A DNA stretch of 41,752 nt from Desulfobulbus propionicus (lineage in GTDB: Bacteria > Desulfobacterota > Dissulfuribacteria > Dissulfuribacterales > DYOW01): positions 1 through 41,752 of the forward strand of contig DYOW01000010.1 of NCBI GenBank assembly GCA_020720325.1, written 5' to 3'. Positions 1 to 41,752 of the stretch are shown here, piece after piece (the first letter of the stretch is position 1; each line of letters begins with the position of its first letter). The position numbers and the translations under genes are program-made. Below the pieces are notes generated by a model, which was not told the origin of the DNA, made no database searches, and saw nothing but the letters and a program-made list of their open reading frames with translations.

Positions 1-50
1 AAACATCCTTGTTTTTCACCCTAAAGGGAAAAATACTAAAGCATTTTTTC

Positions 51-74
51 ATTTTTTACATCCATGTAAAAAAT
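51..74. repeat. Near-perfect 24-bp palindrome
   Basis: Two 11-base arms (ATTTTTTACAT and its reverse complement ATGTAAAAAAT) are separated by only two bases. It lies directly left of the interspersed repeat at 78-145. With so small a loop it is more likely a protein-binding palindrome or part of the repeat element than a terminator. The role is unknown. Confidence 0.5.
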
Positions 75-77
75 TTG

Positions 78-145
78 AGATTGCTTCGCTACCTTTTGCA
101 ATGACGGACATTGTCATTGCGAGGAAGATTGTTGCGAAGCAATCT
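78..145. repeat. REP/MITE-like interspersed palindromic repeat
   Basis: The outer arms AGATTGCTTCGC (78-89) and GCGAAGCAATCT (134-145) are perfect inverted repeats. Inside them GCAATGAC (98-105) pairs with GTCATTGC (113-120). The words GTCATTGCGAGGA and GAAGCAATCT are typical of a short dispersed palindromic repeat seen in many bacterial genomes, including Deltaproteobacteria. It lies in the noncoding stretch 1-272, downstream of lpxC. Only one copy is visible here, so its repeat status rests on recognition of the family. Confidence 0.65.
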
Positions 146-201
146 AATTTTTAGAGGTTGCCTTTTGGAGTTTAAAATTTAACACTATCTCAAATACAAA
201 T

Positions 202-239
202 AAAAAAAGGGAAACTTTCTCAATTATAGAAAGTTTCCC
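202..239 (-). terminator. Rho-independent terminator of lpxC
   Basis: A 12-bp perfect stem (209-220 with 228-239, loop of 7) is followed on the minus strand by a run of seven U (complement of A202-A208). It lies about 33 bases after the lpxC stop codon, so it most likely ends the lpxC transcript. Confidence 0.85.
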
Positions 240-272
240 TACCCTCACCAGAATCTTATTAAATTTTGCTTT

Positions 273-1184
273 TTAGTTGTAAGAAACCGCTGGAAATTCA
301 AAATCAGAACGGATGGTTTCGTACTCAGATTCCATTGTGGTTAATTTCCAGAGCTTATTGTTTGAATAAAGCGCTTTTGCAAACTGATAATGTAACTGAT
401 GTCCGGATTTATAAGCGCTCACCTTTCCCAAAACAGGATAACCCAAAAGAAACATATCACCTACTATATCAAGGGTTTTATGACGGGCAAATTCATCATG
501 ATGACGAAGTCCCTCTGGATTAATAACCCCTTCTGTGTCAAGGACAATGGCATTATCAAGCGAACCGCCCATAATAAGCCCCATTGCCTTTAATTTTTCC
601 ACATCACTCAGAAAACCAAATGTTCTTGCATTATAAATATCAAAAAAATTGCCCTCAGAAAGGGAAAAATTAAAATTCTGATAGGTTATAAGGGGATGAT
701 TATATGATATCTCACAAAAAACCTCAAAACCTCCCGCAGGTTTTACTTCAATTCTTTTATCTCCATGCACAAAAGAAAAGGACTCAATTATTTCAATATA
801 ATGTCTTAGTGAATTTTGCTCTTTAATACCTGTTTCCCTGATGCTTTGAACAAAAAAATCAGAACTTCCGTCACAAATAGGCGCTTCAGGGCCTGAAAGC
901 TCAACAATGGCATTATCAACATTCATACCTGAAAAAGCAGCCATAAGGTGCTCAATGGTGTGAATACGTAAATTATTAATGCCAATTACAGTGGAAAGGC
1001 TTGTATCCACAACAAAATCAAGTCTTGCAGGAATTATTGTATGTGGCATTATATCAGTTCTTAAAAAACGAATGCCGGTATTGGCAGGGGCAGGCAGCGC
1101 CCTCATTTTAATAGTTTTGCCCGTATGCAAACCAATGCCTTCTATTTGAAAGGGTTTTCTTAATGTATGCTGATATCTGTTCAA
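273..1184 (-). CDS. lpxC: UDP-3-O-acyl-N-acetylglucosamine deacetylase
   Basis: LpxC catalyses the committed step of lipid A synthesis: zinc-dependent deacetylation of UDP-3-O-acyl-GlcNAc in the cytosol. The 303-residue length is normal. Zinc ligands fit H79 (in TIEHLMAAF), H235 and D239 (in EFARHKTLDIVGDMF), with the catalytic histidine in the C-terminal GHQLHYQ segment. The start is a TTG at 1184: a minus-strand AAGGA (complement of 1194-1198) lies 9 bases upstream and the protein begins MNRYQHTLRKPFQ, as the family usually does. It is the last gene of the leftward envelope block, 255 bases beyond rmlB, and is followed by a clear terminator. Identification is secure. Confidence 0.96.
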   Translation of the reverse strand: MNRYQHTLRKPFQIEGIGLHTGKTIKMRALPAPANTGIRFLRTDIMPHTIIPARLDFVVDTSLSTVIGINNLRIHTIEHLMAAFSGMNVDNAIVELSGPEAPICDGSSDFFVQSIRETGIKEQNSLRHYIEIIESFSFVHGDKRIEVKPAGGFEVFCEISYNHPLITYQNFNFSLSEGNFFDIYNARTFGFLSDVEKLKAMGLIMGGSLDNAIVLDTEGVINPEGLRHHDEFARHKTLDIVGDMFLLGYPVLGKVSAYKSGHQLHYQFAKALYSNNKLWKLTTMESEYETIRSDFEFPAVSYN

Positions 1185-1251
1185 AATATAAAATCCTTAT
1201 GCAATCAATTTTATATTTCTATTTAGCAATTTTTATTCCGATATAAAATAA

Positions 1252-1379
1252 AATTATTTCAATTGGTTAGCATAGCATTAATTTAAGAGACTAATTATGA
1301 GCCAAAAAAGTCACAAAAACAGGATTTTTCATGAGACTTTTTTGCCACACTGTTGCTATATTAACCAACTGAAATAATT
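1252..1379. repeat. 128-bp element with 23-bp imperfect terminal inverted repeats
   Basis: The left arm 1252-1274 and right arm 1357-1379 match as inverted repeats at 20 of 23 positions (AATTATTTCA, one mismatch, TTGGTTA, two mismatches, ATA). A second nested pair, AAAAAAGTC (1304-1312) and GACTTTTTT (1335-1343), forms an inner hairpin. No ORF is present. It fills the gap between lpxC and rmlB. It could be a small non-autonomous transposable element (MITE) or a large RNA hairpin in the rmlB-lpxC spacer. No clear target-site duplication is visible. Confidence 0.5.
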
Positions 1380-1439
1380 CATCTTGAAAAAAAATAAAAA
1401 AAAATTATTATTTCAGGATTTTTAAGACTAAAATAACTA

Positions 1440-2501
1440 TTATATGTTATAAAAACCTTCAGACATTTTCTTAATGTACCAATTCACAGTCTTTTGAATG
1501 CCTGTCTTAAAGGTCTCAAGTGGCTCAAAACCCAGTTCATTTTTGATTTTAGAGTTATCAATAGCATATCTTCTGTCATGACCAAGCCTGTCTTTGACAT
1601 AACTTATTAAACTTTCAGCCTTTTTGCCTTTTGCCATAGGTGAATCAGGAAATATCTGACGCAACTGTTTATCAGTGTCAAAAATCCCATCCATTAATGA
1701 GCAAATAAGTTTGACAATATCAATATTTTTCCATTCATTACACCCGCCAACATTATAAAACTCCCCTCTTTTGCCCTTCTGGATAATTAAATCAATAGCC
1801 AGACAATGGTCTTCAACATAGAGCCAGTCCCTGACATTTAAGCCGTCTCCATAAACAGGAAGCGCAATGCCTTTTAAAACATTAATTATCATTAAAGGAA
1901 TAAGCTTTTCAGGAAACTGGTATGAACCATAGTTATTTGAACAATTACTAACAGTTATGGGAAGATTATATGTCTTGTTATATGCCCTCACAAGGTGGTC
2001 CGCCGCAGCCTTGCTTGCGGAATACGGCGAATTAGGCCTATATTGGTTGGTTTCCTTAAAGGGTGGTTCATCCGGTTTTAACGAGCCGTAAACCTCATCG
2101 GTTGATATATGATGAAATAATTTGCCTTGCATATCACCTTTTTCCCAGACTTCAAGGCTTGCCTTTAATAGATTATGCGTCCCTGTTATATTTGAGCGGA
2201 TAAATTCATCAGGACCTGTTATGGAGCGGTCAACATGGCTTTCCGCTGCAAAATGTACAATTATATCAATCTGTCTTTCAGTTAATATTTTTTTAATTAA
2301 TTCATAATCGCAGATGTCGCCTTTAATAAAATTTAATTTTTTATTATCTTTTGACTCATCAAGGTTTTTTAATGAGCCTGCGTATGTTAAGGCGTCAAGA
2401 ACAATCACATTATCATCTTTATGATTTTTAAGCCAATAATGTGTAAAATTCGAGCCAATAAATCCTGCGCCGCCAGTGATTAAAATATTTTTTTCCTGCA
2501 T
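1440..2501 (-). CDS. rmlB: dTDP-glucose 4,6-dehydratase
   Basis: RmlB (RfbB) converts dTDP-glucose to dTDP-4-keto-6-deoxyglucose, the second step of dTDP-L-rhamnose synthesis. It is an extended SDR protein of 353 residues, the usual length. The NAD-binding GGAGFIGSN is at about 10-18, the catalytic T134-D135-E136 lies in HISTDEVYG, and the YxxxK pair is Y160/K164 in YSASKAAAD. It is separated from the other rhamnose genes by a 471-base gap that holds a foreign-looking plus-strand relic and a promoter-like sequence. It is therefore probably transcribed on its own while serving the same pathway. Confidence 0.96.
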   Translation of the reverse strand: MQEKNILITGGAGFIGSNFTHYWLKNHKDDNVIVLDALTYAGSLKNLDESKDNKKLNFIKGDICDYELIKKILTERQIDIIVHFAAESHVDRSITGPDEFIRSNITGTHNLLKASLEVWEKGDMQGKLFHHISTDEVYGSLKPDEPPFKETNQYRPNSPYSASKAAADHLVRAYNKTYNLPITVSNCSNNYGSYQFPEKLIPLMIINVLKGIALPVYGDGLNVRDWLYVEDHCLAIDLIIQKGKRGEFYNVGGCNEWKNIDIVKLICSLMDGIFDTDKQLRQIFPDSPMAKGKKAESLISYVKDRLGHDRRYAIDNSKIKNELGFEPLETFKTGIQKTVNWYIKKMSEGFYNI

Positions 2502-2558
2502 GTTTTTTTATAAATTTGAATTTTTTATTTTTAAAATTTTTTTATTTTATAATAATCT

Positions 2559-2587
2559 ATAATACAAATTAATTATTAAAACCGCAA
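2559..2587 (-). promoter_or_regulatory. Sigma70-like promoter for rmlB
   Basis: On the minus strand TTGCGG (complement of 2582-2587) and TATTAT (complement of 2559-2564) are separated by exactly 17 bases. They lie 58 bases upstream of the rmlB ATG. The -35 box is imperfect, so this is a prediction from spacing and -10 quality. It suggests rmlB can be expressed independently of rmlD/C/A. Confidence 0.5.
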
Positions 2588-2617
2588 TGACTTACATCAG
2601 AATTTAATTCTAAATGA

Positions 2618-2956
2618 ATTTGTAACTTTCCTCGTTCCCAAGCTCCAGTTAAGGAAAAATTTCCAAAATTCTTATTAAAATATATACTTGACTCACAAAA
2701 CTGTGATGGAGGATTTGGTTTTAAGCCAAACACAACTTCGTTTGTTGAAAATGCCTATTTTGCTGTAAAAATACTTGAAAATTATGCTAATTTACAACCA
2801 AACAACTGCCAATCACTGCAATCATTTTTAATATCCTGTAAAAGAAAGGACAGTGGTTTTTCAAGGACATCAGGGGGTTCTTCATTTCTCGAATCAACAT
2901 ATTACAGTCTTTATGTCTTAAATTATATTAATTCTGTTCAAAGCAAAAACAATTGA
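2618..2956 (+). pseudogene. Relic of a prenyltransferase/squalene-cyclase-repeat protein
   Basis: This open frame of 112 codons has no ATG, GTG or TTG start and is bounded upstream by a TGA. It reads as two consecutive prenyltransferase/terpene-cyclase-type repeats. The first contains LDSQNCDGGFGF followed by SFVENAYFAVKILENY. The second contains LISCKRKDSGFSR followed by FLESTYYSLYVLNYI. Repeats of this kind (Q/C-x-x-DGGFG then a helix with TYYS/A) occur in protein prenyltransferase beta subunits and squalene-hopene cyclases, which have many more copies. I therefore read it as the surviving 3' end of a 5'-deleted gene, lying opposite and between rmlB and rmlD. A short expressed protein with a non-canonical start is possible but less likely. 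Confidence 0.6.
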
Positions 2957-2972
2957 CAAACTACAGGTCATT

Positions 2973-3869
2973 TCATTTAACTTCCTTCAAAACATCTATA
3001 ATATGGCGCACACCTTCCCTCCATTCTTTCTGATAAATTCCAAAGGTTTCCCAGATCAAGCTGCAATCCATAGAGCTGTTTTGAGGTCTTTTTGCGGGGG
3101 TTGGGAAAAATGTTGATGGCACAGGGATAAGTTCCGGGGCTTTTTCCAGAAATCCCCATTTTAAGCCTTCTTCAACAATAATTTTTGTAAAATTATACCT
3201 TGTGACAGTGGGTAAACCGCAATAGTGATATAATCCCCATTTTAAGGTTTCTTCCTTAAAATATTTTTTTAAAAGAAATGCAATTGCCCCGCATATGTGA
3301 GACACATAAGTGGGAGAACCTATCTGGTCATCAACAATATTTAATTTGTCTTTTGTTTTTGCCCAGTTTAATGCTGATTTAACATAATTTTTCCCGTATT
3401 TACCAAATACCCAGCTTATTCTTAATATTAAATAATCATTCATATTTTCTTTAACTGCAATTTCCCCTTCATACTTGCTTTTTGCATATTCACCTATAGG
3501 GTTTGGCTCATCGGATTCATGATAAGGTGTGGTTTTGCTGCCATCAAAGACATAATCTGTTGATATATGAATCAGGGAAACATTGTGGGTTTTGCATAAA
3601 ACTGCAAGATTTTCAGGCCCGTCCCTGTTAATCCTGTAAGCCATATCAATATCGGTTTCAGCCCCGTCCACATTGGTATAAGCTGCGGGATTTATGATAA
3701 TTTGAGGTTTGTAGGTTTTTATTGCATGCTTTATTGAATCAAAATCAGTTATGTCGAGCTGACTTCTTGACAAACCAACAGCATTAAAACCACAACGGTT
3801 AAGATATGCTGTTAACTCGTATCCAACCTGACCCGAAGCTCCGGTTATCAATATGTTCTCTGGTTTCAT
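2973..3869 (-). CDS. rmlD: dTDP-4-dehydrorhamnose reductase
   Basis: RmlD (RfbD) carries out the last step to dTDP-L-rhamnose, an NAD(P)H-dependent reduction of the 4-keto group. The protein has 298 residues. The N-terminal nucleotide-binding motif is ITGASGQVGYEL (about 8-19), the STDYVFDG segment is near 100, and the catalytic YxxxK is in YAKSKYEGE near 130. It starts with ATG 7 bases after the rmlC stop, so rmlC and rmlD are one transcription unit. Its stop lies just beyond the prenyltransferase relic. Identification is secure. Confidence 0.95.
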   Translation of the reverse strand: MKPENILITGASGQVGYELTAYLNRCGFNAVGLSRSQLDITDFDSIKHAIKTYKPQIIINPAAYTNVDGAETDIDMAYRINRDGPENLAVLCKTHNVSLIHISTDYVFDGSKTTPYHESDEPNPIGEYAKSKYEGEIAVKENMNDYLILRISWVFGKYGKNYVKSALNWAKTKDKLNIVDDQIGSPTYVSHICGAIAFLLKKYFKEETLKWGLYHYCGLPTVTRYNFTKIIVEEGLKWGFLEKAPELIPVPSTFFPTPAKRPQNSSMDCSLIWETFGIYQKEWREGVRHIIDVLKEVK

Positions 3870-3876
3870 ATTTATC

Positions 3877-4422
3877 TCAAAAAAAACTGCTTTTGTCCAT
3901 ATCTTTAATATTAAAACCCTTTAAGTCCTTTGGTGAAAGTTCGGGATTTTCAATGGGCCATTCTATATTTATCATAGGATCATTCCAAAGTATACAATTT
4001 TCTGATGATGGCTCATAAAATTCAGTGCATTTATATGAAAAATACACTCTTTCGCTTAAAACGCAAAATCCGTGGGCAAAACCAGGCGGAATCCAGAACT
4101 GTCTTTTATTCTCACCAGAAAGAATAACACCCTCCCAATGAAGAAAAGTAGGTGAATCCTGCCTCAAATCCACAGCAACATCAAAAACATCGCCTTCTAT
4201 AACCCCTACAAGCTTTCCCTGAGCATTTGGTTTCTGGTAATGAAGCCCCCTTAAGACCCCTTTTTTTGATAAAGAAAGGTTATCCTGGACAAATTCATAA
4301 TTGCCAATGGGAGCGCCATATCTCTCTTTGTGATAGGTCTCCAGAAAAAATCCCCTTGCATCCCCAAAAACATTAGGCTCAATAATCAGCAAATCCCTGA
4401 TTTTAGTTTTTATAACATTCAT
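3877..4422 (-). CDS. rmlC: dTDP-4-dehydrorhamnose 3,5-epimerase
   Basis: RmlC (RfbC) epimerises dTDP-4-keto-6-deoxyglucose at C3 and C5 in the dTDP-L-rhamnose pathway. The 181-residue cupin carries the family signature RGLHYQ with the catalytic base H61, preceded by FVQDNLSLSKKGVLRGLH. The later motifs FDVAVDLRQDSPTF and FWIPPGFAHGF belong to the same fold. It lies between rmlA and rmlD with gaps of 23 and 7 bases. Its presence confirms that the sugar made here is L-rhamnose rather than another 6-deoxyhexose. Confidence 0.96.
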   Translation of the reverse strand: MNVIKTKIRDLLIIEPNVFGDARGFFLETYHKERYGAPIGNYEFVQDNLSLSKKGVLRGLHYQKPNAQGKLVGVIEGDVFDVAVDLRQDSPTFLHWEGVILSGENKRQFWIPPGFAHGFCVLSERVYFSYKCTEFYEPSSENCILWNDPMINIEWPIENPELSPKDLKGFNIKDMDKSSFF

Positions 4423-4445
4423 AAAAAATCACCAAATAAAAAAAA

Positions 4446-5345
4446 TTAAATATCATTTATATAAACCTCATTTATGATATTCATTAAATACTCGCCATAA
4501 CCGCTTTTTGACAGTTTTTTTGCAAGATTTTCAAGCTGCTCCCTTGTAATAAATCCCTTTCTGAATGCGACTTCCTCAGGACAGCATATCTTAAGCCCCT
4601 GTCTTTCCTCAACAACCTTTACAAAATTTGCGGCGCTTAAGAGTGAATCGTGGGTGCCGGTATCAAGCCATGCAAAGCCCCTGCCCATAATCTCCACATA
4701 AAGTTCCTCTTCCTTTAGATAGACATTATTTACATCTGTTATCTCAAGCTCTCCCCTTTTGGATGGTTTTATGGATTTTGCAATTTCAATCACCCTGTTG
4801 TCATAAAAATATAATCCTGTGACTGCGTAATTTGAAAGGGGTTTTTTGGGTTTTTCCTCAATATTTGACGCCCTGCCAACTTTATCAAAGCTTACAACAC
4901 CGTATCTCTCAGGGTCTTTAACATAATATGCAAATACGGTCGCGCCTTTTTCCCTTGAAATAGCGTTATCAATAAGATTATTAATGCCATGACCGTAAAA
5001 AATATTATCTCCGAGTATGAGACACACATTGCCATCCCCGATAAAATCTTCACCTATAATAAATGACTGGGCAAGTCCTTCGGGTTTTGGCTGAATTTCA
5101 TAATAAAGATTTATTCCCCACTGGCTTCCGTCTCCCAAAAGATTCTTAAATAAAAGTTGGTCATGGGGTGTGGTAATAATCAAAATTTCTCTGATTCCTG
5201 CCATTATTAATGCAGACAGTGGATAATATATCATTGGCTTGTCATAAACTGGCATAAGCTGCTTGCTTATTGAAATTGTAAGGGGATGAAGCCTTGTTCC
5301 GCTGCCCCCTGCCAAAATAATCCCCTTAAATCTATGATTTTTCAT
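4446..5345 (-). CDS. rmlA: Glucose-1-phosphate thymidylyltransferase
   Basis: RmlA (RfbA) makes dTDP-glucose from glucose-1-phosphate and dTTP, the first and feedback-controlled step of dTDP-rhamnose synthesis. The nucleotidyltransferase motif [16 protein letters not shown] is at the N-terminus, followed by [17 protein letters not shown], and [15 protein letters not shown] lies later. I chose the ATG at 5345 (299 residues) over the upstream GTG at 5354. A GAAGGTGA ribosome site sits at good distance from the ATG, while the GTG is inside that site. The gene overlaps the end of the ABC exporter gene by 14 bases, so the two are translationally linked. Confidence 0.95.
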
Positions 5346-7086
5346 TTTTATCACCTTCTTTTAAAGTTAAATAAAGCTCTGCGTATAATTTTGAATTTTC
5401 CATGAGATTTTCATGAGATCCTGCGGCTATTATCCTTCCTTTGTCAATAAGAAAGATTCTGTCCGCATTTTGAATGGATGTAAGCCTGTGTGCAATAATT
5501 ATTGTGGTGCGACCTTTCATTATCTTATTTATGGAGTCCTGCACAAGCTTTTCCGAGATATTATCAAGGGCGCTCGTCGCCTCATCAAGAATTAAGAGGG
5601 AAGGATTTTTAAGAACTGCCCTGGCAATAGCAACCCTTTGTCTTTGACCTCCTGATAAATTTAATCCCCTTTCTGAAAGCATGGTATCATAACTTTGCGG
5701 CATCTGCATTATAAAATCATGGGCATTTGCCACCTTACACGATTCCTCAACCTCATCAAATCCCGCGTCAGGCCTTGAGTATAATACATTATCCTTTATT
5801 GTATCTGAAAAAAGTATCACATCCTGGCTTACAACCGCAATATTACTCCTTAAAGATTTAAGGTCAGCCTCCTTTAAGGGAATATCATCCCAGTAAATCT
5901 GTCCCTTCTGAGGGTCAATAAACCTTGACACAAGATCAATTATTGTGCTTTTACCTGCGCCGCTTGGTCCAACAAATGCAATAACTTCCCCTTTATTTAT
6001 CTGAAAATCAATATTCTTAAGAACAGGTTCTTCGTCATCCTTATAGCTATAACTTACAGACTTAAATTTTATATGTTTTTTAAGACCGTCAATTTTTTTT
6101 TCTCCGCTTTTTTCAGGCTCAAGGTTCATAACGCCGTCAACCCTCTCAAGAACTCCAAGGGATTCCTGATAAACAGTATAAGCATTGCCTATCTTTTTTA
6201 CAGGGTTAAAAATAAGAATAATAGCAGTGATAATGGAAAAAAAATCACCTGCTGTCATTACCCCGGTCACAACCAGCTTGCTTCCGTACCATAGTATCAG
6301 CGCAATTGAAATTCCTGTCATAATATCAAACATATATCTTGTGGCTTCCTTAAGGTATATGACACTTGCGGAATGACGGTAATTTTTATGATTTTCACCC
6401 TTAAACTGCTTTATCTTTATTTCTTCAAGACCAAAAATCTTAACAATTTTGATGCCGGTCACAAGCTCGTTTATCCTGTGGGTGAGAATTGCCGCATATC
6501 TTTGAACTTCTTTTCTCTTTCTGCGGACATAAACACTTATTTTTCTGGTGCCTATGGCAACAACCGGAAGCATAAGAAAACTAAAAAGCGTAAGATCCCA
6601 TCTTCTATAAAGGGCGATACCCACTAAAACCATTGTTGTTGGTATCTCCACAAAAAAAGTCCTGAAACTTTCAGAAAGTATCTGGCTTAACATGCTTATA
6701 TCATTAAGCTGTCTTGAAACTAAATCAGAAGACTTGGTCTTAGCTATGCTTGATATGGGCAAAGCTGAAAGCTCAGCAAAAAAATTATTTCTCATATCCC
6801 TTACAAGCCTTAGTCCTGCTGTCCTCATAAGATATATCTGGGCAAAATCAGCGGCGCCCTTTACAATATATATAAATAAAACACCAAGCGGCAGATACAT
6901 AAGAAATTCATATCTTTTTTCAATAAAGATATGATCCATCGCGGGTTTCACAAGCCAGGCAATCAGACCATTCATGCCTGTCACCACAAGACTGAATATT
7001 ACCGCAATAATTACCCTTGCTGTGTATGGTTCTATAAGTTTCCATATCCTCTTAAAAGGAATATGGACTGGTTGTTTTTCTTTCAT
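5332..7086 (-). CDS. msbA: ABC transporter, MsbA-type lipid exporter (permease-ATPase)
   Basis: This 584-residue half-transporter has six predicted membrane helices in the first 310 residues and an ATPase domain after about 340. Walker A is GPSGAGKST (373-381), the Q-loop is VVSQD, the signature is LSGGQ (477-481), Walker B is LLILDE (497-502) and the H-loop is IIIAHRL. The family flips lipid A core or other lipids across the inner membrane. Linkage to rhamnose and lpxC genes fits a role in LPS export, but other lipid or drug exporters share this architecture. It is followed directly by rmlA. The family assignment is firm; the substrate is inferred. Confidence 0.85.
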
Positions 7087-7095
7087 AGTAAAAAT

Positions 7096-7902
7096 TTAAT
7101 TCTTTAATTCCTCGGAACGGATTCTTGCCCCCCTCAGAGCCTCCATTATTATGCCTTTAAAACCATTCTTTTCAAGGAAAAAAAGCGCCTCAATAGTTGT
7201 TCCTCCGGGACTTGTCACCATCTCAACAAGTTCGGCCGGTTTCTTTTTTGTTTCTTTCATCATTATTGCAGAGCCAATCACGGTCTGAAGCGCAAGTTCT
7301 GTCGCCACATCCCTTGAAAGGCCTTCTCTCACACCTGCGGATATAAGGGAGTCAATAAAAAGAAAAACATAGGCAGGACCTGAACCGCTTAATGCAGTGA
7401 CAGCATCCATCATCTTTTCAGGAAGGACTGTCTCCCTTCCTATTGCGCCCATTATTTTTCTTACAACATCAAGATCATCCTCTGTGGCATTTTTGCCTTT
7501 GGATATGACAGACATTGCCTCCATGACCATAGCCGGGGTGTTTGGCATAACCCTTACAACCTTTGCAAAATCTGGAAGACCATCTTCAAGATTATTTATT
7601 GTTATGCCCGCTGCAATTGAAACAATAAGATGATTTTGATTAACACTACCCTTAAGCTCTGAAAGAACAACCTTAATTATCTGCGGTTTTACTGCAAGGA
7701 TTATTACATCAGTTAAATTCAGAAGCTCAGCGCTGTTTTGTACAATATTTACCCCAGTTTCTTCTTTTAAGTATTTTTTCCTTGCTTCCGAAGGCTCCGA
7801 AACATATACTTTTTTGATATCCAATCCGTTTTTCTGAAGACCTTTTATAATAGCCTCCGCCATCTGTCCTCCGCCAATAAATCCAATCTTGAATGAATTC
7901 AT
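7096..7902 (-). CDS. proC: Pyrroline-5-carboxylate reductase
   Basis: ProC reduces 1-pyrroline-5-carboxylate to L-proline with NAD(P)H in the cytosol. The protein has 268 residues, as usual. The dinucleotide-binding motif IGFIGGGQMAEAIIKGL starts at about residue 6. The C-terminal dimer domain has the family signatures ALSGSGPAYVFLFIDSL and MVTSPGGTTIEALFFLE. It lies 9 bases upstream of the exporter gene and may be the first gene of the leftward block. Its start region diverges from the phosphatase gene at 8060, with 157 bases between them. Confidence 0.95.
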   Translation of the reverse strand: MNSFKIGFIGGGQMAEAIIKGLQKNGLDIKKVYVSEPSEARKKYLKEETGVNIVQNSAELLNLTDVIILAVKPQIIKVVLSELKGSVNQNHLIVSIAAGITINNLEDGLPDFAKVVRVMPNTPAMVMEAMSVISKGKNATEDDLDVVRKIMGAIGRETVLPEKMMDAVTALSGSGPAYVFLFIDSLISAGVREGLSRDVATELALQTVIGSAIMMKETKKKPAELVEMVTSPGGTTIEALFFLEKNGFKGIIMEALRGARIRSEELKN

Positions 7903-8059
7903 AATGTTAAAATTATCTTCTCCTTTAGTTATTAAATAAAATTACACCTTCATGTAATAAAGCTGTAACATAATTTGATGAATATCCCTTATTATAATTT
8001 TAATTTTATTTAATAAAACATTTATCTGAAAATATAAATCATAAAGAGGTTTTTTTATT

Positions 8060-9247
8060 ATGGAAAAAAAAGAAGTAGTTCCTCTTATCAAGGAAATTAT
8101 CAGAACATCAGGCGTAATAGATCCGATGATGCAGGTCAAAGAAGTAATCCCTCTCTTTCAGCAGGACAGTGACCTCCTTGGCGTCCCCCTTGTAAAAGAT
8201 GGCAAATACATTGGTTATGTCACAAGAAAAAACTTTTTTTCCAAGCATCTTGGAAAACCTTTTGCAGTGGAACTTTATTCAAAAAAATCAATTTTCATAC
8301 TTAAAGAAGAATTTGATCTGAGCATGGGATCAGACACCGACGTTAATATGGCGCTGGAAAAACTTCTTATGATTGACCCTGCCCTTGAAATTGATGCCTT
8401 TCCTGTGGTTGATGATGGCAAATTTACCGGTTCAGTATCTGTCGCAGACCTTATGATGAAGGTTTCAAATACCCAAAACAGTCTGCTTGACACAATAAGA
8501 AAAATGAGTGAAAGAATAAGAGAAGAAATTACTCAGGCAAGCCGTATTCAAAATGACCTTCTGCCTGATCCGATATTTTATTTTAAATCTCTGGTGCTTG
8601 GCGCGGGTCTTACAACATCCACAGAAATAGGCGGAGATTTTTACGACTACTTTGTAATTGATGATAACAAAATCGGTCTTGTAATAGGAGATGTGAGCGG
8701 TCATGGCGTTCAGTCAGGCATGGTTACAACCGCGGCCAAAGCAAGCCTCCACACCCTTGTTTCCATGGGAGTCACAACACCAGGTGAGCTTCTCACCAAA
8801 ATGAACACAGCAATACTTCAGACAGCAAGACAGTCCCTTCTTATGACATGCCTTATTGCCCTTATTGACCTTGAAAAAGGTGAAATAATCTACTCAAATG
8901 CAGGACATAACTTCCCTATAATATTTAGAAGAGTTCACCAGGATGTCCAATTTCTTGAAGAAGTTTCTGGTTTTCCACTTGGTTTTGACTCAGACACCCA
9001 ATATACTGAATACAGCACACAGTTCTATAACGGAGACACACTCTTTCTGTACACAGATGGAATTCTTGAATGTGAAAATCAACATGGAGAACAGTTTGGT
9101 TATGACAGATTAAGAGAGGCATTTAAGTCTACAATTAACTTTCATCCCAATGAGATGAGAAGCATTCTTGTAAAAAAGGCTGTGGAATTTCAGGGAAGCG
9201 AAGATTTCGAAGATGATGTTTCAATGCTTATTGCAAAAACAGAATAA
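8060..9247 (+). CDS. CBS-domain PP2C/SpoIIE-type serine phosphatase
   Basis: The 395-residue protein has a pair of CBS domains (about 15-135), a short helical linker, and a SpoIIE/RsbU-type PP2C phosphatase domain (about 160-395). Metal-binding aspartates are visible as D193 in EIGGDFYDYF, D211 in GDVSGHG, the YTDGILE segment and the C-terminal FEDDVSMLIAK. Such enzymes dephosphorylate a STAS anti-sigma-factor antagonist. CBS pairs usually bind adenine nucleotides, so energy status may set its activity (inference). A STAS protein and an anti-sigma-type ATPase follow downstream. An AGAGG ribosome site precedes the ATG after a T-rich spacer. Confidence 0.88.
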   Translation: MEKKEVVPLIKEIIRTSGVIDPMMQVKEVIPLFQQDSDLLGVPLVKDGKYIGYVTRKNFFSKHLGKPFAVELYSKKSIFILKEEFDLSMGSDTDVNMALEKLLMIDPALEIDAFPVVDDGKFTGSVSVADLMMKVSNTQNSLLDTIRKMSERIREEITQASRIQNDLLPDPIFYFKSLVLGAGLTTSTEIGGDFYDYFVIDDNKIGLVIGDVSGHGVQSGMVTTAAKASLHTLVSMGVTTPGELLTKMNTAILQTARQSLLMTCLIALIDLEKGEIIYSNAGHNFPIIFRRVHQDVQFLEEVSGFPLGFDSDTQYTEYSTQFYNGDTLFLYTDGILECENQHGEQFGYDRLREAFKSTINFHPNEMRSILVKKAVEFQGSEDFEDDVSMLIAKTE

Positions 9248-9316
9248 TATTATTAAAATTTCATTCTTAATGACATACTTTTTAACATACTAAGAGACAA
9301 AAAAGATAATATAACT

Positions 9317-10270
9317 ATGTATTTTTTTATATTCAAGGACTTAGAAGAACAGCGACAATGGAAGGATTATCTTTCAGAGTTAGATAACTTAGAATCTTAT
9401 ATCTATAACAATGAAAAAGAATTTTCTGAGTATATAAAAAATTATGACAATAATATCGCTGTATTTGGAATTTCATCGGATTTTTTTTTACATCAATGTC
9501 CTGGAATAGTTGAAACAATAAAAAAATCCAGACCATTGGCTGAATTTTGTATTTTTCTTACTGATTCAGAAAATCCTATCTCTTTCAAATATCTTATAAA
9601 AAATAACATATATCATGTTCTCATTAAGCCAAATGAAGAAGAAGATTATGTTAAGAAATTTTATAGAGAAAGATTTGCCGTAACCATCAAAAAAATTGCA
9701 AATCGCGAAAAAATTAACATAAACGATTATATTTCTCCAGATACTAAGGTTTTTTCAGAAGAAGTCAGCAATTCCGAACAAAAAGAAATTCTTATAAAAA
9801 AACTTGAAGACCTTATAAAAGGCGATGGTGAAGAAGTTGAATTTTTTAAGCAAAGGGTGGCTCTTCTTGCAGATGAAATGCTTGAAAACGCCCTTTTTGG
9901 CGCTCCTAAAACCGATGTGGGTAATAATTTGTTTAAAAAAGGTGATGCAAGATCAACCCTGAACAAAGAAAAAATTATTTTCTTCTACGCATATGATGGC
10001 AAGACATTAACAATGGAAATAAGCGATAACTGGGGTAGCCTTCTCCCCAATACTGTGTTAGAATTACTTGAAAAAAACAATAACGGCGATGAGGTTGATT
10101 TTGAAACTCCAGGCGGCAGAGGATTCTTTATAATGTCAAGATTTTTTGATCTTTTTCATGTTATAATTGATCCTGGAAAAGAAACAAAAGTAGGAGGACA
10201 TCTCTTGATGAATCCAAATTTTGACCCTATGAATAAAAAAGGTTTTCATATACAAGTTCAAAAAAATTAA
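9317..10270 (+). CDS. Anti-sigma-type ATP-binding protein with N-terminal pseudo-receiver
   Basis: The C-terminal half (about 170-310) is a GHKL ATPase of the RsbW/HATPase_c_2 type. The N-box is ADEMLENALFGAP (N191), the D-box is MEISDNWG (D237) and the glycine motif is GGRGFFIMS (266-274). The N-terminal 120 residues look like a response-regulator fold: LIKP (K104-P105) matches the conserved Lys-Pro, but the phospho-acceptor position after NIAVF is glycine instead of aspartate. It is probably a switch kinase that phosphorylates the STAS protein encoded 12 bases downstream, or binds a partner. The pseudo-receiver reading is inference from pattern only. Confidence 0.7.
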   Translation: MYFFIFKDLEEQRQWKDYLSELDNLESYIYNNEKEFSEYIKNYDNNIAVFGISSDFFLHQCPGIVETIKKSRPLAEFCIFLTDSENPISFKYLIKNNIYHVLIKPNEEEDYVKKFYRERFAVTIKKIANREKININDYISPDTKVFSEEVSNSEQKEILIKKLEDLIKGDGEEVEFFKQRVALLADEMLENALFGAPKTDVGNNLFKKGDARSTLNKEKIIFFYAYDGKTLTMEISDNWGSLLPNTVLELLEKNNNGDEVDFETPGGRGFFIMSRFFDLFHVIIDPGKETKVGGHLLMNPNFDPMNKKGFHIQVQKN

Positions 10271-10282
10271 TCGGAGGATATA

Positions 10283-10594
10283 ATGGAAAAAGGATTAAAG
10301 GTTGATATTATGGAGAATAATGACCACATTCTTTTTGGGTTAAAGGGGAATATTGATGCTCATTCAGAGACATCTTTAAATGAGATAGTAAACAAAGCCA
10401 ATAAATCAGTGGTAAAATTTGACTTTACAAATACTGACAGAATTAACTCAATGGGTGTGGCTCTTCTTTTAAAATGCTTTAAACAACTTAAAGAAGAAAA
10501 AAACATCAATATACAGATATACGGATTAAACAGAATGAATGCAATGCTTTTTAAAATGACTGGTATCTTCCTTCTTGCCTCACCTGGTCAGTAA
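10283..10594 (+). CDS. STAS-domain anti-sigma factor antagonist
   Basis: This is a 103-residue single STAS domain. The conserved loop reads DFTNTDRINSMGVALLL, and S56 is the expected phosphorylation site in the SpoIIAA/RsbV manner. The ribosome site CGGAGG is strong and well spaced. It closes a three-gene partner-switching set: the upstream ATPase should phosphorylate S56 and the SpoIIE-type phosphatase should remove the phosphate. No sigma factor or other output gene lies next to it, so the final target is unknown. A perfect hairpin follows the stop. Confidence 0.85.
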   Translation: MEKGLKVDIMENNDHILFGLKGNIDAHSETSLNEIVNKANKSVVKFDFTNTDRINSMGVALLLKCFKQLKEEKNINIQIYGLNRMNAMLFKMTGIFLLASPGQ

Positions 10595-10609
10595 GTTTTA
10601 ATTTTTTTT

Positions 10610-10658
10610 GATTAAAGAAATTCACCCGCATTTGAATAACGGGTGAATTTCTTTAATC
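10610..10658. terminator. Perfect 19-bp hairpin between convergent genes
   Basis: Bases 10610-10628 and 10640-10658 are exact reverse complements with an 11-base loop. The hairpin stands between the STAS gene stop (10594, plus) and the YchF-type gene, and its right arm includes two bases of that gene's TGA stop. There is no U-run after the stem on either strand, since the T-run lies before it on the plus strand. It may work as a bidirectional terminator or as an mRNA 3'-end stabiliser. Confidence 0.65.
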
Positions 10659-11691
10659 AGACATTAAACCTGAAATTAATTATATCTCCATCTTTAACAA
10701 TATAGTCCTTACCTTCGAGCCTTACCTTGCCTGCCTTTTGTGCCGCTGTATATGTGCCAAATCCCATTAAATCATCATAAAAAACCACTTCAGCCCTGAT
10801 AAACCCTTTTTCTATATCAGAATGAATTGCCCCTGCCGCCTTTGGCGCAAAGGAATCCCTCTTTATTGTCCAAGCCCTTACCTCATCCTCACCAACGGTA
10901 AAAAATGAGATAAGCCCGAGTATTTTATAAGATTCTTCTATTATTTTCTGTGTCGCAGGTTGAGTTAAGCCCATTTCCTCCCTGAAAATCTGCGCCTCAT
11001 CCTCAGTAAGCTGTGAAAGCTCCATTTCAAGCCTTCCCTTGATCTCAACCACCTCAGTATTAATCTTTGTGGCGCCAAGAATTGCGTCATCGCCGCTGTT
11101 AATAATAACAATACATGGTTTGGAGGATAAAAATGTAAAGCCTTTAAGAAGCGGAGAATTTACAATCTCCAAATCATTTCTTAATGGTTTGTTCTGGTTA
11201 AGGAGTTCATTTGCCTTTCTTAACAATTCCAATTCCTTTGGATCTCCCTTTTTACCCTTTGAAAATTCCTTTTCAAGCTTTGTAAGCCTGTTTTCTATGG
11301 AAATAAGGTCGCTTAATATCAGTTCGGATTCGAATGAATCATAATCTGCCTGAGGGGTTGGGGGCATACCGTGAAGTTCAAAATTTTTTATAACAAGAAG
11401 CAACGCATCAACATTTCTTAAAAGCTTTATTATCTCCCCAACAGCCGCTTCTTTTTCCCTTTCAGGACTGAGTTCCACTGCTATATCAAGATAATGAACC
11501 TGGGCATTAATTGTCTTTTTGGGATTATATAATTCAGTGAGTTTTTCAATCCTGACATCAGGCACATCTACCACTGAAAGATTTGGCTCTTTTTTGCCCT
11601 GAAATGACCCTGTGTCAATGGTTGAACCTGTAAGGGTATTAAATATGGTTGTTTTACCACTCTGGGGATGCCCAACTATACCAATTTTCAT
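10657..11691 (-). CDS. YchF/OLA1-type P-loop GTPase/ATPase
   Basis: The 344-residue protein matches the YchF (Obg-like) family: a P-loop at the N-terminus, a helical insertion around 130-170, and a C-terminal TGS-like DUF933 domain ending GKDYIVKDGDIINFRFNV. The P-loop reads GHPQSGKTT rather than the usual GLPNVGKST, and the base-specificity position reads NSGDD instead of the common NVDE. It is therefore probably the divergent paralogue rather than canonical YchF. I chose the ATG at 11691, which has AAGGAT upstream, over the TTG at 11697. A 135-base spacer separates it from the upstream molybdopterin gene. Confidence 0.8.
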   Translation of the reverse strand: MKIGIVGHPQSGKTTIFNTLTGSTIDTGSFQGKKEPNLSVVDVPDVRIEKLTELYNPKKTINAQVHYLDIAVELSPEREKEAAVGEIIKLLRNVDALLLVIKNFELHGMPPTPQADYDSFESELILSDLISIENRLTKLEKEFSKGKKGDPKELELLRKANELLNQNKPLRNDLEIVNSPLLKGFTFLSSKPCIVIINSGDDAILGATKINTEVVEIKGRLEMELSQLTEDEAQIFREEMGLTQPATQKIIEESYKILGLISFFTVGEDEVRAWTIKRDSFAPKAAGAIHSDIEKGFIRAEVVFYDDLMGFGTYTAAQKAGKVRLEGKDYIVKDGDIINFRFNV

Positions 11692-11826
11692 ATACAAATA
11701 TCCTTCTTTATCTTTTTATTTTTTAAAAACAATAATCTTCGAAAATTTAAAATTTTTAGGAAAGGTTTTAAAATAACTTTTCTTATAAAAGGGTTTTCCT
11801 AAACTTATTAAATTTTATTAAAATAA

Positions 11827-12336
11827 TTAATTAGTTGTCAAATGACAGGGGGTGGAATCACCCTTTATTTTTTTTATGGCATGGGAAAGCGCTGGCAGAA
11901 TTAGTTTCATTGCAAAACCCACTGCCTTCGGGCTTCCCGGAAGGGTTATAATCAGACAGTTATTTCTTATGCCTGATACACCCCTTGAAAGCATTGCATT
12001 TGGAGTCTCTTCAAGTCCCTTAATCCTTATTGCCTCGGATATGCCTGGTATTTCCCTGTCTAAGAGGGGGCTGACTGCCTCCGGAGTGACATCTCTTGGA
12101 AAAAGACCTGTGCCGCCTGTTGTCAGAATAAAATCAACAGAACAATTATCCGTCCAAAGGGTTATTGCAGAGGTTATTTCGCTAATATCATCGGAAACGA
12201 TTTTATAAAAGCATTCTGCGACAGAATTATTTTTAAGTAAATCAACAATAAGCTTTCCGCTGTCATCGGACTTGGCGCCCTGGCTACAGGAATCGCTTAT
12301 GGTTAATACCCCTGCTTTAAAGGATGAAAGAGACAA
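11827..12336 (-). CDS. MogA/MoaB-type molybdopterin-binding protein
   Basis: The protein carries the MoCF-binding fold seen in MogA and MoaB, which adenylylate molybdopterin during molybdenum cofactor synthesis. Visible signatures are AGVLTISDSCSQGAKSDDSG at the N-terminus, ILTTGGTGLFPRDVTPEA in the middle and ITLPGSPKAVGFAMKLILPAL near the end. I prefer the TTG at 12336 (169 residues), which has AGAGG (complement of 12348-12352) just after the EF-G stop. The longer TTG start at 12381 lies inside the EF-G gene. No other cofactor gene is adjacent, though a MoaE-like gene is found at 18796. Confidence 0.85.
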   Translation of the reverse strand: MSLSSFKAGVLTISDSCSQGAKSDDSGKLIVDLLKNNSVAECFYKIVSDDISEITSAITLWTDNCSVDFILTTGGTGLFPRDVTPEAVSPLLDREIPGISEAIRIKGLEETPNAMLSRGVSGIRNNCLIITLPGSPKAVGFAMKLILPALSHAIKKIKGDSTPCHLTTN

Positions 12337-12352
12337 AATAAAAAAAACCTCT

Positions 12353-14395
12353 TTATTCCTCTTTCTTGCCTTCTTCAGCAATTATTTTATCAACAAAAGA
12401 ATTGGGAACCTCTTCAAAATGGGAAAATTCCTGAGAAAACACACCTCTTCCGCCGGATAATGCATTAAGGTCAAGCAAATATCTTCTCACCTCAGAATGT
12501 GGCACAATGGCAGTTATTTCATGGTAATTATATTGAAGTGAATTCATCCCCATAACCCTGCCTCTGCGACTGTTCAGATCCCCTATCACATCTCCGAGGC
12601 TGTCATCCGGAACTATTATTGAAAATTTCAGAAACGGCTCAAGGAGAATAGGTTTTGCCTCAAGGATGCCCTTTTTGAAACATTGAATCGCAGCTATCTT
12701 GAATGCTATTTCAGATGAATCAACCTCATGGGATTTTCCGTCATAAAATTTGACCTTAATATCAACAACGGGAAAACCTCCCAAAGGACCTGATAATAAT
12801 GCCTCATTTATTCCCTTTTCAACTGCGGGGACAAAATTTCTCGGGACATTCATACCCACAAGAGCTTCTTCAAATTCAAAGCCTTTTCCCCTTGTAAGTG
12901 GCGATATGTCAAAATGTACCTCAGCAAACTGTCCTGCGCCGCCGCTTTGTTTTTTATGCCTGTAAACAACCCCCTTTGATTCCCCTTTGATGGTTTCCCT
13001 GTAAGGTATCTTGGGAAGAAATAATTCAATATTAACACCGAACTTTCTGGATAATTTTTCAAGAGACACATCAAAATGTATCTGTCCGTTTCCTGAGAGG
13101 ATCATCTCATTTGTCTGGGAATCCCTTGAAAATACAAGAGAAGGATCTTCATCAATGAGTTTTGCCATTGCAACCGAGATTTTTTCCTCGTCATTCCTTG
13201 TTTTTGGCTTAACGGAATAGGATAACAAAGGTTTTTTTACTATAGAATCAGTATATAAAATATGGTTGCCAGAGTCACAAATTGTATCGCCTGTTTCAGT
13301 TGATTTTAACTTGGGTATGGCAACAATCTCGCCAGGCTGGGCTGAACTTATTAATGTCTGATTTTTTCCGAGCATATAAAAAAGGTTGACGCACTTTTCC
13401 GTCTGATTTTTTGTAGAATTAAAGATACTCATATCGTTTTTAAGAGTCCCTGAGTATATACGCATGATATTAATCCTGCCTGCAAAGGGATCAACTACTG
13501 TCTTAAAAACACTGGCAGATAAAGGCGCTATGGGTGTTGGCTCAACATTTTTTGTCTTTTTGGTATTGGGATCAATTGCGTTTAATGTGATTTCATCTGC
13601 TGAAATCAAAAAATTCGTAACAAAATTCAAAAATGGTTCAAAAACCTTGTCTTTTGATGGGGAAATAAAAAAAACAGGGACAAATCCCCCGTCTTTAATA
13701 CCTTTTTTTATTCCGTACAATAATTGTTCATAAGTGAATTCACAACCTTCGAGATATTTCTCAAGCAACTGATCATCAGATTCTGCGGTAAATTCAATAA
13801 GATTGCTTCTGAAAAAATTAATGTCATCTTTTAAGTGATCAAAACCTTCATCTCCAAAAAATTTCATTGAAAAAAGATCAAACACGCCTTTAAACTCATT
13901 ATTTTTAATTGAAGGCAAATTAAAAGGAACGGGTTTTATATCCAGTTTTTCTTTTAATTGCTGTAAAACGGATTTAATATCAGAGCTTAATTTATCTGAT
14001 TTATTAATAAGAATACTTTTTGATGCATTTAGCGAGCTAATCTGTCTCCAGAACGCAAGGGTCTGTGGTTTTATCGGCTCTGAAGCGTCAACGGTAAAAA
14101 ATATATTATCCACACAGGATGTTGCAACGTTTCTATCATATGAAAAATTATCATCTCCCGGAGTATCCACTGGAAAAACCTTTGAATCTTTCCATGTTAG
14201 ATGGGAAACAGAAGATTTTATTGAAATTTTTCTTGCTATTTCTTCGGGCTCAAAATCAAGGTTTGATGTTCCGTTGTCAACCTGACCTATTATTTTGGTA
14301 GCTTTTGCAAAAAACAGAAGATTTTCAATTAAGCTGGTTTTTCCAGCGCCGCTAACGCCTGTAAGCGCAAAATTATAAACTTTAGTCTTTGTCAT
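12353..14395 (-). CDS. Divergent elongation factor G paralogue (FusA2-like)
   Basis: The 680-residue protein has the EF-G domain order: GTPase (1-270), domain II (about 290-380), domains III to V (390-680, with SGNGQIHFDVSLEKL, GGAGQFAEVHFDISP and RRGRVMG). The P-loop is GVSGAGKTS (13-21) and G4 is NKSD (131-134). G3 reads DTPGDDNF (77-84), where canonical EF-G has DTPGHVDF, so the catalytic histidine is replaced by aspartate. Such paralogues occur beside the main EF-G and have ribosome-associated or unknown roles. A GGGTGT/ACACCC inverted pair (14407-14412, 14440-14445) brackets the AT-rich region upstream of its start. Confidence 0.88.
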   Translation of the reverse strand: MTKTKVYNFALTGVSGAGKTSLIENLLFFAKATKIIGQVDNGTSNLDFEPEEIARKISIKSSVSHLTWKDSKVFPVDTPGDDNFSYDRNVATSCVDNIFFTVDASEPIKPQTLAFWRQISSLNASKSILINKSDKLSSDIKSVLQQLKEKLDIKPVPFNLPSIKNNEFKGVFDLFSMKFFGDEGFDHLKDDINFFRSNLIEFTAESDDQLLEKYLEGCEFTYEQLLYGIKKGIKDGGFVPVFFISPSKDKVFEPFLNFVTNFLISADEITLNAIDPNTKKTKNVEPTPIAPLSASVFKTVVDPFAGRINIMRIYSGTLKNDMSIFNSTKNQTEKCVNLFYMLGKNQTLISSAQPGEIVAIPKLKSTETGDTICDSGNHILYTDSIVKKPLLSYSVKPKTRNDEEKISVAMAKLIDEDPSLVFSRDSQTNEMILSGNGQIHFDVSLEKLSRKFGVNIELFLPKIPYRETIKGESKGVVYRHKKQSGGAGQFAEVHFDISPLTRGKGFEFEEALVGMNVPRNFVPAVEKGINEALLSGPLGGFPVVDIKVKFYDGKSHEVDSSEIAFKIAAIQCFKKGILEAKPILLEPFLKFSIIVPDDSLGDVIGDLNSRRGRVMGMNSLQYNYHEITAIVPHSEVRRYLLDLNALSGGRGVFSQEFSHFEEVPNSFVDKIIAEEGKKEE

Positions 14396-14466
14396 AAGAA
14401 TTACCTGGGTGTCTTTTTTTTATAATAAATTACTAAAATACACCCTTTTAAAGAAAATGGAAAGAG

Positions 14467-15438
14467 TTAAAGACCTTTTAATGCCAGTTTTTTTATTATA
14501 TCTTCCTGTTCCGGTGAAAGTTTTTCTGGCACATTTACAAAAATTTTAACATACATATCTCCCTTGAAACCATCCCCCAAAGGAATTCCCTTGCCTTTAA
14601 GCCTCATTACCTGACCGGATTGCGTTCCTGAAGGTATTTTAAGCTTTATCTGCCCGCCTTCAACAGCAGGAATTTCAACATCACCTCCAAGACATGCAAC
14701 GCTAAAAGGCACAAAAACATCCTGCTCCACATCAGGGTGCTTATACTTAAATTTGCCGTCATCCTCAAGTTTCACAATAAGATATAGGTCTCCTCTTCCT
14801 CCAGTACCCTGCATTCCCTTGCCTGCTATACGGATTTTTTTTCCAGGGTTTATACCTCTTGGAATTTTAACTGAAATCCTTTCACTCCCAAGCCCAACAT
14901 TAATATTAATAACCTTCTGGACACCCTCAATAATTTCTCCGAGTTTTAAGGGCAGCTTAATTTCTACATCTTTTCCAAGACTTTTTGGTGGTTTTCCATA
15001 AAAATCCCTGCCACCAGCATCATATTCCTGAAAATTACCTTTAATACCGCCTGCCTTAAAAAATTGCCCGATTGTGTCATCAAAAGACACATTTTTGCCA
15101 GCCCTTCCACCATAAAAAATCCTGTTGAACACATCCCCGCTTCCCAGACCAAAATCCCTGAAAATATCACCAAAATCAAAATTCCTGAATATTTCTTCCT
15201 GAGAAAATCTTGACTGGAATTCCGAAGAACCTATGGTGTCATATTGACGTCTTTTTTCCGGATCGCTTAATACTGCGTATGCCTCATTGATTTCCTTAAA
15301 TTTTTCCTCAGCGCTTTTATCTCCGGGATTTTTATCAGGATGATATTTTAAGGCAAGTTTCCTGAAAGCCTTTTTTATGTCATCAGGCGTTGTATCTTTA
15401 TTAACACCTAAAATCTTATAATAATCTTTTTCAGCCAT
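14467..15438 (-). CDS. DnaJ-type co-chaperone without zinc finger (CbpA-like)
   Basis: This J-domain protein of 323 residues should stimulate DnaK's ATPase. The J domain covers 1-70 with HPD at 33-35 ([10 protein letters not shown]). A Gly/Phe-rich linker (about 75-150, with many FGDIFRDFG-type motifs) follows, then the two C-terminal beta-sandwich domains (about 155-310) with [18 protein letters not shown] and [17 protein letters not shown]. The four CxxCxGxG zinc repeats of true DnaJ are absent, hence the CbpA class. It lies 71 bases upstream of the EF-G-like gene in the minus direction, so the two might be cotranscribed. Confidence 0.9.
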
Positions 15439-15549
15439 TGTATCTTCCGTATTTTTATAAATTATTGCAAAAATCTTTTTTTCTTATAAATAAAATAATA
15501 ATCAAATTAAACTAAGTTTCAATAAACTAAAAGTCAATTGACATTGTTA

Positions 15550-16680
15550 TTATTTATTATTGCGGTTGCCGGCAATATTTTTCAACTCATCAAGATGGGT
15601 GGGAAAAATCATTTCAACGGATGCGCCCTTTCCAACCTCGCTTTTAATGGATATTTCACCCCTGTGTTCCTCTACTATTTGTTTGATATAAGGCAGTTCC
15701 AAACCTGTTTCTCCAAATTCGGTCATAGCAAAAGGCTCAAAAATATGAGCTAAAATATGTTCAGGGATTCCGGGACCATTATCTGTGATCCTTACCAGAA
15801 TACCCTTGGCTATCTTTTTGGTTTCTATTTCAATAATACTTCCCCTGGGGCAAAAATCCAGCGCATTTCTGACAACATGAAGGATTATAACCTTTATAAG
15901 ATGTTTATTACAATAAAAATCAAGGGATGACGGGGCAATATCCAGATAAAGCAATATGCCTTTTTCAGAAGCCTCAAGCCTCACAACATCAACAATATCC
16001 TCAACAATTTGATTCATTTCACAGGGGGCAAAATAAATTGCCTTGTCTTTCTCCCTGATACCCTCAAACTTAATCACAAGTTTTTCAAGAAGAGCCACTT
16101 TTTCAATAACTTTTTCGAGCTTTTCTCTTGCGCCGTTTAAGCTGTTTTCAATAAAAGATTCTTTTATTAACCTTCTTATCAAGCCCCCAATGATTGTTAT
16201 GGGGTTTCTGATTTCATGGGCGACCCGGAGCGCCAGTTCGGTCTTTGTTCTTTCGGTAATAATTTCTTCTATGGCCGCATTTAGCCTCAAAACTTCCTGG
16301 CTTGTTTTTATTATCTTTTCCCTGTCATGGGTCATTTTATCGGTAATTTTCTTCATTTTATAGAAAAAAAGCGTAATTGAAAATATAATAAAAAAGGTCA
16401 TGGAATTAAAAGAGCCGCTGAATGGTTCAATTTGTTTCCAGATAGTTTTATGATCAAGGAAATGAAAAATATGCTGCAGTATATGACCGAATGACCGTGA
16501 CCAGCAAAAAAGTAAAATTGCAGCAAAAAACAATACGAGATAACTAAAGAGCACATTATTTCTATTTTTTTTGTAAATTTTAACGGAAAAAACAAGACAA
16601 ATCGTGCCAAGGACAATCATTGAGAGTGATCCGAAAAAATCCACAGCCCATATCGGATATAACGGTAATAAAAAATTCAT
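15550..16680 (-). CDS. Membrane sensor histidine kinase
   Basis: The 376-residue kinase has three likely membrane segments (about 12-34, 43-60, 92-108), a short coiled linker, then HisKA with H155 in VAHEIRNP. The ATPase domain has N-box HVVRNALDF, G1 ITDNGPGIPEHI, F-box FEPF, and a G2 region reading GETGLELPYIK, altered from the usual GLGL. There is no large periplasmic sensor. Instead the membrane part has H66, H70, H73 and H77 (SFGHILQHIFHFLDHK), which could bind a metal or haem (inference). It overlaps the preceding gene by four bases (ATGA), so that small membrane protein is probably its sensory partner. No response regulator is adjacent. Confidence 0.88.
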   Translation of the reverse strand: MNFLLPLYPIWAVDFFGSLSMIVLGTICLVFSVKIYKKNRNNVLFSYLVLFFAAILLFCWSRSFGHILQHIFHFLDHKTIWKQIEPFSGSFNSMTFFIIFSITLFFYKMKKITDKMTHDREKIIKTSQEVLRLNAAIEEIITERTKTELALRVAHEIRNPITIIGGLIRRLIKESFIENSLNGAREKLEKVIEKVALLEKLVIKFEGIREKDKAIYFAPCEMNQIVEDIVDVVRLEASEKGILLYLDIAPSSLDFYCNKHLIKVIILHVVRNALDFCPRGSIIEIETKKIAKGILVRITDNGPGIPEHILAHIFEPFAMTEFGETGLELPYIKQIVEEHRGEISIKSEVGKGASVEMIFPTHLDELKNIAGNRNNK

Positions 16681-17129
16681 TTTGGTGTCTTGTCAGATGA
16701 TATTTTTTTTAAACCAATAAGAAAAAAAATCATTGAAGGCACAAGAATAATATGGTCCATTTTATAAATATAATACATAAGCGTCACAATATTATCGATT
16801 GTGATTGAGGGAATACCATCGCCTGATGTTATGAAAGATGATGCAAGGACATTTCTTTCAAGGTGATGCCCAATAAATGCCCATATATTCCAAAAAGCAA
16901 GAAAAAACGCCCCTAATGAAAAATAATACCATTCCCTACCCTTAAATTCTTTAATTTTTTTTATAATTATAACCACACCAATCATAGCGACTGCAAATAA
17001 TACATGGGCAAGCTGATGAATGATAAATCCTTCTCCTCCGCCGTGGGATTGCAGCGCCCATAAATCATCAGGAAATCCATAAAAAAAAATAACAAAAAGG
17101 ACAATGTAAAACATAATAATTTCTTTCAT
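16677..17129 (-). CDS. His-rich small membrane protein coupled to the kinase
   Basis: I do not recognise a named family. From the ATG at 17129 it has 150 residues: a signal-like hydrophobic N-terminus (6-18), the motif QSHGGGEGFIIHQLAH (H29, H38, H42), then membrane helices near 43-56, 70-86 and 120-141, with GHHLE (H88, H89) and H126. The spaced histidines suggest haem or metal binding. It overlaps the sensor kinase start by four bases, which points to a two-protein sensing unit. A longer reading from a TTG at 17243 is possible but gives an unlikely AT-rich N-terminal extension. Confidence 0.65.
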   Translation of the reverse strand: MKEIIMFYIVLFVIFFYGFPDDLWALQSHGGGEGFIIHQLAHVLFAVAMIGVVIIIKKIKEFKGREWYYFSLGAFFLAFWNIWAFIGHHLERNVLASSFITSGDGIPSITIDNIVTLMYYIYKMDHIILVPSMIFFLIGLKKISSDKTPK

Positions 17130-17260
17130 TATAAATTTTAAAGATATATAATATAATAAGTAGTATTTTTTTTTATCATAAATAATATTTTGCAAAAAAA
17201 ACTGTATAATTGCAAGAAAAAAACATACAATTAAATTCCTCAAAACTCAATAGTTATTAA

Positions 17261-18163
17261 ATGGTAGCTCTAAAAATAAGTTTTCACAGTTTAATTAAAA
17301 ACAATTTTAATGTGGCGTTGTTTAATTCATCAAGTCCTGTAGCGCCTGAACATATAGAAAATAATCTTGAGTTTATAAAAAAATTTCAAAAATTTAACAT
17401 CTTAGAAAATAAATCTGATATTATTCCTGTTAACTGTTTTAACGAATACCTTGCAAGACCGCCAGAACTTAATGCAAATAGATTCACCGAGCTTTTTTGG
17501 GATGATGAAATTGACATAATATGGTGCGCAAGAGGCGGATACGGCATATTAAAATGGCTTAAATATATTGAATGGAAAAAAATAAACAACAAAGAAAAAA
17601 CGCCGCTAATTGTGGGCTTTAGTGATGTCACGTTTCTTCACTCATGCCTTTCAAACTTTAATAAGATTTCTTTGCACGCCCCTCTCTTTACCACACTTGT
17701 TAAATCATCACCAGACACATTGGAAAGTCTGTTTAATACCCTTGACGGGAAACCACAGGCATTAAGAGGAAAAATATTTAAAGAAGGCGCTTCCATTGGA
17801 AAGCTTACGGGCGGAAACCTGACATGTCTGATTAATTCCATCGGAACACCATACGAACCTCGTTTTGATGGCTCAATCCTCCTTCTTGAAGACCACAATG
17901 AAGCCTCTTACCGAATTGACAGAATGCTTACCCAGCTTTTGCTTTCGGGGAGACTTGAGAAAGTTAAAGGGATTTGCTTCGGAGAATTTTTTTTTAACGG
18001 AGGAAAAATTGACCTTGAAAAAATATTAACCATTACCATTAACGAATTAAATGTCCCTGTGTTGTTTGATCTGCCTGTGGGTCATGGCAAAGATAATTTT
18101 GCATTATTCATGGGAACAAATTATAAAATTGACGGTTTTAAAGGAATATTGGAGATATGTTAA
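17261..18163 (+). CDS. ldcA: LD-carboxypeptidase (peptidase S66)
   Basis: This family removes the terminal D-alanine from muramoyl tetrapeptides in peptidoglycan recycling. The 300-residue protein has the family's N-terminal VALFNSSSPVAPE, then WCARGGYGILKWL, the nucleophile S121 in VGFSDVTFLH, the glutamate in LLLEDHNEASYRIDRML, and the histidine in LPVGHGKDN. These match the Ser-Glu-His triad. It has its own plus-strand position between minus-strand genes, divergent from the kinase operon and convergent (15-base gap) with the aldolase gene. A related S66 member such as a microcin-immunity peptidase is possible. Confidence 0.88.
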   Translation: MVALKISFHSLIKNNFNVALFNSSSPVAPEHIENNLEFIKKFQKFNILENKSDIIPVNCFNEYLARPPELNANRFTELFWDDEIDIIWCARGGYGILKWLKYIEWKKINNKEKTPLIVGFSDVTFLHSCLSNFNKISLHAPLFTTLVKSSPDTLESLFNTLDGKPQALRGKIFKEGASIGKLTGGNLTCLINSIGTPYEPRFDGSILLLEDHNEASYRIDRMLTQLLLSGRLEKVKGICFGEFFFNGGKIDLEKILTITINELNVPVLFDLPVGHGKDNFALFMGTNYKIDGFKGILEIC

Positions 18164-18178
18164 ATTATTATGGTCTTT

Positions 18179-18799
18179 TTAGCAAAGCGCAGCAATCACA
18201 TTCTCCTTTTCTTTTTTTTCAGCGCTTAGAAGTGTCAGAATTTTAATCTTTGCATTATGTTCCAATGCCTCTGTTAAAATAAAGGCATTTTCCAGGGTAT
18301 CTGCCTTTACCACAATCCCATGATTTTGCAGGATAAAAATATCACCTTTATTGGCATTTGCGGAAATTTCATCTGCAAGCTCCTTTGAACCAGGCATAAT
18401 AAATGGTATTTCTATTATTTTATCCTCAAAAAGCATCTTTGATTCCGCCATAAAATAAGGCGCAATCTTTAACCCCGCAGTGTAAAGAGCCATGACAAAA
18501 GGCGGATGGGTATGGATAATTGCATTGCATTTTTTATCTTTTTTGTAGATTGCAAGGTGAAAAGATATCTCAGAAGAAGGTTTGTTTTTGCCAAAAATAA
18601 TCCTGCCAGAAGGGTCTGTGACTGTCATCTCTTTAAAAGACACCAACCCCTTATGAAAACCAGAAGGTGTAATTATAATTTTATTCTTGTTTTTTATGCT
18701 TACATTGCCGTCAGCTCCCGCGATCAAACCTTTTGAATAAAGTTTCCTGCATAGCCTGACAATTTTTTTTGAAAATAATTGAAATAAAATATCTTTCAT
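18179..18799 (-). CDS. Class II aldolase (fuculose-phosphate aldolase family)
   Basis: This is a zinc-dependent aldolase/adducin-fold protein of 206 residues. Substrate-binding AGADGNVSIK is at 27-36, catalytic E77 lies in KPSSEISFH, zinc ligands are H96 and H98 in IIHTHPP, and H160 is in LQNHGIVV. Members cleave L-fuculose-1-phosphate, L-ribulose-5-phosphate or related sugars such as methylthioribulose or deoxy-sugar phosphates from salvage. The exact substrate cannot be read here. Its ATG overlaps the TGA of the MoaE-like gene (ATGA), so the two are translationally coupled although the functional link is unclear. Confidence 0.85.
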   Translation of the reverse strand: MKDILFQLFSKKIVRLCRKLYSKGLIAGADGNVSIKNKNKIIITPSGFHKGLVSFKEMTVTDPSGRIIFGKNKPSSEISFHLAIYKKDKKCNAIIHTHPPFVMALYTAGLKIAPYFMAESKMLFEDKIIEIPFIMPGSKELADEISANANKGDIFILQNHGIVVKADTLENAFILTEALEHNAKIKILTLLSAEKKEKENVIAALC

Positions 18800-19143
18800 A
18801 TCTCTTGTTTTTGTGTCACTTCTTTTTTTATCCTGTCAAGAACTGCCTGAAGCGTGTTAATTACGTTCTCTCTTACATCGCCAGCGACACCAAGAAACAT
18901 TATATCATCGCCAACATAAAGCTCACCTTCCCTGATATAAGCTTCAACTAATGATATTCCTTCTGTTTTACGATAAATTTCTAAAATTTCTTCAAGCTTG
19001 TCCCAATTAACCCTAACTGTTACTTTTTTCACAGCCTTACCTTCTCTCGATCCACCTTTTACAATACCGTTATGAACAAGTAGCATGCCATCTTCATCTG
19101 AAATTTTAGTCCTTAGATTCTGATAAAATGTTATAAAATTCAT
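18796..19143 (-). CDS. MoaE-like molybdopterin synthase large-subunit homologue
   Basis: The 115-residue protein follows the MoaE pattern: GMLLVHNGIVKGGSREGKAV at the start, a helix with LEEILEIYRK, then AYIREGELYVGDDIMFLGVAGDVRENVINTLQAVLDRIKKEV. This corresponds to MoaE's RxGxLxVGxxxVxVxVxxxxR...ID.IK region. MoaE transfers sulfur with MoaD onto precursor Z to make molybdopterin. The C-terminal PIWKKE typical of MoaE is missing, so activity is uncertain. AAGGAG precedes the ATG at good spacing. No moaD is next to it; the next gene is a class II aldolase. Confidence 0.65.
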   Translation of the reverse strand: MNFITFYQNLRTKISDEDGMLLVHNGIVKGGSREGKAVKKVTVRVNWDKLEEILEIYRKTEGISLVEAYIREGELYVGDDIMFLGVAGDVRENVINTLQAVLDRIKKEVTQKQEI

Positions 19144-19186
19144 AAAAAACTCCTTTTTTACAAATAAAAAAATTATAAAATAAATC

Positions 19187-19212
19187 TTGACAAATTAAAA
19201 AAAAATTGTCAA
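19187..19212. promoter_or_regulatory. TTGACAA/TTGTCAA inverted repeat before the barrel gene
   Basis: TTGACAA (19187-19193) and TTGTCAA (19206-19212) form an inverted repeat separated by 12 AT bases. It lies 40-66 bases before the chosen ATG of the DUF3373 gene. The left arm contains a consensus -35 box (TTGACA), but no good -10 box lies 17 bases on. It could be an operator for a dyad-binding repressor or part of an activator-dependent promoter. Confidence 0.4.
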
Positions 19213-19252
19213 TAAGTATATGTTACAAAAAAATTACAACAGGGGAGAATTT

Positions 19253-20989
19253 ATGTCAAAGAAAATCATCGCAATCCTTGTGGCGCTACTACTATTCCCG
19301 CTTGTAGTGACTGCAGCGCCTACTACAGATGACCTTCAAAAAAAGATTGATCTTTTAACAAAAGAATTAATGAGTGTTAAAACTCAGCTTGACGAAGTTA
19401 AAAAAAATCAAAACCAAACAACAGAATCAGTCCAACAGGTAAGCGAAAAGGTTGATGCGGTATCCGACAAAACCAAATCGCTTGGCAATGTCCAGTGGTC
19501 AGGCGATTTCAGATTCAGGGTGGACTCAGCCCGGGCTGACATTCCTGCTTACTGGGATGCAGCAACAATGCAAACCGCTATGGGATCAATGGCATCATTT
19601 AGTTCACAGCAGCTTCAGGCTGGCTTAATGCCATTATTTCCTTCACTTTCACCTCAACTTCAGCAACAAATGGGACAGATGATGCAGCAGTGGGACAGCA
19701 TGAATTCATCCCAGCGCCTTCAAGTATTAAACAGCCTTTTTCCTGCATTAAACGAACAGCAAAGAGTTGGAATGTTAAACTCTTTGGGATATTATAAAAA
19801 CAAAGGCTATGACTCAAGCAATGATCTTCTTTACACCAACAGATTAAGATTAAACCTTGGCGCAAAAGCAACAGAAAATATTGAATTTAAAGGCCGCCTT
19901 GCAATGTATAAAATCTGGGGAATGGAAACCGCAAGGGCAACAGCAGCTCCTTTTTTTGCCAACAATGGTTTCTACTGGGATCCAAACATAACCAGAAGGC
20001 CTAATGACAACACATTAAGGGTTGAAATGGCATATGTTAACTGGACTGAAATCGGCGGTTATCCTGTATGGTTCTCTGTGGGAAGAAGACCAACTGTTGA
20101 CGGGCCTCCGGAACACCTTAAACTTAACTATGACAAAAGATATGCAACCCCAATTGGTCTTGGCGTTGACTGGACATTTGACGGTCTGACACTTGGTTAT
20201 TCATATCAAAATCCTGTTCCAGGTAAAGTTAGAATATGCTATGGACGTGGCTATGAAGCAGGATTTGACGATATGCCAGGCACATCAACCCTTAATGACA
20301 CAGACCTTTACGGTGTAAGCTGGGATATTATTGATGACAAAGAAAAAGATATGTTTGCTAATGTTCAGTTATTTAGAGCTGCTGAAATTCCTGATGTGAT
20401 GGAAAATGAAAATATCTGGGGCTTGCCTGAAACTGCCACAGCACAGCTTGGTGATATCTATCACCTAACCGGTCTTTTCATGCATAAATATAATAATGTT
20501 GACTGGTTTGTTAGCGGAGGCATCAGCCACACTGATGTTGCGGGAGACAGCGCTGCGCTTGGCGGTGTCGGACTTCTCAATAATCCCGGAGAAACCGAAA
20601 ACCATACTGGTTATGCCATTTATGCAGGTTTAAGAGTTCCTGTGGCAAGTCTTAACAGTAAATTCGGTCTTGAATATAACTATGGTTCAAGATACTGGAT
20701 AACCTTTACTCCTGCCTCTGATGACCTTTATCAGGCAAAACTTTCCACAAGAGGTCATGTTGCTGAGGCTTACTGGATCTGGGATCTTCCTGAAACACCA
20801 ATTTCAAAATTTGGAAAGGCATTTATCAGGGCTGGTTACCAATATTACTGGATTAACTACACAGGAAGCGGCAACTGGCTTGGCGTTCCAACAGATGTTG
20901 ATGATCTTAATGATCCTCTTAATGCTCAGATGTTCCCAACAGTTGACAGAATGGATAATGCGTACCTTACATTTGAGGTATATTTCTAA
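19253..20989 (+). CDS. DUF3373-type outer-membrane beta-barrel protein
   Basis: The protein (578 residues from the ATG at 19253, which has GGGGAG upstream) starts with a signal peptide MSKKIIAILVALLLFPLVVTA. A coiled-coil stretch (about 25-75) with heptad-like LxxQLDEVKKNQ follows, then a long beta-rich region with many alternating aromatic strands and a C-terminal strand ending LTFEVYF, typical of an outer-membrane barrel. The N-terminal coil plus barrel and the WSGDFRFRVD entry fit the DUF3373 porin-like family. A Gln/Met-rich insertion lies around 100-170. It is monocistronic with a terminator, as expected for an abundant porin. The transported substrate is unknown. Confidence 0.8.
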   Translation: MSKKIIAILVALLLFPLVVTAAPTTDDLQKKIDLLTKELMSVKTQLDEVKKNQNQTTESVQQVSEKVDAVSDKTKSLGNVQWSGDFRFRVDSARADIPAYWDAATMQTAMGSMASFSSQQLQAGLMPLFPSLSPQLQQQMGQMMQQWDSMNSSQRLQVLNSLFPALNEQQRVGMLNSLGYYKNKGYDSSNDLLYTNRLRLNLGAKATENIEFKGRLAMYKIWGMETARATAAPFFANNGFYWDPNITRRPNDNTLRVEMAYVNWTEIGGYPVWFSVGRRPTVDGPPEHLKLNYDKRYATPIGLGVDWTFDGLTLGYSYQNPVPGKVRICYGRGYEAGFDDMPGTSTLNDTDLYGVSWDIIDDKEKDMFANVQLFRAAEIPDVMENENIWGLPETATAQLGDIYHLTGLFMHKYNNVDWFVSGGISHTDVAGDSAALGGVGLLNNPGETENHTGYAIYAGLRVPVASLNSKFGLEYNYGSRYWITFTPASDDLYQAKLSTRGHVAEAYWIWDLPETPISKFGKAFIRAGYQYYWINYTGSGNWLGVPTDVDDLNDPLNAQMFPTVDRMDNAYLTFEVYF

Positions 20990-21018
20990 TAACATAATAA
21001 AAGTTTAATAAAATACTT

Positions 21019-21047
21019 AAAAGGGAGGTTTATGCCTCCCTTTTTTT
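21019..21047 (+). terminator. Rho-independent terminator of the DUF3373 gene
   Basis: The stem GGGAGG (21023-21028) pairs with CCTCCC (21035-21040), is extended by flanking A-T pairs, and is followed by a run of seven T. It lies 34 bases after the barrel gene's stop codon. Confidence 0.85.
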
Positions 21048-21095
21048 ATGAGATTGCACACTTCAAAAAATAATATAAATTTCGAATCTTTAAAC

Positions 21096-21124
21096 TTGCA
21101 ATTCAATAAGATAATTAATATTAT
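21096..21124 (+). promoter_or_regulatory. Sigma70-like promoter for the ATPase-nuclease pair
   Basis: TTGCAA (21096-21101) and TATTAT (21119-21124) are separated by exactly 17 bases, with the ATG of the ATPase 29 bases beyond the -10 box. The surrounding sequence is strongly AT-rich, which lowers certainty. It gives the two-gene unit a promoter of its own after the preceding terminator. Confidence 0.45.
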
Positions 21125-21152
21125 TAATTAGTAAAAAAATAAAAAAAAAGAA

Positions 21153-22448
21153 ATGCCAAGACTTTCAATCACAAAATTTAATCAGCTTGAAAATATTGAT
21201 ATAGAAATTACCAATCTAATTGTATTTATCGGACCTCAAGCCTCAGGTAAAAGCACAATAAGCAAAACTGTTTTTTTTTTTAAATCCCTTAAAAATAACT
21301 TAAAAGATTATTTTATTGATTGTGTTGAAAAAAATATAAATGAAAATGTTTTAGAAAAACTAACCAAAATAATAAGAAAAAAAATTTCGGGATTTTGGGG
21401 ATCCGCTGAGTATTTTAATGAGATTCATATTAAATATTTTTATAGTAATGATATTTACATCACAATAAAAAAAGAACTTGCTTTAAACTGTTTTTTTAGC
21501 TCAAACTTTGAAAAAAAAATAAAATCTTTGGAAAATGATATAGCTGAATTTTTGAGTAAAATTACACAACAATATTCCACTTATACATCATCAAAAAAAT
21601 ATCTGGCTATCAGGGAAGAAAAAAAAAGATTTTATATAACTATCGAACAAACTCTTGCCGATATATTCTCAGACAACACAGATCATCTTTTTATCCCTGC
21701 TGGCAGAAGTTTAATCTCTATGCTTTCAGAGCAATTAAGCAGCGTTCATATAGATAAACTTGACGATTTAATGAAAATATATCTTGAAATAGTAAACTCA
21801 TTAAAACCTCAATTTAATAAATCCCTATCAAAAATAATACTTAGCAAAGAAACATTAGAAACTGAAAAATTTGATAAAAAAACCGCAGAACATGCCCAAA
21901 AAATTATAGAAAATATCTTAAAAGGCACATATATTTCTGATATTGATGGTGAAAAACTATTTTATGACACAAATAAATATGTAAAAATTAATTTTGCCTC
22001 TTCAGGTCAACAAGAGGTTTTATGGATACTTTTAATGATTTTTCTCCTGATATTGGATGAAATAAAGACGTTAACAGTATTTGAAGAGCCTGAAGCCCAT
22101 CTGTACCCTGAAACACAAAAGGAAATTGTTGATTTAATAGCCCTGTTAATTAATACAGCAGATAATACTGTAATAATTACCACACACAGCCCTTATGTCT
22201 TATCCTCAGTTAATAACCTTTTATATGCTTACAGTTTGGGACAAATAAATAAATCACAGGTTTCTCAAATCATTAATGAAAGACTCTGGTTAAATCCCCA
22301 AAACACACAGGCTTTTTTTGTTGAAAAAGGAAAAATTGAATCTATTATAGACGCTGAGACAGGCTTAATCAGGACAGAAGCAATCGATAGCGCATCGCGT
22401 ATTATTAATCAAACATTTGATAAGCTTTTTGAACTTGACAACAATTGA
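21153..22448 (+). CDS. ABC/OLD-like AAA ATPase of a putative two-gene defence system
   Basis: The 431-residue protein has an SMC/ABC-type ATPase head. Walker A is GPQASGKST (27-35), the signature is SSGQQ (283-287), Walker B is VFEEPEAHLYP (E311-E312), and the H-loop is TTHSPYVLSS (H345). The middle (40-250) is helical and Lys-rich, and there is no C-terminal TOPRIM domain. This resembles the ATPase partners of two-gene phage-defence systems (Septu PtuA, PARIS AriA) and AAA_15/AAA_21 proteins. The stop codon shares a base with the next ATG (TGATG), so the PD-(D/E)XK-like protein is made with it. Codon use is even more AT-rich than its neighbours. The defence role is inference. Confidence 0.75.
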   Translation: MPRLSITKFNQLENIDIEITNLIVFIGPQASGKSTISKTVFFFKSLKNNLKDYFIDCVEKNINENVLEKLTKIIRKKISGFWGSAEYFNEIHIKYFYSNDIYITIKKELALNCFFSSNFEKKIKSLENDIAEFLSKITQQYSTYTSSKKYLAIREEKKRFYITIEQTLADIFSDNTDHLFIPAGRSLISMLSEQLSSVHIDKLDDLMKIYLEIVNSLKPQFNKSLSKIILSKETLETEKFDKKTAEHAQKIIENILKGTYISDIDGEKLFYDTNKYVKINFASSGQQEVLWILLMIFLLILDEIKTLTVFEEPEAHLYPETQKEIVDLIALLINTADNTVIITTHSPYVLSSVNNLLYAYSLGQINKSQVSQIINERLWLNPQNTQAFFVEKGKIESIIDAETGLIRTEAIDSASRIINQTFDKLFELDNN

Positions 22449-22888
22449 TGAATTTAGATTTTTTTCAGAAATCTTGTTGTTTGAAGGTATCTGACTGTAG
22501 AAAAAAATTGACTATTGCAGAGAAAAAATGTCAGATAGTTTTCTTGAATAATGCTCAAAAACTTTTATTAAAAATAGAAATAGATAAATGTATGAGTTTT
22601 TCAGGGAAACGATGTGATTTTTTGGTGATCATACCTGAAGATTACAATAGTTTTTTTATTGAATTAAAAGGTTGTGATTTTATTGAAGCTATCAGACAAA
22701 TAGACAATAGCATGAATAATCTCTTAGATGATCTGAAAAATTCTAAAATAAACGTCAGGATTATTCTTACTAAAGTTAATGTCCCTGATATTCAAAATAA
22801 TCCTTTGATATTAAAACTTAAAAAAAGATTAAACACCTTAAAAGGAAATTTAAGGTATAAAACAATCAAAATGACAGAAATTATATAA
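22448..22888 (+). CDS. Small PD-(D/E)XK nuclease-like partner protein
   Basis: I do not know a named family for this 146-residue protein. Its core fits the PD-(D/E)XK nuclease pattern: D57 in RCDFLVI, a strand turn, E72-L-K74 in FFIELKG, then a helix EAIRQI with Q84 in the usual position. An upstream helix with E25 could complete the site. The N-terminus is Cys-rich (C10, C11, C17, C28). It starts with an ATG overlapping the ATPase TGA by one base, so the two proteins should be made together. It is probably the effector of an ATPase-gated nuclease system, though a structural role is possible. Confidence 0.6.
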   Translation: MNLDFFQKSCCLKVSDCRKKLTIAEKKCQIVFLNNAQKLLLKIEIDKCMSFSGKRCDFLVIIPEDYNSFFIELKGCDFIEAIRQIDNSMNNLLDDLKNSKINVRIILTKVNVPDIQNNPLILKLKKRLNTLKGNLRYKTIKMTEII

Positions 22889-22918
22889 AAATTAAAATTT
22901 ATTATTTGGAGACTTATA

Positions 22919-23308
22919 ATGCTTTCCACTGACGAACTCAAAAAAAACAGAAATCTTGTAAATGAAATTGACTGGAACATGACATCAGAAAAGGCTGTTG
23001 ACAAATACCTTGAATGGGGGGCAGGATGGACAAGGGGACATGAATTTGCCAGGAGCGGTGACGAATTTTCAGTATATTTTGTGCTCTACGACTGGGAAAG
23101 ACCATATCAGGTGACACTTCTTAAAAGGTCATCAAAAGATGTTGAAGAAATAGCAAAAATTGAAGTTCCCGAAGATATGGCTAAAAAATCAATTTATGAA
23201 TTTGGCAAAAGACCAGGAGTTGGCGTTTATCCCCTTATTTATGAATTAAAATGCTGGCTTTCAGACCTTATTAATGGTCCTCCTGTGCCGGAAGAAGAGC
23301 TGGCTTAA
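22919..23308 (+). CDS. DVU0772 family protein
   Basis: This conserved 129-residue protein of unknown function matches the DVU0772 family named after Desulfovibrio vulgaris: ELKKNRNLVNEIDWNMTPE-type start, then VDKYLEWGAGWTRG, FYVLYDWERPYQVTLLKR-like strands and a C-terminal helix ELKCWLSDLI. It is soluble with no signal peptide and no evident catalytic residues. A GGAG site precedes the ATG. It lies 30 bases after the nuclease-like gene and 20 bases before the transporter. Its presence supports a Desulfobacterota host. Confidence 0.75.
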   Translation: MLSTDELKKNRNLVNEIDWNMTSEKAVDKYLEWGAGWTRGHEFARSGDEFSVYFVLYDWERPYQVTLLKRSSKDVEEIAKIEVPEDMAKKSIYEFGKRPGVGVYPLIYELKCWLSDLINGPPVPEEELA

Positions 23309-23328
23309 TCTCCTGACCTTACAAAATT

Positions 23329-24606
23329 TTGGATATAAATAATGACTTAAAAATCCTTACAAAAAAAGAGGTTTTGGCCTGGGCTTTTTATGACTGGGCT
23401 AATTCCGCCTTTGCCACCATTGTTCTTGCGGGTTTTTTCCCGATTTTTTTCAAAAACTACTGGGATTCTTACAGCGATACCGCCCTAAGCACCCTCCATC
23501 TTGGTATAGCAAATGCCATCCCCGCATTAATCATGCTTTTTCTATCGCCTCTTATAGGAGCATTTTCCGATATTGGCGGTTTCAGAAAAAAATCCCTTTT
23601 ATTTTTCACCCTTGTGGGCTGTATTTCAACCTTTTCCCTCTTTTTTATAAGCAAAGGCAGTTGGGTAATAGCAAGTCTTTTTTATATCATAGGCTCTATT
23701 GGCTTTATGGGAACGGGAATCTTTTATGATGCCCTTATACTTATTGTTTCGCCGGAAAAAAAACTCGACATTGTCTCAGCATTTGGATTTGCCCTTGGAT
23801 ACTTGGGAGGGGCAATCCTTCTTGTTTTTTGCATCTTAATCACATTTTTTCCGGAATTCTTTTTCTTAAAAGACAAGGCTCAGGGAGTCAGAATTTCATT
23901 TCCCATTGTGGCTGTATGGTGGCTATTATTTTCAATTCCGGCTTTCTTATTTATACATGAAAAAAAAGAGGAATTAATTGATATAAAATCCCATGTCACA
24001 CAATCCATTAAAAGAATCTTTCATACCATTTCAAATTTCAGGAAAAACAGGGTTATATTTTTCTTTTTATTTTCATACTGGCTCTATATAGACGGTGTGG
24101 ACACAGTTGCAAGAATGGCGATTGATTACGGATTATCCATTGGTTTTGGCGCTGACAAACTTGTTTTATGCCTTCTTATAACCCAGCTCGTGGGTATTCC
24201 AGCAGCATTTTTCTTTGGCTATTTGGGACAGATAATCGGCTCAAAAACCGGAATTTATATATCAATCGCAGGATATTTTTTTATTACAATCTGGGGAAGC
24301 ATGATAAAAAACCCCTGGGAATTTTATGCGCTTGCCTTTTTTATAGGTATTTTTCAGGGTGGGATACAGGCATTAAGCCGTTCTTTTTTTGCAAAGATTA
24401 TCCCAAAAAACAGAAATGCTGAATTTTTCGGGTTTTATGACATGATGGGCAAGTTTGCTACCCTTATCGGCCCGTTATTAATAGGTTTTGTAACCAGTTG
24501 GACACATAATCACAGAATTGGCCTGTTGTCAATAATTATTTTATTTTTTGCCGGGGGATTAATGCTCTTTTTTGTTGATGAGAAGGGAAAAGCACATATT
24601 GAATAA
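23329..24606 (+). CDS. MFS transporter, UMF1/Atg22-like family
   Basis: A 425-residue membrane protein with about twelve hydrophobic segments. The N-terminal EVLAWAFYDWANSAFATIVLAGFFPIFFKNYW is diagnostic for the UMF1 (vacuolar effluxer Atg22-like) family of major facilitator transporters. A conserved SRSFFAKIIPKNRNAEFFGFYDMMGKF segment lies near 350. The substrate is unknown; relatives have been linked to amino-acid efflux. The start is uncertain: TTG at 23329 has no clear ribosome site, and an internal TTG just before AWAFYDWAN is an alternative. It ends 14 bases from the convergent toxin gene. Confidence 0.88.
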   Translation: MDINNDLKILTKKEVLAWAFYDWANSAFATIVLAGFFPIFFKNYWDSYSDTALSTLHLGIANAIPALIMLFLSPLIGAFSDIGGFRKKSLLFFTLVGCISTFSLFFISKGSWVIASLFYIIGSIGFMGTGIFYDALILIVSPEKKLDIVSAFGFALGYLGGAILLVFCILITFFPEFFFLKDKAQGVRISFPIVAVWWLLFSIPAFLFIHEKKEELIDIKSHVTQSIKRIFHTISNFRKNRVIFFFLFSYWLYIDGVDTVARMAIDYGLSIGFGADKLVLCLLITQLVGIPAAFFFGYLGQIIGSKTGIYISIAGYFFITIWGSMIKNPWEFYALAFFIGIFQGGIQALSRSFFAKIIPKNRNAEFFGFYDMMGKFATLIGPLLIGFVTSWTHNHRIGLLSIIILFFAGGLMLFFVDEKGKAHIE

Positions 24607-24620
24607 AGCCGGATTAAATT

Positions 24621-24893
24621 TTAATAAATTTCCTCATGCATACCAATATCAACAGGTATAATTTGATTTTCATCAATTAAAAATTCAATAGTTATTCTAC
24701 AGGATATATTGACTGACACAGAGTATAAATCCGATAATTTTCCCTGTAATTTATGTAATCTTAAAGAGGGATGAAACGGATTAATTTCCAAAATCTTTAG
24801 TGTCTTTTCATATTGGGAAATAAGCTCAGTATGACTTTTAAAAAACTTTTTTGCCCTTTTTAAGTAACCATCAGTATAAAAAATTTCAATCAA
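24621..24893 (-). CDS. RelE/ParE-type toxin
   Basis: The 90-residue protein has the RelE-superfamily mRNA interferase fold pattern: an N-terminal helix pair, KLQGKLSDLYSVSVNISCRITIEFLIDENQIIPVDIGMHEEIY, with R66 and the C-terminal H86 and Y90 as likely catalytic residues, as in YafQ/YoeB-like toxins. It begins with a TTG at 24893 inside the antitoxin's last codons (8-base overlap), which is typical of toxin-antitoxin operons. The expected role is ribosome-dependent mRNA cleavage when free of the antitoxin. Confidence 0.82.
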   Translation of the reverse strand: MIEIFYTDGYLKRAKKFFKSHTELISQYEKTLKILEINPFHPSLRLHKLQGKLSDLYSVSVNISCRITIEFLIDENQIIPVDIGMHEEIY

Positions 24894-25143
24894 GGGTTAT
24901 TCTCTTAATATGTTCTTCAACAGATTCCTTTACAAACATACCCTCTTGAATATCTTTTTTTGCCTCTGACAAAGCTGCCTCCAACTCACATTCCCTTAAA
25001 AAATTATACCTTTCCACAGGTAAAACAACATATTTTGATTTCCCTCTGACAGTAATAATTACCTCTGTTTCATCATTAATCTCAGAGTCTAAAACTGAAA
25101 CCCCTTTTGTTTTTAATTCATTTGCAGTGATTACATGAGCCAT
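24886..25143 (-). CDS. Phd/YefM-type antitoxin
   Basis: The 85-residue antitoxin precedes the toxin. The N-terminal Phd/YefM DNA-binding region is MAHVITANELKTKGVSVLDSEI...TEVIITVRGKSKYVVLPVERYNFLRE, and the C-terminal tail (about 55-85), acidic and mixed, should wrap the toxin. It is expected to bind its own promoter, where a palindrome lies between the -35 and -10 boxes. An ATG start is clear. Confidence 0.85.
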   Translation of the reverse strand: MAHVITANELKTKGVSVLDSEINDETEVIITVRGKSKYVVLPVERYNFLRECELEAALSEAKKDIQEGMFVKESVEEHIKRITLD

Positions 25144-25182
25144 ATTTTTAACCTTATTGACAATATTCTTAATAGCAATTTA

Positions 25183-25211
25183 ATAATACTATAAATAGCG
25201 CTATAAATCAA
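25183..25211 (-). promoter_or_regulatory. Toxin-antitoxin promoter with internal operator palindrome
   Basis: On the minus strand TTGATT (complement of 25206-25211) and TATTAT (complement of 25183-25188) are 17 bases apart, about 40 bases before the antitoxin ATG. The spacer holds a perfect palindrome ATAGCGCTAT (25195-25204). This arrangement fits autorepression by the antitoxin or the toxin-antitoxin complex. Confidence 0.65.
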
Positions 25212-25267
25212 ACCTTAAAGATGCCAAGTAAGCCATGATTGAATACCAACTTCCCCAAAGTGAATTT

Positions 25268-25462
25268 TTAATCTTTATAAGTCACTCCTGCATACTCAGC
25301 GACAAGCCTTGCATAGCTTGCAGATTTGTCATCCTGTATGCCTTCAAAATCAACAAGTCTATCACCTCCAAGAAGAACTCCCACCCAACCTGATAATCTA
25401 TTTCCGCAATATAAAATCTTGTTTATCAATAGTTTAATAAGCAGCAATATCTTTTCAGTTGC
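25268..25462 (-). pseudogene. C-terminal coding relic of unknown family
   Basis: The gap between the DUF4139 gene and the toxin-antitoxin operon holds a minus-strand frame of 64 codons with protein-like content, including YCGNRLSGWVGVLLGGDRLV, followed by DFEGIQDD and SYARLVAEYAGVTYKD before a TAA. No ATG start is present, and the first ten or so codons are AT-rich and unconvincing. I do not recognise the family. It is probably the 3' end of a decayed gene; a short TTG-initiated gene is possible. Confidence 0.4.
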
Positions 25463-25483
25463 TCATAATTTAAATAAAATAGC

Positions 25484-26914
25484 TTAATACCTCATCATCA
25501 CCCTGTAGCTTAATACTTCCTCTTTATCTTTAGCAACAGGAATATTAAATTCTGCCGTGCTTGAAGTGGTTTTTTCATGTTTATGAGAAGATTCAAGCAT
25601 CCTCCAGTCACCCGGAACAGGCTCTATCACCCTTATTGTAATATCCTCTTTTTTATGATTCCTGAATTTAATCGTATAGGCTGCCTCATAGGTATCAGCA
25701 GAAATCTTCTTCCAGTCTGTCTGAACTTTTTCAGCGACTATATCAAATGCTTCCCCAAGCTTTATGGTAATTTTTTCATCTTTCGGGGTATGGTCAATGG
25801 AATCCTCGCCTATAAACTGCAGATTACTGCCCTCATCCATCTTGTAAGCCCTGACAATCCCCTTTGGAAGTGGAATGCCAAGATTGTTTTCTTTCTTATT
25901 CCAAAGAGTTATAAAAACCCCGACTTTAGTCTTAAACGGGGAGCTGGTGGTATAATTTGAATAATAATAATCCCGCATTCCCTTATAAATAAACTGCTTT
26001 TCTACCTTAATATCCTCACCCTCAACAAGGCTTACCTGTTTTGTCTGGTTATCTTTAACGGTTGTTTTCCTGTCAAGGGTATAAAGATGATATTCAAAAA
26101 AAGACTCTTCCTTAAATTGCGCCGGCGCTGCCGCAACCCTTCCAGCCTTTGCAAGTCCGTCCGCTTCATAAACCCTTTGCTGGTAAACCCTGTTTACATC
26201 TCCTGCCACAAGCTTAAGACCGGCATTCTTATACATTGTTCCGCTTGTATTGTTAAGCGTAACCCACCCCTGAAGACCGGCGGATTTATCATCCCTGCTT
26301 ATCACAAGGACATAGTCACTTTTCCATGAAATGCCCTCGGTAAGGTAAGACACCTCAAGTTTTTGAGCTTCTTTTAATGAGTTGTTTAACAGCCACACAA
26401 GAGTTGGCTTTGAAATAAGATTTTCTGGGATACCCGGAAAAATCATCCTTCCGCTATGTCCAAAGGTTATTTCATTTCCAATTTTTAATACTGGTCTTCC
26501 CTGGTTATTGGACAATAAAAGGGCTGTCACTATCTCTTCTTTATCTGTATAATAATTTTTTGAATATAATTTCACCTCTTTTCCCACATATTTATCCATA
26601 AGTTTTTCAGGATTTAAGAGATCATATTCGTAATTCTGTTCAAGGATAGAAAGGCTCTGGGGGTTTAGTGTGGATTTTATATAAACAGTTTCAGGCTTGA
26701 TTTTCGAGGCAACATCCATAAATTTGAGATTATATACGCCATCAGGGAGTTTAATTGTTCGTTGGTCTTTGACTAGGGCAATATTGGAATTATAAATTGT
26801 GAGAAACACACTTGTCTGGTCATCCAGATTACTTGTTGTTTCAGATGCAAAAACCAGATTAATTGATGAAAAGGATAATAACACAAAAAAAACAAGCAAA
26901 ATAAATCTTTCCAT
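25484..26914 (-). CDS. Exported DUF4139-type protein
   Basis: The 476-residue protein begins with a signal peptide (MERFILLVFFVLLSFSSINLVFA) and should be periplasmic or surface-associated. The remainder has the DUF4139 pattern: a DQTSVFLTIYNSNIALVKDQR opening, SYLTEGISWKSDYVLV in the middle, LQGWVTLNNTSGTMYKNAGLKLVAGDV, and C-terminal repeats of beta-strands with EPVPGDWRM. The function of the family is unknown; the relatives look like beta-sandwich scaffold proteins. AAGGAG precedes the ATG. It lies 30 bases downstream of ribE and may be read through from the long operon. Confidence 0.8.
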   Translation of the reverse strand: MERFILLVFFVLLSFSSINLVFASETTSNLDDQTSVFLTIYNSNIALVKDQRTIKLPDGVYNLKFMDVASKIKPETVYIKSTLNPQSLSILEQNYEYDLLNPEKLMDKYVGKEVKLYSKNYYTDKEEIVTALLLSNNQGRPVLKIGNEITFGHSGRMIFPGIPENLISKPTLVWLLNNSLKEAQKLEVSYLTEGISWKSDYVLVISRDDKSAGLQGWVTLNNTSGTMYKNAGLKLVAGDVNRVYQQRVYEADGLAKAGRVAAAPAQFKEESFFEYHLYTLDRKTTVKDNQTKQVSLVEGEDIKVEKQFIYKGMRDYYYSNYTTSSPFKTKVGVFITLWNKKENNLGIPLPKGIVRAYKMDEGSNLQFIGEDSIDHTPKDEKITIKLGEAFDIVAEKVQTDWKKISADTYEAAYTIKFRNHKKEDITIRVIEPVPGDWRMLESSHKHEKTTSSTAEFNIPVAKDKEEVLSYRVMMRY

Positions 26915-26944
26915 TTTATGCTCCTTATTTGATTTTTTTAATGC

Positions 26945-27586
26945 TTAATAATCCAAAAACCCCTGTTTTCTTAATAAATCCATACTCACCCCGCCATTTT
27001 TACGGCTCATGAGTTTTTCCACATATTTTCCAATTATATCAAACTCCAGATTTACAATATCCCCAATCTTCTTAAATTGCAAATTTGTCATCTTAATTGT
27101 GTGAGGAATGATGGAAACTGAAAATGAAGTGTCAGCGCAGCTATTAACAGTCAGGCTTATTCCGTCAATACAAACAGAGCCTTTTTCCACCACATATTTT
27201 GCGTATTCATTTGGCATGGCAAAATCAAAAATTGTAAAATCACCGAGATTTCTTATATTTTTTATATCCCCTGCGCAATCAATATGTCCTGACACAATAT
27301 GTCCACCCAGCCTGTCCGTAGCCCTTAATGCCCTTTCAAGATTAACAGTGTCGCTGGTCTTTATTTTCTGAAGACTTGAACGGTTTAATGTCTCAGGAGA
27401 CACATCCACAGCAAAACCCTTTTCATTTATTTCCGTTGCAGTGAGACATATTCCGTTGACAGCAATGCTTTCCCCTTTTTGGGGATTATCAATGGAAAAA
27501 TTTGTTGAAATATCCAGAAATATCCCTTTGGCAAGCCGTTTTATTGACTTAATCTCACCTAAACCTTCTATTAAACCTGTAAACAT
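26945..27586 (-). CDS. ribE: Riboflavin synthase, alpha chain
   Basis: RibE (also called RibC) dismutates two 6,7-dimethyl-8-ribityllumazines into riboflavin. The 213-residue protein has the duplicated lumazine-binding fold. The family start MFTGLIEGLGEI is clear, followed by VNGICLTA and DVSPETLNRSSL in repeat one, and GSVCIDGISLTVN and SIIPHTIKMTNL in repeat two, with GGHIVSGHIDCAG between them. It follows ribD by 44 bases. The usual next genes ribAB and ribH are absent here and must lie elsewhere. Confidence 0.96.
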   Translation of the reverse strand: MFTGLIEGLGEIKSIKRLAKGIFLDISTNFSIDNPQKGESIAVNGICLTATEINEKGFAVDVSPETLNRSSLQKIKTSDTVNLERALRATDRLGGHIVSGHIDCAGDIKNIRNLGDFTIFDFAMPNEYAKYVVEKGSVCIDGISLTVNSCADTSFSVSIIPHTIKMTNLQFKKIGDIVNLEFDIIGKYVEKLMSRKNGGVSMDLLRKQGFLDY

Positions 27587-27630
27587 ATTATTTATTTAAT
27601 TTTTTATCCAATTAAAATAGAAAAAATTTA

Positions 27631-28773
27631 TCAGAATTTCTCTCCATTCCAATATTCGTCAATATCAGAATAAATACCATGAATAAGGATATTATCTCCG
27701 AGTTTTTTTGTCCTTACATCCCTTAATCTCGGCGCATTTGAGATATTTCCTATACCCACACCGCTTATACTCGGAAGCGACATAACCCCGCCAATTAAAA
27801 TTGGGGCGATAAAGAAAAAACACTCATCAAAAAGCAGTTTATCCGTGATGCTACCTATTAAATTTGAGCCGCCTTCAACAAGAACCCTCTGAAATCCCAT
27901 TTCCCCAAGTTTTTTCATTAAATCTTCCACTTTCAACCTGCCTGAATCGTCTGTGTCAAGCTGGACTATATCTATGCCTTTCCTGACAAAGCTTTCAACT
28001 TTTTCATTATCAACTGTGCTGCCTGTAAAAACAATAGTTTTGTTTGAAGGCATATCATTAAAAATTTTATAAGAAAAATCCAGACTTAAGTTGGAATCAA
28101 GGACGATACGAACAGGATTTTTTGTGGCAGGGCAATCTATTCTGCAAGTAAGGCTTGGATCATCGGAAATAACAGTATTTTTACCCACCATTATCGCATC
28201 TGAAATCCCTCGTAAATAATGTCCGTATTCCCTTGACTTTTCATTGGTTATCCACCTGGATTCACCAGTTCTTGTGGCTGTTTTTCCGTCAATGCTCGAT
28301 GCGACTTTTAATGTGACCCAGGGCAGACCTGTTTTTTTATATTTTGAAAACGGGGCAATAAGATACCTGCATTTTTCCTGGCATATCCCTGAAATAACAT
28401 TAACACCCCTGGAGCTTAGATATTCCGCTCCTCCTCCAGCGACATCCTTGTTGGGATCCAATGTGCCTATAACAACCTTTTTAATGCCTGCCTCAAGCAA
28501 GGCTTCGGTGCATGGAGGTGTCTTTCCAAAATGGTTGCAGGGTTCAAGAGTGACATAAAGAGTTGCATTTTTTAAAAGACTTTTATCTGAAACAGAATTT
28601 ATTGCATTAACCTCAGCATGAGCCTCTCCTGACTTTTTATGATAACCTTCCCCTATGATATTGCCGTTTTTTACAATTACAGCGCCAACAGGAGGATTGG
28701 GGCTTACATGGCCAAGGGCTTTTTTGGCAAGTTTTATTGCCTTTTTCATATAAAATTTATGGATATTATTCAT
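27631..28773 (-). CDS. ribD: Bifunctional pyrimidine deaminase/reductase
   Basis: RibD carries out two early riboflavin steps: deamination of the pyrimidine intermediate and reduction of its ribosyl side chain. The N-terminal deaminase has H52-A-E54 ([10 protein letters not shown]) and zinc cysteines C79 and C88 in [13 protein letters not shown]. The C-terminal NADPH reductase begins near 150 with [26 protein letters not shown] and includes [12 protein letters not shown]. The length of 380 residues is normal. Its ATG overlaps the nrdR stop by four bases, so nrdR and ribD are coupled. Confidence 0.96.
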
Positions 28774-29249
28774 GTCAAATTAGTATTAATATTTTTTTTT
28801 TGATTTAGAAGTTCTTCCAATTGCTGCATAAACTCATGCAAATCCTTAAACTGTTTATAAACAGAGGCAAATCTCACATAAGCAACCTGGTCAACTGTTT
28901 TTAAGAATTCCATAATCTTTTCACCAATTACCCTGGTTGGTATCTCCCTTATCCAGTTATCCTGCGCCTCTCTCTCAAAATCCATTACAAAAGCCTCAAT
29001 CTGCTCGATGCTTACAGGTCTTTTTTCACATGCCTTTAATATGCCATCAATTACCTTAATTCTGTTATAGGCTTCCCGTCTTCCGTCTTTCTTGATTACA
29101 AGGGGTTGAAATTCCTCTATTCTTTCATGGGTAGTAAACCTTTGCTGACAATCATTACACTCCCTCCTTCTTCTTATGGCTCTTCCATCCTTGCTGATTC
29201 TGGTGTCAAGAACCTTGGTATCAGGATTGTTACAAGAGGGACATTTCAT
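28770..29249 (-). CDS. nrdR: Transcriptional repressor NrdR
   Basis: NrdR represses ribonucleotide reductase genes in response to (d)ATP. The 159-residue protein has the N-terminal zinc ribbon MKCPSC...CNDC (C3, C6, C31, C34) with the basic IRRRREC segment, followed by an ATP-cone (about 47-137) starting [18 protein letters not shown] use the ATG at 29249, as this family begins MKCP; a TTG three bases upstream is also open. It overlaps both neighbours slightly, typical of the nrdR-ribD order in this lineage. Regulated nrd genes are not in the window. Confidence 0.96.
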
Positions 29250-29739
29250 CAAATTTACTCAAATATTCTATGGTCTGTTTAATATTTATTTCTTCAGGCA
29301 TAATTTGTTTAATATTGATGCGAGCTTCTTTCATCATCTCCATAGATAAAGGGTCGCTGTAGCTTCTCAAATGATAAATATTTTTTATATCTGCGTTTAA
29401 TAACATTTTGATACATATTATACAGGGCATATCAGTGCAGTAAAGATCAGCTCCTATTACGGATACTCCGTGTCTTGCAGCCTGAATAAGGGTATTTTGC
29501 TCTGCATGAAGGCCTCTGCACAGTTCATGGCGTTCACCTGAAGGTACTTTTAATTTTTCCCTTATACAGCCTGCCTCTTTACAATGGGTTATTCCCTGGG
29601 GCACACCATTATAACCAGTGCATAAAATCCTTTTGTCCTTTACAAGCAAAGCTCCTACATTTCTTCTGAGACACGTTGATCTCTGAGAAATCAGGAGGGC
29701 AACGGACATAAAATATCCTTCCCATGAGGGTCTTTCCAT
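29230..29739 (-). CDS. Deoxycytidylate deaminase (ComEB-type)
   Basis: dCMP deaminase supplies dUMP for thymidylate synthesis; it is a zinc enzyme of the cytidine-deaminase fold. Zinc motif HAE (H78, E80 as proton shuttle) is in [15 protein letters not shown] and the PCxxC pair C106/C109 is in [14 protein letters not shown]. The family start is M-x-RPSWxxYFM, which selects the ATG at 29739 (169 residues); a TTG six bases upstream has a closer ribosome site and is the alternative. Its 3' end overlaps the nrdR start by 20 bases. Its position between glyA and nrdR joins one-carbon and nucleotide metabolism genes. Confidence 0.9.
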
Positions 29740-29770
29740 GTGCAATTTTGTATCCTGTTAATTCTAAGAC

Positions 29771-31030
29771 TTAATAGTTATTGCAACTAATCTTATCAAT
29801 GTATATAGGATATTTTTCGCAAATCTGACAGATACCTCTTCTTATATTCCTTATAAGAATATCATTGGCAGGATCTACCAGTATGCTCGAAATAAACTCT
29901 CCGATTGTTTTCATTTCTTCAGGGCCTAGTCCCCTTGTTGTAATAGCTGGAGTTCCGATTCTTATGCCGCTTGTTACCCTTGGAGGTCTTGTGTCAAAAG
30001 GTATGGCGTTTTTATTCACAGTAATGCCGCACATTTCCAGAACTTCCTCAGCCTCAGCGCCGGTTATGCCCATATCGGTTAAATCTACTAAGATAAGGTG
30101 ATTATCAGTTCCCCCTGACACAAGATTAAATCCGTTATCAATAAGGGTCTGGGCAAGCGCCCTGGCATTTGCAACAATATTTTGCTGATAGGTCTTAAAT
30201 TCTGCTGCAAGGGCTTCCTTAAAGGCAACTGCCTTTGCTGCTATAATATTCATATGTGGGCCGCCCTGAATACCCGGAAATATCTGGCTGTCAAGTATTT
30301 TGGCAAATTTTTCTTTCGCAAGTATTATTCCGCCCCTTGGGCCTCTCAAGGTCTTATGGGTGGTAGATGTGACAAAATCAGCAAAAGGCACAGGAGATGG
30401 ATGAATGCCTGTTGCAACAAGCCCTGCGATATGCGCCATATCCACCATAAAATATGCATTTACAGAATCTGCAATATACTTAAAATGATCAAAATCAATA
30501 GTCCTCGGATAAGAACTGGCGCCAGCAACAATTAATTTGGGACGATGTTCTTTGGCAAGGTTTTCAACCTGCTCATAATCAATATATCCGGTTTCTTTTT
30601 TAACTCCGTAATGCACAACATTATAAAGCTTTCCTGAAAAATTAACAGGAGAGCCATGTGTCAGATGCCCGCCGTGGGCAAGATTCATTGTAAGGATTGT
30701 GTCTCCGGGATTTAATATGCTGAAATAAACAGCCATATTTGCCTGACTGCCTGAATGTGGCTGCACATTTGCATACTCAGAGCCAAAAAGGACATTTAAT
30801 CTTTCAATGGCAATAGTTTCAACTACATCAACATACTCACAGCCTGCATAATATCTTTTTCCAGGGTAACCTTCCGCATATTTGTTCATTAAAACAGAGC
30901 CTTCAGCCTGCATTACCGCAGGACTTGCAAAATTTTCCGAGGCTATCATCTCAAGCTGATTTGTCTGCCTTAATGTTTCCGAGCGGATACAATCAAAAAT
31001 TATTTTGTCAGTATCAATTAACTCTTTCAT
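29771..31030 (-). CDS. glyA: Serine hydroxymethyltransferase
   Basis: GlyA interconverts serine and glycine with tetrahydrofolate, using PLP. The protein has 419 residues, the normal length. The PLP lysine is K226 in [14 protein letters not shown]. Other signatures are [14 protein letters not shown] at the N-terminus, [16 protein letters not shown] near 90-105 and [12 protein letters not shown] near 197-208. It starts directly next to the rpiB stop (no gap) in the long minus-strand run. Confidence 0.97.
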
Positions 31031-31468
31031 TTACTTTGCCTCCGCATCTATCATTTTGATTCTTTCCTCGTGTCTTCCACCCAAAAAAGGTGTTTCAAGC
31101 CATTTAAGCACAATTTCTTCTGCCATCTTAGGACCAATAATCCTGCCTCCAAGACAAAGTATATTAGAATCATTGTGTTCCCTGCTTAACTGGGCAGTGA
31201 GCGGATCAAAACACAAGGCAGCCCTTATTCCCTTTACCCTGTTAGCGACAATAGACATGCCAATTCCGCTTCCGCAAAAAAGTATTCCTCTGTCGTATTT
31301 TCCCTCTGCAATCTTTTCCGCGACATCTGTCGCGAAAACAGGGTAGTGAACGCTTTCTTCGGATTCGCATCCTGCGTCAGCAACATCAAAACCTTTCCGG
31401 ATAAGGATTTCCTTTATGGTCTCTTTTAACCTGTATCCGCCATGATCAGAAGCAATTAATATTTTCAT
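31031..31468 (-). CDS. rpiB: Ribose-5-phosphate isomerase B
   Basis: RpiB interconverts ribose-5-phosphate and ribulose-5-phosphate. The 145-residue protein has [16 protein letters not shown] at the start, catalytic C65 in [13 protein letters not shown] and the [15 protein letters not shown] segment containing the catalytic histidine-asparagine region. It sits between fabF and glyA; rpiB-glyA adjacency is common in bacteria and supports the assignment. Confidence 0.96.
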
Positions 31469-31482
31469 ATTCCAAAAACTAT

Positions 31483-32733
31483 TTACAAAAATTTCTTTAA
31501 GATTAAAACAGCATTTGTCCCACCAAAACCAAAAGAATTGGAAAGAACCACATTAACATCCTTTTTCCTTGCGACATTCGGGACATAATCAAGGTCACAT
31601 TCATCGTCAGGCTCTTCAAGATTTATTGTGGGAGGTATCATTCCCTCTTCAATAGTCTTAACACTAAAAACAGCCTCAATGCCGCCAGCTCCGCCAAGAA
31701 GATGCCCTGTCATTGATTTTGTGGATGATATTGCAAGTTTATTAGCATATTCTCCAAAAACATGTTTTATAGCCCTTGTCTCACATATATCATTTAACGG
31801 AGTGCTGGTGCCGTGCGCATTTATATAGTCAACGTCTTCGGGTCTTATTCCAGCGTCATCCAAAGCCATCTGCATGCACCTTGCCCCGCCTTCACCGTCA
31901 TCCGGAGGAGCTGTGATGTGATAGGCATCCCCGGTCAAACCATATCCAATAACCTCAGCCCTTATATTTGCGCCTCTCTCCAGCGCATGATCAAGGGATT
32001 CAAGCACAAGCATTCCAGCGCCTTCTCCTATAACAAAACCATCCCTTTTTTTATCAAAGGGTCTTGATGCCTTTTGTGGGTCATTATTTCTTGTGGATAA
32101 TGCCTTCATAGAAGAAAAACCTGCGAGAGCAAGGGGTGTTATTACTGATTCGCAGCCACCAGCAATAATAACATCGGAAACACCCCTCTGAATGGACTTA
32201 AATGCCTCGCCTATTGCGTGACTTCCTGCTGCGCAGGCTGTGCACATAACAGTATTAGGACCCTTTAAGGCAAAAAGTATGGATATATAACCTGACGCCA
32301 TATTCGGAATTGCCATTGGAATGAAAAAAGGACTTACTCTTTCTGGACCTTTTGCAACAAGCACATCCCTGTATTGTTCAATAGCGCCAAGACCGCCAAG
32401 ACCAACACCTGTAATAACACCGTATTTGTGAGCCTTTTCAGGCAACACATTGAGCTTTGAATCTTCAACTGCCATCTTAGCAGCGGCAATACCAAAACGC
32501 ACAAAAGAATCAATCCTCTTTGATATCTTTTCAGACATAAAATCAGTGGGATTAAAACCTTTAACTTCTCCTGCAATCTTTGAAGGAAATTTTGTGTTGT
32601 CAAAGCGAGTGATAGGGACTATGCCTGATCTTCCGTTTATCAAATTATCCCAATTTTCTTTAATTCCAATGCCTACTGGTGATAAAACGCCAATACCGGT
32701 TATTACAACCCTTTTTAATCCGTTAGTTTCCAT
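31483..32733 (-). CDS. fabF: 3-oxoacyl-ACP synthase II
   Basis: FabF elongates acyl-ACP by condensation with malonyl-ACP. The 416-residue protein has the Cys-His-His triad: C167 in [16 protein letters not shown], the histidine in [12 protein letters not shown] and the histidine in [13 protein letters not shown]. The start [21 protein letters not shown] is typical. It follows acpP immediately, the standard acpP-fabF order. Confidence 0.97.
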
Positions 32734-32735
32734 TT

Positions 32736-32966
32736 TTATTTCTTTGTATTAATATAATTTATGGCATCCCCTACTGTCTTCATTTTTTCTGAATCTTCAT
32801 CAGGTATTTCCACATTGAATTCTTCTTCCATTGCCATAACAAGCTCAACAAGGTCAAGGGAATCTGCTCCAAGGTCATCAACAAAAGAAGCTGCGGGAAC
32901 TACCTTTTCTTTTGGAACACTAAGCTGCTCTGCAATAATGTCAACCATCTGTTCTTCTATGCTCAT
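32736..32966 (-). CDS. acpP: Acyl carrier protein
   Basis: This acidic 76-residue carrier protein holds growing acyl chains on a phosphopantetheine arm at S36 in [22 protein letters not shown]. The length and the four-helix pattern are standard. An ACGGAGG ribosome site on the minus strand precedes the ATG. It is placed between fabG and fabF, with two bases before fabF. Confidence 0.98.
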
Positions 32967-33031
32967 TTGTAAAATCCTCCGTAATTAATTATATTTATCT
33001 TTTTTTATTTCCAAAAATTATTATTAAGTTT

Positions 33032-33784
33032 TTAGTCACAAAGCAAACCGCCGTTTACATGAAAAACGTGTCCTGTGATATAAGATGCCTCATCTGATGC
33101 AAGAAAAGCCACTGCATTTGCTATTTCTTCAGGTTTTCCAATCCTGTTTAACGGTATCTGTTTGATTAATTCTTCCTTTATCTTTTCAGGTATTACATCT
33201 GTCATCTCTGTCTCAATATATCCGGGAGCCACCGCGTTAACGGTTATTCCCCTTGATGCCACTTCCCTTGCCATTGATTTTGTAAAACCCTCAAGACCTG
33301 CCTTGGTTGCGGCATAATTTGTCTGTCCGGCATTTCCCATTGAACCGACAACAGAGCTAATATTAATAATTCTTCCAAAACGCTGCTTCAGCATAGAAGA
33401 AACAACAGCCTTGCTGCAGTTAAAAACGCCTTTAAGATTAATATTAATGACATTATCCCAGTCAGCCTCTTTCATTCTCATTAACAGGGCATCCTTGGTA
33501 ATACCTGCATTATTCACAAGTATATGAATATTTCCTTTTGCTTGTATAATATCGGAAAAGCTGTTTAAAACTGCTTCATAATCTGATACATCGAACTTAC
33601 AAAGTTCAGCCTGACCGCCTGACTCCACTATCTCATCAACAATCTTTTGAGCCCTTGCATCAGAGCTGTTATAATTTATATATACAAAAGCGCCATGAGA
33701 AGCCAGTTTTTTTGCAATAAAGCTACCGATTCCCCTTGAGGCGCCTGTAACAAGGGCTGTTTTTTCTTTAAGGTCACAAAACAT
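33032..33784 (-). CDS. fabG: 3-oxoacyl-ACP reductase
   Basis: FabG reduces 3-oxoacyl-ACP with NADPH. The 250-residue SDR protein has TGASRGIG (14-21), NNAG (91-94), and the catalytic S144, Y157 and K161 in INISSVVGSMGNAGQTNYAATKAG. The C-terminal YITGHVFHVNGG is typical. It starts one base after the etfA stop and precedes acpP. Confidence 0.96.
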   Translation of the reverse strand: MFCDLKEKTALVTGASRGIGSFIAKKLASHGAFVYINYNSSDARAQKIVDEIVESGGQAELCKFDVSDYEAVLNSFSDIIQAKGNIHILVNNAGITKDALLMRMKEADWDNVININLKGVFNCSKAVVSSMLKQRFGRIINISSVVGSMGNAGQTNYAATKAGLEGFTKSMAREVASRGITVNAVAPGYIETEMTDVIPEKIKEELIKQIPLNRIGKPEEIANAVAFLASDEASYITGHVFHVNGGLLCD

Positions 33785-33785
33785 A

Positions 33786-34781
33786 TTATTTAATCCCCTT
33801 AATTTCCCTGATTTTTTCCAAAAGTAACGGTATAATTTTATTTACATCTGACACAATGCCAAAGTCTGAAACTTCAAATATCTGTGCGTCGCTATCTCTA
33901 TTTACTGCTATATTGTTTTCAGCTCCTTTTATTCCCACAGTATACTGGATTGCCCCGGAAATTCCCAGAGAAAAACATACCTTAGGGGTGACAAAAGTTC
34001 CGCTTTGTCCGATCTGGCATGAATGTGGAAAAATTTTTCCCTCAACAAGGGGTCTTGTGCAACCAACCCCTGCGTCAAGAAGCCTTGCCAGTTCTTTAAT
34101 CTTGGGAATAAGCGCAGGGTCAACTCCTCTTCCAACTGAAAAAATCACATTGCAATTATTAAGTTTATTTTCAGAAAAATCATCCTTTTCAATCCTTACC
34201 AGATCAAAACCTTTTGTAAGCGCCTCATTGGAAGAATTTATCCTTTCTGTTTCAGCCTTATTATTTCCTGTTTTTTCCGCCTTAAATACGCCTGGTCTTA
34301 CTGTGGCCATCTGGGGTCTTTTTACAGGACAATAAATATCAGCTATCATGTTTCCGCCCCATGCAGGTCTTTTCTGGATAAGAATCCTGTCTTCCACTCT
34401 TATGTCAAGATCAATGCAATCGGCAGTCAAGCCTGTTTCAAGATATGTCGCCACCCTTGGTATAAAGGATCTGCCAATTGGTGTTGCAGGGGCAAGGACA
34501 ATCTCAGGATTTACTAATTTTATTAAATCAGTTGTAATATTTGCATAAATTGTATCATCAAAATTTTCCAAAGCTGGTTCATCTGCGTAATAAATTTTGT
34601 CAGCTCCATATTCTCCAAACTCATCAATATTTTTAAGATTATGCCCCATGACAAAGACAAAGACTGATGTGCCGATCTTATCAGCAAGTTCTCTTGCCTT
34701 TTTTACCAATTCAAAGGAAACCAGCTTTATTTTATCATCAGAATATTCTGCGACTATTAAAATACCGGAAGCATCTTTCAT
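33786..34781 (-). CDS. etfA: Electron transfer flavoprotein, alpha subunit
   Basis: EtfA binds FAD and, with EtfB, carries electrons between acyl-CoA dehydrogenases and the respiratory chain or other partners. The 331-residue protein has the C-terminal FAD domain motif VGRGVD, then VGCTRPLVEGKIFPHSCQIGQSG and GISGAIQYTVGIKGAENNIAVNRD, the FAD-binding heart of the family. There is no ferredoxin extension, so no sign of an iron-sulfur cluster. It overlaps etfB by one base. Its neighbours etfB and an acyl-CoA dehydrogenase form the classic trio. Confidence 0.95.
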   Translation of the reverse strand: MKDASGILIVAEYSDDKIKLVSFELVKKARELADKIGTSVFVFVMGHNLKNIDEFGEYGADKIYYADEPALENFDDTIYANITTDLIKLVNPEIVLAPATPIGRSFIPRVATYLETGLTADCIDLDIRVEDRILIQKRPAWGGNMIADIYCPVKRPQMATVRPGVFKAEKTGNNKAETERINSSNEALTKGFDLVRIEKDDFSENKLNNCNVIFSVGRGVDPALIPKIKELARLLDAGVGCTRPLVEGKIFPHSCQIGQSGTFVTPKVCFSLGISGAIQYTVGIKGAENNIAVNRDSDAQIFEVSDFGIVSDVNKIIPLLLEKIREIKGIK

Positions 34782-35566
34782 TACAGCAAGGCCTTTTCCC
34801 TTAAAAGATTAATCATAAAATCAACGCGCTGGCTGTCATCTCCCTCAAGCATAACCTTTTGTGTCTTTTTAGGAGGTATTGAAGCGCCTGCAACCCTTGT
34901 AGGAGAGCCGTCAAGTCCTATCATTTCCACATTTCCTTCCAGAAAATTATTATCCCATAAAGGTATGTTTGCCTTATTTGCCTTCATCTTGCCTCTTAAT
35001 GTCTCAAGCCTTGGCGTATTTGCTGAATCACAGACAGTGACAAGAAATGGAGGTTTTGCCTTTACAACATAAATATGATCTTCCATCTCCCTGTGAAGAA
35101 TAAAAAAACCGTCCTCAGAAATTTCAATTTTTCTGACAAAGGTAATAGAAGGAATTCCAAGCCGAGCGGCAAGCCCCGGACCAACCTGGGCTGTATCTCC
35201 GTCAACGGTCTGCTTTCCGCAAAATATTATATCAAAAGATTCTAATTTCTTTATGGCATTTGAAAGGATATATGTGGTTGCAAGTGTGTCAGAACCTGCA
35301 AATTTCCTGTCAGACAATAAAACGCCACTGTCTGCACCCATTGCAATTGTTTGTTTTATTGATTCAGTTGCCTGGGGAGGACCCATTGATAATGTCACCA
35401 CTTCAGCATTTAATTTGTTCTTTAATGACAATGCCTCTTCAAGGGCATTTAAATCATATGGATTTATTGCGGATTGGACACCCTCCCTGATTAGCGTGCC
35501 TTTTTCCTCGTCAAATCTCACTGTTTTAGGGTCAGGCACCTGTTTTATGCAGACTATAAATTTCAT
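34781..35566 (-). CDS. etfB: Electron transfer flavoprotein, beta subunit
   Basis: EtfB, partner of EtfA, is a 261-residue protein starting MKFIVCIKQVPDPKTVRFDEEKGTL. The nucleotide-binding GKQTVDGDTAQVGPGLAARLGIP is diagnostic; this site holds AMP or, in bifurcating forms, a second FAD. The DGDTAQVGP motif occurs in both types, so bifurcation cannot be decided here. The gene begins 24 bases after the acyl-CoA dehydrogenase stop. Confidence 0.95.
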   Translation of the reverse strand: MKFIVCIKQVPDPKTVRFDEEKGTLIREGVQSAINPYDLNALEEALSLKNKLNAEVVTLSMGPPQATESIKQTIAMGADSGVLLSDRKFAGSDTLATTYILSNAIKKLESFDIIFCGKQTVDGDTAQVGPGLAARLGIPSITFVRKIEISEDGFFILHREMEDHIYVVKAKPPFLVTVCDSANTPRLETLRGKMKANKANIPLWDNNFLEGNVEMIGLDGSPTRVAGASIPPKKTQKVMLEGDDSQRVDFMINLLREKALL

Positions 35567-35589
35567 ATTAAAATAATTATAAATAAAAA

Positions 35590-36756
35590 TTAACTGTTTT
35601 TGGCATATTCCTTATGAAGGCTCTGACCTATGACATTTCTCTGAATCTGGTTAGTTCCTTCATAAATCTGGAGTATCTTTGCATCTCTCATCATCTTTTC
35701 AACGGGATAATCCTTCATGTAACCATAACCGCCAAGTATCTGCACCGCATCTGTTGTCACCTTCATTGCGGTGTCTGTGGGGAAAAGCTTTGCCATTGCA
35801 GAAATTTTGGAAAAATCCTTTGAATTTACATCAATGGTCTTTGCTATTGAATATACAAGAGACCTTGCGGCCTCGGTTTGAGTCGCCATATCCGCAAGCA
35901 TATGCTGAATAGCCTGAAGAGTTATGATTGGCTGACCAAACTGAATCCTTTCCTTTGCATATTTTACTGCCTCATCAAGGGCAGCCTGGGAAAGTCCAAC
36001 GCCTATTGCGCCAATTCCCGGTCTTGCATAGTCCAGGGTTCTCATTGCAATAATAAATCCAAGACCTCTTTTACCAATTAACCTGTCTTTGGGAATCCTG
36101 CAGTCCTTAAAAATAAGTTCCCTTGTGGAAGATGCCCTTAACCCCATTTTTCTTTCTTTTTTCCCGAAACTAAAACCTTCATCGCCTTTTTCAAGAATAA
36201 AGGCAGATGCGCCCCTGGCGCCCTTATTTTTATCTGTCATTGCAATAACAGTATAAAGCTCTGCTTCACCGCCGGATGTTATCCATTGTTTTGAGCCGTT
36301 AATAACCCAGAAATCACCATCCTCCACTGCTGTTGCCTGCATTGCGGCGGCATCGCTTCCTGCGCCTGCCTCAGTAAGGGCAAATGCCCCAAGCTTTTTT
36401 CCGCTTGCAACATCAGGAAGGTATTTTTCCTTTTGCTGATCTGTGCCAAATAAAAGTATAGGATATGCGCCAAGGGCGCTTGCGGCATATGTTGTTGTAA
36501 CGGCAATACATCCGTAACCAAGCTGTTCCAGCGCAAGACACATCTCAAAACAACCTTTTCCAAGACCGCCATATTCTACGGGAATATATAATCCGAAAAG
36601 ATCTGATCTTGAAAGCTCACCCATAATATCCCAGGGAAACTCTTCTCTTTCGTCAAGTTCGGCCCTTATCGGGATAATTCTTTCATGTGTGATCTTTTTT
36701 GCAAGATCAACAATCATCTGCTGTTCTTCATCAAGAAAATAATTAACAGTTGTCAT
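35590..36756 (-). CDS. Acyl-CoA dehydrogenase (short-chain/butyryl type)
   Basis: An FAD enzyme of 388 residues that oxidises acyl-CoA or, with reduced ETF, can work as an enoyl reductase. The catalytic base is E366 in QIYEGTNQIQRN, the position used by short-chain and butyryl-CoA dehydrogenases. FAD-contact motifs ALTEAGAGSDAAAM and VINGSKQWITSG are present. GAGGTG precedes the ATG. It lies with etfBA inside the fatty-acid synthesis cluster, between fabH and fabG. The chain length used is not readable from sequence alone. Confidence 0.93.
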   Translation of the reverse strand: MTTVNYFLDEEQQMIVDLAKKITHERIIPIRAELDEREEFPWDIMGELSRSDLFGLYIPVEYGGLGKGCFEMCLALEQLGYGCIAVTTTYAASALGAYPILLFGTDQQKEKYLPDVASGKKLGAFALTEAGAGSDAAAMQATAVEDGDFWVINGSKQWITSGGEAELYTVIAMTDKNKGARGASAFILEKGDEGFSFGKKERKMGLRASSTRELIFKDCRIPKDRLIGKRGLGFIIAMRTLDYARPGIGAIGVGLSQAALDEAVKYAKERIQFGQPIITLQAIQHMLADMATQTEAARSLVYSIAKTIDVNSKDFSKISAMAKLFPTDTAMKVTTDAVQILGGYGYMKDYPVEKMMRDAKILQIYEGTNQIQRNVIGQSLHKEYAKNS

Positions 36757-36765
36757 TTCTCACCT

Positions 36766-37752
36766 CTACCATATCATTGTTATAGCGCCCCAGGTAAAGC
36801 CTCCCCCAAAAGCAACAATAAGGAGGCGCATACCTTTTTTAAGTAGTCCAAGCCTATTTGCTTCATCTATAGCAATTGGAATGCTTGCTGATGAGGTATT
36901 ACCATATTTATTGATATTTATAAAGACCTTATCTGATGGAATTGATAATTTTTCTGCAAGCGCCTCAAGTATTCTTGTGTTAGCCTGGTGGGCAAACACA
37001 AAGTCAACATCTTCTGTGACCCATCCGGTTTTTTCCAGAGCCTCTCTTGAGACAGCCTCAAGGGATCTTACCGCATTTTTGAAGACCTCTCTTCCTTCCA
37101 TATGAATGTACTGAAAACCGTTTTTTAAATTCTCATTGGTTAAAGGATATGCGGTTCCAAGACCCTTTATGGTAAGGAGTTCCCATAAATTTCCATCAGA
37201 ATGAAGACATAAATGCAATATCCCGGAATCATGATTTTCCGTTCCTTTTATAATAACTGACCCTGCGCCGTCCCCAAAAAGAACACACGTTGACCTGTCG
37301 CTCCAGTTTACCCTTTTGGATAAAACCTCACTACCTATAAGGAGAATATTTTTGTCAGGATTATTTTGAATAAAACTGTAGGCAAGGGTTAACCCGTAAA
37401 CAAAGCCTGAACAGGCTGCATTAATATCAAAGGCAAAGGCATTTTTTGCCCCAAGTTCCTTTTGCACCAGACATGCAGTGGAAGGCATTGGCATATCAGG
37501 GGTGATTGTAGCCACAATTATCATATCAAGGTCAAATGCGCTTAACCCTGCCATTTCAAGGGCTTTTTCAGCGGATTTTGCCCCCATATACGAACAGGTT
37601 TCATAATCTTCAGCAATATATCTTGTCTCAATCCCTGTCCTTGTCTTTATCCACTCATCTGTGGTGTCAACAGTCTTTTCAAGGTCATAATTTGATAATT
37701 TTTTTGCAGGAATATATGACCCTGTCCCTGCGATCACGCAACTAAACCCCAT
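36766..37752 (-). CDS. fabH: 3-oxoacyl-ACP synthase III
   Basis: FabH starts fatty-acid synthesis by condensing acetyl-CoA (or another acyl-CoA) with malonyl-ACP. The protein has 328 residues. The triad is C114 in NAACSGFVYGL, the histidine in VFAHQANTRI and the asparagine in NKYGNTSSASIP. The gene overlaps the plsX stop by 11 bases, the standard plsX-fabH order. Confidence 0.96.
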   Translation of the reverse strand: MGFSCVIAGTGSYIPAKKLSNYDLEKTVDTTDEWIKTRTGIETRYIAEDYETCSYMGAKSAEKALEMAGLSAFDLDMIIVATITPDMPMPSTACLVQKELGAKNAFAFDINAACSGFVYGLTLAYSFIQNNPDKNILLIGSEVLSKRVNWSDRSTCVLFGDGAGSVIIKGTENHDSGILHLCLHSDGNLWELLTIKGLGTAYPLTNENLKNGFQYIHMEGREVFKNAVRSLEAVSREALEKTGWVTEDVDFVFAHQANTRILEALAEKLSIPSDKVFININKYGNTSSASIPIAIDEANRLGLLKKGMRLLIVAFGGGFTWGAITMIW

Positions 37753-38773
37753 TCAATTTTTCAACCTTTTGAGCGGATATTGTTTCCTTTCTTGATGAAA
37801 GGGCTTCATCTAACTGCTTTATAAAATTAGAAAGCTTAAATTCATTTGCCATAATAATAGCATTTTTCACTGCTTTGGGAGTTGACTTGCCGTGGCTTAT
37901 AATAACAATTCCGTTTATGCCAAGCAATGGCGCCCCGCCATATTCCGAATAATCTATTCTCTTTCCAAATCTCTTAAAGGCGCTTCTTGAAAATATATAA
38001 CCAAGCTTTGCGCTTACATCACCCTCTATTTCTCTTTTCAGCATTTGAATTATGGATTCTGCAAGGCCTTCGCTAAGCTTCAGACAAATATTTCCAACAA
38101 ATCCATCACAGACTATAACATTTACATTTCCCTTAAAGACATCCCTGCCCTCAACATTTCCAATAAAATTAAGCCCGCTTTTATCCAAAAGTTCATATGC
38201 CTTTTTCACCTGGATATTTCCCTTATAGTCTTCTTCACCAATGCTTAAAAGACCCACAGAAGGATTTTCATTGGAAAGGATATTTTTTGAAAATACCGAA
38301 CCCATTATTCCAAACTGACAGAGGTGGTGGGGTTTACAGTCAACATTCGCGCCAACATCAATCAAAACAACGGGATCTTTAAGGGTGGGCATTACGGTTG
38401 CGATAGCCGGTCTTACCCCCTGTATTCTTCCGAGTATTATAGTGGCTGCGGCAAGGGTTGCGCCGGAATTACCTGCGCTTACAATAGCAGAGACAGTTCT
38501 GTCTTTAACCAGTTCAAGCGCTACTTTAATGGTAGAATCCTTTTTCTTTCTGATTGCATCAGCAGGAGATTCGTCCATCTCAACCACCTGGCTTGCCTGT
38601 TTAATTTTTATGGGCAAATCCTTTGCATGGCGCCGGTTTAATTCCCTTTGAATTATTTCTTCCTGACCAACAAGGATTATTTCGAGATTCTTTTCCTTCG
38701 ATGCAGCCACTGCGCCTTCAACTATAACTTCCGGGCCAAAATCCCCGCCCATTGCGTCCACAGCAATTGACAT
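37742..38773 (-). CDS. plsX: Phosphate acyltransferase PlsX
   Basis: PlsX makes acyl-phosphate from acyl-ACP for phosphatidic acid synthesis. The 343-residue protein begins MSIAVDAMGGDFGPEVIVEG, the family signature, and has SAGNSGATLAAATIILGRI and VIVCDGFVGNICLKLSEG later. It sits between rpmF and fabH as in most bacteria. The rpmF stop lies only three bases upstream of its ATG. Confidence 0.97.
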   Translation of the reverse strand: MSIAVDAMGGDFGPEVIVEGAVAASKEKNLEIILVGQEEIIQRELNRRHAKDLPIKIKQASQVVEMDESPADAIRKKKDSTIKVALELVKDRTVSAIVSAGNSGATLAAATIILGRIQGVRPAIATVMPTLKDPVVLIDVGANVDCKPHHLCQFGIMGSVFSKNILSNENPSVGLLSIGEEDYKGNIQVKKAYELLDKSGLNFIGNVEGRDVFKGNVNVIVCDGFVGNICLKLSEGLAESIIQMLKREIEGDVSAKLGYIFSRSAFKRFGKRIDYSEYGGAPLLGINGIVIISHGKSTPKAVKNAIIMANEFKLSNFIKQLDEALSSRKETISAQKVEKLNGV

Positions 38774-38776
38774 AGT

Positions 38777-38962
38777 TTATTTTTCTTCTTCTACTTTAAA
38801 AAATACTCTTCCTTTATATGTCTTACAGGATGGACATATCCTGTGTGGCATTTTAGGTTCTCCACAAGATGGACATACAGAAAGAGCTGGCGCTGATAGG
38901 CTGTCATGCGCCCTTCTTAATCCTCGTCTTGAGCGGGAAGGTTTCTTTTTAGGAACTGCCAT
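38777..38962 (-). CDS. rpmF: 50S ribosomal protein L32
   Basis: The 61-residue basic protein starts [20 protein letters not shown] and has the zinc-binding C-x-x-C pairs SVCPSC and RICPSC, marking the C-plus form of L32. A GGAGG site precedes the ATG. DUF177-rpmF-plsX is a widespread gene order. Confidence 0.97.
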
Positions 38963-38980
38963 TTTATCCTCCGTTTTTTT

Positions 38981-39490
38981 CTATTTTTTTAAATTAATCA
39001 ACTTTTCAAAAAAAATATTATCATCTTTTTTGTCACAACTGCATTCTTCTATATTAAGATTTTTACCGCAGCCCGGACATATACCCTTGCAATCCTCTTT
39101 ACAAACAGTCTTAAGAGGTATCTGCAATATTATCTGTTCATGTATAATATCTAAAAAATTTATATTGTTACCGTCAAAATACAGAATATCAGGCTCTGTT
39201 TCTTCATTTTCATCTTTTTTTTCCCTGTGCAAAAGGGTGTAAAAAAAATTATCATCAATGTGGAAGGCAAAATCTTCGAGACATCTGTCACAGTTAAGGT
39301 GTATATCTGTCACAAATTCGCCTTTTAAGATAATATCTTCCCTTACCTTTTCAAAGAATGTCTCTCCTTTAATGTTTGAGACAAGCTCCACATCTTCTAT
39401 AACCTTTTTTTCATCAAAAACAAGGTTTAGACCTTCTTCCGGTATATCTTTTAAATGGATTATATCCAAAAAATGATTTATAATTTTCAT
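38981..39490 (-). CDS. DUF177/YceD family protein
   Basis: This 169-residue protein of the YceD family precedes rpmF in many bacteria and is linked to 23S rRNA accumulation in some. The middle has LNCDRCLEDF and the C-terminus holds a Cys cluster CKEDCKGICPGCGKNLN followed by CSC, as in family members. It is the first gene of the long minus-strand run and lies after a strong promoter-like sequence. Confidence 0.92.
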   Translation of the reverse strand: MKIINHFLDIIHLKDIPEEGLNLVFDEKKVIEDVELVSNIKGETFFEKVREDIILKGEFVTDIHLNCDRCLEDFAFHIDDNFFYTLLHREKKDENEETEPDILYFDGNNINFLDIIHEQIILQIPLKTVCKEDCKGICPGCGKNLNIEECSCDKKDDNIFFEKLINLKK

Positions 39491-39547
39491 AAAAATTATT
39501 ATTGCATAAAGTCAAATAATTAATATCTTAAATACATGAAATTTTCT

Positions 39548-39576
39548 ATATTAAAAAAAATCCTCAAAATAGTCAA
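39548..39576 (-). promoter_or_regulatory. Strong sigma70-like promoter of the lipid-nucleotide-riboflavin run
   Basis: On the minus strand TTGACT (complement of 39571-39576) and TAATAT (complement of 39548-39553) are exactly 17 bases apart, 58 bases upstream of the DUF177 start. It is the best promoter match of the minus-strand block. It probably drives DUF177-rpmF-plsX and onward; how far the transcript extends is unknown. Confidence 0.7.
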
Positions 39577-39589
39577 GTAATTTTTTATT

Positions 39590-40153
39590 ATGTTCAGTGA
39601 TTTTTTATTTTTACTTAACCAGTTAGACAATACACTAAAAGAAGTTCACAAGCTTTATAATCAGGCTGTGCTCTGCAAAAAAGGCTGCTCCGACTGCTGC
39701 AATGCCTTTTTTGACGTATCCCTTATTGAGGCCATTTTTATACTTAATTCTTTTAAGCAGCTTGATGATGCAACCCAGAATACAATAATAAATAACTCAC
39801 AAAAGTCAAATAAAGAATCTCAAAAACAACAAAATCTCCACCCTGATAAAAGAAGAATAAGATGCCCTTTGCTTTCAGAAAATGAAGACTGCATGCTTTA
39901 TGAGGCAAGACCTGTAAACTGCAGGGTATATGGAGCGCCGGTATCTTTCGGAAATATCTCCCATGTTTGCGGAAAATCCGGTTTTAATGAAGGCATACAA
40001 TACCAGACCCTTAAAATGGACAAAATCCAGGGTTATCTTTATGATATTTCCGTAAAAATTGGCGGCAAATCCAAAGCAGACAAACGATATACAATATATG
40101 AGCTGATTATTAATAATAAGAATTTATTTGCTGAATATCAGAAAAAATCATAA
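39590..40153 (+). CDS. YkgJ-type cysteine cluster protein
   Basis: The 187-residue protein has the YkgJ-family metal-binding cysteine pattern: CKKGCSDCCNAFFDVS near 30-45, CPLLSENEDCMLYEARPVNCRVYGAP around 100-125, and CGKSGF later. The family probably binds zinc or iron-sulfur and is of unknown function. It is transcribed away from the DUF177 gene, so the two share a divergent promoter region of about 100 bases. Its stop codon lies three bases from the first attC-like half-site, marking the border of the cassette region. Confidence 0.88.
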   Translation: MFSDFLFLLNQLDNTLKEVHKLYNQAVLCKKGCSDCCNAFFDVSLIEAIFILNSFKQLDDATQNTIINNSQKSNKESQKQQNLHPDKRRIRCPLLSENEDCMLYEARPVNCRVYGAPVSFGNISHVCGKSGFNEGIQYQTLKMDKIQGYLYDISVKIGGKSKADKRYTIYELIINNKNLFAEYQKKS

Positions 40154-40156
40154 AAA

Positions 40157-40184
40157 GCTGTCCGAGCGCATGTGATTGTTAGCC
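40157..40184 (-). repeat. attC-like half-site (R''-L'' part) after the aldo/keto reductase
   Basis: On the minus strand the sequence reads GGCTAAC, AATCACAT, then GCGCTCGGACAGC. This matches the 5' half of integron attC sites (RYYYAAC core followed by AA and a GC-rich arm with CGGAC). The core holds a TAA stop for a short frame that starts inside the reductase's end. The matching 3' half is missing: AT-rich sequence and the YkgJ gene follow at once. It appears to be the truncated distal end of the cassette region. Confidence 0.5.
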
Positions 40185-40233
40185 TTTGATAAGGTTCACA
40201 GGACGCGGTATTCCACTATTTCTGCAGAATAAT

Positions 40234-41220
40234 TTAGCCATTTATGCCTGCCATACCCCATTCGTCGTAGCGATTACCCATTACGCGATCCGCCAATGCG
40301 TCCAGGATCATCTGCTTATCTTTGGATAGTTCCACATCGTAAGCTCCTATATTCGATTTGAGGTTTTTGATTTTCGTCGTTCCCGTAAGGGCCATGATGT
40401 GTTCGCCACGTCCTATTACCCATGCGAGGGCAACCTGCGCCGGTGTACATGACTTCTTCGACGCCACTGCTTCGATCTCATCAACGAGCGCCACATTGGC
40501 AGTATAGGCATCATCCTGGTAACGAGGCGTTGTCAATCGCCAGTCGCCTTCACCCAGTGTCTCTGTCTTGAATTGTCCCGTCAGCATACCCCTGCCGAGC
40601 GGTGAGTAGGCAACCAGAGATGCTCCGACCTCGATGCAAGCTGGAATGACATCTGTCTCGATATCCCTGCTAAAGATCGAATACTCCGATTGTACCGCCG
40701 CAATCGGGTGTATCTTGGCTGCGCGGCGGATCGTTTCGCCCGAAGCTTCGGATAAGCCGATGGCGCGAACCTTGCCTTCTGCTACCAGTTCGGCCATCGC
40801 TGCGATAGTTTCCTCAATCGGTGTGGCAGGATCAACACGATGCAGGTAATACAGATCGATAGTGTCGGAGCGCAGACGTTGCAGTGAACCTTCGATGGCG
40901 CGCCTACAGTTATCACGCGAACCATCAAGGCCAATGAACTCACCTGTTTTAAAATTCCGCGTTGGCCCGAACTTGGTGGCAATAAAAACACGGTTGCGGC
41001 GGTCATTGAAAGCTTCGCCAAGCAGCGACTCATTCGCGCCGCCAATTCCATACATTTCTGCCGTATCGAAATGTTCGACGCCCAATTCTATCGCTTCGCG
41101 CAACAGCTTGACTGCAGCGCGAAGCTCCATGGGCGGACCGTAAAACTCCAACAGGCCCATGCAGCCAAGACCAATCGTTGCTAATTTTCGTTCAGTATTG
41201 CCTATTATTCTATTTTGCAT
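40234..41220 (-). CDS. Aldo/keto reductase (likely gene-cassette cargo)
   Basis: An NADPH-dependent oxidoreductase with a TIM barrel of 328 residues. The catalytic tetrad is D52, Y57 (FDTAEMYG), K83 (ATKFG) and H127 (YYLHRVD); the cofactor segment near 240-290 includes LAWVIGRGEHIMALTGTTK. It resembles the AKR13-type family; the substrate is unknown. I use the ATG at 41220, which has GGAGG eight bases upstream; a TTG at 41235 lies upstream of that site. Its base composition is clearly more GC-rich than all neighbours, with codons such as GCG, CGC and CTC, and attC-like half-sites lie on each side. Both point to recent transfer. Confidence 0.93.
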   Translation of the reverse strand: MQNRIIGNTERKLATIGLGCMGLLEFYGPPMELRAAVKLLREAIELGVEHFDTAEMYGIGGANESLLGEAFNDRRNRVFIATKFGPTRNFKTGEFIGLDGSRDNCRRAIEGSLQRLRSDTIDLYYLHRVDPATPIEETIAAMAELVAEGKVRAIGLSEASGETIRRAAKIHPIAAVQSEYSIFSRDIETDVIPACIEVGASLVAYSPLGRGMLTGQFKTETLGEGDWRLTTPRYQDDAYTANVALVDEIEAVASKKSCTPAQVALAWVIGRGEHIMALTGTTKIKNLKSNIGAYDVELSKDKQMILDALADRVMGNRYDEWGMAGING

Positions 41221-41250
41221 TGATGTTACCTCCAAGGCACAATTAATAAA

Positions 41251-41274
41251 CGGTTGACTATATGAGCGTTAGGC
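41251..41274 (-). repeat. attC-like half-site between the 59-residue ORF and the reductase
   Basis: The minus strand reads GCCTAAC, GCTCATATA, GTCAACCG, like the R'' core and L'' arm of integron attC sites. It lies 28 bases after the stop codon of the 59-residue ORF, where an attC is expected for that cassette. No 3' half follows; the reductase leader begins within about 30 bases. It is probably a truncated attC or a deletion fusion point. Confidence 0.5.
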
Positions 41275-41302
41275 TTGATTTTATGCTCGGTACTTACAGC
41301 AA

Positions 41303-41482
41303 TCAGAATCTAATATTTGGAAGCCATATACTTGATATAAAGAGCGATGTGAGCATATTATTCAGCCTGTATTTCTTTAATTCAGATTTGAGTTGTTTCT
41401 GGAATCCAAAAAATGATTTCTTTGCGGAATCCATTCGCTTAGAAATCATTTCCTCAAATGATTTTATATCCTTGTCTGGCAT
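41303..41482 (-). CDS. 59-residue orphan protein (putative gene-cassette ORF)
   Basis: I do not recognise this small protein. It begins MPDKDIKSFEEMISKRMDSA, has a Lys-rich amphipathic stretch (residues 20-41) and ends with a hydrophobic MLTSLFISSIWLPNI. This could be a peripheral or single-pass membrane protein. A weak GAGA ribosome site is 5 bases upstream. It fills the interval between the attC-like site at 41540-41597 and the half-site at 41251-41274, in the same orientation, as a cassette ORF should. A plus-strand ORF covers the same bases but runs against that orientation. Confidence 0.45.
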   Translation of the reverse strand: MPDKDIKSFEEMISKRMDSAKKSFFGFQKQLKSELKKYRLNNMLTSLFISSIWLPNIRF

Positions 41483-41539
41483 TTTATTCTCATTTAATTG
41501 AAGATTAAGTATTTACAATAATTACAGTTTGGAAGAGGC

Positions 41540-41597
41540 TTTTAACGATTGAGCTCATCTGCGGCGCTTCGCTCTCAGGCGCAGCGAATTGTTAGCT
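41540..41597 (-). repeat. Complete attC-like recombination site (58 bp)
   Basis: On the minus strand it starts with core AGCTAAC and the AATTCGCTGCGCC arm, has a short middle, then GCGCCGCAG, ATGAGCTCAATC and the core GTTAAAA. The outer cores share the TAAC/GTTA pairing, the inner arms pair as CTGCG/CGCAG and GCGC/GCGC, and the 58-bp length is at the short end for attC. The R'' core contains the TAA stop of the upstream ORF, as often seen in cassettes. The 3' core GTTAAAA deviates from GTTRRRY in its last base. No integrase gene is in the window. Confidence 0.6.
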
Positions 41598-41751
41598 TTT
41601 TATTTCTATGTAAAAGTCATTATAAGGAAATAAATCATTATCAGCATTAAAAAATTTGTTAATGATCTGTTCCTCAAAAATGATATTCTATCAAGTTAAA
41701 GCATTCCATTGAATCAGCTGGAAATAATATCAATTCCTTTGATTTACTATT
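41592..41751 (-). pseudogene. Partial, frameshifted cassette ORF at window edge
   Basis: Two overlapping minus-strand frames look like pieces of one protein. The right piece (41751-41674, entering from beyond the window) contains KELILFPADSMECFNLIEY. The left piece (41687-41592) reads FEEQIINKFFNADNDLF then PYNDFYIEIKS, with its TAA inside the attC core. Joining them requires a frame change near 41675-41690. This is either a decayed cassette gene or a sequencing error. The family is not recognised. Confidence 0.4.
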
Positions 41752-41752
41752 T

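Follow-up and report, generated by a model that had tools for sequence, protein, structure and literature searches.

A start-less prenyltransferase-like frame between rmlD and rmlB, the probable remnant of a bacterial alpha/alpha-toroid gene

The window analyzed here, a 41,752-nucleotide stretch of a contig assigned to Desulfobulbus propionicus, contains a block of rhamnose (rml) genes, and between two of these genes lies an open reading frame that runs in the opposite direction and has no start codon. This raises the question of whether the frame is a short protein in use or the leftover of a longer gene. The frame has homology to an intact family while its start and a part of the gene are missing, and we consider it very probable that the frame is a dead gene remnant, corresponding to the last third of the coding sequence of an alpha/alpha-toroid protein of ~270 amino acids. 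The features are collected in Table 1.

Table 1. Features of the rmlD-rmlB interval and its flanking genes, in window coordinates
Feature	Position	Strand	Basis or remark
rmlB (dTDP-glucose 4,6-dehydratase), full open frame	1440..2501	-	matched in 24/29 other rmlD loci
Enlarged rmlD-rmlB interval with the probable relic, 471 bp	2502..2972		gaps in relatives -4 to 230 bp (7 loci)
Start-less open frame, 112 codons	2618..2956	+	no in-frame ATG/GTG/TTG
Left half of 26-bp palindromic dispersed repeat, at 5' end of frame	2632..2648	+	16-bp half exact at 2633-2648
C-terminal third of PF00432 alpha/alpha-toroid gene	2651..2944	+	profile A1 E 3.6e-26; PF00432 E 4.6e-7
Stop codon near end point of intact relatives (native C-terminus)	2954..2956	+	alignment with 29 relatives
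rmlD (dTDP-4-dehydrorhamnose reductase), full open frame	2973..3869	-	stop 16 bp from end of start-less frame

Extent of the frame and its family match

The frame is preceded by a TGA codon at 2615-2617 and closes with another TGA, and the absence of ATG, GTG and TTG codons in frame bears out the first-pass annotation, which had described it as start-less and had recognized repeats of the prenyltransferase type in its translation. A translated search with the frame returned the Pfam Prenyltrans family PF00432 at 30 bits, above the curated cut-off of 26.5, so the lack of any match to prenyltransferase repeat models, which had been named beforehand as the outcome that would overturn this reading, was not what was found; in the genome scan with PF00432, the fragment scores 27.3. 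Profile A1, built from 23 full-length relatives, scores the fragment at 92.9 bits with a match covering model positions 166-262 of 264, and this is the sole place in the window's genome that it matches (E-value calculated for the genome). In addition, a PDB sequence search with the fragment placed Rab geranylgeranyltransferase (RabGGTase) beta subunits at the top (E 6.5e-6). Judged from these comparisons of sequence, the similarity of the fragment to the prenyltransferase family lies far beyond chance.

Because the A1 match occupies this end of the model and the frame stops at the native end, the window holds the last third of the gene, ~97 of the 264 model positions and therefore well short of a complete PF00432 toroid. 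The homology starts at 2651, and the frame as originally described stands from there onwards but not in its first 11 codons (2618-2650), which are outside the toroid domain and contain half of a dispersed palindromic repeat. A search with PF00432 and A1 across the contigs of the window's genome (G000, a draft assembly of 204 contigs that is 97.55% complete) yielded no second match and none of the missing two thirds.

Position in the rml block and the repeat at the 5' border

The genes rmlC and rmlA come after rmlD and are on the minus strand like rmlB and rmlD (all four names are our reading of the sequences), in agreement with the earlier description of a frame antisense to the rml genes that separates rmlB from rmlD/C/A. 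For comparison, the best 29 of 40 rmlD matches in other genomes were used with their fetched flanks. rmlB adjoins rmlD in 24 of these 29 loci, and in the seven that have the rmlD-to-rmlB order of the window the gap measures -4 bp (five loci), 4 bp (one) or 230 bp (one). The fetched flanks contained a toroid-family member at none of the 29 loci, and the full-length homologue between or near rml genes that the first-pass annotation had proposed as a check was accordingly not found there; likewise, no protein clustering with RmlB, RmlC or RmlD was found near toroid family genes in 32 neighbourhoods. These two results identify the fragment as an intruder in the operon, confined to this genome among the loci read, and the term "insertion" used earlier was apt in that the fragment is foreign to the block. 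In two of the 32 neighbourhoods (L044 and L058), a protein clustering with the window's RmlA lies ~3-4 kb from the toroid gene.

No terminators were predicted in the 2400-3100 region, where seven promoter-like sites were counted against 3.4 expected, a number not usable as evidence, and no RNA families were matched in the window. The gap between lpxC and rmlB contains, at 1252-1379, a small MITE-like element in which 76 bp are enclosed by 26-nt inverted repeats of 88% complementarity; it is present as a single copy in the window's genome.

The 16-bp repeat half at the 5' end of the frame, searched with up to two mismatches, recurs across the genome at 11 distinct places, that of the window included (14 matches over both strands), and the reversed control pattern gave 0 matches in the same search. 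Nine of these places carry the 26-bp palindrome in nearly complete form (up to three mismatches), and across the order the palindrome is present in 6 of 46 genomes. Past position 2648, its right half is not significant in the window (169 of 2000 shuffled sequences score at least as high), and the toroid-family match begins directly past the repeat half. Since the left border of the frame coincides with the half palindrome, a break or joining most likely fell at the repeat, a placement read from position, and this suggests that the dispersed repeat marks the breakpoint of such an event.

Being multi-copy and palindromic, the border repeat resembles REP and MITE-like repeats. A REP-associated Y1 transposase is typical of REP, and the window's genome differs in this respect, with no PF01797 match to a REP-type Y1 transposase at E 0.001. 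Paired inverted copies of the palindrome ~170-200 bp apart are seen on two contigs (L019/L020, C85:939-1128; L023/L024, C78:3948-4146), and the similar DNA that surrounds both pairs suggests a larger composite repeat. No match to the half-sequence was found in the literature; PMC2759123 has small repeats as its subject.

Constraint, age and competing readings

In a leave-one-out comparison over the shared stretch, the fragment scored 87.5 bits and 29 relatives scored 107.8-145.0, making it the lowest of the 30, and it has changed 5 of 19 near-invariant columns, compared with 4 of 20 in the next worst relative. This test was run without L049 (cut by a contig end), L064 (in two pieces), and L033 and L034. 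The latter two, whose contigs equal G031:C68 and G016:C54 in length, were for that reason excluded from the neighbourhood set as well. First-position G+C is 0.327 in the fragment and 0.425-0.525 in eight neighbouring genes, and its total G+C, at 0.297, lies between the values of the same genes (0.357-0.405) and those of two intergenic stretches (0.13-0.22). The low score, the changed columns and the composition are signs of relaxed constraint. Synonymous codon use (0.115) falls within the 5-95% range of a composition-only null (-0.06 to 0.15) and is uninformative either way. The poorest score of the family, the low first-position G+C, the missing start and the unusual location support the reading of a dead remnant, as do the patchy distribution of the family (at E 1e-6, 18 of 45 other members of the order lack a match) and the split copies in two relatives.

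Divergence was set against that of LpxC in 17 genomes with both loci. The LpxC of the window's genome is the most divergent of the 17 (mean identity 0.461; others 0.518-0.581), which indicates that most of the divergence of the fragment is divergence of the lineage; relative to LpxC, the identity gap of the fragment (-0.115) is the largest of the 17, followed by -0.095 and -0.094. In a rough neutral simulation with 10% indels, the share of frames still intact was 43% at 5 events, falling to 7% at 15 and 0.7% at 30. The absence of a stop from 112 codons of A+T-rich DNA thus leaves two options, a young truncation or some force that maintains the frame. A young truncation within a divergent lineage is the simplest account of its age, and the "old" insertion proposed in the first-pass annotation does not fit a frame with neither stop nor frameshift and only a small excess of divergence over LpxC.

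Under the dead-remnant reading, a toroid gene would have lost its start and first two thirds, and its tail would have ended up antisense between rmlD and rmlB, with a break or joining at the dispersed palindromic repeat. On the time scale of the lineage the loss would be a recent one, with the native end and the frame intact, and the composition would have begun to shift towards that of A+T-rich intergenic DNA. The remnant would yield no protein of its own, its sole likely present effect being a longer rmlD-rmlB spacer. The order of these events admits two versions. In one, an intact gene would have stood between rmlD and rmlB and had its 5' two thirds deleted at or near the repeat, and the kept native 3' end and the lack of a copy elsewhere are what would be expected for the one copy of the genome; however, the family adjoins rmlB or rmlD in no sampled relative, and a full gene opposing the direction of the operon would have been in an odd resting place. 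We rate this in-place truncation as a real possibility, somewhat short of an even chance, the other version being the arrival of a piece that was already truncated. Of the insertion followed by 5' deletion proposed earlier, the foreign, 5'-truncated piece is upheld; the proposed order of events is one of two that would leave the same trace, the other being insertion of a pre-truncated piece.

It is unlikely that the frame encodes a live short protein of ~90-112 amino acids, initiated at a non-standard start (ATT at 2618 or ATA at 2684) and acting as a mini-toroid or as part of a complex. The open frame, the 14 of 19 near-invariant columns that are retained and a divergence barely above the LpxC expectation would suit such a protein, but standard start codons are absent, the 5' codons are repeat DNA, first-position G+C is lower than in all eight neighbours, and about one third of the fold is present, whereas the other strong matches in the 297 genomes of the phylum are near full length save for a frameshifted copy in one genome (G089). 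For these reasons, and with no short homologue found, the "unrecognised short protein" offered as the second option in the first-pass annotation is disfavoured. A live one-third toroid with a non-canonical start and a 5' end taken from a dispersed palindrome would amount to a new protein derived from a truncated enzyme gene, which we regard as highly improbable. Equally improbable is an assembly artefact, in which a contig of the 204-contig draft was mis-joined at the dispersed palindrome that sits at the junction while the organism carries the complete gene at another place, given that rmlB and rmlD-rmlC-rmlA are co-oriented across the fragment in an order shared by seven related loci, the N-terminal part is on no contig, and the repeat half measures only 16-17 bp.

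The intact family and its nearest known structures

As a relic, the fragment is an ordinary sort of genomic debris and matters little as such: one lineage would have lost a toroid gene and kept its tail, which suggests that this lineage, at least, manages without an intact toroid protein. Of more interest than the relic is the intact family to which it points, a RabGGTase-beta-like family of ~270 amino acids present in more than half of the sampled genomes of the order, with no curated equivalog above cut-off among 23 members scanned. At E 0.01, family matches were present in 30 of 60 genomes with the window's own counted, and within the order 28 of 46 genomes matched at E 1e-6 (27 of the 45 others), most of these matches being frames of 250-340 amino acids. 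The family was also found in further orders of the phylum; over the phylum as a whole, 34 of 297 genomes, again including the window's own, matched at E 1e-15. All 23 full-length relatives scanned match PF00432 at E 0.001, and none of the 23 reached an NCBIfam curated equivalog cut-off in a scan for which the full table was read for the first member and counts for the rest.

In the phylum search, one other short frame, in G089, had a match confined to the C-terminal third. It was ruled out as a short homologue, being part of a full-length gene broken by a frameshift, with the N-terminal part in a second frame (split copy at L140:2749-3596); this genome also has an intact family copy on a different contig, and the split copy is either a paralogue that has undergone a frameshift or the result of a sequencing error. 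Four further genomes in that search (G057, G177, G244 and G251) have weak partial matches, in frames of 300-847 amino acids. The family gene of G041 (L064:5752-6593) is likewise split, into two overlapping frames of 185 and 131 amino acids.

Across the family neighbourhoods examined (one locus, L057, yielded no separate family ORF), there was no common gene neighbour that would indicate the job of the toroid family. In family f10, the toroid gene often comes after malQ-, dnaK- and grpE-like genes, named from a reading of their N-termini, and other families differ. Two genomes from different families have a similar membrane transporter-like protein encoded downstream of their toroid gene (L038:1326-2567 and L140:4093-5283). 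No match to the toroid family was found in viral contigs, plasmids or phages as mobile carriers, and the literature on bacterial prenyltransferase-beta homologues contained, judged by title, nothing on this family.

The AlphaFold model of an intact relative (L031:4461-5246, from the eight-row alignment A2) is helical and confident, with a pLDDT of 86.4 and a pTM of 0.86, and its nearest solved structures are RabGGTase beta subunits (such as 3c72_B and 1dce_B; Z 22.8, rmsd 2.6, 239 of 261 residues aligned), with a best Foldseek E of 3.2e-6. On this model, which is of the full-length relative and not of the fragment, the relative is predicted to share the fold of protein prenyltransferase beta subunits. 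RabGGTase beta is the closest solved fold to the modelled relative and also what the fragment matches best by sequence in the PDB; its identity to L031 is 14%. At the positions of the zinc ligands of protein prenyltransferase beta subunits (Asp, Cys and His), the bacterial profile has Y, E and A, as read by eye in one sequence alignment, not a structural one, of the profile to 6o60_B (domain 4). With the ligands missing at the aligned positions, the family is not called a protein prenyltransferase.

Squalene-hopene and oxidosqualene cyclases share the repeat type and give weak model matches, but the family consists of a single toroid of ~270 amino acids, compared with cyclase models of 622-634 positions. 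All scores fall far short of the curated cut-offs: the fragment scores 11.2 bits against the squalene-hopene cyclase NCBIfam cut-off of 322.7, and the full-length relative L031 scores 18.3 bits against 322.7 and 21.9 against 851 with the cyclase models. With respect to PF00432 itself, the fragment scores above the curated cut-off but retains about one third of the domain and has no start codon.
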